Shown in pieces: positions 1 to 64,000 of a DNA stretch of 64,000 bases (its first letter is position 1; each line of letters opens with the position of its first letter). Origin of the DNA: Deferribacteraceae bacterium V6Fe1 (GTDB lineage Bacteria > Chrysiogenota > Deferribacteres > Deferribacterales > Deferrivibrionaceae); NCBI GenBank assembly GCA_022813675.1, contig CP063375.1:1252001-1316000 (forward strand), in the 5' to 3' direction. A model generated the notes under the pieces. It was not told where the DNA came from. It ran no database searches and worked only from the letters and a program-made list of their open reading frames with translations. A program made the translations under genes and the position numbers.

Positions 1-494
1 TTAATATTGAGAGAATGGGGTCCAAAATTAAAATCACTTTGAATACAAGCAGACCAGGGATAGTGATTGGTAAGAAAGGTGCAGAGATTGAAAAGTTGAA
101 AGGTGAGCTTAAAAAGCTTACTAAAGCAGATGTGCACCTTGGTATTAAAGAGGTTAAGAAACCTGAAATAGATGCTCAGTTAATTGCAGAAAATATAGCA
201 TTACAGCTTGAGAGAAGGGTGGCTTTCAGAAGAGCTATGAAAAAAGCTGTTTTACAAGCTATCAAATCAGGTGCACAGGGGATTAAGATAGCTGTTGCGG
301 GAAGATTGGCTGGTGCTGATATGGCAAGGACTGAGTGGTATATTAAAGGTAGAGTACCTCTTCAGACTCTTAGAGCTGACATAGATTACGGCTTTGCTGA
401 AGCCCTTACTACCTATGGCTTGACAGGTATAAAAGTATGGGTATTTAAAGGCGAGATTATCGAAGATAAGAATAAAAATTTAGAGGTAGAATAA
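1..494 (+). CDS. rpsC: 30S ribosomal protein S3 (5' end missing)
   Basis: This is the C-terminal three quarters of S3, which lines the mRNA entry channel of the small subunit. The reading frame is open from base 3 (N-I-E-R before the first visible Met at base 15), so the gene begins outside the window and the Met at 15 is internal. The type II KH motif GIVIGKKG is near the start of the visible part. The S3 C-terminal signature follows ([29 protein letters not shown]). rplP follows after one base, as in the standard S10 operon order. Confidence 0.98.
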
Positions 495-495
495 G

Positions 496-924
496 ATGTT
501 AATGCCATCTAGAATGAAATATAGAAAGCAGTTCAAGGGCAGAATTAAAGGGAAGGCCACCAAAGGGAATACTCTTGCTTTTGGTGAATACGGAATTGTT
601 GCTCTTGAGCATGGCAAGATAACAAGTAGGCAGATAGAAGCAGCCAGGATTGCTATTAACAGATACCTTAAAAGGGGCGGTAAGGTATATATCAGGATTT
701 TCCCTCATAAGCCTATTACTGCAAAACCTGCTGAAACTCGTCAGGGTAAAGGTAAGGGTGCTGTTGAGTTTTATGTAGCTCCTGTAAAAATGGGAACAAT
801 TCTTTACGAAGTGAAGGGTGTAAGTGAGGAATTGGCAAGGGAAGCTATCAGGCTTGCAATCCACAAACTGCCTATTAAGTGTAAGTTTGTAAAAAAAGAA
901 GACACCTTGGTTGAGGAGCAATAG
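496..924 (+). CDS. rplP: 50S ribosomal protein L16
   Basis: L16 binds 23S rRNA near the A site and the central protuberance. The protein is 142 residues, the usual length. It has the typical [16 protein letters not shown] start and the motifs [10 protein letters not shown] and RIFPHKPIT. An in-frame ATG six bases downstream is possible, but family members usually start MLMP. It lies one base after rpsC and two bases before rpmC, so it is translated within the S10 operon. Confidence 0.98.
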
Positions 925-926
925 AT

Positions 927-1121
927 ATGAAAGCTGCAGAACTTAGAAATATGTCGGTTGAAGAACTTAATGCCAAACACGGCGAGCTAAAAGAAAACCT
1001 TTTCAGGCTAAAGTTCAAGATGACAACAGGTGATTTGGAAGACGTTTCACAAATTAATAAGACTAAGAAGGATATAGCAAGGATCCTCACAATAATTAAT
1101 GAAAAACGTGCAGAGGGATAA
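927..1121 (+). CDS. rpmC: 50S ribosomal protein L29
   Basis: L29 is a small helical hairpin protein near the polypeptide exit tunnel. It is 64 residues. The sequence shows the two-helix pattern with [10 protein letters not shown] at the start and the central [14 protein letters not shown], followed by the [10 protein letters not shown] tail. It sits between rplP and rpsQ in the conserved order, with the stop codon one base before the rpsQ ATG. Confidence 0.98.
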
Positions 1122-1122
1122 G

Positions 1123-1392
1123 ATGGAAAGAAACTATCGCAAAGTTAGGCGCGGTGTTGTTGTTAGCAACAAAATGGACAAAACTGTTGTTGTTAAAGTT
1201 GAAACGCTTAAATTACATAAAAAGTATCACAAATTCATCAAGCGCAGTAAAAAATTTATGGCTCATGATGAGGCAAATGAGCTGAGGCCGGGAGATGTGG
1301 TTGAGATTATGGAAACTAGGCCTCTTAGTAAGCATAAGCGCTGGAGAGTGGTTAAATTAATTGAGCGTCCAGTTGGCGATGCAGGAAATTAA
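1123..1392 (+). CDS. rpsQ: 30S ribosomal protein S17
   Basis: S17 is an OB-fold primary 16S rRNA-binding protein of 89 residues. Motifs are [26 protein letters not shown] and [15 protein letters not shown]. An in-frame ATG exists at 1099, inside rpmC. I chose 1123 because it lies just after the rpmC stop, has GAGG about eight bases upstream, and gives the family's usual MERNYRK start. Confidence 0.97.
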
Positions 1393-1409
1393 TTTTAGGG
1401 AGAATAGCT

Positions 1410-1778
1410 ATGATTCAGATTCAAAGTAGATTGAAAGTTGCGGATAACTCCGGTGCAAAAGAGATTATGTGTATAAAAGTGCTGGGTGGCTCTAAGAAAA
1501 AGTATGGCTCAATTGGTGATGTGATCGTTGCCAGTGTTAAGTCAGCTATCCCTGACAGTAATATTAAGAAAGGTGCTGTAGTAAAAGCTGTGATTGTGAG
1601 AACTAAAAAAGAAAAGCGTCGTGCTGATGGAACTTATATAAAGTTTGATGATAATGCTGCTGTAATTTTAAATAAAAACCTTGAACCTGTTGGAACAAGG
1701 GTGTTTGGACCAGTAGCCAGAGATCTTAGAGCGAAAGGCTTTTTGAAAATAGTCTCCATGGCACCCGAAGTTCTTTAG
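1410..1778 (+). CDS. rplN: 50S ribosomal protein L14
   Basis: L14 is a 23S rRNA-binding protein at the subunit interface. It has 122 residues, as in E. coli and Bacillus. The start ([19 protein letters not shown]), the [19 protein letters not shown] stretch and the GPVARDLR signature are all present. A GGGAGAA Shine-Dalgarno sequence precedes the ATG. Confidence 0.98.
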
Positions 1779-1788
1779 GAGGTAATGG

Positions 1789-2118
1789 ATGCTTAGAAAA
1801 TATAAGCTTAAAAAAGATGACCCAATTATTGTTATTAGTGGGAAAGAGAAAGGCAAGACATCCAAGGTTCTTAAAATTGATAGAACAAAGGAGAAAGTTT
1901 TTGCTGAAGGTTTAAATATAGTGAAAAGGCATGTTAAACCTAATCAACTTAATCCTGAAGGCGGAATAGTTGAGAAAGAGATGCCAATACATATTTCAAA
2001 CGTAATGTACTATTGTAAAAAGTGTGACAAAGGTGTAAGGCTTGGTTACAAGGTCTTGGAATCAGGTAACAAACAAAGATTCTGCAAGTCATGCGGAGAA
2101 ATAATTGATAAAGATTAA
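1789..2118 (+). CDS. rplX: 50S ribosomal protein L24, zinc-ribbon form
   Basis: L24 is an assembly initiator with an N-terminal KOW domain (DDPIIVISGKEKGK) that binds 23S rRNA next to the exit tunnel. At 109 residues it carries a C-terminal extension with two CxxC pairs (CKKC about 20 residues before CKSC), which should bind one zinc. This form is known in part of the bacterial L24 family. The ATG is preceded by AGGAGGT directly after the rplN stop. Confidence 0.97.
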   Translation: MLRKYKLKKDDPIIVISGKEKGKTSKVLKIDRTKEKVFAEGLNIVKRHVKPNQLNPEGGIVEKEMPIHISNVMYYCKKCDKGVRLGYKVLESGNKQRFCKSCGEIIDKD

Positions 2119-2133
2119 TAGAGAGGAACAGAT

Positions 2134-2676
2134 ATGTCAGTATTGAATGAAAAATATCAAAAAGAAGTTGTTCCTTACTTAATGGAAAAATTCAAGTATA
2201 AGAACATAATGGAAGTACCTAAAATTGAGAAAGTTGTTCTTAATATGGGAGTTGGTGAAGCTACAAGTAACTCCAAAGTTCTTGAATTTGCATTGAGGGA
2301 TATGGAACTTATTGCCGGACAAAAACCGGTAGTGACCAAAGCAAAAAAGTCCATAGCTGGTTTTAAACTTAGAGAAGGTATGCCTATAGGTTGTAAGGTA
2401 ACCCTTAGGAAAGAAAGATGCTATGAGTTTTTAAACAGATTGTTTAATATTGCTCTTGCCAGGGTAAGAGACTTTGCCGGAGTAAACCCTAATTCTTTCG
2501 ACGGCAGAGGGAATTATGCTTTTGGTATTAAAGAGCAGATTGTTTTCCCAGAAATCGATTATGATAAGATTGATAAAATCAGAGGTTTTGATGTTATCAT
2601 TACGACTACTGCTAAGACTGATGAGGAAGCAAGAGAGCTATTAAAGGCTTTGGGAATGCCTTTTGCTAACAATTAG
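2134..2676 (+). CDS. rplE: 50S ribosomal protein L5
   Basis: L5 binds 5S rRNA in the central protuberance. It is 180 residues with the family motifs [33 protein letters not shown] and [10 protein letters not shown]. It lies between rplX and the zinc form of rpsN, the normal spc order. GAGAGGA precedes the start. Confidence 0.98.
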
Positions 2677-2685
2677 GAGGACTAA

Positions 2686-2871
2686 GTGGCTACTACTGCA
2701 AAGAATAATCACGCTTTGAAAGAAAAGAAATTTAAAGTTAGAGAATATAATAGGTGTCCAATCTGCGGAAGACCGAGATCTTTTATAAGAAGATTTAATA
2801 TGTGCAGATTGTGCTTTAGAAAATTAGCCCATGAAGGGATGATTCCTGGGCTTAGAAAATCCAGCTGGTAA
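2686..2871 (+). CDS. rpsN: 30S ribosomal protein S14, zinc type
   Basis: S14 of the short zinc-binding class (61 residues). Two CxxC pairs (CPIC and CRLC) surround the [11 protein letters not shown] stretch. It begins with GTG after a strong AGGAGG. Together with the Cys-containing S4, L24, L32 and L36 here, it shows that this organism uses zinc-containing ribosomal proteins at this locus. No zinc-free paralog is seen in the window. Confidence 0.97.
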
Positions 2872-2914
2872 TAGTTGGATATCGATTACCTTAGAGAAGA
2901 AAAAGGAGAAAAAA

Positions 2915-3313
2915 ATGGTAATGACTGATCCTATCGCAGATATGCTCAGCAGAATCAGGAATGCTGTGCAGGTTAATTTTCAAGAAGTATTGGTCCCATA
3001 TTCAAAAATGAAAGAAGGGATTGCTGCTATTTTGAAAGACCAAGGTTATATTAAGAATTACAGAGTTGTTGAAGACGGCACAAAAAAGAATATCGTTATT
3101 TACTTGAAGTATACCGATACAGGTGAATCTGTAATCAGAGGACTTAAAAAGATCAGTAAACCTGGTAGAAGAGTGTATACTAAGTCAAAAAATCTTGACA
3201 CAGTTTTGGGCGGACTTGGAACTGGAATAGTTTCTACATCTAAGGGGCTTTTAACTGTTAAGCAATGCCTAATCGAAAAGGTCGGCGGCGAATATATTTG
3301 TCAAGTATGGTAA
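2915..3313 (+). CDS. rpsH: 30S ribosomal protein S8
   Basis: S8 is a primary 16S rRNA binder and, in enterobacteria, a translational repressor of the spc operon. It is 132 residues. Motifs are [14 protein letters not shown] at the start and [23 protein letters not shown] at the end. An alternative ATG at 2921 gives the common MTDPIADML start. AAGGAG spacing fits either. Confidence 0.98.
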
Positions 3314-3326
3314 TTGGAGATTTGAA

Positions 3327-3866
3327 ATGTCAAGAATAGGAAAAGTTCCAGTTAATATACCGGCTGGTGTAGAAGTTAAGGTAGACGATGAAAAGATTAT
3401 TGTAAAGGGACCAAAAGGTCAGCTCCAGCAAAAACTACATAATAAAATATCTGTGGTTGTTGATGGTAATCAAGTAGTTGTAAATAAAAAGGATGAATCT
3501 CAGCTTGCCAGGTCACTATTTGGACTTTACAGGACTTTAATATATAACATGGTAGAAGGCGTTTTAAAAGGTTATGAGAAAAAGTTGGAAATAGTTGGTG
3601 TAGGTTACAAGGCTGCTTTAAAGGGTAAAGATTTGGATCTCTCTCTTGGTTTTTCTCATCCGGTTATTGTTTCCCCACCTGAAGGTATCGAGTTTGCAGT
3701 AGAGGGCCAGCAGAAAATAGTTGTCAGAGGGATTGACAAGCAATTGGTAGGCCAGGTTGCTGCGGATATTAGAAAGATAAGAAAACCTGAACCTTACAAG
3801 GGGAAAGGTGTTCGCTATGAAGGGGAAAGAATAGTAAGAAAAGCCGGTAAGACCGGTAAAAAGTAA
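3327..3866 (+). CDS. rplF: 50S ribosomal protein L6
   Basis: L6 sits near the sarcin-ricin loop and the factor-binding site. It has 179 residues with the usual two repeated domains. Characteristic stretches are MSRIGKVPVNIPAGV, LEIVGVGYKA and the C-terminal PEPYKGKGVRYEGE. It lies between rpsH and rplR as in most bacteria. Confidence 0.98.
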   Translation: MSRIGKVPVNIPAGVEVKVDDEKIIVKGPKGQLQQKLHNKISVVVDGNQVVVNKKDESQLARSLFGLYRTLIYNMVEGVLKGYEKKLEIVGVGYKAALKGKDLDLSLGFSHPVIVSPPEGIEFAVEGQQKIVVRGIDKQLVGQVAADIRKIRKPEPYKGKGVRYEGERIVRKAGKTGKK

Positions 3867-3878
3867 GAGAGGTGAGAC

Positions 3879-4244
3879 GTGGCTAAGATAGATAAAAATG
3901 CTGCCAGAAAGAAAAGACATTTTAGAATCAGAAAGAAAATTTCTGGTACTGCTGAAAGACCAAGATTGAATGTATTTAAAAGTAATAAGTATTTTTATGC
4001 CCAAGTAATTGATGATACTACTGGCAATACAATTGTTTCAGCAAGCTCTTTGGAAAAAGAGTTGAAATCAGTTTGCAAAGCACATTGTAATGTTGAAACT
4101 GCCAAGAAAGTAGGTGAGCTTATTGCAAAAAGGGCTAAAGAGAAAGGGTTAGCTTCTGTAGTTTTTGACAGGGGCGGTTATATATACCACGGAAAAATAA
4201 AGGCTTTTGCTGATTCAGCTAGAGAAGCTGGATTAGAATTTTAA
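3879..4244 (+). CDS. rplR: 50S ribosomal protein L18
   Basis: L18 binds 5S rRNA together with L5. It is 121 residues. The basic N-terminus ([19 protein letters not shown]), [20 protein letters not shown] and the C-terminal [20 protein letters not shown] are typical. It starts with GTG after AGAGGTGA. Confidence 0.98.
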
Positions 4245-4258
4245 TATGGAGGCTTAAA

Positions 4259-4750
4259 TTGAGTACATCAGAAAATCAATTAGTAGATAAGGTAGTCCAT
4301 ATAGGAAGAGTTACAAAGGTTGTAAAAGGTGGTAGAATTTTTAGGTTTACTGCTATAGTAGTTGTAGGTGACTATAACGGAAGAGTTGGGATTGGGCATG
4401 GTAAAGCAAGAGAAGTACCAGATGCAATAAGAAAAGCTCTTGAGATGGCTAAAAAGAATTTGGTTGAGGTGCCAGTTTCAAAAGGTACGATCCCTCATAA
4501 AGTTATTGGCAAATTTGGCGCGGCTGAATTAGTAATGAAGCCTGCCGCACCTGGTACTGGTATTATTGCCGGTGGTGCCGCTAGACCATTGTTTGAGCTT
4601 GCAGGAGTACAAAATATACTTGCTAAGTCGACAAGAAGTAGAAATCCACATAACGTACTCTACGCAGTAATGGACGGCTTTAAAAAGATTAGAACAGTAA
4701 GTGAAATTGCCTCCGCAAGAGGAAAAACTATTCAAGAAGTTATTAGATAA
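4259..4750 (+). CDS. rpsE: 30S ribosomal protein S5
   Basis: S5 contributes to decoding accuracy. It is 163 residues with the S5 dsRBD-like core (DKVVHIGRVTKVVKGGRIF, GIGHGKAREVPDAIRKA) and the C-terminal domain (AAPGTGIIAGGAAR). The start is TTG at 4259, placed six bases after TGGAGG. The next gene is rplO after only 12 bases, so there is no space for the rpmD gene that often sits here. Confidence 0.97.
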   Translation: MSTSENQLVDKVVHIGRVTKVVKGGRIFRFTAIVVVGDYNGRVGIGHGKAREVPDAIRKALEMAKKNLVEVPVSKGTIPHKVIGKFGAAELVMKPAAPGTGIIAGGAARPLFELAGVQNILAKSTRSRNPHNVLYAVMDGFKKIRTVSEIASARGKTIQEVIR

Positions 4751-4762
4751 GGGGTAGAAGAT

Positions 4763-5203
4763 ATGAAGATACATGATTTAAAACCTGCTCCAGGCTCAAA
4801 GAAAAATAAAAAGAGAGTTGGCCGAGGAAGCGGAAGTGGACTTGGTACTACTGCCGGAAAAGGGCATAAAGGTCAAAAAGCTAGATCTGGTGGTGGAGTA
4901 AAACCGGGGTTTGAGGGCGGGCAGATGCCTCTTGCCAGAAGAATTCCGAAAAGAGGATTTAGTAATAAGAAGTTTGCTGCTGTATATGAAATAGTTAACC
5001 TTGGCAGTATAGATCAGAAATTTAATAATGGTGAAACTGTAAGTTTGGAAACACTTGTTGAAAGAAATCTTATTAAAGGGAATAAGGGCGGAGTAAAGAT
5101 TCTTGCCGAGGGTGAATTTACTAAAAAACTTACATTTGTGGTTGATAAGGTTTCCGAATCAGCTGCAGCTAAAATTAAAGAACTTGGCGGAGAGATAAAA
5201 TAA
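4763..5203 (+). CDS. rplO: 50S ribosomal protein L15
   Basis: L15 is a late-assembling large-subunit protein. It has 146 residues. The Gly- and Lys-rich N-terminus ([16 protein letters not shown], then [20 protein letters not shown]) and a compact C-terminal domain are present. It directly precedes secY, as in most spc operons. Confidence 0.98.
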
Positions 5204-5218
5204 CATCCGGAGATTCTA

Positions 5219-6532
5219 ATGTTTAAAAAATTAGAAGATATATTTTCATTACCGGAGCTGAGAAAGAGAATAATCTTTACAGCTCTTATGTTGATTGTTT
5301 ACAGAATTGGTACTCACGTACCTACACCTGGTATAGATTCCGATGCGCTTGCTCAATTTTTTTCCAGGCAAGCAGGGAATATGCTCGGTTTTTTTGATAT
5401 GTTTACTGGTGGGGCATTAAGCAGGCTTACAGTTTTTGGGCTTGGTATAATGCCCTATATTTCTGCATCAATTATTATGGAACTTTTGAGTGTAGTTGTT
5501 CCTCACTTGTCTGAGCTTAAAAAACAAGGAACAGAAGGTAGAAATAAGATAACGAAATATACCAGATATGGGACAGTTCTTATATGTTCTATTCAAGCAC
5601 TTGGAATCTCTATAGGGCTTGAGTCCATGACTTCACCTGTTGGGTCTCCAATAGTTATGTTTCCGGGCTGGGGTTTTAGACTCGTTACTACCGTGACATT
5701 AACTGCCGGTACTATATTTCTTATGTGGTTAGGCGAAAAAATAACTGAAAAAGGGCTTAGTAACGGGATTTCATTAATAATCTTCACAGGTATTATAGCC
5801 AGATTTCCAACAGCAGTTTACAATACAATACGTGTACTAAAAACCGGTGAATTACAAATTATCACTGTAGTTGTAGTTGTAGCAATTGCACTTGCAGTAA
5901 CTGCAGGTATAGTTTACATGGAGATTGCATCACGCAGATTGCCGATTCAGTATGTGAGAAAAGGTGGTTTGGGCGGAAGACAAAGTGTAGGTAATTCATA
6001 TCTGCCTTTAAAGCTGAATACTGCAAACGTTATTCCTATCATCTTTGCAGCTTCAATTATGTCTTTCCCAAGCATGCTTTCTTCATTTTCTCAAAGCAGT
6101 GTTTTAGGTAAAATAGGCTACTATTTTTCTCCGAGTTCGGTGCTTTACTATGTATTGTATGTAGTGTTGATAGTGTTTTTTACATATTTTTATACTTCAA
6201 TTATTTTTAACCCTAAAGATATAGCTGATAATATTCAAAAAAGTGGCGGTGTTATCCCTGGGAAACGTCCCGGAGAGGCAACTGCACAGTTTATAGACTA
6301 CACATTGTCAAGATTGACTTTTATCGGGGCAATATATCTGTCAGCTGTTGCAATATTACCTCAGTTGATCATTAAGAACTTTAATGTTCCATTTTATTTT
6401 GGTGGAACAAGTCTTCTCATTGTTATTGGAGTTGGAATGGATGTTATGAATAAAGTAGAATCTCATTTGATAACTCATAATTACGATGGTTTCTTAAAGA
6501 AAGGAAGGATTAAAGGTAGGGGCTACGTATGA
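5219..6532 (+). CDS. secY: Protein translocase subunit SecY
   Basis: SecY is the channel-forming subunit of the Sec translocon in the inner membrane. It has 437 residues and about ten hydrophobic segments. Motifs are the N-terminal RKRIIFTALMLIVYRIGTHVP with the following FFDMFTGGALSRLTVFGLG, and the C-terminal cytoplasmic arginine region (KSGGVIPGKRPGEAT, then RLTFIGAIYL). The ATG is preceded by CCGGAG. It overlaps adk by four bases, so the two are probably translationally coupled. Confidence 0.98.
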   Translation: MFKKLEDIFSLPELRKRIIFTALMLIVYRIGTHVPTPGIDSDALAQFFSRQAGNMLGFFDMFTGGALSRLTVFGLGIMPYISASIIMELLSVVVPHLSELKKQGTEGRNKITKYTRYGTVLICSIQALGISIGLESMTSPVGSPIVMFPGWGFRLVTTVTLTAGTIFLMWLGEKITEKGLSNGISLIIFTGIIARFPTAVYNTIRVLKTGELQIITVVVVVAIALAVTAGIVYMEIASRRLPIQYVRKGGLGGRQSVGNSYLPLKLNTANVIPIIFAASIMSFPSMLSSFSQSSVLGKIGYYFSPSSVLYYVLYVVLIVFFTYFYTSIIFNPKDIADNIQKSGGVIPGKRPGEATAQFIDYTLSRLTFIGAIYLSAVAILPQLIIKNFNVPFYFGGTSLLIVIGVGMDVMNKVESHLITHNYDGFLKKGRIKGRGYV

Positions 6533-7176
6533 TTAATATGATTTTTTTGGGACCTCCAGGAGCCGGTAAGGGGACACAGTCTGCAAATATTATAAAAGAT
6601 TTTAATATTGTACAGATTTCTACCGGAGATATTTTAAGGGCAGCTGTTAAGGAAGGGACTGAGTTTGGCTTAATGGCAAAAAAGTATATGGATGAAGGGA
6701 AACTTGTCCCTGACGATGTCATAATCGGTATTGTAAAGGATAGACTTCAGGCTGATGACTGCAAAAACGGATTTATTCTTGATGGCTTCCCTAGAACAAT
6801 TCCTCAGGCAATTGCTCTTGACAGTATGCTTAAGGACAGTCTGAATACTGAAATTACTCATATAATAAGTTTGGAAGTCCCGGACGAAGATATTCTTGAA
6901 AGGCTTACCGGCAGAAGGACATGTGAAAATTGCAAAAAAGGGTTTCATATTAAATTTGCTCCTTCGGCAAATGGTGACATCTGTGATGAATGTGGCGGTA
7001 AACTTATTCAGCGTAATGATGATAAAGAAGAGACAATTAAAAAGAGGTTAAGTGTATATCACGAACAGACTTCTATGTTAAAAGATTATTATAAAAACTC
7101 TGGTAAGCTTAGTATAATTGATGGCACCGGAGAGCCTGATGAAATATATGCTAAAATAAAAGGGATTTTATCTTAA
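6529..7176 (+). CDS. adk: Adenylate kinase, long form with zinc lid
   Basis: Adenylate kinase converts ATP + AMP to 2 ADP in the cytosol. The P-loop GPPGAGKGT is at residues 8-16. The AMP-binding and lid signature DGFPRT is at about residue 84. The LID carries two Cys pairs (CENC and CDEC), the usual zinc-binding form in Gram-positive and many thermophilic bacteria. It has 215 residues. The gene overlaps secY at its start and shares its stop with the map ATG (TAATG). Confidence 0.98.
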   Translation: MINMIFLGPPGAGKGTQSANIIKDFNIVQISTGDILRAAVKEGTEFGLMAKKYMDEGKLVPDDVIIGIVKDRLQADDCKNGFILDGFPRTIPQAIALDSMLKDSLNTEITHIISLEVPDEDILERLTGRRTCENCKKGFHIKFAPSANGDICDECGGKLIQRNDDKEETIKKRLSVYHEQTSMLKDYYKNSGKLSIIDGTGEPDEIYAKIKGILS

Positions 7177-7919
7177 TGGTTGAACTTAAAAGCAAAGCTG
7201 AAATTGAAAGAATGAGAAAAGCTTGCGGAATTGTAAAGGAAGTTCTTGAAAAGGTAGAAAAAGAGATAAAACCCGGTGTAACAACGAAAAGTATTGACAT
7301 TCTCGCAGAAAATATTATAGTTTCACGTTCTGCGAGGCCTTCATTTAAAAATTACAGAGGGTATCCTGCATCTATATGTGCCTCTGTAAATGAAGTTGTG
7401 GTTCACGGAATACCGTCCGACTATGTTTTGAAGGACGGTGATATAGTAAGTATTGATGTTGGTGCTTATATTGACGGTTTCCATGGGGATGCTGCCAGGA
7501 CATTTTTAGTTGGTGAGTGCAGTGAAGTTGCTAAGAAGCTTGTAGACGTGACTAGAGAGAGTTTTTTTAAAGGGATTGAGTTTGCAAAGCATATGTTTAG
7601 ACTTTCGGACATTTCCCATGCAGTACAAAAATATGTTGAAGAAAACGGATTTGAAGTTATACGGGACTACTATGGTCACGGTATAGGTAGAGAGCTTCAT
7701 GAAGATCCTACAATACCAAACTATGGTAAACCGAACCGCGGCATTAGGCTTAGGCCTGGTATGGTTTTAGCAATAGAACCCATGGTTGTGGAAAAGCGCT
7801 ATACGGTAAAAACCCTCGAAGACGGCTGGACTGTTGTCACTGAAGACGGTGGTTTGGCAGCACATTATGAGAATACTGTGGCAATCACAACCAATGGACC
7901 TGAAATTTTAACATTATAA
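7176..7919 (+). CDS. map: Methionine aminopeptidase type I
   Basis: This metalloprotease removes the initiator Met from new proteins. It has 247 residues. The metal ligands are visible in context: DVGAYIDGFHGDAART (two Asp), GHGIGRELHEDP (His), AIEPM (Glu) and the final ENTVAIT (Glu). It lacks an N-terminal zinc finger or SH3 extension, so it is the short bacterial type. It is coupled to adk by an overlapping stop and start, and precedes infA by 10 bases. Confidence 0.97.
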   Translation: MVELKSKAEIERMRKACGIVKEVLEKVEKEIKPGVTTKSIDILAENIIVSRSARPSFKNYRGYPASICASVNEVVVHGIPSDYVLKDGDIVSIDVGAYIDGFHGDAARTFLVGECSEVAKKLVDVTRESFFKGIEFAKHMFRLSDISHAVQKYVEENGFEVIRDYYGHGIGRELHEDPTIPNYGKPNRGIRLRPGMVLAIEPMVVEKRYTVKTLEDGWTVVTEDGGLAAHYENTVAITTNGPEILTL

Positions 7920-7929
7920 GGTAAGGTAA

Positions 7930-8151
7930 ATGGGGAAAAGGGATGATGTAATTGAAGTTGAAGGTAAAGTATTAGAGGCTTTACCTAACGCAATGTTTAA
8001 AGTGGCGCTGGAGAATGGTCATATTATTCTGGCACATCTGTCCGGGAAGATGCGTATGCATTTTATAAGGATATTACCGGGAGATAAGGTTACCGTTGAG
8101 ATTTCCCCCTACGATTTAACTAAAGGTAGGATAACTTACAGGCATAAGTAA
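7930..8151 (+). CDS. infA: Translation initiation factor IF-1
   Basis: IF-1 is a single S1/OB domain that binds the A site of the 30S subunit during initiation. It is 73 residues. The sequence matches the family ([20 protein letters not shown], then [19 protein letters not shown] and [11 protein letters not shown]). It lies between map and rpmJ in a common bacterial arrangement. Confidence 0.98.
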
Positions 8152-8164
8152 AAGAGGTGGTAAT

Positions 8165-8278
8165 ATGAAGGTTAGAGCAAGTGTTAAACCTATATGTAGC
8201 AAATGTAAGGTTATAAAAAGAAACGGAATCATTAGGGTTATCTGCGAAAACCCAAGACATAAGCAAAGACAGGGTTAA
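8165..8278 (+). CDS. rpmJ: 50S ribosomal protein L36, zinc type
   Basis: A 37-codon gene running from ATG at 8165 to TAA at 8278. The product begins [19 protein letters not shown] and ends [10 protein letters not shown]. The ligands Cys, Cys, Cys and His of the zinc-binding L36 form are all present. AGAGGTGG lies just upstream. It sits between infA and rpsM, the standard place for rpmJ. Confidence 0.98.
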
Positions 8279-8289
8279 GGAGGAAATTT

Positions 8290-8658
8290 GTGGCTCGTAT
8301 TGCAGGTGTAGACGTACCTAATAACAAAAAGATTGAAATAGGTCTTACCTATATCTTTGGCATCGGCCGTAGCACGGCGAGAAAGATTATTGATGTGACC
8401 GGCGTAGATGAAAATAAAAGAATCGGTGATCTTACTCAGCAGGAAATTTCGGAAATTAGAAAATTTATTGATGAAAATCTTAAGGTAGAAGGTGACCTTA
8501 GAAAAGATGTATCTCTTAATATCAAAAGATTAATGGAGATAAACTGCTATAGAGGGCAGAGACATAAAAATAGTCTGCCATGTAGAGGTCAAAAGACACG
8601 TAGCAATGCAAGGACAAGACGTGGACTTGCTGGAAAGCGCGGTATTAAAAAGAAGTAG
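8290..8658 (+). CDS. rpsM: 30S ribosomal protein S13
   Basis: S13 sits in the head of the 30S subunit and contacts the P-site tRNA. It is 122 residues, begins with GTG after AAGGAGG, and shows [20 protein letters not shown], then [19 protein letters not shown] and the basic tail. It opens the alpha-operon part of the cluster (rpsM-rpsK-rpsD-rpoA-rplQ). Confidence 0.98.
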
Positions 8659-8676
8659 TGGTAATTTGGAGGAAAA

Positions 8677-9057
8677 ATGGCTAGACCGAGAAAGAAAAAA
8701 GAAAAAAGAAATGTGCCAAAGGGTATAGCACATATTCAATCTACATTTAATAATACTATAGTTACTTTTACTGACATATACGGCAACGCAGTTTGCTGGG
8801 CTGCTGGCGGTGGAGAGGGTTTTAAAAACTCTCGTAAGTCAACTCCTTATGCAGCGCAACTTGCAGCTGAAAGTGCTGCTAAAAGGGCTCTTGATGCAGG
8901 TATGAGAGAAGTCGAAGTAAACGTAAAAGGACCAGGCGCTGGTAGAGAAAGTGCAGTTAGAGCCATTCAGGCAGCAGGTATAAAAATCACTTTAATAAGA
9001 GACTTAACACCTGTTCCACATAATGGTTGTAGACCAAGAAAGAAAAGAAGAGTTTAA
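8677..9057 (+). CDS. rpsK: 30S ribosomal protein S11
   Basis: S11 forms part of the platform of the 30S subunit. It is 126 residues. Signature stretches are [28 protein letters not shown] and the C-terminal [23 protein letters not shown] lies eight bases before the ATG. Confidence 0.98.
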
Positions 9058-9069
9058 TGGAGGTTTACA

Positions 9070-9696
9070 TTGGCTAGATATACAGGACCTGTTTGCAAAC
9101 TTTGCAGACGTGAGGGCATGAAGCTATATTTAAAAGGTGATCGTTGTTTTAAAGATAAATGTGCGTTTGAGAAAAAAGGTTATCCGCCCGGACAGCATGG
9201 TCAAGCTAGAAAGAAAATTAGTGACTATGGCTTGCAGTTGAGGGAGAAACAAAAAGTTAAAAGGCTTTATGGCGTTTTGGAAACCCAGTTCAGAAGATAC
9301 TTTGAAAAAGCTACAAGAATGCAAGGTATTACTGGTGAGAATCTTTTGCAACTTCTTGAAAGAAGACTTGATAATGTTGTTTACAGAAGTGGATTTGCTG
9401 GAAGTAGAAAAGAAGCAAGACAATTTGTCAGACATAATCATTTTGAAGTTAATGGCAGAAGGGTAAATATCCCTTCATTTATAGTTAAGCCAGGCGATGA
9501 AATAAAGGTAATTGAAAAGAGTAACGATGTTGAGAGGATTAAGAGCTGTCTTGAAACATCAGAAGGTAGAGGCGTACCTGAGTGGCTGAGCGTAGATAAG
9601 GATAATATGAAATCTGTTATCAATAGGCTGCCTGATAGAAACGACGTTAACTACGAAATACATGAACATCTTATAGTAGAGCTCTATTCTAAGTAA
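9070..9696 (+). CDS. rpsD: 30S ribosomal protein S4, zinc type
   Basis: S4 nucleates 30S assembly. It is 208 residues with an N-terminal zinc knuckle (CKLC, then CFKDKC), the S4 RNA-binding motif ([21 protein letters not shown]) and a C-terminal VELYSK end. The start codon is TTG at 9070 preceded by GGAGGT. S4 is a translational regulator of the alpha operon in E. coli; no regulatory structure was identified here. Confidence 0.97.
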
Positions 9697-9718
9697 TAGG
9701 CCCTTGGAGGATTATTTG

Positions 9719-10735
9719 ATGATATTAATGCAATTTCAAAACCTTATTAAGCCCAAAAAGATAGAGCCAGTAGGAGAACTTACAAGAAACTATGGTAAGT
9801 TTGTTGCTGAGCCGCTTGAAAGAGGTTTTGGTATAACAATAGGTAACTCCTTGCGTAGAACACTGCTAAGTACTATTGAGGGTACTGCAGTTGTAGGTGT
9901 TCGTATAGAAGGTGTCACTCATGAGTATGCAACTATTCCTGGCGTTTTTGAGGATGTAGTTGATATAATACTCAATATTAAATCACTCGAACTTAGTTTG
10001 CATACACATGAGCAAGTTAGGGTGTTTATAGAAAAGTCCGGTGAGGGTGCAATAACTGCTGCGGATATTAAGGGTAATCCTAATGTGGAAGTATTAAATC
10101 CTGAGCAGCATATTGCTACGATAACTGACCCTAATACTAAAATCTACATGGAGCTGATTGTAGAAAGAGGTATCGGGTATTTACCTGCCGAAGAGATGAA
10201 AGATAAGTTTGATGAGGTAGATATTATACCAATAGATGCAATATTCAGTCCAATCAAGCGTGTTAACTATCATGTTGACAATGCAAGGGTTGGTCAAAGC
10301 ACTGATTATGACAAGCTTATACTTGAGGTGGAAACTGATGGCTCAATAAAGCCGGAAGATGCAATAGCATTTGCAGCGAAGATTTTGAAAGATCAAATGG
10401 AACTTTTTATCAATTTTGATGAGCCTGAGTACGAAGATGTTCAGGTAAAAGAGACTAAGGATAATAGTGAGATTTTGGATCTTCTTGATAAGAGCATTGA
10501 AGAGCTTGAGCTGTCTGTTAGAGCTTACAATTGCCTTAAAAATGCTAACATAAAGACATTGTCAGAGCTTTGTTCTAAAACAGATTCTGAAATGCTTAAA
10601 ACTAAAAACTTTGGCAGGAAGTCTCTTGAAGAGATCAAAAAAGTCCTTAATGATATGGGGCTGAGCTTAGGAATGGATTTAGAAGCTATTGGCTATAATA
10701 AAGAAACTGAGGGAGAAGAGAACGATGCGTCATAG
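9719..10735 (+). CDS. rpoA: RNA polymerase alpha subunit
   Basis: The alpha subunit dimerises to start RNA polymerase assembly and binds UP elements and activators. It has 338 residues from the ATG at 9719. The N-terminal domain shows GKFVAEPLERGFGITIGNSL and the C-terminal domain shows ELELSVRAYNCLKNANI and KNFGRKSLEEIKKVL. An in-frame TTG at 9704 is excluded because it overlaps the GGAGG that serves as the ribosome binding site, eight bases before 9719. Its end overlaps the rplQ start by 11 bases. Confidence 0.97.
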   Translation: MILMQFQNLIKPKKIEPVGELTRNYGKFVAEPLERGFGITIGNSLRRTLLSTIEGTAVVGVRIEGVTHEYATIPGVFEDVVDIILNIKSLELSLHTHEQVRVFIEKSGEGAITAADIKGNPNVEVLNPEQHIATITDPNTKIYMELIVERGIGYLPAEEMKDKFDEVDIIPIDAIFSPIKRVNYHVDNARVGQSTDYDKLILEVETDGSIKPEDAIAFAAKILKDQMELFINFDEPEYEDVQVKETKDNSEILDLLDKSIEELELSVRAYNCLKNANIKTLSELCSKTDSEMLKTKNFGRKSLEEIKKVLNDMGLSLGMDLEAIGYNKETEGEENDAS

Positions 10736-11114
10736 AAAAGGTGGAAAAAAGTTAGGTAGACCTACATATGCAAGGGTTGCTATGCTTAGAAATATGGCAC
10801 ACTCTCTTGTTGAAAATGGTAGGATTGAAACTACCATAGATAGAGCCAAAACACTTAGGGGTTTTATTGAGCCTCTTATTACTCTTGGTAAGAAGAACAC
10901 ACTTGCTGCCAGAAGGCTTGCTCTCAGAAAGCTTCCTAATAAGCAAACTGTTCACAAAATATTTGAAGAAATAGCTCCGCTCTTTAAAGATAGAAATGGC
11001 GGATATACAAGAGTTTTGAAAACTTCTGTCAGAAGAGGGGATAATGCTCAGCTGGCTATTATAGAATTTGTTGACAAACCGGAAAAGACTCAAGAACAAA
11101 AAGTAAATGAATAG
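10725..11114 (+). CDS. rplQ: 50S ribosomal protein L17
   Basis: L17 is a large-subunit protein near the exit tunnel. It has 129 residues, with the canonical MRHRKGGKKLGR start at 10725, LRNMAHSLVENGRIETT and the AQLAIIEFVD end. An in-frame ATG at 10689 lies deep in rpoA and adds residues unlike the family, so it is rejected. The start overlaps the rpoA stop region by 11 bases, which suggests translational coupling. Confidence 0.97.
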   Translation: MRHRKGGKKLGRPTYARVAMLRNMAHSLVENGRIETTIDRAKTLRGFIEPLITLGKKNTLAARRLALRKLPNKQTVHKIFEEIAPLFKDRNGGYTRVLKTSVRRGDNAQLAIIEFVDKPEKTQEQKVNE

Positions 11115-11697
11115 AGAAAAAAAGGGGGTAACCCCTTTTTTTTTATCTTTTAACCAATTAACCTACTCAATAAACAGTAAGAAAATAATAGATATTGAAA
11201 GCTACGAAACTGAGTTTTCTAATATTTTATTAATTAAAGGTAAGGTTGGCTCAGGAAAGACTACGCTGCTTAAAATTTTATCTGATATTTTAGTACCATC
11301 ATCAGGTAGTTTTTCATTAAAATGTAAAGATGATTTTAGAAAGATATTTATTCACTCATTTCCATACTTTAATTTTATTACCGGAAGAGTTCAGGATGAA
11401 GTAAACTTACTCAGCTCAGATAGTATAGAGTACAATTTAAATTTAGATAAAAATATTGATGAATATTCGGGTGGCGAGCTAAAAAAGATGTCGATATTGA
11501 TGAGTATCAATGCAGGTTATAATCTGATTTTAGCAGATGAACCGTTTAATATGCTTGATGACTTTGAGATTGAAAATTTAAAAAATACAATTATTGAGTC
11601 ATCAAAAAATGCTTGTTTTATAATAACTACCCATGAAGATTTGCTTGACGATTATTCCGATAATATTATATGGCTTGAAAATGGCAATATCTGTTAG
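11107..11697 (+). CDS. ECF/CbiO-like ABC ATPase, first of a pair, Q-loop altered
   Basis: A small ABC ATPase of 196 residues. Walker A is GKVGSGKTT at about 45-53, the signature is SGGEL, Walker B is LILADEP, and the switch His is in TTHED. Where a Q-loop Gln is expected (before the FITGRVQDEV stretch that resembles the EcfA region), I see His-Ser-Phe-Pro with no Gln. The only usable start is the ATG at 11107, which overlaps the rplQ stop by eight bases and places the terminator hairpin inside the gene. The second ATPase overlaps its 3' end by 17 bases. No membrane (T or S) component is adjacent, so the transported substrate is unknown. Confidence 0.8.
   Translation: MNREKKGVTPFFLSFNQLTYSINSKKIIDIESYETEFSNILLIKGKVGSGKTTLLKILSDILVPSSGSFSLKCKDDFRKIFIHSFPYFNFITGRVQDEVNLLSSDSIEYNLNLDKNIDEYSGGELKKMSILMSINAGYNLILADEPFNMLDDFEIENLKNTIIESSKNACFIITTHEDLLDDYSDNIIWLENGNIC
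11116..11146 (+). terminator. Intrinsic terminator of the ribosomal operon, inside the next coding region
   Basis: A run of A bases, then GGGG, the GNRA-type tetraloop GTAA, then CCCC and a run of about eight T bases. This is a textbook Rho-independent hairpin directly after the rplQ stop. It also lies entirely inside codons 4-13 of the downstream ABC ATPase gene. That gene has no ATG, GTG or TTG start beyond the hairpin before its Walker A motif. The coordinates are good to about two bases. Confidence 0.85.
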
Positions 11698-12244
11698 AAG
11701 TTTATCTTTTGGTTATGATAAATTAATCTTTGATGATATAAATGTTTCATTCAATGAAAGTAGTATTAGCTGCATATTTGGTTTAAATGGGAGTGGTAAA
11801 TCGACTCTGATTGAGCTAATTATAGGCAATCTAAAACCAATTAATGGTGAAATTACTGTTAAAATTGATGCTAAATTGGGGGTTGTTTTGCAGTTTCCGG
11901 AAAACCTTATATTTTGTAATACAGTTTACGATGAGATTTTATCTATTGCTAAGAGTAAATATGTTGCTGAACAAATAATTAAAAAATTGAATTTTGATGA
12001 TTTAAAAGGTATAAATCCTCACAATCTAAGTGACGGGCAAAAGAGGATGATGTTTATCATGAGTATATTATACTGTTATGATATTTGTATATTTGATGAG
12101 CCCTTTACAAGTATGGATCATGAAACGAAAAATAATATAAAAAAAATGTTTAAAGATTTTAAAAATGAAGGTAAAACTATTGTATATACAACTAATAGAA
12201 GGATGGATACAGATATAGCGGATTTTGTATTGGAGATAAAATGA
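11681..12244 (+). CDS. ECF/CbiO-like ABC ATPase, second of a pair, H-loop altered
   Basis: A 187-residue ABC ATPase. Walker A is GLNGSGKST at 34-42. The Q-loop is intact (VVLQFPENLIF, similar to ECF ATPases), the signature is LSDGQ and Walker B is CIFDEP. At the H-loop position, where most ABC ATPases read T-H-D, it reads T-N-R, so the switch His is missing. I chose the ATG at 11681; an upstream in-frame ATG at 11633 lies within the first ATPase and adds unrelated residues. The stop overlaps the next ATG (ATGA). The pair looks like a heterodimer with complementary lesions. Confidence 0.8.
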   Translation: MAISVRSLSFGYDKLIFDDINVSFNESSISCIFGLNGSGKSTLIELIIGNLKPINGEITVKIDAKLGVVLQFPENLIFCNTVYDEILSIAKSKYVAEQIIKKLNFDDLKGINPHNLSDGQKRMMFIMSILYCYDICIFDEPFTSMDHETKNNIKKMFKDFKNEGKTIVYTTNRRMDTDIADFVLEIK

Positions 12245-12786
12245 GTGAAATAGCTTATTGGGGTAAAAAAGTAGTTGAGGCAGGTCTTTGCACGTCCTTT
12301 TTTGGTAATATTTCATATAGGGTTCAGGATTCAATTTTTATAACAAAGACAGGGGTCATGCTCGATGAAATTAATGAGAAGGATATTATTGAAGTTTCAT
12401 TAACTAAAAAAAATAGCTCTGACAAATTAGCTTCATCAGAGCTAATAGTGCATAGAATGATCTATGAAAAAACTATTTACACCAATGTGATACATACTCA
12501 TAGCCTCTACTCAACATTTATGGATGTTTTTCAGGATTATGTTACTTTTAATTATTCTGAAGTACTGCCATTTTTAAAATTAGTTCCAATTGTAGGTGGT
12601 AAAAGTGGGAGTTTTGAGCTTGCGGAAAATGTAGCAGGTGCTCTGAATGAGAATCCTATAGTAATTGTTATGGGGCATGGAGTTTTCGCTGCCGGTAAAA
12701 ATTTTAAGGAATGCTTTGTTTATTTAACTGCTCTTGAACACTATGCCAAAGATAAATATTATAGAGAGTTAATAAAAAATGGATAA
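12241..12786 (+). CDS. Class II aldolase/adducin family protein
   Basis: 181 residues with the class II aldolase pattern: GNISYR near the N-terminus, SSELIVHRMIY with the likely catalytic Glu, the HTH zinc ligand pair in VIHTHSLYS, and the third ligand His in MGHGVFAAGKN. Relatives include fuculose- and rhamnulose-phosphate aldolases and methylthioribulose-phosphate dehydratase (MtnB). The sequence alone does not tell which substrate is used. It overlaps the ABC ATPase by four bases and the TIM-barrel gene by eight, so the four proteins are probably made together. Confidence 0.85.
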   Translation: MSEIAYWGKKVVEAGLCTSFFGNISYRVQDSIFITKTGVMLDEINEKDIIEVSLTKKNSSDKLASSELIVHRMIYEKTIYTNVIHTHSLYSTFMDVFQDYVTFNYSEVLPFLKLVPIVGGKSGSFELAENVAGALNENPIVIVMGHGVFAAGKNFKECFVYLTALEHYAKDKYYRELIKNG

Positions 12787-13501
12787 TATATATTTAAAAG
12801 CAGATATGTCTACATTTAAAAAAATTGTTGAGTTTGCTAATATAAATTCTGTTGGGATAGAATACCTGATGAGCTTTGATGATTATAAAAGCTTACAATT
12901 TTTAAAACATTCAGGCATTAAATATACTATACATTCAGTATTTTTTGATGTGGAATTGGGCTCATTGAACCCTTATGTAAGAAATGAGTCGAAAAAAATA
13001 CTTCGTGATGTTATCGCTATGTGCAACGAGCTTAGCCCTGAAAATTTGGTTATACATCACAATTACAATCCATATAAATATGCATTTAAAGAAGATTCGT
13101 TTGTAGAAAGGTTTGTTGATACATTTTTAGATGTAATAGATGGTAAAAATAGTTATCCTATAAGTTTTGAAAATGTATTTGAATTTGATTCCAATATAGG
13201 ATTAAAAATTGTAGATAAAATTGGAAGAGATGACATAGGTCTGTGTTTTGACTGTGGACACTTTAATATGTTTTCTGAAGAGTATATCCATTCGTGGATT
13301 CAAAAGTGGAGTAAAAAATTATTCAGTTTTCATTTGCATAACAATTACGGTAAATATGATGAGCATAATGTTTTACCTGATGGAAGCTTCGATATTTACG
13401 AACTGAAAGATTATTTTGCAAATAGAATTCTAACAATTGAGAATAAAACTATTTCCGAGTTTGAAGTATCATTAAGATATCTGAAAGAGATAATAGGGTA
13501 G
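12779..13501 (+). CDS. Xylose-isomerase-like TIM barrel protein (AP endonuclease 2 family)
   Basis: 240 residues. The pattern of strands with metal-site acids fits the sugar isomerase/epimerase and endonuclease IV superfamily: VIHHN, ISFENVFEFD, LCFDCGHFN and FHLHNNYGKYDEHN. It is shorter than endonuclease IV and has none of its typical motifs, so a sugar-phosphate isomerase or epimerase role is more likely. With the overlapping aldolase-family gene it may form a small carbohydrate-cleavage or salvage pathway (inference). It ends one base before the ABC-F gene. Confidence 0.75.
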   Translation: MDNIYLKADMSTFKKIVEFANINSVGIEYLMSFDDYKSLQFLKHSGIKYTIHSVFFDVELGSLNPYVRNESKKILRDVIAMCNELSPENLVIHHNYNPYKYAFKEDSFVERFVDTFLDVIDGKNSYPISFENVFEFDSNIGLKIVDKIGRDDIGLCFDCGHFNMFSEEYIHSWIQKWSKKLFSFHLHNNYGKYDEHNVLPDGSFDIYELKDYFANRILTIENKTISEFEVSLRYLKEIIG

Positions 13502-13502
13502 T

Positions 13503-15320
13503 ATGACTGTACTGTCGGTATCTTCTTTAAGCAAATCTTACGGGGAATACATACTTTTTGATAATGTAACATTTTCTTTGCTAAAGTCTGAAAAATGTGC
13601 TCTCGTTGGCAGAAATGGAGCAGGAAAGACAACACTTCTAAATATCATTAATTGTCTTGAGGAAAAAGATTCTGGAACAATTGCTATAAGTAACGGTTCA
13701 AAGTTATCATACAAATTTCAAGAAGTGAAATTTGTTGGTTCGGTATTTGATTTTATGCTTGATGAACATAAGGATTTATTAATGATTGAGAAAAAAATGG
13801 AGGAAATAACTAATCCTGCTGATATAGACATACTTCTAAAAAAGTATGAAGAAGGTGGCGGCTATAAGTATCAGGCAAATATAAAGTCAATTTTAAAGGC
13901 GCTTGGATTTTGTGAGGAATATTGGAGTAAATATATAGATGAACTGTCAGGCGGTGAATTGGAGAGGTTGAAACTTGCCAGAGTGCTATCCTCAAATGCA
14001 GATATACTATTCTTAGATGAGCCTACTAATCATTTGGATATACAGATGATAGAGTGGTTGGAAAATTTTCTTCGAACTACAGAAAAAACAGTATTTTTTA
14101 CAAGTCATGATATAAGATTGTTGGAGAATGTAGCTACTTCAGTAGTGTGTTTGTTTAACAAAACAGCTAAAAAGTATAACTTACCTTACTTAAAATTCAG
14201 AGAAGCTTTTGAAAAAGAGCTTGATGAAGTTTTAAAATATAATGAAAGTGCTAAAGAGCAGATTTCACAATATGAAGAGTTTGTAAGAAAATATCGTGCA
14301 GGCATCAAATCCAAGCAAATAAAAGCAAGAGAAAAGATGATAGACTCATTGAAGTCAGAGCTGCGTGAGATTGAGGTGAGCAAAAAGATAGGCTTTAATA
14401 TAGAAAAAAGTGGGAGAGAATCTCAAACTGTAATATCTTTTCAGAGTGTTGATTTAGGCTATACTTACCCAATTGTCAAAAATCTTAATTTTGAAGTCTA
14501 TCGAGGAGAAAAAATAGCCGTTATTGGTAAAAACGGTGCCGGTAAGTCTACAATAATAAAGAGTATTATTGGAGAGCTCAGTCCTAAAAAAGGTAGGATA
14601 TTGATAGGTAACAGCGTAAAAATAGGTTATTTTGATCAAGGAGTTAAAAATTTAAATTTTAACAACACGTTGTTTGATGAGATTTTTTACAATGAAAATG
14701 TTAATTCTACTAATCAAGTATATTCTTTAATGGCAAGGTTTGGGTTTGAAGAAAGGGATGAGAGTAAAAAAGTCGCTATGTTGAGTGGTGGAGAGAAGAG
14801 TAAGCTCTCACTAATGAAGCTTATTTTGGAACAGCCGAATTTATTAATACTTGATGAGCCGACCAATCATCTTGATATTGATACCGTCAATGCCTTAAAA
14901 GATGCCCTTGTGTCATATGAGGGAACATTGATTATTGTGAGCCACGACAGATATTTTTTGGATGGTTTGTGCGATAGGTTTTTATGTCTAACTGGAGACA
15001 GTTACAGTATTGAACTTGGAAATATTGAAGATGTTTTGTCTAAAATAAAGGCATCTGAGCCGATTAATAAGGATTTGTCTGAAAGTGTAACTAAGTCTGA
15101 ACAGACTAAGAAAAAGAGAATCAATACATACAAGTTAAGCGAACTTGAAAGACAAATAGCTGATATGGAAAATAAAATAGAAGAATTAACAAAAGAATCC
15201 GAGCAGAGTGCTACAAATTGGAAAAGGCTTGAAGAGATAAAATGTGAAATAGAAAAGCTTGAAGAATTGCTGCTTAACTATTATGATGAATACGAAAAAA
15301 TGATCAAGGGGGCAATATGA
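13503..15320 (+). CDS. ABC-F family ATPase
   Basis: A soluble twin-cassette ATPase of 605 residues with no membrane segments. The first cassette has Walker A GRNGAGKTT and signature LSGGELERLK. The second has GKNGAGKST and LSGGEKSKLS. Both Walker B motifs read LDEPTNHLDI. A charged linker lies between the cassettes, and a coiled-coil C-terminal tail rich in Lys and Glu begins around residue 540. ABC-F proteins act on the ribosome (EttA, Uup, YdiF types). The architecture is nearest to YdiF/Uup, but the exact member cannot be fixed here. It overlaps hemL by four bases. Confidence 0.92.
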   Translation: MTVLSVSSLSKSYGEYILFDNVTFSLLKSEKCALVGRNGAGKTTLLNIINCLEEKDSGTIAISNGSKLSYKFQEVKFVGSVFDFMLDEHKDLLMIEKKMEEITNPADIDILLKKYEEGGGYKYQANIKSILKALGFCEEYWSKYIDELSGGELERLKLARVLSSNADILFLDEPTNHLDIQMIEWLENFLRTTEKTVFFTSHDIRLLENVATSVVCLFNKTAKKYNLPYLKFREAFEKELDEVLKYNESAKEQISQYEEFVRKYRAGIKSKQIKAREKMIDSLKSELREIEVSKKIGFNIEKSGRESQTVISFQSVDLGYTYPIVKNLNFEVYRGEKIAVIGKNGAGKSTIIKSIIGELSPKKGRILIGNSVKIGYFDQGVKNLNFNNTLFDEIFYNENVNSTNQVYSLMARFGFEERDESKKVAMLSGGEKSKLSLMKLILEQPNLLILDEPTNHLDIDTVNALKDALVSYEGTLIIVSHDRYFLDGLCDRFLCLTGDSYSIELGNIEDVLSKIKASEPINKDLSESVTKSEQTKKKRINTYKLSELERQIADMENKIEELTKESEQSATNWKRLEEIKCEIEKLEELLLNYYDEYEKMIKGAI

Positions 15321-16585
15321 ATTTATTTGAAGAATCCAAGAAATACATCCCGGGTGGTGTAAACAGTCCTGTAAGGGCATTTGGTTCCGTAGGTGGCGAA
15401 CCGATTTTTATCACCAAAGCTAAAGGTTCAAAAATTACAGATGTTAACGGTAAAGAGTATGTCGATTATGTTTGTTCTTGGGGTCCGATGATTTTGGGGC
15501 ATTCGGATGATGATGTGGTAAAAAGTATTTGTGAGCAGGCAAAATACGGATGCAGTTTTGGCGCGCCTACTGAATTGGAATTAAAGCTTGCGAAAATGGT
15601 TGTTGAACTTTTCCCTTCAATTGAGCTTGTAAGAATGGTAAGCTCCGGTACTGAAGCAGTTATGAGTGCCATTAGACTTGCCAGAGGTTATACACAAAAG
15701 GACAAAATTATAAAGTTTGAGGGATGCTATCATGGCCATTCAGATTCACTTTTAGTAAAGGCCGGCAGTGGTGCATTGACTTTTAATCAGCCAAGCAGCC
15801 CGGGGGTGCCTGCTGATTTTGCAAAGTATACTTTAATTGCTCAATATAATGACTTGGAGTCAGTGAAAAAACTATTCATGGAAAATAAAAATGAAATAGC
15901 TTGTGTAATTGTAGAGCCGGTTGCCGGAAATATGGGATTAGTGTTGCCGGAAGATGGTTTTCTTGCCGGTTTAAGAAAAATATGTGATGAAAATGAAGCT
16001 CTTTTGATATTTGATGAGGTTATTACCGGATTCAGATTGTCTGAAGGTGGAGCCCAAAAATATTTTGATATAATGCCAGACTTGACTACGTTAGGTAAAA
16101 TTTTAGGTGGTGGTTTACCGGTTGGGGCATATGGTGGCAAGAAAGAGATTATGGAGCACATATCTCCGGTTGGCCCTGTGTATCAGGCAGGTACATTAAG
16201 TGGCAACCCTTTGGCAATGGCTGCAGGTATAAAAACCATTGAAAAGCTCAAAGAGAAAGGATTTTATGATAGTTTAAAAGAAAAATCAGATTATCTTTGG
16301 GCAGGTTTTGCAGAAAATTTAAAAAAGTTAGGGTTAAAGTTTTGTTTTAATAAAATAGAATCCTTGGGCTGTTTGTTCTTTGTAGAAGAAAATGTTAATA
16401 GCTTTAGTGTTGCGGTCAAGTCTGATACAAAGCTGTATGCCAAATTTTTTCATGAAATGCTTAAAAGGGGAGTTAATTTGGCGCCAAGTCAGTTTGAAGC
16501 TATGTTTGTTTCAGCTTCTCATAGTGATAGCGATTTGGATTTTACAATTAAAGCGCATTACGAATCTTTAAAGGCAATTTTGTAG
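15317..16585 (+). CDS. hemL: Glutamate-1-semialdehyde 2,1-aminomutase
   Basis: A PLP enzyme that makes 5-aminolevulinate from glutamate-1-semialdehyde, the committed intermediate of C5-pathway heme and corrin synthesis. It has 422 residues. Motifs are YIPGGVNSPVRAF at the start, SSGTEAVMSAIRLARG, the FEGCYHGHSD loop, and TTLGKILGGGLPVGAYGG with the PLP lysine. Heme supply fits the multiheme cytochrome encoded close by. The start overlaps the ABC-F stop. Confidence 0.97.
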   Translation: MNLFEESKKYIPGGVNSPVRAFGSVGGEPIFITKAKGSKITDVNGKEYVDYVCSWGPMILGHSDDDVVKSICEQAKYGCSFGAPTELELKLAKMVVELFPSIELVRMVSSGTEAVMSAIRLARGYTQKDKIIKFEGCYHGHSDSLLVKAGSGALTFNQPSSPGVPADFAKYTLIAQYNDLESVKKLFMENKNEIACVIVEPVAGNMGLVLPEDGFLAGLRKICDENEALLIFDEVITGFRLSEGGAQKYFDIMPDLTTLGKILGGGLPVGAYGGKKEIMEHISPVGPVYQAGTLSGNPLAMAAGIKTIEKLKEKGFYDSLKEKSDYLWAGFAENLKKLGLKFCFNKIESLGCLFFVEENVNSFSVAVKSDTKLYAKFFHEMLKRGVNLAPSQFEAMFVSASHSDSDLDFTIKAHYESLKAIL

Positions 16586-16594
16586 AGGTGATTT

Positions 16595-16822
16595 GTGAAG
16601 TTTAATAAAAAGATGAGGTCGATGTTGAATGCAAGCACCATCGGCTTCTCTTTTATTACGGCTATTGGTATTGGGAGTTTAATGGGCTATTATTTGGATA
16701 AATATTTTAACACAAAGCCATACTTGACATTAATTTTTATGATATTTGGGATTGTTGCAGGGTTTAGAAATATGTTATATTTTGTGAAAAAGAGCATGTC
16801 CGATAACGAAAATGACGAGTAA
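16595..16822 (+). CDS. AtpZ/AtpI-type small ATP synthase accessory membrane protein
   Basis: 75 residues with two hydrophobic helices (STIGFSFITAIGIGSLMGYYLD and LTLIFMIFGIVAGFRNMLYFV). This is the pattern of the putative F0F1 accessory protein family (AtpZ/AtpI) found before atp genes. It begins with GTG after AGAGGTG. Its end overlaps the next gene by 11 bases. Confidence 0.85.
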   Translation: MKFNKKMRSMLNASTIGFSFITAIGIGSLMGYYLDKYFNTKPYLTLIFMIFGIVAGFRNMLYFVKKSMSDNENDE

Positions 16823-17159
16823 AATTCTTTTAATTATATCGTTGATTTTTTTTGTGATTTTGTATACAGTATTCAGGAATTTCAAAAGTGATGTTGCTGC
16901 TACTAATTTTTTGTTTGGCTGGCTTGTTTCGTTGCTAAACTATTATGGGCTTGCTAACAAAATAAAAGGTAGTTTTGAAAATAACATCACAAGAGCTTTG
17001 GTGTTTAACAGTCAGTTTAGGTTGCTGTTGACAGCTATTGCTATGATTTTGTGGTTTAAATACTATAAGGTTGATATTGCTGGTTTGCTAGTCGGCTTAA
17101 GTGTAGTTGCCGTATGCTTACCTGTAAGCGCTATTATTGCTGTTAGGAGGAAAAGTTAG
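16812..17159 (+). CDS. atpI: ATP synthase subunit I-like protein
   Basis: 115 residues, about four hydrophobic segments. Length, position directly before atpB and the NFLFGWLVSLLNYYGLANKI stretch fit the ATP synthase subunit I family, thought to help c-ring assembly or Mg uptake. Sequence conservation in the family is low, so the call rests largely on context. It abuts atpB with no gap. Confidence 0.8.
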   Translation: MTSKILLIISLIFFVILYTVFRNFKSDVAATNFLFGWLVSLLNYYGLANKIKGSFENNITRALVFNSQFRLLLTAIAMILWFKYYKVDIAGLLVGLSVVAVCLPVSAIIAVRRKS

Positions 17160-17831
17160 ATGGAACACCCGCTTAATATTTTTTCATTTTTGCCTCATGA
17201 GATTGTGGCAAAATATATTCATGTTTTGATGACATTTGTGGTTATACTTTTAGTCCTCTTTCTTGGTAAAATTGCATCTGGAATGAGAAGTGATGTCCCT
17301 ACAAAAGGGCAAAACGTGTTTGAGTTACTTGTCGGCAGTATACGTAAAATGGGGATTGATGTAATGGGTGAAGAGGGTGAGCCTTATATCCCTCTAATTT
17401 TTGCAATAGGAATATATGTTCTTTTTTCCAACTTGTTGGGTATAATCCCTGGTTTTGCTTCTCCCACTGCAAATCTTAACACTACTGCAGCACCAGCAAT
17501 TATTGTGTTTTTTACATATCACTTTATCGGGATAAAAAAACATGGTGCGCATTATGTTAAGCATTTTATGGGTCCGGTGCCATGGCTTGCTCCGTTAATG
17601 ATTATAATTGAACTTATAGGTCACTTGTCAAGACCCCTTTCTTTATCTATGAGGCTTTTTGGGAATATATTTGGTGAAGATTTGGTAATTATGATTCTTT
17701 TCGTGTTGGTTCCATTTTTGGTACCATTGCCAATGTATTTTATGGCTATTTTTACAAGTGTGTTGCAGGCTTATGTTTTTATGATGTTATCTATGATTTA
17801 TATTAGTGGTGCTCTTGAAGAAGCACACTGA
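17160..17831 (+). CDS. atpB: ATP synthase Fo subunit a
   Basis: Subunit a forms the ion half-channels of the Fo motor. It is 223 residues with about five to six hydrophobic segments. The essential arginine is seen in [20 protein letters not shown], which is the family signature. The C-terminal [23 protein letters not shown] is also typical. A strong AGGAGG lies before the ATG. F1 genes and subunit b are not in the window. Confidence 0.96.
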
Positions 17832-17851
17832 TTTTATAGAAGGAGGCTTAC

Positions 17852-18175
17852 ATGTCAAAAGTTGTACGTATGGTTTTAAGCGTTGCTGCAGTTTTAGCTG
17901 TTTCAGCAATGAGTGCATTTGCTGCTGAAGCAGGTGCAGATGCAAGCTCAGCTAAGTGGGCGGTTTATCTTGCCGCAGGTCTTGGTATGGGTATCGCTGC
18001 TTTTGGTACCGGTCTTGGACAGGGTAAAGCAGTTGCAAGTGCCGTTGAAGGTATTTCAAGAAACCCAGGAGCTTCTGGTAAGATTATGACTCCAATGATT
18101 ATCGGTCTTGCGATGATCGAGTCACTTGCTATTTATGCTCTTGTTGTAGCTTTGATACTTCTTTTTGTTGTATAA
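17852..18175 (+). CDS. atpE: ATP synthase Fo subunit c, with N-terminal signal-like extension
   Basis: Subunit c forms the rotor ring. It is 107 residues, about 25 longer than usual, because an N-terminal signal-peptide-like segment (basic start, hydrophobic core, AFA just before residue 25) precedes the mature hairpin. The ion site shows Gln57 in GLGQGK, carrier Glu90, Ser91 and Tyr95 in IESLAIY. Gln, Glu, Ser and Tyr match positions used by sodium-binding c-rings, but a Leu replaces the Thr that follows the Ser there, so ion specificity is unclear. AAGGAGG precedes the start. Confidence 0.95.
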
Positions 18176-18180
18176 TAATT

Positions 18181-18205
18181 AGGGGCTTTTAAGAGCCCCT
18201 TCTCC
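18181..18205 (+). terminator. Weak hairpin after atpE
   Basis: AGGGGCT and AGCCCCT pair over seven bases around a short T/A loop, followed by TTCTCC rather than a clean T run. It may be a weak terminator or attenuator between atpE and the downstream cytochrome gene. Confidence 0.5.
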
Positions 18206-18217
18206 TCGAGGTGGGAT

Positions 18218-19756
18218 ATGTTAGGAAACTTACTTGGTAAATTGAGAGAATTCATAAAAAAAGATCCTGTTGTTTTTGTTTTAATTATTATTTTTCTTGT
18301 TGTTGGCTTTACTTTTGCAAATGTCGAAATACTTCATATAACTTCAGAGTCTAAATTTTGCGGTTCATGTCACCCTGAAGAGAAGGTAGGACCTCTTGGG
18401 GAATATCATACATGGTCAAAAAATATACACTCTACTGCAGAAGTTGAATGTATCGACTGTCATGGAAAACCTGGATTTGTAGGATATATGAAGGCGAAGG
18501 TTGGAGGTCTTAAAGACTTATACGGTGAGTTTTTCAAATCTTATGAGCATAAAGTTGAAATTCTGACTAAAGGTGCTACTGATAAGGAGTATGCAGCCGA
18601 GCTCGTACCAAATCAGACATGTCTTCATTGCCACTCAGATGCAGTAAATGAGTATAATAGAAAAAATTATGTAATGTCTGTTGGTGTTAATTTCAGACAA
18701 ATTGATAATGTTGTTAATCCAAAATTTAGGGAATCATTTGGCAGACCGGATATTCTTGCTCAGAAGGTTAGTGTTGGTGTTGAGCCGAATCATGCCAAAC
18801 ATATATTGGAAGTAGGTTTAAACTGTGTTGATTGTCACTTGGGCGTGGCACACGGCGGTGAGTTTCATAATCTCCCTAAGATGGAAACATGTTTTGCATG
18901 CCATTATAATGAAAGAGCTAAAAATGAAAATATCTCAGCACCTAAAAATAATGAGTGCGAGAAGTGTCACACTATGCAGAAAGGTATCCAGCAAGGGACT
19001 TATGTTAAAGGTGTTGAAGAGACACCATGGTATATGGCAGATTTAACTTGCTCTGACTGTCATAGTGATGCGTTCTCAAGGCCAAATTCTGATAAATGTG
19101 TAAGTTGTCATGATGAGTCATATGCATCAGTCATGTTTGACATACAGAAGGGATATATTGAGAAGCTTGCCAATGTGCAAAAAGTAAGAGATAATTTGTT
19201 TACTGAAAGGCTTGAAATGCCGGAAGGCAAGAGAAAGCTATTTAATGAAGCTAACAGACTTGTCAGACTTCTTGAGATGGATGGTTCCAAAGGGGTACAT
19301 AATCCTGAATACTTTGACATGATATTTGAAAAAGCTGCCGAACTTTTAAAAGCTACAGAAGAATACGTTGAGCCGGTGAAAGTTGAAAAAGCGCGTATGG
19401 AAGCTGCTGAAGCTGATAAAATAGAGAGTGCCGCAGAAGATAAACCTGAAGCTGCTGAGAAAAAAGAATTCGCAGGAAATCCTGCAGAGCTTATGGAAAT
19501 AGCTCCTGAAGAGATTAACCTTGCTGAGCAGCATGGTATAAAGTCAACAAAAAAACCTGTAATATTTAAACACAAAGAGCACGCTGAGAGATTGGCTTGC
19601 GGTGAATGTCACAGCAACCCTGAGGAGGGTAAACTAAAATTTGAAGTTACCAATCTTTCGGGTACAAACAACGATTTCCACAAACAACTTTGTTTCCCTT
19701 GCCATAAGGAGAATAAAGTACCAAAAGGTACAAGCTGCACTACTTGTCATAAATAA
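18218..19756 (+). CDS. Membrane-anchored NapC/NirT-type undecaheme cytochrome c
   Basis: 512 residues. One N-terminal membrane anchor (about residues 18-38) is followed by a periplasmic part with 11 CxxCH heme sites: CGSCH, CIDCH, CLHCH, CVDCH, CFACH, CEKCH, CSDCH, CVSCH, CGECH, CFPCH and CTTCH. The first four are in a NapC/NirT-like layout, so it may take electrons from the quinol pool. Hemes 9-11 are separated from the rest by a helical, Ala/Glu-rich linker (about residues 325-450). It is likely an electron conduit to a periplasmic or outer-membrane partner. The partner is not in the window. GAGGTGGG precedes the ATG. Confidence 0.93.
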   Translation: MLGNLLGKLREFIKKDPVVFVLIIIFLVVGFTFANVEILHITSESKFCGSCHPEEKVGPLGEYHTWSKNIHSTAEVECIDCHGKPGFVGYMKAKVGGLKDLYGEFFKSYEHKVEILTKGATDKEYAAELVPNQTCLHCHSDAVNEYNRKNYVMSVGVNFRQIDNVVNPKFRESFGRPDILAQKVSVGVEPNHAKHILEVGLNCVDCHLGVAHGGEFHNLPKMETCFACHYNERAKNENISAPKNNECEKCHTMQKGIQQGTYVKGVEETPWYMADLTCSDCHSDAFSRPNSDKCVSCHDESYASVMFDIQKGYIEKLANVQKVRDNLFTERLEMPEGKRKLFNEANRLVRLLEMDGSKGVHNPEYFDMIFEKAAELLKATEEYVEPVKVEKARMEAAEADKIESAAEDKPEAAEKKEFAGNPAELMEIAPEEINLAEQHGIKSTKKPVIFKHKEHAERLACGECHSNPEEGKLKFEVTNLSGTNNDFHKQLCFPCHKENKVPKGTSCTTCHK

Positions 19757-19760
19757 TTAA

Positions 19761-19787
19761 ATGCCCGGCAATAGCCGGGCATTTTTT
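19761..19787 (+). terminator. Intrinsic terminator after the cytochrome gene
   Basis: ATGCCCGGC and GCCGGGCAT form a nine-base perfect stem with an AATA loop, then six T bases. It closes the operon running from the ABC/hemL/atp genes or from an internal promoter. Confidence 0.95.
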
Positions 19788-19844
19788 GTTGTAATAATCT
19801 GTAAAATATATAATATTACCCTCAACTAATATGTGGGGTAATTT

Positions 19845-20534
19845 ATGTTTCCGTTGAAAGACTCGATTAAGTCAAATTCTTTTCCATTAGTCAATTCTGC
19901 ACTAATAATATTAAACTGTGTAATTTTTTGGTATGAAAACTCTATGGATAGATATACATTAAGCTTATTTTTCCTTGAGTATGGATTAGTGCCTGTAAAG
20001 CTGTTTTTACCGGGTGAAGTAGTTACTTTGGGCGACAAAATAGTACCTTTTTTTAGTTCGATGTTTTTGCATGGTGGTTGGATGCATCTTATAAGTAACA
20101 TGTATTTTTTATATATATTTGGTGATAATGTCGAGGATATGATAGGTCATTACAAATACCCGATTATGTACATATTATTTGGACTTGCCGCTGCGATTAC
20201 GCAAGTAGTGATTTATCCGCATTCAAACATCCCTACAATAGGGGCATCAGGTGCAGTGTCAGGTGTCATGGGGTATTATTTTATAAAGTTTCCTCACTCA
20301 CGTGTTAAGACGCTTGTATTTATAATTATATTTGTGACTATTGTAGAAATTCCAGCTGTAATATTTTTGGGACTTTGGTTTTTTATGCAATTTATTAATG
20401 GGTCTTCACAGTTGATGCTTTCTACGGCAGGCGGCGTGGCTTGGTGGGCACATATAGGCGGGTTTATGGCAGGAGTTGTATATGCGATTACTGATGGCAA
20501 AAGATATATTTATAGAGCCGACTTTATACAATAA
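19845..20534 (+). CDS. Rhomboid family intramembrane serine protease
   Basis: 229 residues, six hydrophobic segments. The catalytic serine lies in GASGAVSG (Ser135) and the catalytic histidine in AHIGGFMAG (His203). The conserved HGGWMHLISNMYFLYIFGD loop-helix follows the first helix. Rhomboids cut membrane proteins within the bilayer; the substrate is unknown. The RBS (TGGGG) lies in one arm of a short inverted repeat, ATTACCC and GGGTAAT, just upstream. Confidence 0.93.
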   Translation: MFPLKDSIKSNSFPLVNSALIILNCVIFWYENSMDRYTLSLFFLEYGLVPVKLFLPGEVVTLGDKIVPFFSSMFLHGGWMHLISNMYFLYIFGDNVEDMIGHYKYPIMYILFGLAAAITQVVIYPHSNIPTIGASGAVSGVMGYYFIKFPHSRVKTLVFIIIFVTIVEIPAVIFLGLWFFMQFINGSSQLMLSTAGGVAWWAHIGGFMAGVVYAITDGKRYIYRADFIQ

Positions 20535-20554
20535 ATGAAATATGAGGTGATTAA

Positions 20555-20800
20555 ATGTGTTTGGGTTTACCGGGTAAGCTTGTAGAAATTTCTGAAGATA
20601 AAACATTCGGAATTGTTGATATCGCAGGCACAAAAAGAGAAGTGTCACTAATGATTCTGCCTGAAGATGTAGAATTGGGGGATTATGTGATGGTGCATGT
20701 GGGGTTTGCCATTTCCAAAATGGACGAAGCTCAAGCGGAAGAAACTTTAAAAGCAATTATGGAGTATTATGATGGAGATGATATCGAAATTCAGGGATAA
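20555..20800 (+). CDS. hypC: Hydrogenase maturation chaperone HypC
   Basis: HypC carries the Fe(CN)2CO precursor to [NiFe] hydrogenase large subunits together with HypD. It is 81 residues with the essential N-terminal MCLGLPGKL (Cys2). GDYVMVHVGFAISKMDE is the family core. GAGGTGA precedes the ATG. The hypD start overlaps its end by 32 bases. Confidence 0.97.
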   Translation: MCLGLPGKLVEISEDKTFGIVDIAGTKREVSLMILPEDVELGDYVMVHVGFAISKMDEAQAEETLKAIMEYYDGDDIEIQG

Positions 20801-21857
20801 GGATATAGTAAAACGACTGCTCGATAATATTTACAAGGAGTCTAAAGCCGATAAGATATACAACATAATGGAAGTTTGTGGCACACATACTATGTCTGTT
20901 TCGAGATTTGGAATTAGAGGCCTTTTGCCAAAAAATATCAGACTTATTTCAGGTCCGGGATGCCCTGTTTGCGTAACTGCTCAGGGTGAAATAGATATGA
21001 TATTTGATTTGCTCAAACATAATGATGTTATAGTTGCAGTTTATGGGGATCTAATGAAAGTACCTGGTTCTGACGGAAGGAATTTGTTAGAACTTAAAGC
21101 TGAAGGGAAGGATATACGAGTTGTAATTTCTCCGTTAGATGTCTTAAAGCTAAAAAACGAACAAAAAAAAGATATTGTATTTGTCTCTATTGGTTTTGAG
21201 ACAACCAACCCGGCAACGGCAGGACTGATAGACACCATTGTAAGTCAAAATTTGAACGGATTTTATGTTTTAATGCTAAATAAGACAATGCCTGAAATTA
21301 TAGATGTATTATTAGACGATAATGAGTTAGATGTAGATGGATTTTTATGCCCGGGGCATGTGTCAGTCATAACCGGTGAGAGTCTTTATTTGCCTATAAT
21401 TAAAAGGGATAAAGCAGCTGTAATAACAGGGTTTGAGCCTGTAGATATACTTTATTCTGTTTTAGAAATAATCAGGCAGATTAATAGCAAAAATTTTTAC
21501 ATAAAAAATAACTATGGTCGCGTAGTAAACTCACTTGGCAATGAAAAGGCTAACAAGCTTGTAGATAAGTATTTTGAACTTGCTGATTCGATGTGGAGAG
21601 GTATAGGGGTTATTAAAAACAGCGGGTTAAAAATCAGAAAGCAGTATAAATATTTAGATGCATCGGAGCGTTTTGGGTTACGTCCTTCAGATAAATCGGA
21701 GATTGATGGTTGTAAGTGCGGTGAGGTTTTAAAAGGGAAGATTTTACCAAATATGTGTGGTTTGTTTGGTTTGGCGTGTAGCCCTGAAAATCCAGTTGGT
21801 CCTTGCATGGTATCTTCGGAAGGGGCTTGCGCTGCATATTACAAATATGAAATCTGA
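20769..21857 (+). CDS. hypD: Hydrogenase maturation protein HypD
   Basis: HypD is the iron-sulfur scaffold for Fe(CN)2CO assembly. It has 362 residues. Motifs are NIMEVCGTHT, SGPGCPVCVT (active Cys), GFETTNPATA, PGHVSVITG and the Fe-S cysteines near the C-terminus (GCKCGEVLKGK, CGLFGLACSPENPVGPCMVS). Starts at 20769, 20772 or 20778 are all in frame; GGAG at 20761 favours the first two. It overlaps both hypC and the possible hypE upstream starts. Confidence 0.96.
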   Translation: MMEMISKFRDKDIVKRLLDNIYKESKADKIYNIMEVCGTHTMSVSRFGIRGLLPKNIRLISGPGCPVCVTAQGEIDMIFDLLKHNDVIVAVYGDLMKVPGSDGRNLLELKAEGKDIRVVISPLDVLKLKNEQKKDIVFVSIGFETTNPATAGLIDTIVSQNLNGFYVLMLNKTMPEIIDVLLDDNELDVDGFLCPGHVSVITGESLYLPIIKRDKAAVITGFEPVDILYSVLEIIRQINSKNFYIKNNYGRVVNSLGNEKANKLVDKYFELADSMWRGIGVIKNSGLKIRKQYKYLDASERFGLRPSDKSEIDGCKCGEVLKGKILPNMCGLFGLACSPENPVGPCMVSSEGACAAYYKYEI

Positions 21858-21882
21858 ATGCTTAATGATTAAAAGGGGATAT

Positions 21883-22869
21883 ATGATTTCTACAACAATG
21901 AAGCTTGGCGGTGGCGGTAAGGCCACTAATGACTTTATAAAAAATTATATTATAAAATATTTTGGCAATGTTTATTTAAATGAGTTGAGAGATGCATCTA
22001 AATTAATGATTAATGGGAATATCTCTTTTACCACGGATTCATTTGTAGTAAAACCAGAGTTTTTCCCGGGCGGTGACATAGGTAAATTAGCTGTGTATGG
22101 CACTTGCAATGATTTGGCTGTAAGCGGTGCCAAGCCTAAATTTCTGTCTCTTTCTCTTATTGTCTCTGAAGGTTATAGTCTTGAAAAACTCGACAAAATA
22201 TTAAATTCAATTAAGCATGCAGTGGAAGAGATAGATGTAAAGATTGTTTGCGGTGATACTAAAGTAGTGGAGAGAAGTGAAGAGCCTTCTATATTTATTA
22301 ATACAACAGGAATTGGTGAGCTTGCAGTTGACCTAAACAATTATAATAAAATCAACATAGGTGATAAGGTAATAATTACTTCAGACATTGCAAGGCATGG
22401 GCTCGCTGTGCTATCCGAAAGGAATGAACTTAACGTAGATACAGAAATAATAAGTGATTGTTGTAACTTGTATAAAATATTTGAACATGTTGGCTACGAC
22501 GGGATAAAGTTTGCAAGAGATGCCACCCGCGGGGGGGTTGCAGCAGTATTAAACGAGATTAAAGAGCATTGTAATAAAGGATTTTTGATTGAAGAGGATA
22601 GAATGCCTATTGAAGAGTCTGTTAAGTATTTATGTGAATTTTTAGGGTTTGATATGCTGGAAATTGCCAACGAAGGGGTTGCTGTTTTAATTTGTGAAAA
22701 TGATAGAGCCGATGAAATTGTTCTAAAACTTAAAGAGCTTGAAATTGCTAAAAATGCAAGCGTAGTTGGTGAGGTCACAGATTGTGAAAAAGTTCTTTTA
22801 AAGAATATTTATGGGGGTTTAAGAGTTGTTGAGATGCCTGATGGTAATCTTTTGCCTCGTATTTGTTAG
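21883..22869 (+). CDS. hypE: Hydrogenase maturation protein HypE
   Basis: HypE dehydrates its own C-terminal thiocarboxamide to the cyano group for the [NiFe] site. It has 328 residues from the ATG at 21883, chosen because AGGGG lies five bases upstream and family members begin near the glycine-rich loop (here KLGGGGKATNDF). Longer in-frame starts at 21847 and 21865 are possible. The C-terminus is PRIC, with the required terminal cysteine. Other motifs are FTTDSFVVKPEFFPGGDIG and ARDATRGGVA. No hydrogenase structural gene is nearby. Confidence 0.96.
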   Translation: MISTTMKLGGGGKATNDFIKNYIIKYFGNVYLNELRDASKLMINGNISFTTDSFVVKPEFFPGGDIGKLAVYGTCNDLAVSGAKPKFLSLSLIVSEGYSLEKLDKILNSIKHAVEEIDVKIVCGDTKVVERSEEPSIFINTTGIGELAVDLNNYNKINIGDKVIITSDIARHGLAVLSERNELNVDTEIISDCCNLYKIFEHVGYDGIKFARDATRGGVAAVLNEIKEHCNKGFLIEEDRMPIEESVKYLCEFLGFDMLEIANEGVAVLICENDRADEIVLKLKELEIAKNASVVGEVTDCEKVLLKNIYGGLRVVEMPDGNLLPRIC

Positions 22870-23083
22870 TTTGCTTTACGGTTGTTTAAAAAATAATTAC
22901 AATATTATTGATGCGAAATGCGGTACTTGCCACAAAAGTGATATAGTTTACTTGAAAAGCAGAAGTGAGTCAGATTGGCAAAGGATTATTTATGCTATGA
23001 AATTGAGAGGATTAGTTATCACTAATAATGAAGAAGCGGCAGTTTTTAAAGTATTAAAGGATAAAAAACTTATAACCTATTGA
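22841..23083 (+). CDS. Small heme-binding lipoprotein (c-type cytochrome domain)
   Basis: An 80-residue protein that begins inside the end of hypE (29-base overlap). It has an N-terminal hydrophobic stretch ending in LLYGC, which resembles a lipobox, so it may be a lipoprotein. One CxxCH site follows (CGTCH at about residue 31), then a SESDWQRIIYAMKLRG stretch typical of small one-heme domains. I chose the ATG at 22841 over a TTG at 22826. The role is unknown. It may be an electron carrier. The gene could be missed by automatic callers. Confidence 0.65.
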   Translation: MVIFCLVFVSLLYGCLKNNYNIIDAKCGTCHKSDIVYLKSRSESDWQRIIYAMKLRGLVITNNEEAAVFKVLKDKKLITY

Positions 23084-23123
23084 AAAAGTGTTGCCAAAAT
23101 TTAAAATAGTGCTAAACTTTGGT

Positions 23124-23441
23124 ATGATTGCTAAAATTGACTGGGAAAAGATGAACGGGCTTGTTCCTGTGGTAGTTCAAGACGTTGTTGATAAAGAGGT
23201 GCTGATGCAAGCTTATGCAGATGAGCAGGCACTAAAGCTGACTTTGGAGACAGGTTTTGCGCATTATTATTCCAGAAGCAGAAAATCTATATGGAAGAAA
23301 GGGGAAACATCTGGGCATTTACAGAAAATAAATAAAATTTATTTGGATTGCGATGGGGATTGCTTGCTTTATATTGTAGAGCAAATTGGCCCAGCCTGCC
23401 ACACCGGTAAAAAAACTTGTTTTTTTAATGAAATATATTAG
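23124..23441 (+). CDS. hisI: Phosphoribosyl-AMP cyclohydrolase
   Basis: HisI opens the ring of phosphoribosyl-AMP in histidine synthesis. From the ATG at 23124 it is 105 residues. Conserved features are GLVPVVVQDVVDKEVLMQAY, YYSRSRKSIWKKGETSGH, the metal motif DCDGDC, and the cysteine pair in ACHTGKKTCF. Upstream in-frame starts (GTG 23106, TTG 23088) are possible; none has a good ribosome binding site, so the N-terminus is unsure. No other his genes are nearby; it is a stand-alone HisI without a HisE domain. Confidence 0.92.
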   Translation: MIAKIDWEKMNGLVPVVVQDVVDKEVLMQAYADEQALKLTLETGFAHYYSRSRKSIWKKGETSGHLQKINKIYLDCDGDCLLYIVEQIGPACHTGKKTCFFNEIY

Positions 23442-23450
23442 GTGGGGACT

Positions 23451-24494
23451 ATGTTTGGAAAAAAAGAAAATTTGATTGGTATTGATATCGGTAGCTACTC
23501 TGTTAAAGTACTTGAGCTTAAGAGTAAAAAAGTCGGCTATGTTTTAAAGGGGATTTCTGAGGTAGTACTGCCTGAAGATGTTATTTCTGAGGGGAGTATA
23601 GTTGACTATGCTGAGGTTACAAGGTGTGTCAGAGAGGCATTTCAGAAAGGGAACTTTAGTCATAAAAAGGTGGCATCAGCGCTAAAAGGGACCGGAATTA
23701 TTGCCAAAAAAGTTACCTTATCTATTGATGATGAAAAGCAGTTTCAGGAAACATTCAGATGGGAGGCAGAGCAGTATATAGGGAAAAAAGATCTTGATGA
23801 TTATAATGTTGACTATGAAATAGTTGGAAATGTTAAGCAGGGTGAAAATGTTGATGTAGTAATTGCGGTGGCAAGAAAAGATTTAATTATGGATATATCT
23901 TCAGTTTTGGAGTCTGCTGGCTTAAAGCCTTCTGTTATCGACCTTTCTATATTTTCACTGATAAATGCTTTTGAAGTAAACTATGGAGTGGAAGAGGAAG
24001 TAGTTGCGATTGTTGATATTGGCAATTCTTCAACGCAGATAATATTTGTTAAAAATGGGGTTTATGAATTCTCCCGTGAAGTTGATTTCGCTGGGAAAAA
24101 TTGTATAGAAATGATTCAAAAAAATATGGGCGTTACTCGAGAGGATGCAACTGCAAAGTTGTTTGATATAGAGTCTATCGAATATGATGAAGAGTTGCAA
24201 AGCGTTATAAAGGATTTTGGCCGTCAACTGGCTATGGAGGTTAAAAACTCCATAAGTATGCTACTTACAAGTGGTCAGTTGAAGACAAGTAGATGTTATA
24301 TTTGTGGCGGTGGCTCAGCTATTTACGGCCTTAAGGACATTTTGGAGCAGACTCTTGATATGAACGTCAGTCAATTTAATCCTTTTGCAAATATAGATAT
24401 TGATAAGAGTTTGGATATGGAATTTATAAATAATAATTTATATAAATTTAACTGTGCTTTAGGGCTTGCCCTAAGGAAGGTGGATGATAAATGA
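23451..24494 (+). CDS. pilM: Type IV pilus assembly ATPase-fold protein PilM
   Basis: PilM is a cytoplasmic actin-like ATP-binding protein that docks on PilN. It has 347 residues. The nucleotide motifs are IGIDIGSYSVKVLEL at the start, IVDIGNSSTQIIFV and CGGGSAIYGL. The ATG at 23451 follows AGGTGGGG; an in-frame GTG at 23442 overlaps that site. It opens the pilMNOPQ operon, which overlaps from gene to gene. Confidence 0.95.
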   Translation: MFGKKENLIGIDIGSYSVKVLELKSKKVGYVLKGISEVVLPEDVISEGSIVDYAEVTRCVREAFQKGNFSHKKVASALKGTGIIAKKVTLSIDDEKQFQETFRWEAEQYIGKKDLDDYNVDYEIVGNVKQGENVDVVIAVARKDLIMDISSVLESAGLKPSVIDLSIFSLINAFEVNYGVEEEVVAIVDIGNSSTQIIFVKNGVYEFSREVDFAGKNCIEMIQKNMGVTREDATAKLFDIESIEYDEELQSVIKDFGRQLAMEVKNSISMLLTSGQLKTSRCYICGGGSAIYGLKDILEQTLDMNVSQFNPFANIDIDKSLDMEFINNNLYKFNCALGLALRKVDDK

Positions 24495-25036
24495 TAAGGA
24501 TTAATTTACTTGCCTCAAAAAAGAGAAAGAAACTCAACAAGGGTATTTACGAATTAATACTCTTTTTGATGATTGTTGGCTTTTTGGTGGCTTCCTGCTT
24601 TATAATCAATTCATCTTTGGATAATCAGATTCTTATTGCAAAAAATGAGGTCAGTAAGCTTGATAGAGAGTACAAACGTTTAAGTAAAATTAAGAAAGAA
24701 GTCGATGGATTTAAAAAGAGAAAAGAGGAATTGCAAAAGAAAATTGATTTGGTAAAGAGATTAAAGCAGGGGCAAAAGGGTTATTATGAGATATTACGTA
24801 ATCTCGAGTACGCCATGCCTGAGGACGTATGGATATCTAAATTCGATTTTCAGGGTGATAGTGTTAATTTGAACGGTTCATCCCTTAGGACAGCCTCAGT
24901 AAATGAATTTATACTTAATCTTTATGCCACTAAAATGTTTGACAATATTGATCTTAAGGTTGTCAAAAAGGTAACTGTGGAAAATATGGATATAAATGAC
25001 TTTAATATCACCGCAAAAATAAAGATAGGTGGATGA
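24491..25036 (+). CDS. pilN: Type IV pilus assembly protein PilN
   Basis: A bitopic inner-membrane protein of the pilus alignment complex. It has 181 residues. It begins with the PilN signature INLLASKKRKK, which binds PilM, then a membrane helix (about residues 23-45) and a periplasmic coiled coil plus a small fold. It overlaps pilM by four bases. pilO starts just two bases after the stop. Confidence 0.92.
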   Translation: MIRINLLASKKRKKLNKGIYELILFLMIVGFLVASCFIINSSLDNQILIAKNEVSKLDREYKRLSKIKKEVDGFKKRKEELQKKIDLVKRLKQGQKGYYEILRNLEYAMPEDVWISKFDFQGDSVNLNGSSLRTASVNEFILNLYATKMFDNIDLKVVKKVTVENMDINDFNITAKIKIGG

Positions 25037-25037
25037 T

Positions 25038-25613
25038 ATGTTGGATAAATTGTTTAAGATACCGTTTAAATTTCGAATAATTGTAGAAGTTTTGATACTT
25101 CTGATTATTTCAGGTGTTTATTACTACTTTTACTATACACCAAAAATTGAAGAGATTAACAAGCTTGCTAAAGAATATGACAGCTTGGTAATCAAGGTTT
25201 CTCAGCTTAAACCATTTGAGCTGAGCTACGATAAGTTTAAAAAAGAGGTTGAGCTTTTGGAAGACCAATTTCAGACCGTCTTAAAAATATTGCCTAACGA
25301 GAAAGATTTTAATGTTTTGTATGATGAAGTTGTAGGGTTGGCCGAAAAAAGCGGGGTGAAAGTGACTCTGTTTCAGCCTGGCGGCGAAAGCAGAGTAGAT
25401 GAGTTTCACTCAAGAGTTAATTTCAGTATGAACTTTCAGACATCATATGTGGAATTTATAAATTATTTATACAGGCTTAATTATCTTGATAAAATAATTA
25501 ACCTCAATTCATTTTCAATAGCTCCTCAAAAAGATAAAGATGGTGCTTTGACATTGAATGTAAAAGCTTCATTGAATTCTTACAGGTTCAACGTACCTAA
25601 GGAGGGGAACTAA
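25038..25613 (+). CDS. pilO: Type IV pilus assembly protein PilO
   Basis: Inner-membrane partner of PilN with the same layout: short N-terminus, one helix (about residues 15-32), coiled coil and a periplasmic ferredoxin-like domain. It has 191 residues from the ATG at 25038. A GTG at 25029 in frame overlaps the GGTGG ribosome-binding site and is less likely. The stop overlaps the start of pilP by one base. Confidence 0.92.
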   Translation: MLDKLFKIPFKFRIIVEVLILLIISGVYYYFYYTPKIEEINKLAKEYDSLVIKVSQLKPFELSYDKFKKEVELLEDQFQTVLKILPNEKDFNVLYDEVVGLAEKSGVKVTLFQPGGESRVDEFHSRVNFSMNFQTSYVEFINYLYRLNYLDKIINLNSFSIAPQKDKDGALTLNVKASLNSYRFNVPKEGN

Positions 25614-26150
25614 TGAATGTTAAAAAAGTAGCTTTTTTACTGTTAATATTGCTTATTTTTGGTTGTGACCAATTAATTCCCAAAATCGATTTTGATAAAA
25701 GGGGTGCAAAAAAGCAAAATCAAGCCTATAGAAGTTGATAGTACGGCTATCGTCGCTCAAGGTGAGGAATTGAAAAAGCTCTTTGAAAGTCAGTATAAAC
25801 CCCTTGATTACAAAAATAAGAAAAATCCTTTTGTGTCAGTTATTGATGTATATAAGGAAAATTTGTCAAGCAGTGCTTCCGGCGGGGATAACCCGCTTGA
25901 GAGTGTAGAGCTTGATCAGATAAAATTAACCGGATCACTCAGCGGCGAAGTTGGAAATGTCGCTGTTGTTCAAGTCGGACAGCAGGTGTTTTATGTTAAA
26001 GAAGGGGATAAAATAGGTAAAAATAGTGGTGTGATAATAAATATTACAACTGATACAATGAAGGTAAGACAGGTTGAATCAGATATTTTTGGTAATATCA
26101 GAACAGTTATTAAGGAGATTAAGTTGGTAAATAAGGAGGAAAATTTATGA
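25613..26150 (+). CDS. pilP: Type IV pilus lipoprotein PilP, frame broken by an apparent one-base shift
   Basis: PilP links PilNO to the secretin PilQ. The gene is read in two frames. From the ATG at 25613 (AGGAGGGG just upstream) the first frame encodes a clear lipoprotein signal, KKVAFLLLILLIFGC, then LIPKIDFDK, and meets a stop at about 25739. The PilP body is in the +1 frame and contains NPFVSVIDVY, the IKLTGSLSG start of the PilP beta domain, and VFYVKEGDKIG. It continues to 26150. The switch must lie near AAAAGGGGTGCAAAAAAGC at about 25697-25716. If the extra base is removed, the protein is about 178 residues, normal for PilP. A sequencing error, a real mutation or a programmed shift are all possible. 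Confidence 0.85.
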
Positions 26151-28552
26151 GAATTTATAAATTATTTGTAGTTGCAGTTTCGCTTATTTTGATAATTGCC
26201 TGTGCTTCAAAGAAGGAGCAGGCAGGCAATATGATTTTGCAAAAAAAGATTAAAGCTATTTCTGTTGAGAAGTCGGCTGAAGGGAAATATGTATTAAATT
26301 TGACAGGCGACAATAGCGTAAAATACAAGATTTATTATTCTAAGTCTCCTTATAAGCTAACCGTTTTGGCTGCTGATTCCTTATTTAGTGAAGAAGCAAT
26401 GAAGTATAGTTATAACGATGAGATTATCACAAAAACTGCTGCATTTATTTCTGAGCAAGGGGCTACTTTAGAGGTCTACCTTAATAGTGATGCTAATTAC
26501 ACCTTCGATGAAAAAGATGGTAACTTAAAGGTTGATTTACAAGTAGTTAAGTCTGAAATTAAAGATTTAGGTGACGCAGGTATAGAGTTTAACTCGGCTG
26601 AGTTTGAGAATGTAGAGCTTGGAAAGAATGTTTTAAATATATCAAACCTTTCTGATGACAACAATTTACTTTTAAAGATTGGCTTAGATGGTGTTGTAAA
26701 ATACGATTTTGGTTACCTGAATGACAAATTGCTTTACATAGATATATTTGATGTTACCAGTCAGATTACTGAGAAGACACTGTCAGGAAAAGGGATAGTA
26801 AGAAGAATAAAGATTGGCAGTTATTACCCTCCTCAAAAAGTCAGATTCTTAGTTGATATAAATATGTCAAACCCTGTTTTTGCAGGTCAAAATGGCAAAT
26901 ATCTTATTTTGTCAAATGAAGTTACTAATGTTCCGAGAGATGACAAGTATATAACCAGTATAGAGTCTATAGCAGTAAAAAAGTACCAAAGTATAATAAT
27001 CAAACTTACCGGTAATCCGGTTTATACTAAAAAAGTTGTCAATGGCAACCTCGTGTTGGAGTTTGGAAAAGGATTTAAAGCCCTAAAAAGTGTAAAAAAT
27101 ACAATGGCTTTTGCTAACCTGCCGTTTAGAAAAGTTACTGTAGGTAAAATAGATGATAAACTTTCTATTATAGTTGTGCCTAACGGTGAAATATATGCAA
27201 AGGTTGAGAAAGTGCCTGAAGGTGTAATGATAAGCGGTAGTTTTAATAACTTCTCCAAGGCTGAGGACGTGCTAAAAGCACAAGAGATACAAGAAACTGC
27301 TAAGAAAGAAGATAAAGGTGTTAAGACTTACGATAAGAAAGAGCTTGTCAGCTTAAGTATTAAAGATATGGATGTAAGGGAGGCGATCAGACTTATCTAT
27401 TTTGGCCGCAATAAAAATATAGTATTTGGTAACGAAGTGAAGGGTAATGTAAGCCTTTTTGTTAAGAATGTTCACTACCAAAAAGCATTGGATATTATCT
27501 ATCAGGAAAATAATCTTATTGAGATCGATGAAGACAATGTTGTTTGGGTTATTAGCAAAGCGAGAAAAGATGAAATAGAGTCCAAAAAACTTCAGGACAT
27601 TAAGGCAGCTCAACAAAAGCAGGAGCTTGAGCCGTTAGTAACTGAAATTATCCCTGTTAACTATTCAGCTGCAAGTGACTACAAAGGGGTTTTAGACTCT
27701 GTATTGTCTGCGAGAGGGAAATTACAGATTGAAAACAGAACGAATAGCTTTGTAATTACAGATACAAAGGAGAATATAGAAAAAGCTAAGAATCTCTTAG
27801 TGGAAATAGATAAACCGACACCTCAAGTGACAATTGAGGCAAGGATAGTTGAGGTTTACGATTCCAATAATACTAATTTAGGTATTCAGTGGGGTGGACA
27901 GGTTAATAACAGCACTACCGCATATAATTTTCCGGCTACAGTAGGTTTGCAGGGGAACACAGGTGCTACAAGCCCTTCTGGAAATGGATATTTAGTAAAT
28001 TTGCCGGTCGCATCACCTGCTGGTGCTTTTGCATTATCTTTAGGTAATTTGTCAAAGACGTTTGCTCTTGATGTGGCACTGTCTGCACTTGAGTCAAGAA
28101 ACAAAGCTAAGACAATTTCAAGCCCAAGAATTACTACTCTTGACAACGAAGAGGCAGAAATAAAAAGCGGTGGTACGGCAGTAATAGTGCCTACTGGTGA
28201 TAACACAGCTACTCAAGAGATTGATGTAGGTATAAAATTAAAAGTTAAGCCTCATATTACAGCAAACAAAATGGTTTATATGGAAATAGAGGTGGAGAAA
28301 AGCTCGCTTGGTTCAGTAACTGGAAATACAGCAACTACCGAAGAGAAAAAAGCAAAGACACAGGTACTTCTGGCTAATGGGGATACAACTGTAATCGGAG
28401 GAATTTATGAGGATGAGCAATCTGTGATTACTCAACAGGTCCCTGGGCTTGGAAATATACCTATTTTAGGATGGTTATTTAAGTCAAGAAGCAATATATC
28501 CTCTAAAAAAGAATTGCTGGTATTTTTGACGCCTAAGGTTGTAGAAAGATAG
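26147..28552 (+). CDS. pilQ: Type IV pilus secretin PilQ
   Basis: Outer-membrane secretin through which the pilus exits. It has 801 residues and a lipoprotein-like signal (LIIAC at about residue 20). In order it shows AMIN-like beta regions (about 30-350), a linker, an STN/N-terminal secretin domain starting near SIKDMDVREAIRLIYF (about 405), and a further N domain. The secretin domain runs from about VTIEARIVEV to the C-terminal VPGLGNIPILGWLFKS and KKELLVFLTP. It overlaps pilP by four bases. PilB, PilC, PilT and pilins are not in the window. Confidence 0.95.
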   Translation: MRIYKLFVVAVSLILIIACASKKEQAGNMILQKKIKAISVEKSAEGKYVLNLTGDNSVKYKIYYSKSPYKLTVLAADSLFSEEAMKYSYNDEIITKTAAFISEQGATLEVYLNSDANYTFDEKDGNLKVDLQVVKSEIKDLGDAGIEFNSAEFENVELGKNVLNISNLSDDNNLLLKIGLDGVVKYDFGYLNDKLLYIDIFDVTSQITEKTLSGKGIVRRIKIGSYYPPQKVRFLVDINMSNPVFAGQNGKYLILSNEVTNVPRDDKYITSIESIAVKKYQSIIIKLTGNPVYTKKVVNGNLVLEFGKGFKALKSVKNTMAFANLPFRKVTVGKIDDKLSIIVVPNGEIYAKVEKVPEGVMISGSFNNFSKAEDVLKAQEIQETAKKEDKGVKTYDKKELVSLSIKDMDVREAIRLIYFGRNKNIVFGNEVKGNVSLFVKNVHYQKALDIIYQENNLIEIDEDNVVWVISKARKDEIESKKLQDIKAAQQKQELEPLVTEIIPVNYSAASDYKGVLDSVLSARGKLQIENRTNSFVITDTKENIEKAKNLLVEIDKPTPQVTIEARIVEVYDSNNTNLGIQWGGQVNNSTTAYNFPATVGLQGNTGATSPSGNGYLVNLPVASPAGAFALSLGNLSKTFALDVALSALESRNKAKTISSPRITTLDNEEAEIKSGGTAVIVPTGDNTATQEIDVGIKLKVKPHITANKMVYMEIEVEKSSLGSVTGNTATTEEKKAKTQVLLANGDTTVIGGIYEDEQSVITQQVPGLGNIPILGWLFKSRSNISSKKELLVFLTPKVVER

Positions 28553-28559
28553 GAGATTG

Positions 28560-29663
28560 ATGAAAATTTTTCTCATAGCGGGTGAAGAGTCCGCAGATAT
28601 TCATGGCAGCAATATGATCCGCCATTTAAAGAAAATGGCGGATTTTTCTTTGTATGGCACGGGTGGCACCAGACTTAAAAGTTTGGGGCAAGAACAGTAT
28701 TTTGATATCAATCAAATGACAATCATAGGACTTGATGAAATCTTAAAGAAGTCTTCTTTGATTTTCAATATGTTTAAAACGTTAAAAAATAAGCTGATCG
28801 AGAAAAATCCTGATTTGGTGATATTGATTGACTATCCAGGTTTTAACTTAAGATTTGCCAAGATAGCTAAAAAGCTGGGGTTTAAGGTTGCTTATTATAT
28901 CGCACCTCAAGTCTGGGCATGGCACTATTCAAGAGTTAAAAAGATAAGGGAATATGTTGAACTTGTACTTTGTATTTTGCCTTTTGAAGAGGAGCTTTTT
29001 AAAAAAGAGGGGATAAACGCAAAATATGTGGGAAATCCGATTATTGATAATATCATGATTAAATATAAATCTAAGGCTGAGTTTAAAAAAGATTTTAGTT
29101 TGGACAAAAAAATCACAATAGGGATTTTACCTGGCAGCAGAAGAAAAGAGATAAACAATTTAATGCCTGAAATTATAAAAGCATACGAAACCTTAAAAGA
29201 TAAATATGATTTTGTTTTAGCAAGAGCATCAAATGTAGATAAAAGTTTAATTGAACATTATACGCAAAATACATCAATTAAAGTTTTAGATGATAAAAAT
29301 TATGATGTAATGAAATATTCAGACCTTTTATGGATATGTTCAGGGACTGCAACACTTGAGGCTGCAATATTACAGACACCTATGATTTTGTTATACAAAG
29401 TGGGTAAAATTACCGAGTTTTTAGGCAGAATTGTAATAAAGACGAATTTTATCGGTTTGCCTAATATTATTGCTGATAAACAGATTATACCGGAGTTGAT
29501 ACAGGGAGAAATGAATAGTGATAATATATTGCATCATACTAATCAGATATTGAAAAATGAGATAAATATAAAAGACGATTTAAAACAACTGAGTAATTAT
29601 TTCCTAAACCTAAACCCTTCCGAAAATGCTGCAAAGGAAATATATTCCCTGCTTGTGAAATAG
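28560..29663 (+). CDS. lpxB: Lipid-A-disaccharide synthase
   Basis: LpxB joins UDP-diacylglucosamine and lipid X, a membrane-associated GT-B fold enzyme of lipid A synthesis. It has 367 residues from the ATG at 28560 after AGGAG; the TTG one codon earlier is not needed. Motifs are GEESADIHGSNMI, DYPGFNLRFAK, YYIAPQVWAWH, FEEELF and GNPIID, and PGSRRKEI. It points to an LPS outer membrane. Codons 20-29 contain a perfect terminator-like hairpin (see separate entry). Confidence 0.96.
   Translation: MKIFLIAGEESADIHGSNMIRHLKKMADFSLYGTGGTRLKSLGQEQYFDINQMTIIGLDEILKKSSLIFNMFKTLKNKLIEKNPDLVILIDYPGFNLRFAKIAKKLGFKVAYYIAPQVWAWHYSRVKKIREYVELVLCILPFEEELFKKEGINAKYVGNPIIDNIMIKYKSKAEFKKDFSLDKKITIGILPGSRRKEINNLMPEIIKAYETLKDKYDFVLARASNVDKSLIEHYTQNTSIKVLDDKNYDVMKYSDLLWICSGTATLEAAILQTPMILLYKVGKITEFLGRIVIKTNFIGLPNIIADKQIIPELIQGEMNSDNILHHTNQILKNEINIKDDLKQLSNYFLNLNPSENAAKEIYSLLVK
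28618..28647 (+). terminator. Terminator-like hairpin within the lpxB coding region
   Basis: TCCGCCATTT (28618-28627), loop AAAGA, AAATGGCGGA (28633-28642), then TTTTT. The stem is ten base pairs with no mismatch. The structure lies 60-90 bases after the lpxB start, in frame, and encodes Ile-Arg-His-Leu-Lys-Lys-Met-Ala-Asp-Phe. It can act as an attenuator if the region is not being translated. Confidence 0.6.
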
Positions 29664-29707
29664 ATTCATAACATCCTGATAAACATATAAAAAACAAAAC
29701 AGTATTG

Positions 29708-29724
29708 TTGGCACAGTATTTTCT
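29708..29724 (+). promoter_or_regulatory. Possible sigma-54 promoter before fliK
   Basis: TTGGCACAGTATTTTCT resembles the sigma-54 consensus TTGGCACN5TTGCA. The -24 GGCAC part is perfect and the -12 element reads TTTC instead of TTGC. It lies about 23 bases upstream of the fliK ATG after an 83-base gap. Sigma-54 control of hook genes is common in flagellated proteobacteria. The imperfect -12 box lowers confidence. Confidence 0.45.
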
Positions 29725-29746
29725 ATATGCACCGTGGAGGTGCTCT

Positions 29747-30847
29747 ATGAACAGTAATATAGTACAAAATATTCCTATAGCTTCAAAAGAGTATAAATTG
29801 AGAGATTTTAAACATTCTGGGGCAGATGGAGAAAGTTTTAATCTAATATTAAAAGACAATATCAAAACAGAAAAAAAAGCTGTTCAGGAAAATAATTTAA
29901 TTGTGGCTTTAAATGTCTTGGTAGCAAATATAGTAAATGCAAATAATGAAATAAGTTCCATAAAGGATTTGGGGTTTTTGCCGGAAAATATTAGTCAAAA
30001 TTCCGAATTTGTAGAAGAGCTCAGCATACTTACCGGGCTGGATAAATCAACTATTGAAAAGTTACTAACATCGCTTGCAGATGACAAAAAAAGGCAAGAT
30101 GCGGCAGGGGATTTTTTGAATAAAGGTGCTGATTTTGATATATTGAGTGAAAAAAAGGAACTTTTGAAAAACAATATAAATATTGAAAATATTAAGGTAG
30201 AAAGCCTGGAAGACAAATTAGAAAAATTATTGAGCAAGGTATTGTTGAAAAATGATAAAGTCGCCGATAATGTTAAAAGTATGCTGGCAAATTTTGACAG
30301 TGAATTAGAAAGTGATGGCATTACAAGATTAAAAACCTTTCAAGTATCTGATGAAATAAAAAGTATATTTTCTAAGGAAAATGATATTTCAAATATTGTA
30401 ATCAATAATAACAAGATGCAGACTCCTGCCCATCAACCAATAATAAACATGAACTCTCCCACAAAGGTTAATGACTTAATTGAAATTATAGAATTTATAA
30501 AAAGTGGCGAGTCTAAGAAAATGACGGTGAAATTGGAGCCAGATTTTTTGGGGAAGATGAATATTCATCTCACTGAAAATGCAGGTAAAATTACTGCGAA
30601 AATTTTTGTGGAGCAAGAGGTGGTCAAACATTTCTTAGTTGCCAATATGGATTCCATAAAGCAGCAGTTGAACGACAAAGGGATAGTTATAGACAATATG
30701 GACTTTATGTTTATGGGTGATCATCATAATCAGCAAGAGTTTAAAGAAGCAAAAAATCAAAATAGTAATCACTTTAAAACAGGTGTTAAAGTTGAGCAGC
30801 ATGAAATAATCGAAAAAGATAAGTCAGTCAGCGGTATATATGCTTAA
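29747..30847 (+). CDS. fliK: Flagellar hook-length control protein FliK
   Basis: 366 residues from the ATG at 29747, which follows GGAGG by five bases. An in-frame ATG at 29705 overlaps the promoter-like site and is rejected. The N-terminal two thirds are low-complexity and Asn/Lys-rich, as usual for FliK. The C-terminal domain has the hook-length core MTVKLEPDFLGKMNIHL, then AKIFVEQEVVKHFLVANMDSIK with the LNDKGI motif. It precedes flgD and flgE, the proteins it regulates. Confidence 0.88.
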   Translation: MNSNIVQNIPIASKEYKLRDFKHSGADGESFNLILKDNIKTEKKAVQENNLIVALNVLVANIVNANNEISSIKDLGFLPENISQNSEFVEELSILTGLDKSTIEKLLTSLADDKKRQDAAGDFLNKGADFDILSEKKELLKNNINIENIKVESLEDKLEKLLSKVLLKNDKVADNVKSMLANFDSELESDGITRLKTFQVSDEIKSIFSKENDISNIVINNNKMQTPAHQPIINMNSPTKVNDLIEIIEFIKSGESKKMTVKLEPDFLGKMNIHLTENAGKITAKIFVEQEVVKHFLVANMDSIKQQLNDKGIVIDNMDFMFMGDHHNQQEFKEAKNQNSNHFKTGVKVEQHEIIEKDKSVSGIYA

Positions 30848-30867
30848 GGGTACAATAGGAGGAAATT

Positions 30868-31545
30868 ATGTTAACTTCAACTGAAGTGTCAAGCCAATAT
30901 GGAACAACAAGCTCAACAAGGGCTGAGCCAAAAAAAGAGCTGAATAAAGATGATTTTTTAAATTTGATGGTTACACAGCTTAAAAATCAAGACCCTCTAA
31001 ACCCTTTGGATAATAATGAATTTATCAGTCAGACTACTCAATTTTCATCCCTTGAACAGTTAATTAATATTGGAGAAAGTATTAAAGAGTTAGCTGAAAG
31101 TCAAACCAATGGCAGTATGAATAATAACTTGTACTCAGCGTCAAACTTTATTGGCAAAGAAGTGAAATATTTCAGTGATACAATAAACTTAAATGATGAC
31201 GGTACTTTGATTGGTTATGAGCTTGATGATATACCAGCAAGTTTGTCACTAAAGATAATAGATGAAAACGGTAATGCGGTTGCAGATATAGTTCCTTCTT
31301 CGACATCATACGGGATGAATGAGATTAATTGGGACGGATTAAATGCAAGTGGAGATAAGCTTCCAAATGGTAAGTATAAAGTTGTAATAGATGCTTTAGA
31401 TGCCTCAGGCAGCCAAATCCATTACAGAACATATACCAGTGGAATAGCAAGTGGGGTGAGCATGCTTAATGGTAATCTGAAATTTAGTGTAGATAGTAAT
31501 GAAGTATCTTCAGACAGTATCTTTGCTGTGTATGAAAATAAGTAA
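30868..31545 (+). CDS. flgD: Flagellar hook assembly protein FlgD
   Basis: FlgD is the hook cap scaffold needed for FlgE polymerisation. It has 225 residues. The N-terminal signature is LNKDDFLNLMVTQLKNQDPL and LEQLINIGESI. The C-terminal part has a tudor-like/FLG-type beta region with the NEINWDG and LPNGKYKVVIDA motifs. AGGAGG precedes the ATG. It is followed 13 bases later by flgE. Confidence 0.95.
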   Translation: MLTSTEVSSQYGTTSSTRAEPKKELNKDDFLNLMVTQLKNQDPLNPLDNNEFISQTTQFSSLEQLINIGESIKELAESQTNGSMNNNLYSASNFIGKEVKYFSDTINLNDDGTLIGYELDDIPASLSLKIIDENGNAVADIVPSSTSYGMNEINWDGLNASGDKLPNGKYKVVIDALDASGSQIHYRTYTSGIASGVSMLNGNLKFSVDSNEVSSDSIFAVYENK

Positions 31546-31558
31546 TTAGGAGGCATAT

Positions 31559-33967
31559 ATGTTAAGGTCGCTTTATGCAGGTGTAACAGGTTTGCAACAA
31601 CATCAAAAAAGCATGGATGTGGTTGGTAATAATATAGCCAATGTAAACACGGTTGGATATAAAGGGAGCAGGGTAGTATTTTCCGATTTGATGAGTCAGA
31701 CTTTGTCTGTGGCAAAAGCTCCGGGTGATGGTACCGGTGGTGTAAATGCCAAACAGATCGGTTTGGGTAGTAAACTTGGAGCTATTGACGTTAACTTTAA
31801 TCAAGGCACATTACAGACCACAGGGGTGACTACCGACCTTGCTCTTCAAGGTGATGGCTTTTTTGTGGTAAAATCTTCAAACACAGAGCAGGCTTATTAC
31901 ACAAGAGCAGGCAATTTTACATTTGACAAAAATGGTTATTTGGTGACGCCATCCGGTTTGATAGTACAAGGGTGGATGAGAGATTTGGAGACCAATACCC
32001 TTTCGGCAAATGGGCCTGCTGGCGATATAAGGATAGATGAAGGTTACAAGGTAATTGAGCCGAGAGCCACTACGGAAGTTAAGGTTGCAGGTAATTTAAG
32101 TACCGAAGCAAGTCCTACAATTTTATCTTATCAAACACTGCTATCTTCACTTGATGATGCTGATACCGACTTGAGCAATACATTTGGCTATGGCGGTGAA
32201 AGGTTTAGCATGCTTACAGGGGAGACTATTAGGATAAAAGCCGATGCAAATCTTAATACACAAGTCAGCAACTTATACAATGAGATTGATCAAGATTTGG
32301 GACTCGCGGGCTCTACTATTCAAATATTTGCAAACGGCAGTTCAGGCAGTGTAAATATAGCATCAACAGATACTTTGAGCGACGTTATTACAAAGATTAA
32401 TAATGAATTTTCAACACTAAGTGCCAGTCTTACATTAGGGCTTAGCTCAAATGGTATACTGCAACTTTCAGGTACCGGTACTGTCAGCTTTGCCGGTGGT
32501 ACCAGATTTATTAACTATTTAAGCGAAATAGACGGGACATTAAATAGTGAAACAAAATTAGCAAATACAAAGCTTATTGCTGAGAAAGAGCTTGTATATG
32601 GTGAAGATATAAAAGAGATAGGACAGATGATAGATGAGATAAATGCTCTCATTCAAAATAACATATCCTCAGGCTTTCAAGCAACATTTGATTCAACAAC
32701 TGGGAAAATATCTTATGATAATACTGGTGGCTCAGATGGTATCACAGGTTTTACAATAGAAAAATCATTTTCAAGCGATGTTTTTAGCAAGACTTTTGAC
32801 ACATTTGACAGGCTAACCACCGGAGCAAACACTACTTCTGAAACCGTATTCAGATATGCAAAAGATACGGATACATTAGACACACTCTATTCCGAGACGG
32901 GGGAATATTTAAATATAAGCACTTTTCCGCTTGAAGTAAGTGCAGTAGTCGGCGGTGTGGATGTAGCTGCTCAAACTGTTCAGACAACTGACACTTTACA
33001 AGATTTGATGGCAGTTATCGAAAATGAAGTATTGGGTTTTAGAGATGATACTACGGGATTAGATTTTGTGTCTCTGGAAAACGGTGTAATAACAGTTAAG
33101 GGGGAAAAAGGTATCCCTAACAGCATTGATAATCTTGTTATAAAAAATGGTGACAATACGACTTTCAATAATTATATGCAGTATAGTATCGTTCAAAATG
33201 CGGATGGCGGTCAACTTATAACAAGTCAATCTATTTACGACTCACAGGGGAATGAGCACATTATTAATTATCAGTTTGATTTGTATGATGAAAGCAGAAA
33301 TATTTGGAAACTTTCCGTTGTGCCGGCAGTCAGTGATGAAAATGTTGTCCTAAAAAATGGTCAAAATGTTCTTGATAACCTATATTTGCAATTTAATCCG
33401 GATGGCTCCTTTAATAAATATATGTCGATAGATTTAGCTGGTAATGAAACGGTTATTACAAATGCAGTTTTTGATTTGGTGCATAATACAGGTGCTTACA
33501 CTGTTTCAGATGTTAATATAAGACTTGGAACCACTGATAACTTTGACGGCTTAACATTAACCTCACGACCAACTACAATCACCCAACTTGAGCAAGACGG
33601 TTATAAACAGGGGACACTTGAGGGTTTAAGTATCAATAGAAGCGGTGAAATATTAGGTACTTATGACAATGGTGAGGTTATTGAGATAGGGATAGTCGGT
33701 ATTGCAAGATTTAATAATAATGAAGGCTTATTAAAAATGGGTGATTCACTTTTTGCTGAAACTGTAAACTCAGGTACAGCTGTTATGGGTAAAGCCGGTT
33801 TAGGTGGAAGAGGGGTTGTTGAAGCAGGAGCCCTTGAAAATTCAAATGTTGATTTAGCACAGGAATTTGTTACAATGATAACCACACAAAGGGGTTATCA
33901 GGCAAATTCAAGGGTGATAACCACAAGTGATGAGATGCTGCAAGAATTAATGAGTTTGAAAAGGTAA
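31559..33967 (+). CDS. flgE: Flagellar hook protein FlgE, long form
   Basis: 802 residues, about twice the length of the enterobacterial hook protein. It has the flagellar rod/hook N-terminus (MLRSLYAGVTGLQQHQ, VVGNNIANVNTVGYKGSRV) and the C-terminal NSNVDLAQEFVTMITTQRGYQANSRVI. The FlgE-specific stretch FVVKSSNTEQAYYTRAGNF lies near residue 100. The extra length is in the exposed middle domains (about 150-560), with Ser/Thr/Asn-rich repeats of beta structure. Long hook proteins also occur in epsilonproteobacteria. Confidence 0.95.
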   Translation: MLRSLYAGVTGLQQHQKSMDVVGNNIANVNTVGYKGSRVVFSDLMSQTLSVAKAPGDGTGGVNAKQIGLGSKLGAIDVNFNQGTLQTTGVTTDLALQGDGFFVVKSSNTEQAYYTRAGNFTFDKNGYLVTPSGLIVQGWMRDLETNTLSANGPAGDIRIDEGYKVIEPRATTEVKVAGNLSTEASPTILSYQTLLSSLDDADTDLSNTFGYGGERFSMLTGETIRIKADANLNTQVSNLYNEIDQDLGLAGSTIQIFANGSSGSVNIASTDTLSDVITKINNEFSTLSASLTLGLSSNGILQLSGTGTVSFAGGTRFINYLSEIDGTLNSETKLANTKLIAEKELVYGEDIKEIGQMIDEINALIQNNISSGFQATFDSTTGKISYDNTGGSDGITGFTIEKSFSSDVFSKTFDTFDRLTTGANTTSETVFRYAKDTDTLDTLYSETGEYLNISTFPLEVSAVVGGVDVAAQTVQTTDTLQDLMAVIENEVLGFRDDTTGLDFVSLENGVITVKGEKGIPNSIDNLVIKNGDNTTFNNYMQYSIVQNADGGQLITSQSIYDSQGNEHIINYQFDLYDESRNIWKLSVVPAVSDENVVLKNGQNVLDNLYLQFNPDGSFNKYMSIDLAGNETVITNAVFDLVHNTGAYTVSDVNIRLGTTDNFDGLTLTSRPTTITQLEQDGYKQGTLEGLSINRSGEILGTYDNGEVIEIGIVGIARFNNNEGLLKMGDSLFAETVNSGTAVMGKAGLGGRGVVEAGALENSNVDLAQEFVTMITTQRGYQANSRVITTSDEMLQELMSLKR

Positions 33968-33974
33968 AATAAAT

Positions 33975-34002
33975 TAAAGAAAACTATTTGAATTGTCGAT
34001 AA
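33975..34002 (+). promoter_or_regulatory. Possible sigma-28 (FliA) promoter before motA
   Basis: TAAA at 33975-33978, a 16-base spacer, then GTCGATAA at 33995-34002. The flagellar sigma-28 consensus is TAAA, N15, GCCGATAA, so there is one mismatch and one extra spacer base. It lies about 90 bases upstream of motA, in the gap after flgE. It would place motA and the downstream export genes in a late flagellar class. Confidence 0.55.
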
Positions 34003-34018
34003 GATAGATTATAATATG

Positions 34019-34050
34019 TTGGCAGGTAAGGCTAAACCTTTATCTGCCAA
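34019..34050 (+). other. Stem-loop in the motA leader
   Basis: TTGGCAGGTAAGG (34019-34031), loop CTAAA, then CCTTTATCTGCCAA (34037-34050). The two arms pair over about 13 bases with one G-T pair and one bulged A. No clean T run follows (TTTAAAATTTT). It may be a terminator for flgE transcripts, or a 5' leader structure of an mRNA starting at the sigma-28-like site. Confidence 0.6.
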
Positions 34051-34092
34051 TTTAAAATTTTAAAAGCTACAGAGAAAGGTTCAGGAGACTTT

Positions 34093-34860
34093 ATGGATAT
34101 TGCTACGCTGATAGGTATTATTCTTGCATATATTCTTGTTTTTGCTGCTCTTTTAATGGGCCCCGGTGTAGGGGTTTATATTGATATCCCTTCAGTGCTT
34201 ATCGTAATTGGGGGTACGGCTGGTATCATTCTGATGAGTTGGCCTCTTAATAAGGTTTTGAATGTTATGACAATCGTTATGAAAACTTTTCTGTTTAAAC
34301 TGGAAAGTCCGGCTGATTTGATTGGAAAATTAGTGGATTTTTCTCAACGGGCAAGAAGGGATGGTATTTTAGCCCTTGAATCAGCTGAAGATGAGATTAA
34401 TGATGAATTTTTAAAAAAGGGGATAAGGCTTGCAGTTGACGGCACTGAGCCTGAGGTTATTAGAACAATTCTTGAGACTGACCTTTCATATATGCAAGAG
34501 AGACACAAAGAGGGTGCGGCAATTTTAACGAGTATGTCAACTTTTGCTCCGGCTATGGGGATGATTGGTACGTTAATCGGTTTGGTTGCAATGTTACAGA
34601 CAATGAGTGATCCAAGCTCAATTGGTCCTGCGATGGCTGTTGCACTTTTGACAACATTTTATGGTGCTATTATTGCAAACCTTTTTGCAGCACCTCTGGC
34701 TGAGAAGTTAAAAACCAGATCAGCTGAGGAGACTATGTTAAGAGAGATTATGATAGCAGGTATTATGGCTATTCAGGCAGGAGATAACCCAAGGATAGTT
34801 GAACAGAAATTAAATGCATACTTACCGCCAAAATTAAGGGTATCACAGTTTGATAAATAA
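34093..34860 (+). CDS. motA: Flagellar motor stator protein MotA
   Basis: 255 residues, four membrane helices. The conserved proline-glycine region STFAPAMGMIGTLIGLVAM is present, as is the cytoplasmic loop with the charged residues used in rotor contact (SQRARRDGILALE). The gene order motA-motB-fliL is common. AGGAGA precedes the ATG. Confidence 0.96.
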   Translation: MDIATLIGIILAYILVFAALLMGPGVGVYIDIPSVLIVIGGTAGIILMSWPLNKVLNVMTIVMKTFLFKLESPADLIGKLVDFSQRARRDGILALESAEDEINDEFLKKGIRLAVDGTEPEVIRTILETDLSYMQERHKEGAAILTSMSTFAPAMGMIGTLIGLVAMLQTMSDPSSIGPAMAVALLTTFYGAIIANLFAAPLAEKLKTRSAEETMLREIMIAGIMAIQAGDNPRIVEQKLNAYLPPKLRVSQFDK

Positions 34861-34868
34861 GAGGGTAT

Positions 34869-35618
34869 ATGGCTGATAAAAAATGTCCTGAATGTAAAGC
34901 CGGTGCTCCGGAGTGGATGGTTACCTTTTCCGATATGACTACGTTGCTTTTGACATTTTTTGTTTTACTTCTTTCTATGGCTTCTCTTGACCAAAAGAAG
35001 ATAAAAGAGGCTTTGGGTTCTTTGCAGGGCGCTTTGGGAGTCCTTGAAGCTGGACAAAAATCTGAGATGGGTAAAGAAGAAATTTTGTCAAGGATGGACT
35101 TTGTTTCCAAAGCAAAACAAACAGAAAGTAGATTATTAAGCGGAGTTAGAAATTATATAGAGCAGGCAAATTTGTCTTCGACTATTTCTGTTGTCAAAAC
35201 AGAAAAAGGGATTTCAGTCAGGATAATGGATTCTATACTATTTGGTCCTGGTGATGCAGATTTGCAGGATGCTGCAAAACCTATTTTGGAAAAGTTGGCA
35301 GGTGTAATAAAAGATTCTCCTTACAATATAATGGTTGAAGGGCATACGGATGATATCCCTATATCAACTCCACGCTTTCCCTCAAATTGGGAGCTTTCTA
35401 CAGCAAGGGCAGTAAGCGTGGCAAAATATTTTATATCTGTCGGGGTAAAGCCTGATATCTTATCTGTGGCAGGTTATGCACAGTATCATCCGGTTGTGCC
35501 TAATATCACTCCTGAGAATAGAGCTAAAAATAGAAGAGTTGAAATAAATTTTGTAAGCCCTGAGCTTGCTGAAGCAAATAAAAATATTTTTGAAGATACA
35601 GAATCCGGAGGGTTATAA
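34869..35618 (+). CDS. motB: Flagellar motor stator protein MotB
   Basis: 249 residues. The N-terminal CPEC motif is followed by PEWMVTFSDMTTLLLTFFVL, in which Asp22 is the ion-accepting residue in the single membrane helix. The plug/linker is followed by an OmpA-like peptidoglycan-binding domain with MVEGHTDDIPI and NRRVEINFV. Whether the stator uses protons or sodium cannot be told. The stop overlaps the fliL start. Confidence 0.96.
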   Translation: MADKKCPECKAGAPEWMVTFSDMTTLLLTFFVLLLSMASLDQKKIKEALGSLQGALGVLEAGQKSEMGKEEILSRMDFVSKAKQTESRLLSGVRNYIEQANLSSTISVVKTEKGISVRIMDSILFGPGDADLQDAAKPILEKLAGVIKDSPYNIMVEGHTDDIPISTPRFPSNWELSTARAVSVAKYFISVGVKPDILSVAGYAQYHPVVPNITPENRAKNRRVEINFVSPELAEANKNIFEDTESGGL

Positions 35619-36130
35619 TGGCAGAAGAAAAAGAAGTTACTGAACAGGAACAGCCGAAAAAGAAATCTAAGTTTAAGCTAATATTAATTATTTTAATTGT
35701 TTTGGTACTTGCAGGTGGTGGAGCAGCTGCTTATTTTTTAATTTTTGCTAAAAAGCCTGCTGATACAAATGCAGAGCAAATTGCTGCAGGCACTGCACCT
35801 AAAAAACCAAAAGCTGATGCTTCTACGATCGGTCCATTGTACTCTTTTGATAGCTTTATTGTTAATTTGGCTGACCCGGGTGGTACAAGATATCTGAAGG
35901 TTAGTATGCAAGCGGAGCTTGATTCAGATAAATTGGCTGATGAGATAGAAAAAAGAAAGCCTCAAATAAGAGATATAATATTAACAGTACTCTCTTCGAA
36001 AACCTACGCGGAAGTCAGCACAGCGCAGGGGAAGTTGGCCTTAAAGCAGGAGATAATGAGAAGAATAAATTTAACTTTGACCAGTGGAGCAATAAGAAGT
36101 ATATATTTTACAGAATTTGTTTCACAATAG
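35618..36130 (+). CDS. fliL: Flagellar basal body protein FliL
   Basis: 170 residues with a charged N-terminal tail, one membrane helix (about residues 21-42), a Pro/Ala linker and a periplasmic FliL domain (YSFDSFIVNLADPGGTRYLKV, then RDIILTVLSSKTYAEV and the C-terminal IRSIYFTEFVSQ). FliL associates with the stator ring. The start overlaps the last base of motB. Confidence 0.93.
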   Translation: MAEEKEVTEQEQPKKKSKFKLILIILIVLVLAGGGAAAYFLIFAKKPADTNAEQIAAGTAPKKPKADASTIGPLYSFDSFIVNLADPGGTRYLKVSMQAELDSDKLADEIEKRKPQIRDIILTVLSSKTYAEVSTAQGKLALKQEIMRRINLTLTSGAIRSIYFTEFVSQ

Positions 36131-36137
36131 GGGTGAT

Positions 36138-36425
36138 ATGATAGATCTGGAAAATGTTTTAAACAGATACGGAAACGTCTTACTTAATGTTGATGTGGAA
36201 TTGGGTAGAAAGTTGGTAAGTATTGGTGAAATGTTAAGTTGGGAAAACGGGACGATAATCAAATTATCCAAGACCTCCGGTGAATCTGTTGACTTTTTGG
36301 TAAATAAAAAACCTGTAGCCGTTGGAGAAGTAATGGTCATCGATGAAAAGTTTGCTATCAGGATAACTGATGTTTTGACAAAAGCAATACTTTTTGAATT
36401 AAGTAAAGATGGGTTGTATGATTAA
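36138..36425 (+). CDS. fliN: FliN-type C-ring protein, short
   Basis: 95 residues from the ATG at 36138 with GGGGTGA upstream; a GTG-type or ATG extension into fliL (from 36117) is possible. The SpoA domain is seen (LLNVDVELGRKLVSIGEMLSW, TIIKLSKTSGESVDFLVNKK, AVGEVMVIDEKFAIRI). It is only a SpoA domain without the FliN N-terminal extension. No fliM is in this operon. It overlaps fliO by eight bases. Confidence 0.88.
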   Translation: MIDLENVLNRYGNVLLNVDVELGRKLVSIGEMLSWENGTIIKLSKTSGESVDFLVNKKPVAVGEVMVIDEKFAIRITDVLTKAILFELSKDGLYD

Positions 36426-37164
36426 AAAGGTAATACTTTTTTTACTTTTTTCAGTTTTTGCTTTTACTTCACAATATAAGCTTGACCTTAGTGATGACCA
36501 TATAAAGCTTGTTATTCCTGCAAACTCTAACTTATTTGTGTCTGATTCTTTGCAAGAAAATGTATATTCTCTTGTACTAAAAGGGAATATTTCTGTGAAT
36601 GAGGATATTTGGGGGTATAACATATCAAAAATCACTTCTCAGTATGACGGGAAAAATACAAAATTGGATTTTTATTTTGAAAAAAAAGGGTTAAAGCCAG
36701 AAATAGAATATAAAGACGGAAAAATGGAAATTGATTTTATATTTTCAAGTGTGCCAACTAAAGAAAAAAGTGTATACTTGAGAATGTTTTTAGGCATACT
36801 GATAATTCTTGTCTTGATTCTGGTACTTTATTGGTTTTTAAAGCTTATGCTAAAAAGAAATATCTCTTCTGATATACCTGGGATAGGTAGGCTACTTGGA
36901 AAAGTGGATATTATGCCTGGCAAAACGCTTGCGTTTTATGAGTTACTTAATACTATTTATCTTGTTGGTATTACTACTGATAATATTACTTTGTTAGATA
37001 AAATTGAGGATGAAATAGTGTGTGATAGGATAAAGGAAGGATTTTCAAGAAAAAAAGACTTCTCAAGTTATTTAAAGTTTTTTGGAAAAGAGATAGATAG
37101 CACTGAAATTGATATGACGCAAGAAATTATTAAAGAGAAGGTGGAAAAATTAAAAAGAAAATAG
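36418..37164 (+). CDS. fliO: Flagellar export apparatus protein FliO
   Basis: 248 residues from the ATG at 36418; an in-frame ATG at 36409 is possible. It has an N-terminal signal-like segment, a periplasmic beta region, one strong membrane helix (FLGILIILVLILVLYWFLKL at about residue 127) and a cytoplasmic domain. FliO is poorly conserved, so the call leans on position before fliP plus its single-helix layout and the cytoplasmic stretch LGKVDIMPGKTLAFYEL. It overlaps fliP by 16 bases if fliP starts at the AUU codon. Confidence 0.8.
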   Translation: MIKKVILFLLFSVFAFTSQYKLDLSDDHIKLVIPANSNLFVSDSLQENVYSLVLKGNISVNEDIWGYNISKITSQYDGKNTKLDFYFEKKGLKPEIEYKDGKMEIDFIFSSVPTKEKSVYLRMFLGILIILVLILVLYWFLKLMLKRNISSDIPGIGRLLGKVDIMPGKTLAFYELLNTIYLVGITTDNITLLDKIEDEIVCDRIKEGFSRKKDFSSYLKFFGKEIDSTEIDMTQEIIKEKVEKLKRK

Positions 37165-37892
37165 TATTTTTTCTTCTTTTCTGTTTACCTATTTTTGCCT
37201 TGGCTGCTGATTCTATACCTTTGCCTACAATCAATATAGGTGTAGGGCAGGCTCAATCACCTCAAGACGTATCTGTAACTTTACAAATAATTTTTTTACT
37301 AACTATTCTTTCACTTGCTCCTGCTATTCTAATTTTGCTTACATCTTTTACAAGAATTATAATTGTATTTTCCTTTCTAAGGAATGCAATGGGGACACAG
37401 CAAATGCCTCCAAATCAAGTATTGGTTGGCCTTGCTCTCTTTTTGACATTTTTTATAATGTCACCTGTATTTACTGAAATTAATGAAAAGGCACTTGCTC
37501 CTTATTTAAATAATAAGGTTAACTTTACAACCGCTTTGGCGGAGGCTAAGAAGCCTTTGCGGAAATTTCTTTTGTCAAATACAAGAAAGAAAGATGTCCT
37601 AATGTTTTTGGAGATTTCAAAATATGAAAGGCCGAAGACCGCTGATGATATCCCTGACCTTGTATTAGTTCCCGCTTTTGTGGTAAGTGAGATACAGACT
37701 GCATTTGAGATGGGTTTTTTACTATTTTTGCCGTTTTTAATAATAGATTTTGTAGTGGCCAGTGTTTTATTGTCTATGGGGATGATGATGTTGCCACCTG
37801 TTATGATTTCTTTGCCATTTAAAATTTTGCTTTTTGTCCTTGTTGATGGGTGGTCTTTGATAATCGGTTCAATAATAAAGAGCTTTATGTAA
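37149..37892 (+). CDS. fliP: Flagellar export apparatus protein FliP, apparent AUU start
   Basis: FliP forms part of the export gate. From 37149 it is 247 residues. Motifs are LTSFTRIIIVFSFLRNAMGTQQMPPNQVL and PDLVLVPAFVVSEIQTAFEMGFLLFLPFLIIDFVV (the FliP signatures). The frame upstream of 37200 encodes KKKIVFFLLFCLPIFALAADS, a good cleavable signal of the FliP type. The only start codon before that segment is ATT at 37149, with AAGGTGG five bases upstream. An in-frame stop is at 37131. The usual TTG candidate at 37200 would remove the signal. I therefore favour the AUU. Confidence 0.9.
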   Translation: MKKKIVFFLLFCLPIFALAADSIPLPTINIGVGQAQSPQDVSVTLQIIFLLTILSLAPAILILLTSFTRIIIVFSFLRNAMGTQQMPPNQVLVGLALFLTFFIMSPVFTEINEKALAPYLNNKVNFTTALAEAKKPLRKFLLSNTRKKDVLMFLEISKYERPKTADDIPDLVLVPAFVVSEIQTAFEMGFLLFLPFLIIDFVVASVLLSMGMMMLPPVMISLPFKILLFVLVDGWSLIIGSIIKSFM

Positions 37893-37901
37893 GGAGGGGT
37901 T

Positions 37902-38174
37902 ATGTCTCCTGATTTTGTAGTAAGTATTACGACCAAGGCCCTTGAGATTTCACTGCTTGTAGCTGCTCCTATGCTTTTGTTTGGACTTGCTGCCGGTCTT
38001 ATAATAAGTATCTTTCAGGCAGTAACTCAGATACAGGAGATGACGCTGACTTTTATCCCCAAAATTTTAGCGGTTGTTGCAGGTCTTATTATATTTTTCC
38101 CATGGATGATGGATATGGTTATAAATTTTACCGTTAATCTTTTTATGAACTTAAATCAGTATATCGGGAAATAA
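37902..38174 (+). CDS. fliQ: Flagellar export apparatus protein FliQ
   Basis: 90 residues, two membrane helices. It shows LLVAAPMLLFGLAAGLIISIFQAVTQIQE and LTFIPKILAVVAGLIIFFPWM, the FliQ core. AAGGAGG precedes the ATG. It is the last gene of this flagellar operon; fliR, flhB and flhA are not in the window. Confidence 0.96.
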   Translation: MSPDFVVSITTKALEISLLVAAPMLLFGLAAGLIISIFQAVTQIQEMTLTFIPKILAVVAGLIIFFPWMMDMVINFTVNLFMNLNQYIGK

Positions 38175-38197
38175 AAAAGGGGGCAAATGCCCCCTTT
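38173..38197. terminator. Bidirectional terminator between fliQ and the TRAP transporter
   Basis: GGGGGC (38179-38184), loop AAAT, GCCCCC (38189-38194), with A bases before and T bases after the stem. The AAA/TTT extends the pairing. It lies between the convergent fliQ and TRAP permease genes and can serve both strands. Confidence 0.85.
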
Positions 38198-38212
38198 GGA
38201 GATTTTAAGCTA

Positions 38213-40267
38213 TTATATCAAAGCTTCTTGCTTTTTTACTCTCATCTTCTGCATAAAATAGACAATTGTTACAAGCACGATTGGTACTACTATAAAGAAG
38301 TATTTGTGGGCTTCGTCCGTATTTATGTGGAAGAAGTTTGAGATGATTGCCGGACGGTAGAAAAATAAACTTGAGGCCAAGAGTAAAATAGTTTCAAGTA
38401 TGTTATTTTTTGTCACAAACCATCCCTGAACAGCACTTGCAAACATCAATGCACCAAGGGTTGCAATTATAAATATGAATATGCCGAAAGTCCATGATGT
38501 TATTCCGTCCAAGATTAAATCATGGTTAAATATAAACATGAATGGAATAATCGCTGTCCTGATATCATACATAAATCCTTGAACACCTGTTTTAATAGGA
38601 GGTGAATCCGCAATAGCTGCCGCGGCATAAGCTGCGAGCCCCACAGGTGGAGTATCGTCTGCCAATATTCCGAAGAAGAATACGAACATATGAGCTGCCA
38701 TCAGCGGCACTATAAATCCGTATGATGTCCCAAGCTTAACTATCAAAGGAGCTGTTAATGAAGCCATAACAATATAATTGGCTGTTGTCGGAAGCCCCAT
38801 ACCAAGAAGTAAGCTTGCACCTGCAGTAACAAATAACAAAATGTAAATATTTCCATTAGCGATAGTATCGACAATTTCATTTACCATTCCGCCGATACCA
38901 AGTGATACCATTCCAACGACCACGCCCGCAGAAGCCGTAGCAAGAGCAACTCCAACCATACTTTTTGCTCCGGTAACGAATCCGTCAAATGTGAGCTTGA
39001 CAGAGTTTATTATTCCATCTTTAAGGCTGGTATTATTTGAAAGTGCATTTTTAATTTCCTGGTAAAAAATTACTACTATAAGTAATAGTACAGTCCTATA
39101 AGCAGCCATTTGTGGCGTATGTCTTAATACCACGAGTTCAACTAGTAACCAAGTAATAGGAATAAGATAATGTATTCCTGATAAAAGAGTTTTCATAAAA
39201 CCAGGCAATTTATCTTTAGGCAAACCTTGTATTCCAAGTTTGCATGCTTCAAGGTGTGTAATATATAAAAGTGCAAGGTAAGAAGTAAAGGCAGGAATTA
39301 TTGCCGCTTTTACTACCTGAATGTAAGGCACATTTACATATTCTGCAATAATAAACGCAGCTGCACCCATTATAGGTGGCATAAGCTGACCATTTGTACT
39401 TGCTGCAACTTCAACAGCTGCAGCTTTTTCACCAGGGTAACCAACACTTTTCATAAGGGGTATTGTGAAGGTTCCAGTAGTAACTACGTTAGCAATACTT
39501 GAGCCTGAAACCATTCCGCTAAGACCACTTGCTATTACGGCTGCCTTTGCAGGGCCACCTCTGAAACCACCCAAAAGTGATACGGCAAGGTCTATAAAGT
39601 ATTTTCCTGCCCCTGCTTTGTCAAGCATTGCTCCCATCAATACGAAAAGGAACACAATATTAGCAGATACACCAATAGGTATTCCGAAAATACCTTCCGT
39701 AGAAAGGGCAATTTGGTTAATATATTTTGTTATAGATACGTTTTTAAAGGCGATTAAATCAGGCATACTTTCTGCGAAAAAACCGTACAAAGAGAAAACT
39801 AAAGCAATGATTGCAAGCGGTGTACCGATTGATCTTCTTGTTGCTTCGAGCGTTAAAGCAATGATGAGCAGACCTATAACAATATCCCTTTGAATAGGTG
39901 TCCCTGAACGCACTGAAAGACCTTGCCAGTCCCAAATAAGATATGTGGCACACACAACACCTGCAATTGCAAAAATATAGTCAGGTATGGCTATTTTATC
40001 CATTGGAGAAATGGCTTTAGTGAAAGATGATTTTGGATATTTGAAAATAGGCAAACTTAAATAGGCAAGTGCCAAAGCAAATGCCAAGTGTATAGATCTT
40101 ACAAATGTACTGTTTAAGACGAGCACACTTGGTAAAAGCATCTGAAAAATAGTCCATGAAAGGGCAACAAAATTGATGATATATTTTTCAAATTGCCTTA
40201 CATCTCTAAGTTCACCGCTTTCTTCTTTAAGAAAGTCTTCAGCTGATTTTTCATATTTACTTACCAT
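38213..40267 (-). CDS. TRAP transporter permease, fused 4TM/12TM (DctQM)
   Basis: 684 residues from the minus-strand ATG at 40267, preceded by GAGG; an upstream in-frame start at 40300 lies inside the terminator hairpin and is rejected. It is an inner-membrane secondary transporter with about 15-17 hydrophobic segments. The DctM-like part carries GAMLDKAGAGKYFIDLA, then GGPAKAAVIASGLSGMVSGSSIANVVTTGTF and MGLPTTANYIV. This fused form pairs with TAXI-type solute receptors, and the receptor gene is upstream. The substrate is unknown; in characterised systems it includes organic acids and glutamate. Confidence 0.93.
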   Translation of the reverse strand: MVSKYEKSAEDFLKEESGELRDVRQFEKYIINFVALSWTIFQMLLPSVLVLNSTFVRSIHLAFALALAYLSLPIFKYPKSSFTKAISPMDKIAIPDYIFAIAGVVCATYLIWDWQGLSVRSGTPIQRDIVIGLLIIALTLEATRRSIGTPLAIIALVFSLYGFFAESMPDLIAFKNVSITKYINQIALSTEGIFGIPIGVSANIVFLFVLMGAMLDKAGAGKYFIDLAVSLLGGFRGGPAKAAVIASGLSGMVSGSSIANVVTTGTFTIPLMKSVGYPGEKAAAVEVAASTNGQLMPPIMGAAAFIIAEYVNVPYIQVVKAAIIPAFTSYLALLYITHLEACKLGIQGLPKDKLPGFMKTLLSGIHYLIPITWLLVELVVLRHTPQMAAYRTVLLLIVVIFYQEIKNALSNNTSLKDGIINSVKLTFDGFVTGAKSMVGVALATASAGVVVGMVSLGIGGMVNEIVDTIANGNIYILLFVTAGASLLLGMGLPTTANYIVMASLTAPLIVKLGTSYGFIVPLMAAHMFVFFFGILADDTPPVGLAAYAAAAIADSPPIKTGVQGFMYDIRTAIIPFMFIFNHDLILDGITSWTFGIFIFIIATLGALMFASAVQGWFVTKNNILETILLLASSLFFYRPAIISNFFHINTDEAHKYFFIVVPIVLVTIVYFMQKMRVKKQEALI

Positions 40268-40290
40268 GATAATCCTCTTTTTGCTTTTAT

Positions 40291-40328
40291 AAAAAAACAA
40301 AGCCCTCTTAGATTATAAGAGAGCTTTG
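40291..40328 (-). terminator. Intercistronic terminator between TAXI receptor and TRAP permease
   Basis: On the minus strand the sequence CAAAGCTCTCTTA pairs with TAAGAGGGCTTTG over 13 bases (one T-G pair), then seven T bases. It lies between the receptor stop and the permease start. Partial read-through would give more receptor than permease, which is common for binding-protein transporters. Confidence 0.85.
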
Positions 40329-40354
40329 CTGTATGTAGATATATTGCTTGATAA

Positions 40355-41350
40355 TTACTTAAGAAGAGCTGGGTTTACATACTTAAGAAGTCCAGCTTCC
40401 TTATAGTATTTAATTGCACCAGGGTGAAGTGGAGCTGAAAGTCCCTGAAGCATATCTTCTTTTGTTAATACAGAATAAGCAGGGTGTAATGTTTTAAACT
40501 CTTCAAAGTTTTCAAAAACTTCTTTGGTTACAGCATAAACTACATCTTCAGGCACATTTGCACTTGTTACAAGTGTGGCTTTTACACCTATAGTTGTAAC
40601 AAATTCTGCATCAGCATTAGCTGCATTAGGATAATTTTTCATATCAATTTTGCCAACAGCGTAATATGGTTTTTCGGCAATGAGTTTCTGAACACCTTTA
40701 CCTTCGATAGGCACTATGCTTACCTTAACTCTGCCTGATGTGGCTTCTTTAATGTTACCGTTAGGGTGACCAACTGTGTAGAAGAATCCGTCAATCCTTC
40801 CGTCCTGAATAAGGCCAGGCCCTTCGACAGCCTTTACATAAAATGGTACAACATCTTTTTCAGTTAAACCAACAGCTTCCAATACATCTTTTGAGTTTTG
40901 AAGCTGACCTGACCCAGGGTTACCAAGGTTGATTTTTTTACCTTTGATATCTGCAATAGTTTTGATGCCGCTGTCTACAGAAGCAATAAGTGTAATAGCT
41001 TCAGGGTGAATAGAAAATACAGACCTTAAATCTTTTTGAGGTTTACCCTCCCACTCAGCAAGGCCGTTATATGCCTGATACTGTCTGTCAGACTGAGCAA
41101 TGCCGAACTCAAGGTTGCCACTTACAACTGCGTTAATGTTGAAAACAGAACCACCTGTTGATTCAACAGTAGCCTTAATGCCGTATTCTTTAGATTTTTG
41201 GTTTACCATCTTAGAAATTGCTCCGCCTGTAGGGTAATATACTCCGGTTACTCCACCTGTTCCGATTGTTACAAATGTTTTTGAATGAGCAGGTGCTACT
41301 ACAAGAATAAAAGCAGCAAAAACTGCCAACAATGTTAGAAATTTTTTCAT
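40355..41350 (-). CDS. TAXI family TRAP transporter solute-binding protein
   Basis: 331 residues with a Sec signal peptide (MKKFLTLLAVFAAFILVVAPAHS). The mature part begins KTFVTIGTGGVTGVYYPTGGAI, the mark of the TAXI family (PF16868). Also seen are FGIAQSDRQYQAYNG and NLGNPGSGQLQNS. It is a periplasmic receptor delivering an organic solute to the fused permease. AGGAGGAA precedes the ATG and a consensus promoter lies upstream. Confidence 0.95.
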   Translation of the reverse strand: MKKFLTLLAVFAAFILVVAPAHSKTFVTIGTGGVTGVYYPTGGAISKMVNQKSKEYGIKATVESTGGSVFNINAVVSGNLEFGIAQSDRQYQAYNGLAEWEGKPQKDLRSVFSIHPEAITLIASVDSGIKTIADIKGKKINLGNPGSGQLQNSKDVLEAVGLTEKDVVPFYVKAVEGPGLIQDGRIDGFFYTVGHPNGNIKEATSGRVKVSIVPIEGKGVQKLIAEKPYYAVGKIDMKNYPNAANADAEFVTTIGVKATLVTSANVPEDVVYAVTKEVFENFEEFKTLHPAYSVLTKEDMLQGLSAPLHPGAIKYYKEAGLLKYVNPALLK

Positions 41351-41664
41351 AAATTCCTCCTATAATATTTTGTTGTTACATTGTAGATGATATATAAAAA
41401 AGCATTTTATGTCAACGTTAAGTTAATTATTCATTTAAGGGAGTATTTGCTAAATAGTTAATATATAGTTTTAAAAAAAATACTCAAAAAAATATTATAT
41501 TAGATATTAAGAAATAGTTAAAGTGTTCCCAAACTTTTTTAAACTAAATTTAATATTTACCAAATAATATTAGTCGATTTCTTTTAAGTTTACACAGAGC
41601 CTCTATTTTTAATTGCATTACTATTTGATATAATGAAACATAATTTTGTAAACAAACTACATTT
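41351..41664. other. AT-rich intergenic region
   Basis: 314 bases between the TAXI gene start and the DsrE-like gene stop, both on the minus strand. It contains the TAXI promoter (see next entry). I see no terminator hairpin for the DsrE-like gene, no tRNA and no convincing coding sequence; a minus-strand 60-codon open frame (41550-41732) has no support. Confidence 0.6.
41387..41415 (-). promoter_or_regulatory. Sigma-70-type promoter of the TAXI-TRAP operon
   Basis: On the minus strand TTGACA (41415-41410), a 17-base spacer and TATCAT (41392-41387). It lies about 40-65 bases upstream of the receptor ATG. This is the best consensus promoter seen in this intergenic region. Confidence 0.75.
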
Positions 41665-42153
41665 TTAGTCCATTGGGATAAAAGCATAGCCCTGATTTTG
41701 ATAACCGGCGATTGAAATATAGCCATTTTCAACTACATTTATGATATCATAGACTTCTTTAGGCTCAATCCCTCTAAAACCAAGTGCCACTGCACACTGC
41801 TCCAAAGTTACACCATATTTTTCTTTTAAGTTTAAAAGAGTAAAGTAAATTTTTTCTTTTGTTTTTATGTCATCTTTTTTTATATGGTCATTGTTTTTTG
41901 TCATGTAATCTGAAGCTTGCCCCCTGATTGCAACTACTGCTTTATATGTTGAGTATTTTGAGATCCCTTCGAGTGTTTTTTCTATAAGGTTAAGCCTTGT
42001 TAATAAAAGATTAGGGTTACCAACATTTACATCAAATATAACTTTTACCTCTTTCAAACCTTTTAATGAGGCAGGACTATTTTCGCTAACTGCAGGTAAA
42101 CAATAAAATACCATAAAAGTAAAAGCGATGATAATGGAAAAGTATTTTTTCAT
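41665..42153 (-). CDS. Periplasmic DsrE/DsrF-like family protein
   Basis: 162 residues with a signal peptide (MKKYFSIIIAFTFMVFYCLPAVS, cleavage near residue 23). The KVIFDVNVGNPNLLLTRLNLI start and the LEQCAVALGFRGIEP stretch resemble periplasmic DsrE-like proteins, which are small sulfur-related or unknown proteins; one Cys sits in the expected alpha-helical position. The function is unknown; a role in sulfur or redox chemistry is a guess. A -10-like TATAAT is upstream, inside a 10-base inverted repeat. Confidence 0.7.
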   Translation of the reverse strand: MKKYFSIIIAFTFMVFYCLPAVSENSPASLKGLKEVKVIFDVNVGNPNLLLTRLNLIEKTLEGISKYSTYKAVVAIRGQASDYMTKNNDHIKKDDIKTKEKIYFTLLNLKEKYGVTLEQCAVALGFRGIEPKEVYDIINVVENGYISIAGYQNQGYAFIPMD

Positions 42154-42158
42154 AGGAA

Positions 42159-42209
42159 TCCCCTTTCGTAAGTGTTTACATATATATATTATAGCATACC
42201 GAAAGGGGA
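42159..42209 (-). repeat. Inverted repeat around the -10 region of the DsrE-like gene
   Basis: TCCCCTTTCG (42159-42168) and CGAAAGGGGA (42200-42209) are perfect 10-base arms with 31 bases between them. On the minus strand the -10-like TATAAT (42193-42188) lies between the arms and the ribosome binding site AAGGGGA lies in the proximal arm. This could be an operator. It could also pair in a long read-through transcript. Confidence 0.55.
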
Positions 42210-42229
42210 AAGCAAGGTAATTGATTAAA

Positions 42230-42730
42230 TTATAATGATTTAATTTTGACTATCTCTCCAATATAAAGTCTATGATAATCCTTTTTAGGATAAAGTTTGT
42301 CTAATTCAGCATCCAGAAAGTTGTTGGGATTGAAATCTGTGAAATAAAGTTTTTTACTAAATATGGCAAGGCTGCACTCATTATAATAAACAAAGTTGTC
42401 CTCAATAATCGGGTTAAGCCCTGATTCTTTGACTTTATCGATGTCACGGCCGGATTTTGAGCCGCATAGACTTAGAGTCTTTCTATATTCTTCTTCAAAA
42501 AAAGTAAGTGTAAAATTTCTTGTTTTTTCAATCAACTCATAGGTATATCTTGTTGGTCTTATTACAATATAAGCGACGTTTTTGTTCCACATTACACCGA
42601 AACCGCCCCAGCTTGCAGTCATTGGATTAATAATTCCATCACTGTTTGATGGGGTAATGAGCATCCACTTCTTGCCAATTGCTTCAAAAGCATTTTCCCT
42701 TAAATCTTCAGGTTTTATATTTTTAAACAT
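42230..42730 (-). CDS. Flavin reductase family (FMN-binding) protein
   Basis: 166 residues from the minus-strand ATG at 42730, which follows GGAGG; a further ATG at 42742 overlaps that site. The pattern WMLITPSNSDGIINPMTASWGGFG, then AYIVIRPTRYTYELIEKTRNFTLTFF and the LSLCGSKSGRDIDK stretch fit flavoredoxin/flavin reductase-like split barrels. It probably binds FMN and passes electrons; the partner is unknown. Confidence 0.85.
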   Translation of the reverse strand: MFKNIKPEDLRENAFEAIGKKWMLITPSNSDGIINPMTASWGGFGVMWNKNVAYIVIRPTRYTYELIEKTRNFTLTFFEEEYRKTLSLCGSKSGRDIDKVKESGLNPIIEDNFVYYNECSLAIFSKKLYFTDFNPNNFLDAELDKLYPKKDYHRLYIGEIVKIKSL

Positions 42731-42843
42731 ATTGACCTCCATTTTTTTAACTATTTTATATGGCTTGGTATTTAAAAGTAAAGCTTTATTGTAAAAAAAA
42801 TAATCCGATGTTAATATTTGCTAATTTTATTGAGAGGGATATT

Positions 42844-43974
42844 ATGAAAATTTTTAAAAAATATCAAAAAAATATCAAAGAAGATATTAGCGAAGTTAAG
42901 ACATCAAAGCTTGGCTATTTTTTATTAATTTTGATGGTAATTTTTGGTTTGACAGCAGGTAATACTATCTTGAGGGATTTGAGCCGAATACCTAAAAGAC
43001 CTATCCCACCTTCTTATTGTATATCAGGGATTTCTAAATATTCCTTAAAGAATATCCAAACAATGCCTCGATGTAATTTTAATGAAATAGACAAAAAGTT
43101 TGAAATAGATAAAATATATCAAGAAATTTTGCCTGATTTATCAAAACTGGTAAATTTAAATAAACAGATATCAACAAACTATAGCCTTATTTCCAAGCAG
43201 CAGAATGAAAGAGATAAAATACTCAGAGAGTATGATGTATCACTGCAGGAAAAGATGGCAAAAGAACAAAAAATTATAGACAAAGATGATTTGAAGCTGA
43301 GAGTTACAAATATTGATAAAAATATAGAAGTCTTTAATGATGAGATTCGTAAGCTGACTGTTGAAAGGGATAATCTTGCAAACCTGCTTTCCTCAAAAGT
43401 AACAGAGTTGCAGTATAGATATAACAACGCTCAGAAAAAATATGATAGAGATGTCAGTATTTATAAAGTTAAAATTTTCTTTATTCAATTTTTATTTGTA
43501 CTGCCACTTTTTATCTTTGTTTTCAGATACTATCTAAAGCTCAAACGGGAAAACAGTAAATATACTATCATCTGGACGGCAATAAATATAACTGTCGCAC
43601 TGCTACTTGCTAAGATATTGCTGATTTTTATTTGGATGATTTTACCTAAAAATATTTTTAAACTGATATTGAGTTTTATTAATAAAATTCCATTTATAAA
43701 ATATGTTATATATTATGTTGCCATAGGAATTATTTTTAGTTTTTTTGGTGGCCTTGTATATTATATACAGAAAAAGATATTTTCGGTTAAGGCCGTTAGT
43801 TACAGAAGGTTTAAAAATAAAGAGTGCCCCGGGTGCGGATTTACAATCTATAAAGATTCATTATTTTGTCCAAATTGCGGGAATTCTCTCTATGAGATTT
43901 GTCCATCCTGCAATGAGGAAACGCTTAGAAATTTAAAATTTTGCCAAAAGTGCGGCTCGGAGAAATCGAGATAG
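42844..43974 (+). CDS. Uncharacterised membrane protein with coiled coil and C-terminal zinc ribbons
   Basis: 376 residues from the ATG at 42844 after GAGAGGGA. A first membrane helix (about 22-42) is followed by a soluble part (about 43-225) with a predicted coiled coil rich in Lys/Glu/Asp (about 110-215). Three hydrophobic segments (about 225-255, 260-295 and 305-330) come next, then a short charged tail with four CxxC pairs (CPGC, CPNC, CPSC, CQKC), which is a double zinc ribbon. I do not recognise a named family. It lies alone on the plus strand between two minus-strand genes. Confidence 0.75.
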   Translation: MKIFKKYQKNIKEDISEVKTSKLGYFLLILMVIFGLTAGNTILRDLSRIPKRPIPPSYCISGISKYSLKNIQTMPRCNFNEIDKKFEIDKIYQEILPDLSKLVNLNKQISTNYSLISKQQNERDKILREYDVSLQEKMAKEQKIIDKDDLKLRVTNIDKNIEVFNDEIRKLTVERDNLANLLSSKVTELQYRYNNAQKKYDRDVSIYKVKIFFIQFLFVLPLFIFVFRYYLKLKRENSKYTIIWTAINITVALLLAKILLIFIWMILPKNIFKLILSFINKIPFIKYVIYYVAIGIIFSFFGGLVYYIQKKIFSVKAVSYRRFKNKECPGCGFTIYKDSLFCPNCGNSLYEICPSCNEETLRNLKFCQKCGSEKSR

Positions 43975-43995
43975 GCTTGAATAATATTAATTAAA

Positions 43996-44763
43996 CTAAA
44001 TATGTTTGGCCTTTTGCCAATATTTTTCAAGTAACTCTATAGATGCTTCGTCAAAAGGGATGCCGTTTTTAGAAAGCTCATTTTCGATAAACTGAAAACG
44101 GCTCTTAAATTTTTCATTGGTTTTTTGCAGAGCATTGTCAGCATTTATATTTAGAAATCTTGAAAGGTTTAAGATAGAAAATAGTAAGTCACCCATCTCT
44201 TCTTCAATTTCATCAGGACTTTTGTGTTTTATTGCATCTTTAAACTCTTCAAACTCTTCCTCTACCTTTTTAAGACAATCCTCACTGTTTTCCCAATCAA
44301 AACCAACTTTTTTGGCTTTTTCTTGAAGTTTGTAGGCCTTTTGTATAGATGGCAAGCCTTTTGGGATACCGTCTAAGATAGATTTTCTATCCTTTTTTTC
44401 TTCACTCTTAATTTTTTCCCAATTAATAAGGACATCATCTACAGATTTTGTTTTCGTGTTACCAAATACGTGCGGGTGTCGTCTTACTAATTTTTCAGAA
44501 ATAGTTTTCATTACATCATTAAGGGAAAAAAGATTTTCTTCCTTAGCAATTACTGAATGCATAATTACATGAAGCAGTAAATCTCCAAGCTCTTCCTTGA
44601 TATTTTCTACATCTTTATTGTCAATTGCTTCTACAAGCTCAAAAGTTTCTTCAATAAGCTGGTCACGTAAGGAATATAGAGTCTGCTCCCTGTCCCAGGG
44701 GCAGCCGTCAGGGGCTCTTAATTTTTCAATAATTTTTACAAGCTTGTTAAACTCTTTTTCCAT
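43996..44763 (-). CDS. mazG: Nucleoside triphosphate pyrophosphohydrolase MazG
   Basis: 255 residues, the long two-domain MazG. The N-terminal part has LRAPDGCPWDREQTLYSLRDQLIEE with the EExxE/ExxD metal motif (EEL GDLL), and the C-terminal part has EEEMGDLLFSILNLSRFL. It hydrolyses noncanonical or excess NTPs. The start overlaps no neighbour; it is divergent from the chemoreceptor. Confidence 0.93.
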   Translation of the reverse strand: MEKEFNKLVKIIEKLRAPDGCPWDREQTLYSLRDQLIEETFELVEAIDNKDVENIKEELGDLLLHVIMHSVIAKEENLFSLNDVMKTISEKLVRRHPHVFGNTKTKSVDDVLINWEKIKSEEKKDRKSILDGIPKGLPSIQKAYKLQEKAKKVGFDWENSEDCLKKVEEEFEEFKDAIKHKSPDEIEEEMGDLLFSILNLSRFLNINADNALQKTNEKFKSRFQFIENELSKNGIPFDEASIELLEKYWQKAKHI

Positions 44764-44791
44764 GAGGTCGATTATATGTTAAAAAATGTTT

Positions 44792-44818
44792 TTGAAAAGT
44801 GTTTTTTTGTGTTATAAT
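44792..44818 (+). promoter_or_regulatory. Promoter before the chemoreceptor gene
   Basis: TTGAAA (44792-44797), a 15-base T-rich spacer and TATAAT (44813-44818), about 30 bases before the ATG. The spacer is short, so it may be weak or use a slightly shifted -35. Confidence 0.5.
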
Positions 44819-44847
44819 TTTTATAAATTTAATTTTGGAGGATTTTG

Positions 44848-47079
44848 ATGTCAATTAAGTTAAAAGTTATTATAGGCTCTATAATTGGAGTAATTCTTAT
44901 TATTTTAGCGTCACTTTATTTTGATTACAGTATGCTCAGCCAATCTATTGAAAGTATGAAGGAAGAAAAGTTTCACAATATGAAACAAGCACTTGACAAA
45001 AATCTTGAAGATGAGATTCACACCCTTGAGATTACTACAAAACTTATTTCAGAAGATACAGTCGCAAATACGCTTTTTCTTACCGGGGACAGACAGGGTT
45101 TATACGAAAGATATAAGTCACTATTCAAAGACTTGAAAGAAAATTACGGGGTAAAGCAGTTTCAATATCATACGCCTCAGGCAGCTACATTTTTACGTTT
45201 TCATAAGCCTGAAAAATTTGGAGATGATTTAAGTGGGTTTAGAAAAACTGTCGTGGAATGTAACAAGTCCAAAAAGCCTGTTATTGGTCTTGAAGTTGGC
45301 AGGGCAGGCTTGGGGATTAGAGTAGTGTATCCTGTATTTTTAAACGGCTCACATATAGGAAGTATGGAACTTGGAGGCTCATATGAAGATATACTAAATG
45401 ATATTAAGGATAGTTTTGATGTAGGGTTTGCGGTTGGTATTAATGAAGATATTTATAATTCTTTAATTAAAAAACCTATCGAAGGGCAGGTCAAAAAAGG
45501 AAACTTTGTATATAGAAAGCTTACAGAAGATATAAAAAAATATCTTGATAAAGTGGATGAGAATACAAGAAATATAGGGAATGTGTATTTTTACAGAATT
45601 CCTATTAAAGACTATTCAGGTGCAGTTATAGGGCAATTGCTTTTTTCTCATGATTTTAGCAAGGAAATACAAATGCATAAGTCTGCATTTTACAAAAAAA
45701 TGGGAGTAATATTGCTATTAGGAATTCTTCTTATTGTTGGACTCACTTTTTTACTTACCGTTGCTTTAAAGCCCATAAAAACAATAACTAACATGCTAAG
45801 AAATATTTCAGAAGGTGAAGGGGATTTATCTCAAAGAATAGAGGTTAAATCCAAAGATGAAATAGCTGATTTGTCAAATTATTTTAATAAATTTATAGAA
45901 AATCTTGAAAATGACTTTTTGGATACAATGTATAAAATTTCAAACTCAATTGAAAAGAGTAACAGTCTGTATAACTCTCTTGTAAAAGTAAGTGATGTGG
46001 CTGAAAAAACAGGGGATATGGCAAATCAGGTGGCAACAGCCAGTGAAGAGATGAGCTCTACAATTATGGAGATTGCAAGGAGCGCTCAGGATTCAGCAAG
46101 CAAGGCACAGCAAACAGTTGAAGTGGCACAAAAAGGTGGTGAGATTATTGATCAGGTGGCAAATTATGCTGAATCTACAAAAGGCACCATTACAAACCTT
46201 AAGAATTCTATTGCCCAATTGACAGATGATGCGAAGAAAATTGGTAATATTATTAATGTTATTAATGATATTGCTGACCAAACAAACCTTTTGGCGTTAA
46301 ATGCAGCAATTGAGGCAGCACGTGCAGGTGAGCATGGGAGAGGATTTGCCGTGGTAGCTGATGAAGTAAGAAAATTAGCTGAGAAAACCCAGCAGTCTAC
46401 CAAAGAGATTGAAACAATGATCAAGCAGATTCAGGTTAATGTTAAGGAGTCATATGATAATGCTGAAAATGTGGTTGATGCCGTAGATAAACAGACTTCA
46501 CTTTCTCAAGAAACAAAAGAAAATTTTGGTGAAATCTTAAATTCAATTGATGAATTAAATTCACTTATTTTAAGTATATCTTCTGCTGTGGAGGAGCAGT
46601 CCTCTGCTACTGAAGAGATTGCTCAAAGTGTTGTAAGTGTATCTGAAATGGGTGAAATGTCCAAGACTGAAGTTGAAAAACTTCAGAAAGATATCGATAC
46701 GTTTATCAATGAATTATCTGTTGCTATAGAAAATTTTTACAAGTTTAAGTTTTCTAAAAAAGGGAGTATTTTTGTAAAGGCAAAATTTGATCATATAAAG
46801 TTTATGAATAGAATATTTGACTGCTTGATTAATGGCAGATGTAGTTTTAATATTGTAGACCATAAAAATTGCAACTTTGGAAAGTTCTACTATTCTCCTG
46901 ACGGACAATATTTTAAAGCAGATTCTGAGTTTAATGCTATAGAGCCTGCTCATATTGATGTGCATAAGCTTGGAATGGAGATTACAAATTTGATTAAGCA
47001 GGGGAGAGTAGATGATGCAAGAAAAATGGTTGAGGATATGCTTTCTGATACAGAAAAGGTTGTGACTTATTTTGACTAA
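44848..47079 (+). CDS. Methyl-accepting chemotaxis protein with double Cache and CZB domains
   Basis: 743 residues from the ATG at 44848 after GGAGG. Helix one is at about 6-26. The periplasmic part resembles a dCache_3 sensor ([20 protein letters not shown], then GIRVVYPVF). Helix two is at about 284-304, then a HAMP domain ([16 protein letters not shown]). The methyl-accepting signal domain has [21 protein letters not shown]. The C-terminal 100 residues resemble a chemoreceptor zinc-binding (CZB) domain: [23 protein letters not shown] and HIDVHKLG give His, Cys, His and His. CZB domains sense zinc or hypochlorous acid in other bacteria. The ligand is unknown. Confidence 0.92.
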
Positions 47080-47122
47080 TTAATGGAGAAGTATAAATAA
47101 TTTACTTTAAAGGGGTAAAAGT

Positions 47123-47836
47123 ATGAACAGAAACATTTTAATAACAGGGGCAAGCAAAGGGATAGGGTTTGAGCTTGCAAAAATCTTACTTGGTAAGGGG
47201 GATAACCTTGTACTTGTATCAAGAAATATTGAAAACTCAGAAAATGTAAATGAGCTAAAAAAAATATCTGGTAACTTTTATCTATTAAACTGTGATGTTT
47301 CAAAATGTGAAGATATAGATAAATTACACGATTTTACAAAGTCAAAGCTTGGAAAAATAGATGTGTTAGTAAATAATGCGGGCAGGGGGATTTTTGCACC
47401 TGTGGGGACTGAAACCGCTCAGTCAATTAAAGAAATTATCGATTTAAACGTTTTTGGGCTGATATATCTTACCAACAAATTTGTAGATGATATTGTAGAA
47501 AATAAGGGGAGCATAGTAAATATTGCTTCAGTTGCCGGGAGAAAAGGATTTGCAGGGCTTTCAACATATTGTGCTACAAAGTGGGCTGTAGTTGGTTTTT
47601 CTGAAAGTATCAGGGATGAGCTATGTGCAAAAGGGGTAAGGGTGATAAATATTGAGCCCGGGCTTGTGGATACTGATTGGGGAGAAAACCTTCCTGAAGC
47701 ATTTCAGCAGTATAAGAAAAGCGTTGATATGCTAAGGCCTGAGGACATTGCAAAATTAATCGATTTTGCTCTTGATGCTCCTCAGCATATCTCTTTGAAT
47801 GAAGTGTTAATCAGGCCTACGAACCAGCCTAGATAA
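47123..47836 (+). CDS. Short-chain dehydrogenase/reductase
   Basis: 237 residues with the classic SDR motifs: NAD(P)-binding GASKGIG (about 8-14), NNAG (about 86-89), catalytic Ser in VNIASVAGRKG and Tyr-x3-Lys in STYCATKWAVVG. It is a cytosolic oxidoreductase; the substrate cannot be inferred. It ends 10 bases before the glycerate kinase gene, so a shared operon is likely. Confidence 0.93.
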   Translation: MNRNILITGASKGIGFELAKILLGKGDNLVLVSRNIENSENVNELKKISGNFYLLNCDVSKCEDIDKLHDFTKSKLGKIDVLVNNAGRGIFAPVGTETAQSIKEIIDLNVFGLIYLTNKFVDDIVENKGSIVNIASVAGRKGFAGLSTYCATKWAVVGFSESIRDELCAKGVRVINIEPGLVDTDWGENLPEAFQQYKKSVDMLRPEDIAKLIDFALDAPQHISLNEVLIRPTNQPR

Positions 47837-47845
47837 AGCAAAAGG

Positions 47846-49177
47846 ATGACGGATAAAAAAGATAGTAATTTAGAAAATCTTACGGAAATATTTAAAAGTG
47901 CTGTAAGAGAGGTCGACCCTTTTTATTTGATAAAAAGTAAAGTGAGGGTCGACTCTTCAACCCTTTTTATTGATGATATAACAAATTCCTACGCGATAAA
48001 CCTTAACAGTTATAGCAAGATTATTGTTATTGGTATCGGTAAAGCAAGTGCCAAAATGGCAAAGGCAATCGAAAGTATATTTGTAAACATTGAATATAAA
48101 GGATTAGTGGTTACAAAGTATGGTCATGTTGAAAATTTACAAAGATTTGAAATGATTGAGGCAGGTCATCCTATTCCTGACGAAAAGAGCATCGAAGCTG
48201 CGGAAAAGATTATAAGTTTATTACAGAATGCTGATAAGGGCACATTGGTTATCACTCTTATTTCCGGAGGTGGCTCTTCACTTGTGGCGGCCCCTGTAGC
48301 AGGATTTACTTTGCTCGATAAGCAAAATATTACAAAGATATTACTTGAGAGTGGGGCAACTATTGGCGAAATAAATTGCGTCAGGAAACACCTTTCCAAG
48401 TTAAAGGGAGGCGGTTTTTTAAAGTATTTAAACGGTGCCGAAAGTGTTAATTTAATTCTGTCAGATGTGATAGGGGACAACCTGGACACGATTGCAAGTG
48501 GCCTTACATATTTTGACAACACTACATTTGGTGATGCAATTGCCATATGTAAAAAATATGGTATTAGTGATGAAAAGGTATTGTCTTATTTTAAAAAAGG
48601 GATGGCAGGTCAAGTAAAAGAAACTCTAAAAGAGAATGATATTGAGAAGATTAAGCTTAAAAATATAATAATCGGTTCAAATTACCACGCCCTTATGGGT
48701 GCCAAGAAAAAAGCAGAAGAGCTCGGTTTGAAACCATTTGTTTTTACCGATGAGTTATTTGGTGAGGCAAAAGAGGTGGCTAAATCTATTTTGGCTATTG
48801 CAAGAGGGTTTAAAAAATTTTACAAAGAATATAATTGCTTGATATTTGGCGGTGAGACAACAGTGACGATAAAAGGTAACGGAAAAGGTGGACGGAATCA
48901 GGAGATGGCATTGTCTTTTTTAAATGAAATGAATGAGCTTGACAGAGGGATATATTTTTTGTCGGCAGGGACTGACGGCAATGACGGCCCGACAGATGTT
49001 GCCGGAGCGGTGGCAAGCTATGAAATACTTAAAAAAGCAAATGATTATGGTATCAATCCTTTTGATTATTTAGAAAATAATGATGCATATAATTTTTTTA
49101 AAAAAGTTGATGCTTTTGTTAAAACAGGGCCTACCAACACTAATGTTTGTGATGTTCAAATCGTAATTTTGGAGTAG
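47846..49177 (+). CDS. Glycerate 2-kinase (MOFRL family)
   Basis: 443 residues. It shows the DUF4147 domain with IVIGIGKASAKMAKAIE and SGGGSSLVAAP, then the MOFRL domain with FGGETTVTIKGNGKGGRNQEM and SAGTDGNDGPTDVAGA. These match GckA/TtuD-type glycerate kinases that make 2-phosphoglycerate from D-glycerate. The upstream SDR could be a hydroxypyruvate or tartronate semialdehyde reductase partner, but the sequence does not show this. Confidence 0.9.
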   Translation: MTDKKDSNLENLTEIFKSAVREVDPFYLIKSKVRVDSSTLFIDDITNSYAINLNSYSKIIVIGIGKASAKMAKAIESIFVNIEYKGLVVTKYGHVENLQRFEMIEAGHPIPDEKSIEAAEKIISLLQNADKGTLVITLISGGGSSLVAAPVAGFTLLDKQNITKILLESGATIGEINCVRKHLSKLKGGGFLKYLNGAESVNLILSDVIGDNLDTIASGLTYFDNTTFGDAIAICKKYGISDEKVLSYFKKGMAGQVKETLKENDIEKIKLKNIIIGSNYHALMGAKKKAEELGLKPFVFTDELFGEAKEVAKSILAIARGFKKFYKEYNCLIFGGETTVTIKGNGKGGRNQEMALSFLNEMNELDRGIYFLSAGTDGNDGPTDVAGAVASYEILKKANDYGINPFDYLENNDAYNFFKKVDAFVKTGPTNTNVCDVQIVILE

Positions 49178-49210
49178 ACGTGGTTTTGTTATTAACTTGT
49201 AGACTTAAAA

Positions 49211-51037
49211 ATGAGCATTAGAAAATTTTTCATTTATACAACTATCTTGGGTATTATCTTATCTTGCTATTTTATCCTTTTAAGTTATGGCTTTGACAGG
49301 TATAAAGGCTATCTTTTGTCTCTTATTACAATCCCCGATATCGAAATAAATAACGATACGACCACTACAAAATTAAAAGTATATTCGGCAAACGGTAAAT
49401 TGATTCTTGAGAAGTTTACTTCTTACGGAGGGAAAATTTTATTTGATAAGGATTTTAAAGAGTTTGACCAATTCTATGCGGGGTTTGTTAAGCTTAAAGG
49501 GGGTGACCCTTTAAAAGAGAGGTTATGGGAAGATTTTTACAAAAAGCAGGAAAATATTAAATTTAGCTTCTATTTTATAGATTTTTTAAAAAATTCTTTT
49601 ATGAAAAAGCTTGAGCAAAAGTATAGTGTTTATCAAATATATGAATCTGTTTTAAATAATTTTATGTTTGATAACGGAATAAAGGGGGTAAATGGTTACT
49701 CAGTTTATCTATTTTCAAAAGATTTTGGCAGATTGACATTTAATGAAAAGGTTTTTTTGGCACTTTCCGCTCTGGAAAATATCGGAAGCCCGGAAGACAG
49801 GTATGAATACCTTTTAGATTTGTCAGGTTTAGTTACAGGTAATGACCAAAAGGTTATTTTTAACAGGCCAAAAACTAACATTTTATATCCTGACTATGTC
49901 GATGGTGTGCTTGATGAGCTTAAAAAACTAAACTTACAGTATAACAAGCATAGTTATGACGTATATACTAATCTTGATGAATACAATTACAATAATATTA
50001 AAAGCGTGTTGAGAAGTTCATTAAAAGAATTTAAAGGTGTGGAAGCCTCTTTTATTCTAATGGATTATGTGAATAAGAAAACTCTATTGTCAATTGGTAC
50101 GATAAATGATGATTATGATAAAAATAGAGCTCTTAAAATCAAAAGGGAAGTTGGTTCCGTTTTCAAACCTGTGACATTTTTGACGGCATTTAAATATGGA
50201 TACAGACCTTCATTTGTATTGGAAGATAAACCCTATTCATTTAGAGACGGGAGACATTGGTATCGACCTAAAAATTATGAAGATTTTTATATGGGCAGGA
50301 CAAATATAAGAAACGGTCTGGTATATTCTTTAAACAATCTTACCATAAAACTTGCAGAGACAGTCGGCTTGGGAAGGGTATCAAATATGGCAACACTTTT
50401 AGGATATGAGAATGTAAAGCCATTTTACGCTATGCCGCTTGGCTCAATCCCCCAAACCCCTTTTACAGTAGCAAATGCATATGCAGCTTTAGCTAATTAC
50501 GGTGAAAAATGCAATATCAGGTTTATAGATAAAGTTATAAACGAAAGCGGAAGGGAATTATATCTTAAGAATGAATGCCAAAAGGTTGTAGATGAAAAGA
50601 GTGCATACCAGACGATATATTTGATGAAAAAAGTGGTGGATTATGGGACTGCAAGGGGGAAAGGTTTAATCCCGGGTACTGCCGGCAAGACAGGGACTAC
50701 CAATGACAGCAAAGATGTGTGGTTTGTTGCCATATTTCCGCCATATGTCGGGGTTTTGTGGGTAGGTTACGATGACTTTAAATCTTTGGGAGATGATGCT
50801 TCTGGTGGTAAGATTGCTGCACCTATTATGGCAAGTATTGAAAAGACACTATTAAAAAACGTAGCGAAAATTAACTTTAAAGTGCCTAATGGTGTTGTAT
50901 TGAAGAAAGTGGCAAAAAGGGAGGACTTGCTTTATTCGGAAAATTGTGACGGATATTATTACGAAATGTTAAAAGAGGAAAACTTACCTGATACATGTAA
51001 AGGTAAGAAACTTAATTTAGTACAAAAGGTTAATTGA
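49211..51037 (+). CDS. Penicillin-binding protein, transpeptidase with degenerate GT51-like region
   Basis: 608 residues. An N-terminal membrane anchor (about 8-28) is followed by a shortened GT51-like region and a transpeptidase domain with SVFK (catalytic Ser316), SLN (about 374) and KTGTT (about 496). In the N-terminal region, the YESVLNNFMFDNGIKGVNGY stretch and the LTFNEKVFLALS stretch resemble the end of a glycosyltransferase domain. The motif EDxxFxxHxG is not seen, and a KGGDPLKERL stretch takes its place. The C-terminal tail ends with a two-Cys stretch. It looks like a class A-derived PBP that only cross-links. Confidence 0.85.
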   Translation: MSIRKFFIYTTILGIILSCYFILLSYGFDRYKGYLLSLITIPDIEINNDTTTTKLKVYSANGKLILEKFTSYGGKILFDKDFKEFDQFYAGFVKLKGGDPLKERLWEDFYKKQENIKFSFYFIDFLKNSFMKKLEQKYSVYQIYESVLNNFMFDNGIKGVNGYSVYLFSKDFGRLTFNEKVFLALSALENIGSPEDRYEYLLDLSGLVTGNDQKVIFNRPKTNILYPDYVDGVLDELKKLNLQYNKHSYDVYTNLDEYNYNNIKSVLRSSLKEFKGVEASFILMDYVNKKTLLSIGTINDDYDKNRALKIKREVGSVFKPVTFLTAFKYGYRPSFVLEDKPYSFRDGRHWYRPKNYEDFYMGRTNIRNGLVYSLNNLTIKLAETVGLGRVSNMATLLGYENVKPFYAMPLGSIPQTPFTVANAYAALANYGEKCNIRFIDKVINESGRELYLKNECQKVVDEKSAYQTIYLMKKVVDYGTARGKGLIPGTAGKTGTTNDSKDVWFVAIFPPYVGVLWVGYDDFKSLGDDASGGKIAAPIMASIEKTLLKNVAKINFKVPNGVVLKKVAKREDLLYSENCDGYYYEMLKEENLPDTCKGKKLNLVQKVN

Positions 51038-51085
51038 TATCTTTACTTTTCTTGCATTAAAAGCTTTTGAGTTCGGTTAAACAGC

Positions 51086-51113
51086 TTGAAAAAAATCTAT
51101 TTGTAGTTATATT
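51086..51113 (+). promoter_or_regulatory. Promoter before hslV
   Basis: TTGAAA (51086-51091), a 16-base spacer and TATATT (51108-51113), about 36 bases before the hslV ATG. The CTTGAAA -35 is also compatible with a heat-shock (sigma-32) site, but there is no CCCCAT -10, so a housekeeping promoter is more likely. Confidence 0.6.
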
Positions 51114-51148
51114 GTGTCTCTGTTTATATTTTGTATAAGGGGTTGTAG

Positions 51149-51679
51149 ATGTTTAAAGGGACGACGGTTTTGGCGGTTAAAAAGGGTGAAAAGGTCGCGA
51201 TTGGGGCTGACGGTCAGGTGACTTTCGGTCATACAGTACTTAAACCAAATGCCAAGAAGATTAGAAAATTAATGAATGGTAATATCATTTGCGGATTTGC
51301 AGGCTCTACAGCAGATGCATTTACGCTTATGGAGCGATTTGAAAAGAAACTGGAGCAGTATTCCGGTCAGCTTTTGCGTGCTGCCGTTGAATTGGCAAAA
51401 GATTGGAGGACTGACAAATATCTGAGAAATCTTGAAGCAATGATGATAGTGGCTGATAAGGATAATTTGTACCTTTTAACAGGTAACGGGGATGTGGTAG
51501 AGCCGGTTAATGGAATTGCCGCAATAGGCTCAGGGGGGCCATATGCTCACGCTGCCGCACTTGCTTTGGTTGAAAATACTGATTTGGATTCAAGAAGCAT
51601 TGTTGAAAAAGCCCTTACAATTGCCGGGAATATTTGCATATATACAAATACAGAGCTAACGATAGAGGTGATAGAGTAA
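51149..51679 (+). CDS. hslV: ATP-dependent protease subunit HslV
   Basis: HslV is the proteolytic dodecamer working with HslU. It has 176 residues. It begins [10 protein letters not shown], so the catalytic N-terminal Thr needs removal of four residues, as in many bacterial annotations. [29 protein letters not shown] and [16 protein letters not shown] are characteristic. The stop overlaps the hslU ATG (TAATG). Confidence 0.97.
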
Positions 51680-53013
51680 TGGAACTTTCAATGGAAAATT
51701 TAACTCCCAAACAGATTGTAAATATTTTGGACAAATATATTGTTGGTCAGAAGAATGCCAAAAAGGCAGTGGCTGTTGCTTTGAGAAACAGATATCGTAG
51801 GATGCAATTACCTAAAGCATTGCAGGAAGAGATTTCGCCTAAAAATATAATCATGATTGGACCTACCGGGGTGGGTAAAACAGAGATAGCAAGAAGGTTA
51901 GCAAAGCTTACAAAATCACCCTTTTTGAAAATTGAAGCCAGCAAATTTACAGAAGTAGGTTATGTAGGGCGTGATGTAGAGTCCATGATAAGAGATTTGG
52001 TAGAGATTTCTATCAATATGGTAAAGCAAGAGATGAAACAGAGAGTGCAAGAAAAGGCTGAAAGACAAGCTCAGGAAAGACTCCTTGATATTCTTTTACC
52101 AAGGCCAACAGGTTTTGCGGAAGATAAAAGTGATTCAGAAACAAGAGAGAAGTTTAGAAAGATGCTTGAGATTGGTACTCTTGATGATAGAGAAGTAGAA
52201 ATTGACGTGGATGAATTGGGACCTCAGATTGAAGTGTTGACAAACGTGGGGATGGAAGATTTTGGTTCAAGTCTCCAGGAAATGTTTAAGAATATCATGC
52301 CGCAAAAGAAAAAAAGAAGAAAGATGAAAGTCAAAGAAGCGAAGACCATTTTAGAGCAGCAAGAGGCTAATAGACTGATAGATATGGATGAGGTTAAGAA
52401 GGAAGCGCTAAAAAGGACTGAACATTCTGGGATAATCTTTTTGGATGAAATTGATAAAATATGCTCAAGGGATTCTGGCAGTCGAGGTGTAGACGTTTCA
52501 AGAGAAGGTGTGCAGAGGGACTTATTGCCTATTATTGAAGGCTCAACTGTGATGACTAAATACGGGATGGTGAAAACAGACCATATTTTATTTATTGCAG
52601 CGGGCGCTTTTCATGTTTCAAAACCGTCTGACTTGATACCTGAACTGCAAGGTAGATTCCCTATTAGAGTGGAGCTTGATTCTCTGTCTAAAGAAGATTT
52701 TATCAGGATATTAAAAGAGCCAGAAAATTCTCTTACGAAGCAATACACCGAGCTTTTGAAAGCTGATGGGATACAAGTCCAGTTTACCGATGATGGCATA
52801 GAGGAGATGGCTTCAATAGCCGCAAATGTAAATAAAACAAATGAAAATATTGGTGCAAGAAGACTTCATACGATTATTGAAAGGGTTTTGGAGGAGATCT
52901 CTTTTGAGGCTCCTGATACCGAAGAAAAAATTGTCGTAGTCAATAGAGATTATGTGAATAACAAACTTTCCAATATTATTGAAAATCAGGATTTGAGCAG
53001 ATATATTTTATAA
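51679..53013 (+). CDS. hslU: ATP-dependent protease ATPase subunit HslU
   Basis: HslU is the AAA+ unfoldase that feeds HslV. It has 444 residues from the ATG at 51679 (GAGGTGA upstream); a start at 51634 inside hslV is rejected. Features are [24 protein letters not shown], Walker [10 protein letters not shown], the I-domain, Walker [11 protein letters not shown] and the C-terminal [22 protein letters not shown], ending DLSRYIL for docking in HslV. It is coupled to hslV. Confidence 0.97.
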
Positions 53014-53018
53014 TTGCC

Positions 53019-53050
53019 TTTGCCCTCTAAGTTGGAGGGCAAAATTTTTT
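53019..53050 (+). terminator. Intrinsic terminator after hslU
   Basis: TTTGCCCTC, loop TAAGTTG and GAGGGCAAA form a nine-base stem (53019-53027 and 53035-53043), followed by A and six T bases. Confidence 0.92.
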
Positions 53051-53111
53051 ATATAATTAGAATAATTCAAATTAATCTTGAACTTTTCCAAATATTAACT
53101 ATCTTTGGCTT

Positions 53112-54131
53112 ATGAATAAAATTATATTTGTAATATTAACAATTTTTGTATTTACGGGGTTGTCTATGGCTAAGGTTTATGAAAAGGCTACTTTTGCAGG
53201 TGGCTGCTTTTGGTGTATTGAGGAGGCATTTGAAAAGATAGACGGTGTAATAGAGGTTGTTTCAGGCTACACAGGTGGGCATGTTGAAAATCCTACATAT
53301 CGTGATGTTTCAAGTGGTTATACCGGGCATTTTGAGGCGGTAGAAGTTACATTTGATCCATTAAAGGTTAGTTATGAAGATTTATTGAATGTGTTTTGGC
53401 AAAGTGTTGACCCTACTGACGATGGTGGCCAGTTTGTAGATAGAGGTAGCCAGTATCATACCGCAATATTTTACCATAATGATACACAGAAGAGGCTGGC
53501 TGAGGAATCGAAAAACAGGATTGCAAATTCGGGCAGATTTGACAAGCCTATTGCCACTCAAATATTTGAAGCAAAGAAGTTTTATAAAGCCGAAGACTAT
53601 CATCAGGATTATTATAAAAAAGATAAATTCAATTACAAAATGTATAAACTTAACTCAGGCAGGATGGCATATATAAATAAAGTTTGGAAGAATAGTAAGG
53701 AAAAAAAGGAAGAGTTAAAAAAAAGATTAACACCTTTACAGTACAAAGTAACACAGGAAAACGGAACTGAGCCTGCATTTAATAATGAATATTGGAACAA
53801 TAAAAAAGCCGGTATTTATGTCGACATAGTTTCAGGAGAACTCCTTTTTAGCTCAACCGACAAATTTGATTCCGGCACAGGCTGGCCAAGCTTTACCAAG
53901 CCTATAACGGAAGATGCAGTTTATACAAAGGAAGATATAACCTTTTTTATGGTTAGAAATGAGGTCAGGAGCAAAAAAGCAGACTCTCATTTGGGCCATG
54001 TGTTTACTGATGGACCGGAGCCGACAGGGCTTAGATATTGTATAAATTCTGCGTCTTTAAAATTTATACCTGTTGAAGATATGGAAAAAGAAGGTTATGG
54101 AGAATATCTCTATCTTTTTAATCAAAAATAA
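53112..54131 (+). CDS. msrAB: Fused methionine sulfoxide reductase MsrA-MsrB, periplasmic
   Basis: 339 residues. An N-terminal signal (about 1-19) implies export. The MsrA domain has the catalytic Cys32 in GGCFWC and [10 protein letters not shown]. The MsrB domain (from about residue 205) has [14 protein letters not shown] and the catalytic Cys in [10 protein letters not shown]. The zinc CxxC pairs often found in MsrB are absent. The fusion repairs oxidised Met in both stereoforms. It may protect exported proteins such as cytochromes. Confidence 0.95.
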
Positions 54132-54181
54132 TTTTTTAGTTAACCATTTTTAACAAAATTAACTAATTGACATTTTTATCG

Positions 54182-54209
54182 TTGACATTTTTTTTAAAAT
54201 AAGTAAATG
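54182..54209 (+). promoter_or_regulatory. Promoter before the aminotransferase gene
   Basis: TTGACA (54182-54187), a 16-base spacer and TAAATG (54204-54209). A second TTGACA lies 15 bases upstream (54167-54172), and TTAGTTAA/TTAACTAA repeats (54136-54143, 54159-54166) flank this region. If transcription starts near 54217, the ATG at 54207 cannot be used and the start is 54240. Confidence 0.55.
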
Positions 54210-54239
54210 TCGACAATCGACAATATTAAGGAGATTAAA

Positions 54240-55526
54240 ATGGGGCCATCAAACATCAATCTTAATTTAAACGTAAGAGGTTTGCCGGTATCGGCAACAC
54301 TTGACATTAACGAAAAAAGCAACAAACTTTTAGCGGAAGGGAAACAGATTTACAAATTTGGGCTGGGGCAGTCACCTTTTCCTGTGCCTCAGGTCGTTGT
54401 TAATGAACTGAGAAATAATGCACACCAAAAAGATTATCTTCCCGTCAGAGGGTATCAACCGTTGAGAGAAGCTATTGCAAATTATTTGAATAATGCTCAC
54501 AATTTAACTTTTTCGAGTGAGGATATAATTGTAGGGCCAGGGTCAAAAGAGTTAATGTTTATAATTCAGCTTGTTTACTACGGTGACTTACTTATACCTA
54601 CTCCAAGTTGGGTTTCGTATGCTCCTCAAGCTGAAATCATTGGAAGGCATGTTTACTGGCTTAAAACTTCCGAAGATAACAAATGGCTTTTAACTGCTGA
54701 GGAGTTGGACAAATTTTGCAGCAGTGACGCCACAAGGCCAAGAATATTGATACTAAATTACCCCAATAACCCCACAGGTTTGACATATACCAAAGACGAA
54801 CTAAAGTCTATTGCCGAAGTTGCAAGAAAATATGGTATTATAGTTTTGTCCGATGAGATTTACGGAGAAACTCATCATGATGGAAATCATTATTCAATAG
54901 CAAAATATTATCCCGAAGGAACGATAATTAGCACTGGATTGAGTAAGTGGTGTGGTGCCGGCGGATGGAGACTTGGCACATTTGCATTTCCTAAAAATTT
55001 AAGGTGGCTTCTTGATGCAATGGCAGTTGTGGCAAGCGAGACATTTACTTCAACCTCAGCACCTATTCAATATGCTGCAGTGAGGGCATTTCAGGGTGGC
55101 ATAGAAATAGAAAGATATCTTTGGAATTCAAGAAGGATATTAAAAGCTATCGGAAATTATATGTATGAAAAGTTTATAGGTACGGGAATATCAGTAGACA
55201 AGCCTGAAGGCGCTTTCTATATGTTTCCGAGTTTTAAAAATTTTGCGGATAAATTAAAAAGCAAATCTATTTTAAACAGCAGTCAGATGTGTTCCCAAAT
55301 TCTTGAAGATACAGGGGTAGCAATTTTGCCGGGCTCAGCTTTTGGCAGACCTGCGGATGAGTTTACTGCAAGGCTTGCATATGTTGATTTTGATGGGGCA
55401 AAGGCTATTGCATCGGTAGAAGTCATGTCAAAAGATAAGGAACTTGACACAGAATTTTTAGAAAAAAACTGTGAAAAGGTTATAATAGCAACCGAAAGAC
55501 TTTGCGATTGGTTTAATAGTCTTTAA
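54240..55526 (+). CDS. Class I/II PLP-dependent aminotransferase
   Basis: 428 residues from the ATG at 54240 with AAGGAG eight bases upstream; the ATG at 54207 lies over the predicted promoter. It has the fold type I pattern with [15 protein letters not shown], the PLP Lys in [16 protein letters not shown] and the C-terminal R in TARLAYVDF. It resembles aspartate/aromatic aminotransferases; the substrate is not shown. It ends against the convergent rlpA stop (four-base overlap). Confidence 0.88.
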
Positions 55527-56254
55527 TCAGCCACAATAAATGCCTGAGGGTGCTTGTAAGATAGTTTTCTTAAAGTATCCTCAGCTTTTTGCCTGCTGTT
55601 GAAACTTCCTACCCATACCCTGTAAAAGTTTTCATTATTGACAAAAGCCTGTCTTATTACAGCGGAATCAAAACTGCTTTTTGCCCTCAAAGCGTTTTCA
55701 TAATTTTTGAAAGAGCCGATTTGTATGTAAAAAGTCCCTTTATCAAGGTCTACGGATTTGCCGTGGTAGACGTAACTATTAGGGTTTTCGCTTAGTAGCT
55801 CGATTTTTACTTTGGCAAGACCCTTTCCCGCAAAGCCAAGCTCTTCTGCACCCTTATATGACAAGTCTATTATTCTGCCTTTTACAAATGGACCTCTGTC
55901 ATTAACTCTTACGACAAGTTCTTTGCCATTTTCAAGATTTTTAACTAAAACCATTGACCCTAAAGGGAGTGTTTTGTGGGCAGCGGTAAGGTCATACATA
56001 TTAAATTTTTCCCCTGTTGCTGTTAATTTGCCATGCTCCTCTTTTCCATACCATGAAGCAAGTCCGTATTGTTCAAACTCTTTAACTTTTTGCAAAGGGT
56101 AATATTTTACCCCTCTTATGATATACGGTCTGCCGTAAACCGCTCCAGCATAATCGCTTCTTGGCGGAGTTTTTTGGACCTTTGTGCCGCATGCAACAAT
56201 GCTAAGCAACAGAGTCAAAATTATTAATTTCTTTATAAAGTTTAGTAAGTTCAT
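55523..56254 (-). CDS. rlpA: RlpA-like septal ring lytic transglycosylase family lipoprotein
   Basis: 243 residues from the minus-strand ATG at 56254; an ATG at 56269 is also possible. It has a lipobox (SIVAC) near residue 20, then the DPBB domain ([42 protein letters not shown]) and a C-terminal SPOR domain that binds denuded glycan. It probably acts at the outer membrane during division. The start overlaps mnmH by 53 bases. Confidence 0.9.
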
Positions 56255-57263
56255 TTGCTGTATCCTCAATATTTGAAAGCTTTATCTGATAATCAATATT
56301 TTCTTTTATACCGTTTTTGTACAGGGGGTCGTAATAAGTTAACATTATCTCTTTGGTGAAGTCTTCAAAGTTTTTTTGGTTTAGAAAAGATGTTAACTTA
56401 TCGAATGTTTTTTTATCAAGGTATCTTTTAATGTTTTGTAATGAGCCGTGTATATCTTTTTCGTAAAGTTGAGGTTTATACGTTTCTATCGCAAATTTTA
56501 CCCTAAAACTTATATCCGCATCTATGTAGACTTTGTAAGCATGCTTGATTTTCTTAAATAAGCTGTTTGGGATAGTTACTTTGCCAATTTTTTTGCTTTC
56601 ACCTTCCACAAAATATAAGTTACTTTTATTTTTATACATACTGTAGAAGACTTCAGATTCGAACTTTTTTTGGGTGATATAAGGATAGTCGTCCTCCCCT
56701 ATATGCCCGAATACCGAGCCTTTATGCCTTGCACATTTTTCAAAGTTTATTACCGGGAACCCTTTTTGAGCGATACATTCCAAAATCTCCGTTTTTCCGG
56801 AGCAAGTTGGGCCAAATAGCGTAATAAATTTTATACTTTCGTCCATATTGGCAAAATATTCCGAAACAAACTTTCTATATGATTTATAACCACCGATAAG
56901 TTTTGAGACTGATATGCCGGCAAGTCTTGCAAAAGTAACGGAGGCCTCACTTCTAAGTCCTCCTCGCCAGCAGTAGATAACTACGGGTTTTTTTATCTGG
57001 TATATCTGGTGTATTGCTTTTATAAATTCTGGAAGTTTTGGGGAAACGACTTCTACCCCTCTAAGCTTTGCTTTGTCTGGGCCAATATTTTTGTAAATTA
57101 TTCCAATCTCTTTCCTTTCTTCATCGTCTAATAAAGGTATATTTATTGCGTTTGGAATGTGGTCTTCCCTAAACTCTCCGGGAGATCTGACATCAATAAT
57201 GCTAAAATTTTCAAGACCTTTTTCTAAAATTTCTTCAATTGTTAATTGCCCTTTTACTCCCAT
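56202..57263 (-). CDS. mnmH: tRNA 2-selenouridine synthase
   Basis: 353 residues. The N-terminal rhodanese domain carries the active Cys in [12 protein letters not shown] (about residue 97). The C-terminal half has a P-loop GPTCSGKT (about 150). MnmH (SelU) exchanges the thiol of 2-thiouridine in tRNA for selenium. The presence implies selenophosphate synthesis somewhere in the genome. The LysR gene immediately upstream is contiguous: its stop directly abuts the mnmH ATG. Confidence 0.95.
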
Positions 57264-58157
57264 TTAATTTTTATCTTTCAAGGCAAAATCAATAAATTGC
57301 TTTAGTAGTTTTTTATTAGACTTCTTCTTGCTGTAGACGAGAAAAATATCTTTTTCCACCATAAGGTCTGTAATGGTTATCCCTTTTATTTCATTTGAAC
57401 AAATCTCTTTTTGTATTGCCATTTCACTCATAAAACCGATACCTAACTTATTTTTTATCCCCTGAATTACCGCATGTGTTGTTCTGAATGTGGCTACTGA
57501 ATTTAGGCTATCAAAGTCATATCCTTTTTGTTTTAGAGCTAACTCCACCGCTGCTCTTGTGCCTGAACCTATATCTCTTACAATAAAAGGTTCGCCCATA
57601 ATTTCGTCTAAAAATATGCTATCCCTTGTGTAAAAGGGGTGCCCCTGATAGACCCCGAGGACTATTTTATCTTTTATAAATAATTTGTATTCCAAATCTT
57701 TTTTTGGTATTTTTCTTGTGACAAGAGCAAGGTCCAATACCCCGTCAGCGACCCTTTGGACCATAGTTTGAGAATTTCCTACGTCAAAAGTGTAATATGT
57801 CTTTGGAAATTCCTTTTTAAATTCACTTAATATTTTAGGAATAACTATTTCGGATATAATCGTGCTAGAACCAATCCTAAGGCTTCCACTTACCTCATTT
57901 AAAAATTCTTTAACAGCCTCGTGAGATCTTTCCCTCAAGTCCATCATATCGACAGCATAGGGGAATAAAACCTGTCCGACTTCAGTCAGCACAACCTCTT
58001 TAGAAAGCCTGTCAAAAAGCTTTACATTGAGCTCTTCTTCGAGAGTGTTAATATGCGTTGAAATTGTTGGCTGACTCAATAGCAACTTTTCCGCAGCTTT
58101 TGAGAAAGACTTATATTTTGCAACATATACAAAGGCTTCAATTTGTTTAAAATCCAT
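57264..58157 (-). CDS. LysR-type transcriptional regulator, probably selenium-associated
   Basis: 297 residues from the minus-strand ATG at 58157 preceded by GGGGG; an extension to 58220 is unsupported. It has a winged HTH (MDFKQIEAFVYVAKYKSFSK, then LSQPTISTHINTLEEEL) and a substrate-binding domain. The N-terminus closely matches what I recall of the LysR family associated with selenium metabolism, and its position next to mnmH agrees. The effector could be a selenium compound, but this is inference. Confidence 0.88.
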   Translation of the reverse strand: MDFKQIEAFVYVAKYKSFSKAAEKLLLSQPTISTHINTLEEELNVKLFDRLSKEVVLTEVGQVLFPYAVDMMDLRERSHEAVKEFLNEVSGSLRIGSSTIISEIVIPKILSEFKKEFPKTYYTFDVGNSQTMVQRVADGVLDLALVTRKIPKKDLEYKLFIKDKIVLGVYQGHPFYTRDSIFLDEIMGEPFIVRDIGSGTRAAVELALKQKGYDFDSLNSVATFRTTHAVIQGIKNKLGIGFMSEMAIQKEICSNEIKGITITDLMVEKDIFLVYSKKKSNKKLLKQFIDFALKDKN

Positions 58158-58379
58158 AAGTGCCCCCTTTTGAATAAGGATATAATATATTATAGAAAAA
58201 ATCAATAACGGAGTTTTCAAAGTTGGTTGATTTGAAAAGTTGCATTATATAATTTTGTATGGGGATGCCAATGAGTTATAGATGTAAAAAAATATTCCCA
58301 AAGAGTATGGTAAAGTGGACGTGGCTGATAACGTCACAGGTGAAATTATATTTTGGGACTAATCAGCCACTATATTTAT
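58158..58379. other. Intergenic region with inverted repeats
   Basis: Holds the LysR promoter (minus) and the end of pepA (minus). It contains GTGGCTGAT (58321-58329) paired with ATCAGCCAC (58362-58370), and a nested TCCCAAA/TTTGGGA pair (about 58298 and 58351). There is no T run on either strand. A short plus-strand open frame around IPKEYGKVDVADNVTGEI, ending at a stop near 58360, has protein-like composition and could be a gene remnant. I see no promoter consensus. Confidence 0.5.
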
Positions 58380-59861
58380 TTAATTAATGTTATCCAAAAA
58401 ATCATAAAGAAGTCTGATACCAAATCCAGAAGCACCTTCACCATAAAATGGATGTCTTTCTTCAATAAATGCTGTCCCTGCAATATCGATATGAATCCAT
58501 GGCGTATTTTCAACAAATTCGTTTAAAAATAAAGCTCCAATAATTGTCCCGGCTTCACCTTTCTTGGTAGAGATATTTTGTAAATCAGCCAATTTACTTT
58601 TTAATCTTTTTTTATACTCTTTATAAAGAGGTAGCATCCAGATATCTTCACCAGTATATTCAGATGATTCCATTATACTTTCCGCAATCTCATCATTGTT
58701 TGCAAAAAAAGCCGCACAATGACTTCCCAAAGCTACAACACAAGCCCCTGTTAATGTCGCAAGGTCAATAATTTTGTCTGCCTTTTCTTCAACGGCTACA
58801 CTTAATGCGTCGGCAAGGATAAGTCTGCCTTCTGCATCAGTATTTAATATTTCAATTGTTTTGCCTGACTTGGACCTGATTATATCACCGGGTCTATATG
58901 CAGAATAGCCGATAGTATTCTCTGCAAGAGGGATATAAAAATATACATTAATTTTTTTATTAAGCTCGCTTAAAAGGTTAGCTATTCCAAGAGCGGTTGC
59001 AGCTCCGGCCATATCTGTTTTCATGGTTTCGATATGCCCTGAAGGTTTAAGATTTGTGCCACCTGAATCAAAAGTAACCCCTTTGCCAACTACGGCAATA
59101 TGGTTATTATTTTCAGGGTCGCCTTTATAGTATATTTTAAGGAGAGCGGGTCTGTTTTTACTGCCTGCACCTACTGTATATATAAGGTTTAAACCTTCTT
59201 TTTTTAAATCTTCATCTTTTATGATTGATATTTTGCAATTGGTTAAGTTTAATTTTTGGGCTGCTTGACAAAATATTTCAGGAGTAAGTTCATTTGCCGG
59301 TGTGTTGATTAAATCTCTGGCAATATAGGTAGAGGTAATTATTTTTTCCACTTCATTTAACATTGATGATATTTCTTTATTATCCCTTTTAATCCTCGTA
59401 TAAATATTAATCTGGATATTCTTGTCTTCAAATTCAGGCTTTGATTTATAAAGGTTAAAAGTATATAAGCCATATCCCGCTCCTTCAAGAACAAGTTTTG
59501 TGAACTCGGTATAATTTTTTTTACCGAGAGTATCTTCAACCATAACCAAAGAAGATGTATTTACTTTGTTTGATTTTATATATTCACCGTAAAGAAATCC
59601 TAATTTCAAAAGATCTTGAACTTCAAAAAGTTTAGGGAGATAGCCTAAGACAAGCTTTGTTAATTGCTTATTTTTGGTCAAAATTATTTCTTTTATCTTT
59701 GGCTCATCATTTGACAATAATTCATTTGAGAGTAAAGTTTTGATTGCTTCGCAGTCTTTTTTATTAAAATATTTGTTTATTATCTCAAAGTTATCCACGA
59801 TAGTTAAGAATATGACTTTGCTGCCTGCAAAAGAATTCTTATCAATTACGTTAAATTTCAT
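58380..59861 (-). CDS. pepA: Leucyl aminopeptidase (M17)
   Basis: 493 residues. The C-terminal catalytic domain has GKGVTFDSGGTNLKPS, the metal ligands in METMKTDMAGAA-like context (IETMKTDMAGAA) and NTDAEGRLILADAL. The N-terminal half is the variable M17 domain. It releases N-terminal residues from peptides in the cytosol. def follows upstream on the same strand with a 15-base gap. Confidence 0.93.
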   Translation of the reverse strand: MKFNVIDKNSFAGSKVIFLTIVDNFEIINKYFNKKDCEAIKTLLSNELLSNDEPKIKEIILTKNKQLTKLVLGYLPKLFEVQDLLKLGFLYGEYIKSNKVNTSSLVMVEDTLGKKNYTEFTKLVLEGAGYGLYTFNLYKSKPEFEDKNIQINIYTRIKRDNKEISSMLNEVEKIITSTYIARDLINTPANELTPEIFCQAAQKLNLTNCKISIIKDEDLKKEGLNLIYTVGAGSKNRPALLKIYYKGDPENNNHIAVVGKGVTFDSGGTNLKPSGHIETMKTDMAGAATALGIANLLSELNKKINVYFYIPLAENTIGYSAYRPGDIIRSKSGKTIEILNTDAEGRLILADALSVAVEEKADKIIDLATLTGACVVALGSHCAAFFANNDEIAESIMESSEYTGEDIWMLPLYKEYKKRLKSKLADLQNISTKKGEAGTIIGALFLNEFVENTPWIHIDIAGTAFIEERHPFYGEGASGFGIRLLYDFLDNIN

Positions 59862-59876
59862 ATCCCCTCCAATTTA

Positions 59877-60386
59877 TCAGTTATTTTTCATTTTTAATTT
59901 TTTCTTTATACGTTTTTTTATAAATTCCCGTTTTAAAGGGCTTATTTTATCTATGAAAAGCACGCCGTCAAGATGGTCAATTTCATGTTGGAATGCTCTT
60001 GCAAGCAATCCGTCGGTTTCCAATATCTGCTCTCTACCTTCTTCGTCAAGAAATTTTACAGTAATTTTTTCCGCTCTTTTTACATCGGCATACTCTTGAG
60101 GCACACTTAAACACCCTTCTTCACCTTCACATTCACCTTCCATACGTAAGATTTCCGGGTTGACTATTTTTAAGAGGCCGCTTCTCTCTTCAGGCCCGGT
60201 GACGTCTATTACTATAACTCTTTTGTTGACACCAACCTGAGGCGCAGCAAGACCAATACCGGGTGCCTCATACATGGTTTCTGCCATGTCATCAAGGAGT
60301 TTTTTAATATTATCATCAATTTGCTCTACAGGTGTGCTTTTTTTCCTTAAAACTTCGTCAGGAAAAGTCTTTATTTCAAGAATCAT
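59877..60386 (-). CDS. def: Peptide deformylase
   Basis: 169 residues. The three deformylase motifs are present: GIGLAAPQVG, EGCLS (with metal Cys) and QHEIDHLDG (with the metal His pair). It removes the formyl group from new proteins before Map acts. It shares the minus strand with pepA and the DciA-like gene. Confidence 0.97.
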   Translation of the reverse strand: MILEIKTFPDEVLRKKSTPVEQIDDNIKKLLDDMAETMYEAPGIGLAAPQVGVNKRVIVIDVTGPEERSGLLKIVNPEILRMEGECEGEEGCLSVPQEYADVKRAEKITVKFLDEEGREQILETDGLLARAFQHEIDHLDGVLFIDKISPLKREFIKKRIKKKLKMKNN

Positions 60387-60425
60387 TATTTACCTCCATT
60401 TAAACAGTATATAGTTAAATTAGAA

Positions 60426-60860
60426 TTATTCAAGAAATAAGCTTTCTTTATATGAAAAATTCTTAAAATAAGCGGTTAGTGCATTTTTAATTTTTTCTTT
60501 TAGCTCATTATCTTCAATACTGTTTACAATCCTTTCAATTATCTTTTTTTCTTTTTCAGTTAGCTCTCTAAAAGATTTTTCTTCTTTTTCAAACTTTTTA
60601 TATTGAACAAAAAATTTAATGTCAATTATATCAAATTTTTCAGGAATCTTCTCTAAAATATCGTTTTTAAAGAAACTTAGCTCATGTTGCCACATCGGGT
60701 CAAACACCATGACATTTAATATCTTTTTATTAAGCCTTACAGGTAGGGTTATCTTTGATATCTGCTCACCGACAATCTTTTTCCATATACCATTTAGCTC
60801 AATGATAGTGTTTACATTTTTAGAAAAAGTATTATCGAAAAACTCAGACAGTCTCTTCAT
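60426..60860 (-). CDS. DUF721/DciA-like protein
   Basis: 144 residues. The pattern IWKKIVGEQISKITLPVRLNKKILNVMV and DPMWQHELSFFKNDILEKI matches the DUF721 (DciA) family, small proteins that help load the replicative helicase in bacteria without DnaC. The second half is a charged helical tail. It overlaps obgE by 17 bases. Confidence 0.85.
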   Translation of the reverse strand: MKRLSEFFDNTFSKNVNTIIELNGIWKKIVGEQISKITLPVRLNKKILNVMVFDPMWQHELSFFKNDILEKIPEKFDIIDIKFFVQYKKFEKEEKSFRELTEKEKKIIERIVNSIEDNELKEKIKNALTAYFKNFSYKESLFLE

Positions 60861-61860
60861 TATTGAAATTTATAATATTTTCCTCAATTAATGCAATCAG
60901 ATTATCTGTATGCTGACGGGTTATCGAAGATATTTCTACATAGCTATCCGCTAACTTGTTGCTTTTGATAAACTTCTTAAACTCGTTAAGGTTTTCCATG
61001 TTGACAGCATCAATTTTTGTAGCAACAATAATTTCTTTTTTCAAGTAAAGTTCCATGGAATACTTTTTAATCTCATTTCTTATGATTTTATATTTTTCAA
61101 CCATTGATTGTTCGTCAGATGAGTCAATGAAGTGGACAAGCAGTTTGGTTCTTTCCATATGTTTTAAAAACCTTATGCCAAGTCCAACCCCTTCATGTGC
61201 ACCTTCAATAAGTCCAGGCATATCAGCGACTACAAACGAATGCAACTTCTTGCCTCTGACAACTCCAAGATTCGGATGGAGTGTAGTAAAAGGGTAATCA
61301 GCTACTTTTGGTTTTGCTGCTGAAACTACCGAAATAAAGGTTGATTTACCGGCATTGGGAAATCCGATAATACCTACATCCGCTATAAGCTTTAACTCTA
61401 AAATAAGTGAAAGCTCTTCACCTTTTTCTCCGTCTTCAGCATATCTTGGTGCTCTTTGAGTTGGGGTAACAAAAGCCATATTCCCCCTACCGCCTCTTCC
61501 GCCTTTGGCGATAATTTCCCTTTGGCCGTCTTGTGTAATATCAGCCAAAATTTCATCTGTTTCCGTATTCTTTATTATGGTGCCAAGGGGTACTTTGATA
61601 ATAAGGTCTTGACCATTCCTGCCGTTTTGATCTTTTCCTCTGCCGTGTTCCCCTCTTTCGGCTTTATAAATATGAAGATAGTTCAGGTCAAAAAGGGTGT
61701 GCTTAGATTTGTCTCCTTCAAAAATTATATTCCCGCCGTTACCTCCGTGTCCGCCATCGGGGCCGCCGCGGGGGACATACTTTTCTCTGCGAAAACTAAC
61801 ACAACCGTTTCCGCCGTCGCCACCTTTTACTTTGATTTTTATTTCATCGATAAATTTCAT
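60844..61860 (-). CDS. obgE: GTPase Obg
   Basis: 338 residues from the minus-strand ATG at 61860. A longer in-frame start at 61908 lies in the terminator between rpmA and this gene and is rejected. The glycine-rich Obg domain (GGDGGNGCVSFRREKY) and the G domain (GFPNAGKST, DMPGLIEGAHEGVGLG, and a TKID motif) are present. Obg binds the 50S subunit and affects ribosome assembly and growth control, so the position near L27 and L21 is natural. Confidence 0.96.
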   Translation of the reverse strand: MKFIDEIKIKVKGGDGGNGCVSFRREKYVPRGGPDGGHGGNGGNIIFEGDKSKHTLFDLNYLHIYKAERGEHGRGKDQNGRNGQDLIIKVPLGTIIKNTETDEILADITQDGQREIIAKGGRGGRGNMAFVTPTQRAPRYAEDGEKGEELSLILELKLIADVGIIGFPNAGKSTFISVVSAAKPKVADYPFTTLHPNLGVVRGKKLHSFVVADMPGLIEGAHEGVGLGIRFLKHMERTKLLVHFIDSSDEQSMVEKYKIIRNEIKKYSMELYLKKEIIVATKIDAVNMENLNEFKKFIKSNKLADSYVEISSITRQHTDNLIALIEENIINFNNEETV

Positions 61861-61874
61861 ATTTCCTACTATAA

Positions 61875-61906
61875 CAAAAAACCCCTCTTTGAAAAGAGGG
61901 GTTTTC
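61875..61906 (-). terminator. Intrinsic terminator between rpmA and obgE
   Basis: On the minus strand AAAACCCCTCTT pairs with AAGAGGGGTTTT around a TTCA loop, followed by further T bases. It separates rplU-rpmA transcripts from obgE and suggests attenuation or an obgE promoter downstream. Confidence 0.9.
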
Positions 61907-61929
61907 AAATTTTAGATTAATTTAAACTA

Positions 61930-62193
61930 TTAATTGGCAGCTTCTGTGTAAACTGATATAAACTTACCTTTTCTGCCCTTATCTTCAAATTTTACAAGCC
62001 CATCAGTAAGTGCAAAAAGTGTGTAATCTTTTCCACAGCCTACATTTACGCCAGGTTTAAATTTTGTACCTCTTTGCCTTACAAGGATATTACCGGCTTT
62101 AACAACTTGTCCTTCAAATCTTTTTACGCCAAGTCGTTTACTATTACTGTCTCTACCGTTTCTGGTACTACCACCAGCTTTCTTATGAGCCAT
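61930..62193 (-). CDS. rpmA: 50S ribosomal protein L27
   Basis: L27 has 87 residues. It starts directly [16 protein letters not shown] without the N-terminal propeptide of Firmicutes. [23 protein letters not shown] is characteristic. It sits after rplU and before obgE, a common order. Confidence 0.98.
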
Positions 62194-62203
62194 TTATATC
62201 CTC

Positions 62204-62518
62204 CTAACCAACTTTAATATCTTTTATTCTAACTTTTGTAAGATACTGTCTGTGCCCTTGTTTCTTTTTATAATCTTTCCTTCTTTTTCTCTTGAAAACA
62301 ATTATTTTTTCCCCTCTTGTTTGTTCGATCACTTCAGCTTCCACCAAAGCACCTTCAACAACAGGATTTCCAAGCACAAGTTCACCATCTTTTGAAACAG
62401 CAAGCACATCACTAAAGTTAACAGCAGCACCTTTTTCTGCTTCTAACTTCTCTACCTTAATAATATCGCCAGGTTTAACAGTAAACTGTTTCCCGCCGGT
62501 TTTTACTATCGCAAACAT
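62204..62518 (-). CDS. rplU: 50S ribosomal protein L21
   Basis: L21 has 104 residues from the minus-strand ATG at 62518 (GGAGGT upstream); an extension to 62560 is not family-like. Motifs are [20 protein letters not shown] and [20 protein letters not shown]. It is the first gene of the rplU-rpmA operon. Confidence 0.98.
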
Positions 62519-62557
62519 TTTCGACCTCCAATTTAAGCACAATCTTAGGGAAGAAGT

Positions 62558-62586
62558 CATATAACAGCATTAGATGTCTAAGTCAA
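62558..62586 (-). promoter_or_regulatory. Promoter of rplU-rpmA
   Basis: On the minus strand TTGACT (62586-62581), a 17-base spacer and TATATG (62563-62558), about 40 bases before the rplU ATG. Its -35 end is 34 bases from the divergent promoter for DUF177. Confidence 0.7.
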
Positions 62587-62619
62587 CAAAAAAGTTGCCT
62601 TTATTTAAAAAATCCGTTA

Positions 62620-62648
62620 TTGACAATTACAGTACATTTAATTATAGT
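62620..62648 (+). promoter_or_regulatory. Promoter of the DUF177-rpmF-plsX operon
   Basis: TTGACA (62620-62625), a 17-base spacer and TATAGT (62643-62648), 29 bases before the ATG at 62677. This is a near-consensus housekeeping promoter. Confidence 0.8.
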
Positions 62649-62676
62649 GCTTCGCACTTTTTTCTAAGGTGGATTA

Positions 62677-63183
62677 ATGCGTATTTACTTTGAACAGATA
62701 CCCGAAGAGGGTAAAAATTTTAGTTTTGAAAAGAAATTTAGCGTTGATGATACAGATTATATTGTTGAATCTTTTGAAGGTATAGTATACCCTGCAGGGG
62801 ATGGCTATTTACTGGATTCAACCTTAAAGCTTAAAATAATCGATATCTGTGACAGATGCCTTGAGAGATTTGAAGAGTCTTTCAATGAGAGAATTACCCT
62901 TGAAATTGTTAAAAGTAAGAATGATGACGAGGAAAAAGAGGTTGAGCTTAGTGACGAAGATGTTGGTTTTTATATCGTCGAAGAAAATGTTATTGACCTT
63001 GAGCATATAGTTATGCAAGAGTCAGTTTTGTTGAGACCGGTAAAAAGGGTGTGTGGAGAAGATTGTAAGGGGATTTGCTCCGGATGTGGTGCAAATTTAA
63101 ACATTGAAAGTTGCGAGTGTAAAGAAGATATTGATGATAGATGGAAGGCGTTAGCTGACCTGATGCAGAAGAAACAAAAATAA
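62677..63183 (+). CDS. DUF177 (YceD-like) 23S rRNA accumulation protein
   Basis: 168 residues. The central LKLKIIDICDRCLERFEESF and the cysteine motif RVCGEDCKGICSGCGANLN are the marks of YceD/DUF177, which precedes rpmF in many bacteria and supports 23S rRNA production. Cys residues may bind zinc. Confidence 0.92.
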   Translation: MRIYFEQIPEEGKNFSFEKKFSVDDTDYIVESFEGIVYPAGDGYLLDSTLKLKIIDICDRCLERFEESFNERITLEIVKSKNDDEEKEVELSDEDVGFYIVEENVIDLEHIVMQESVLLRPVKRVCGEDCKGICSGCGANLNIESCECKEDIDDRWKALADLMQKKQK

Positions 63184-63209
63184 GTTACATATAATAAAGG
63201 AGAGATAAT

Positions 63210-63392
63210 ATGCCAAATCCAAAAGGAAAAAGTTCAAGATCAAAAAGAGGCGCAAGAAGAAGCCATATCAAGGCTACCGTGATGGGGTTTGCAAAGTGTG
63301 ATAATTGCGGTGAGTTAAAACTTACTCACAGGGTTTGCCCATCATGTGGACACTATTCTAAAAAACAAGTTTTAAAAATAGAAGAAATTTAA
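63210..63392 (+). CDS. rpmF: 50S ribosomal protein L32, zinc type
   Basis: 60 residues: MPNPKGKSSRSKRGARRSHI, then CDNC and CPSC zinc ligands. It follows DUF177 and precedes plsX, the standard order. AAGGAGAG precedes the ATG. Confidence 0.97.
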   Translation: MPNPKGKSSRSKRGARRSHIKATVMGFAKCDNCGELKLTHRVCPSCGHYSKKQVLKIEEI

Positions 63393-63397
63393 TCTGA

Positions 63398-64000
63398 ATG
63401 AGAATTGTTGTTGATGCAATGGGGGGCGATTTCGCCCCCGCTGAAGTAGTCCAGGGTACTGTAGCTGCCGTCAAGGAGTATGGTTACAATATTGTCCTTG
63501 TGGGTGATGAAAGATTAATCAACAAAGAGCTTTCCAAATATTCCAATGCATTAAAAGATAAAATTTTTGTTGTTCACACGGAAGAAGCCATTACTATGGA
63601 GGACAGTCCATCACAGATAGTAAGGGGGAAAAGAAACTCCTCCGTTCATGTGGCACTTAAAATGCTTAAAAATGGCGAGGCTTCCGGGTTTTTTAGTGCG
63701 GGCAATACCGGTGCAATTATGGCAGTTGCGAAGCTTTTTCTGAGGACTATTGAAGGGGTTGACAGGCCGGCGATTGGAGCCGTACTACCTACTATGAAGG
63801 GGCATACGGTAATGCTTGACGTGGGAGCAAATGTAGATTGTAAGCCTATACACTATTTGCAGTTTGCGATAATGGGTGCTGCTTATGCCAAAATAGTTTT
63901 AAATGTTGAGAATCCTACTGTTAAGCTTTTGAGTATAGGTGAAGAGGACATTAAGGGGAATGAAGTCACAAAGTCGGTTTTTAAGTTGCTGCAAAATTTT
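63398..64000 (+). CDS. plsX: Phosphate acyltransferase PlsX (3' end missing)
   Basis: 201 codons are visible from the ATG at 63398 to the window edge. The product begins MRIVVDAMGGDFAPAEVVQG and has GDERLIN and the FFSAGNTGAIMAVAK stretch, all typical of PlsX, which makes acyl phosphate for phospholipid synthesis. Codons 8-13 contain a GGGGGCG/CGCCCCC palindrome. It starts six bases after rpmF. Confidence 0.96.
   Translation, partial: MRIVVDAMGGDFAPAEVVQGTVAAVKEYGYNIVLVGDERLINKELSKYSNALKDKIFVVHTEEAITMEDSPSQIVRGKRNSSVHVALKMLKNGEASGFFSAGNTGAIMAVAKLFLRTIEGVDRPAIGAVLPTMKGHTVMLDVGANVDCKPIHYLQFAIMGAAYAKIVLNVENPTVKLLSIGEEDIKGNEVTKSVFKLLQNF

Follow-up and report, generated by a model that had tools for sequence, protein, structure and literature searches.

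On our reading of the sequence, pilP of V6Fe1, a heat-loving, metal-breathing bacterium, has on balance probably been broken, and its function lost, by a recent change of one base in an unremarkable poly-A run. The locus lies in the window analyzed here, a 64-kb stretch (positions 1,252,001-1,316,000) of the single-contig genome of 2,358,333 bp, where a pilM-pilN-pilO-pilP-pilQ operon spans window positions 23442-28552 (Table 1). The pilP site falls between pilO and the secretin gene pilQ, as expected for the PilP family (PF04351). A first-pass annotation of this DNA had described the other pil genes as intact, and the neighbors pilM, pilN, pilO, and pilQ are indeed full-length, as judged by open reading frames and Pfam matches.

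Table 1. Features of the pilMNOPQ operon of V6Fe1 and of the pilP frame junction, in window coordinates.
Feature	Position	Strand	Basis
pilM, intact, 350 aa	23442..24494	+	Pfam PilM_2 E 1.6e-58
pilN, intact, 181 aa	24491..25036	+	Pfam PilN E 8.4e-16
pilO, intact, 194 aa	25029..25613	+	Pfam PilO E 5.2e-20
Ribosome-binding site of pilP, AAGGAGGGG	25599..25607	+	read from sequence
pilP first frame: lipoprotein signal, lipobox, linker start, out-of-frame tail, TGA	25613..25738	+	
Shine-Dalgarno-like AAAAGGGG, shared with the sister genome, where no shift is needed	25697..25704	+	
A6 run, site of frame loss; A5 in sister genome G002	25708..25713	+	
pilP second frame: linker remainder and PilP domain, without a credible start of its own	25713..26150	+	
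pilQ secretin, intact, 801 aa	26147..28552	+	Pfam Secretin E 1.5e-45

The first pilP frame opens at ATG 25613, encodes a lipoprotein signal ending ...LIFGCD (the lipobox), and runs for 41 codons before TGA 25736-25738; its zero-frame codons across the A6 run are GCA AAA AAG. The body of the protein is encoded in the +1 frame relative to the signal, which stays open until the stop at 26148-26150 and has TTG 25692 as its first listed start. This second frame matched Pfam PilP (PF04351) with 47.4 bits (cut-off 25.6, E 2.5e-12), and it matched no NCBIfam family at E up to 1. The lipoprotein signal and the PilP domain of this family therefore do not share a frame in V6Fe1. The first-pass annotation had anticipated much of this arrangement: a short first frame with a good ribosome binding site (AAGGAGGGG) and lipobox, a second frame holding the entire PilP body without a good start, a junction made of AAAAGGGG and an A6 run, and the need for a one-base shift between the two parts. 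All of these points held, the last as a single gap relative to the sister genome G002 at the A run.

Two ways in which V6Fe1 might do without the shift were considered and rejected. Separate translation of the PilP body would have to begin at TTG 25692, which no Shine-Dalgarno sequence precedes, or at GTG 25704, which AAAAGGGG directly abuts; neither has a usable ribosome-binding site. A second pilP copy elsewhere was sought by a search of the V6Fe1 genome, which gave a single match and hence no further copy.

We searched for PilP in 39 genomes, comprising V6Fe1 and 38 relatives. Matches were obtained in 17 of the relatives and not in the other 21, and in all 17 the signal and body share one frame (for one of them, G009, the frame was called by direct reading and not by the motif filter), so that a split frame occurs in 0/17. 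The nearest relative, G002, is probably D. essentukiensis and shows 90-93% nucleotide identity over pieces of the window. In the pilP region, 601 aligned bases of the two genomes show 97.3% identity, and the only gap among them lies in the A run: V6Fe1 has A6 at 25708-25713, G002 has A5, and pilP of G002 is one open frame. A second relative of the genus, G001, has no such A run at this site. The intact orthologues in close relatives and the absence of the indel from them agree with a pseudogene made by a recent frameshift. Asp follows the lipobox cysteine in V6Fe1 PilP and in nine of the 17 relatives; the others have Gly, Thr, or Val. Under the Lol rule, Asp at this position would agree with the protein staying in the inner membrane.

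Of the 15 substitutions that separate the two pilP genes, 13 are synonymous and 2 are non-synonymous, which indicates that selection acted on the frame until very recently or continues to do so. The 32 codons before the A run carry 1 synonymous and 0 non-synonymous changes, and the 146 codons after it carry 12 and 2. Taking G001 as the outgroup places both of the non-synonymous changes on the G002 side. The remainder of pilP after the run is undecayed, an observation that fits a recent knock-out and, equally well, an assembly error.

A residual assembly or sequencing error, with an intact pilP in the living strain, is the alternative that deserves most attention, and we regard it as possible but clearly less probable than a real mutation. 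A homopolymer is the usual place for such errors, and one leftover per ~380 kb would be plausible for a hybrid assembly. According to the accessible part of the type-strain paper, the genome of V6Fe1T (Deferrivibrio metallireducens) was built from Nanopore and MiSeq data (PMC11896075), and the contribution of short reads argues against an uncorrected error. The site also argues against one, as it is unique in the genome and its A6 run is short. We also count against this alternative that Nanopore errors left uncorrected mostly remove bases.

The noise of the assembly was gauged by a frameshift scan in which 464 kb of V6Fe1, including the window, were compared by protein with ~0.76 Mb of G002. 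The scan yielded 508 ORF pairs passing filters (some of them shadow ORFs) and ~380 kb of aligned codons. A frame switch appeared in three of these pairs, and pilP was the sole interior coding frameshift among them; the other two candidates were set aside, one lying upstream of its own gene's start codon and the other in a 99-aa ORF judged non-coding. Coding A/T runs of at least 5 bases had the same length in both genomes in 2432 of 2441 cases (333 kb of aligned DNA), where “coding” means inside stop-to-stop ORFs, so that some of the nine unequal runs precede a start codon and one adjoins a stop codon. We reject general frameshift noise on the basis of the scan together with these equal run lengths, and a single interior coding frameshift in 508 pairs indicates that the V6Fe1 assembly is not generally error-prone. 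It further speaks for a real mutation that the only gene affected encodes part of a dispensable appendage, as would be expected of a tolerated change. Conversely, unequal homopolymer runs of all classes lean toward greater length in V6Fe1 (17 longer and 6 shorter than in G002, several of them being larger gaps), a tendency that favors an error and possibly reflects slight over-calling in V6Fe1 or under-calling in the sister genome. The reverse scan (510 pairs) gave nine frame-switch candidates in G002, as judged from translations. We also observed a gene of 792 aa, PAS-like at its start (G000 1,228,822-1,231,200), that is open in V6Fe1 and occupies two frames in G002.

A further alternative is phase variation, in which the run would toggle pilP on and off within the population. 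The one-base homopolymer difference between sister species and its position near the 5' end are compatible with such a switch. However, contingency loci carry unusually long or variable tracts, and here the run is only A6, with no long repeat tract and no such run at the site in G001. Among the coding A/T runs of at least 6 bases, 815 are equal in G002 (605 of 6, 180 of 7, 29 of 8, and 1 of 9), and runs of six are thus common and stable. We therefore consider phase variation most improbable.

Recoding at the junction was evaluated against systems in which it is well known. In dnaX, an A_AAA_AAG heptamer directs -1 programmed frameshifting, and the zero-frame reading GC A AAA AAG at V6Fe1 pilP has the register of this heptamer. 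Unlike dnaX, however, pilP needs a +1 shift: a -1 shift does not join the two frames, as -1 reading at the run gives GCA AAA TCA AGC CTA TAG and stops at TAG 25729-25731, after five codons. Neither the split frame nor the site is conserved in any of the 17 relatives, and none of them retains a shift. Since no relative needs a shift and the heptamer points to -1, which stops, programmed frameshifting at pilP seems unlikely. At the prfB +1 frameshift site, a Shine-Dalgarno-like element has a spacing similar to that of AAAAGGGG, which lies four bases before the slip codon AAA. There the A site holds a stop or slow codon; at pilP it holds AAG in the zero frame, which is neither a stop nor a known slow codon.

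Low-level rescue would be a looser form of the same idea, in which some full-length PilP would come from a +1 slip of tRNA-Lys within the A6 run, AAA to AAA, or from the loss of one A by RNA polymerase during transcription. Pairing at AAA in the P site can be restored on the AAA at +1, after which 145 codons can be read up to 26150. Against this, AAAAGGGG is present in G002 too, where no shift is needed. The pilP run resembles sites of poly(A) transcriptional slippage in being an A run in a broken gene, but it has six bases without conservation in the 17 relatives, whereas the part of the slippage study available to us places the appearance of selection against A/T slippage at ~nine bases in many genomes (PMC1088944). 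Rescue of this kind is very unlikely, and the more specific proposal that ribosomal +1 slippage on A6 is helped by AAAAGGGG, an accidental prfB-like layout without a stop codon rescuing a recent frameshift, is slightly less likely still; at most, rescue is possible as a low-level accident. The first-pass annotation had left four options standing. Of them, real loss of pili now appears the most likely and assembly error the second. Programmed frameshifting is disfavored by the 17 relatives that need no shift and by the heptamer pointing to -1, and a phase-variable homopolymer by the 815 equal runs.

If pilP has been knocked out, the extra A may have arisen by replication slippage, either in the lineage of the strain or during cultivation. 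Translation would end at 25736-25738 without yielding a lipid-anchored PilP. PilP joins the inner-membrane PilMNO complex to the PilQ secretin, and because of this bridging role type IV pilus assembly should be abolished or severely impaired, even though the pil genes examined besides it are intact. In the portions of the literature available, pilP/pilT mutants of meningococci lack pili, and those of P. aeruginosa retain low piliation (PMC4471445). The available part of the type-strain paper yielded no recorded pilus phenotype for V6Fe1T. We also found no earlier report of the V6Fe1 pilP frameshift among the matches listed for literature on Deferrivibrio or on pilP frameshifts.

The further pilus parts that we identified are full-length. 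They comprise two T2SSE ATPases (580 and 563 aa), a PilT-like ORF of 388 aa, a PilC-like ORF of 409 aa beside the T2SSE ATPase and PilT-like ORFs, a prepilin peptidase (265 aa), and several pilin-like ORFs, including ones of 71 and 72 aa. The names PilB, PilT, PilC, and PilD were assigned by family and neighborhood.

The state of pilP bears on how V6Fe1 respires metals. The type-strain paper, in its accessible part, reports that V6Fe1T reduces insoluble Fe(III) minerals and puts forward two “e-pilin” genes as likely contributors to Fe(III) reduction (PMC11896075). That suggestion should be weighed against the true state of pilP. If the gene is truly broken, few or no type IV pili would be expected, yet insoluble Fe(III) is reduced; type IV pili would then not be needed for Fe(III) reduction in V6Fe1. 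If the split is instead an error, a correction of the public genome is called for.

Several further observations concern the genome more widely. The flagellar genes examined (G000 294.4-300.8 kb, L102 8377-14754, and window 30868-37892) look full-length, and we found no frameshift in the flagellar parts read that would account for missing flagella; V6Fe1T is described in the accessible part of its paper as non-motile and without flagella (PMC11896075). Identity to G002 declines from ~99% just upstream of the window to 94% and then ~87%, which is uneven against a genome-wide ANI near 90% and perhaps reflects recombination or a strongly conserved ribosomal region. V6Fe1 and G002 differ by one base at 54230, immediately ahead of GGAG and another ATG (window 54207-54240), which suggests that translation of an aminotransferase gene begins further downstream than the listed ATG 54207. 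At G000 about 899.6-900.7 kb (L105 4613-5691), the peptide VVIPSSQVINSN recurs at regular intervals in short open frames, a pattern that resembles a translated CRISPR array.

Compared with PilP of type IVa pili (PF04351), an inner-membrane lipoprotein, the V6Fe1 gene shows the pilMNOPQ operon, a lipobox Cys followed by Asp, the PilP domain, and homology to the intact PilP of 17 relatives within the order; it differs in that signal and domain lie in separate frames. A closer parallel to the loss itself comes from a phage-resistant P. aeruginosa mutant, described in the available part of its report, in which a 5-base deletion (pilP I42FS) gives a truncated product (PMC13170266). Both cases combine a small 5' indel (I42 there, ~codon 33-34 here) with a truncated PilP and otherwise intact pilus genes, and pilus genes are commonly hit by losses of this sort, as that mutant illustrates. 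V6Fe1, in contrast, is a type strain with a one-base homopolymer difference and not a selected mutant.
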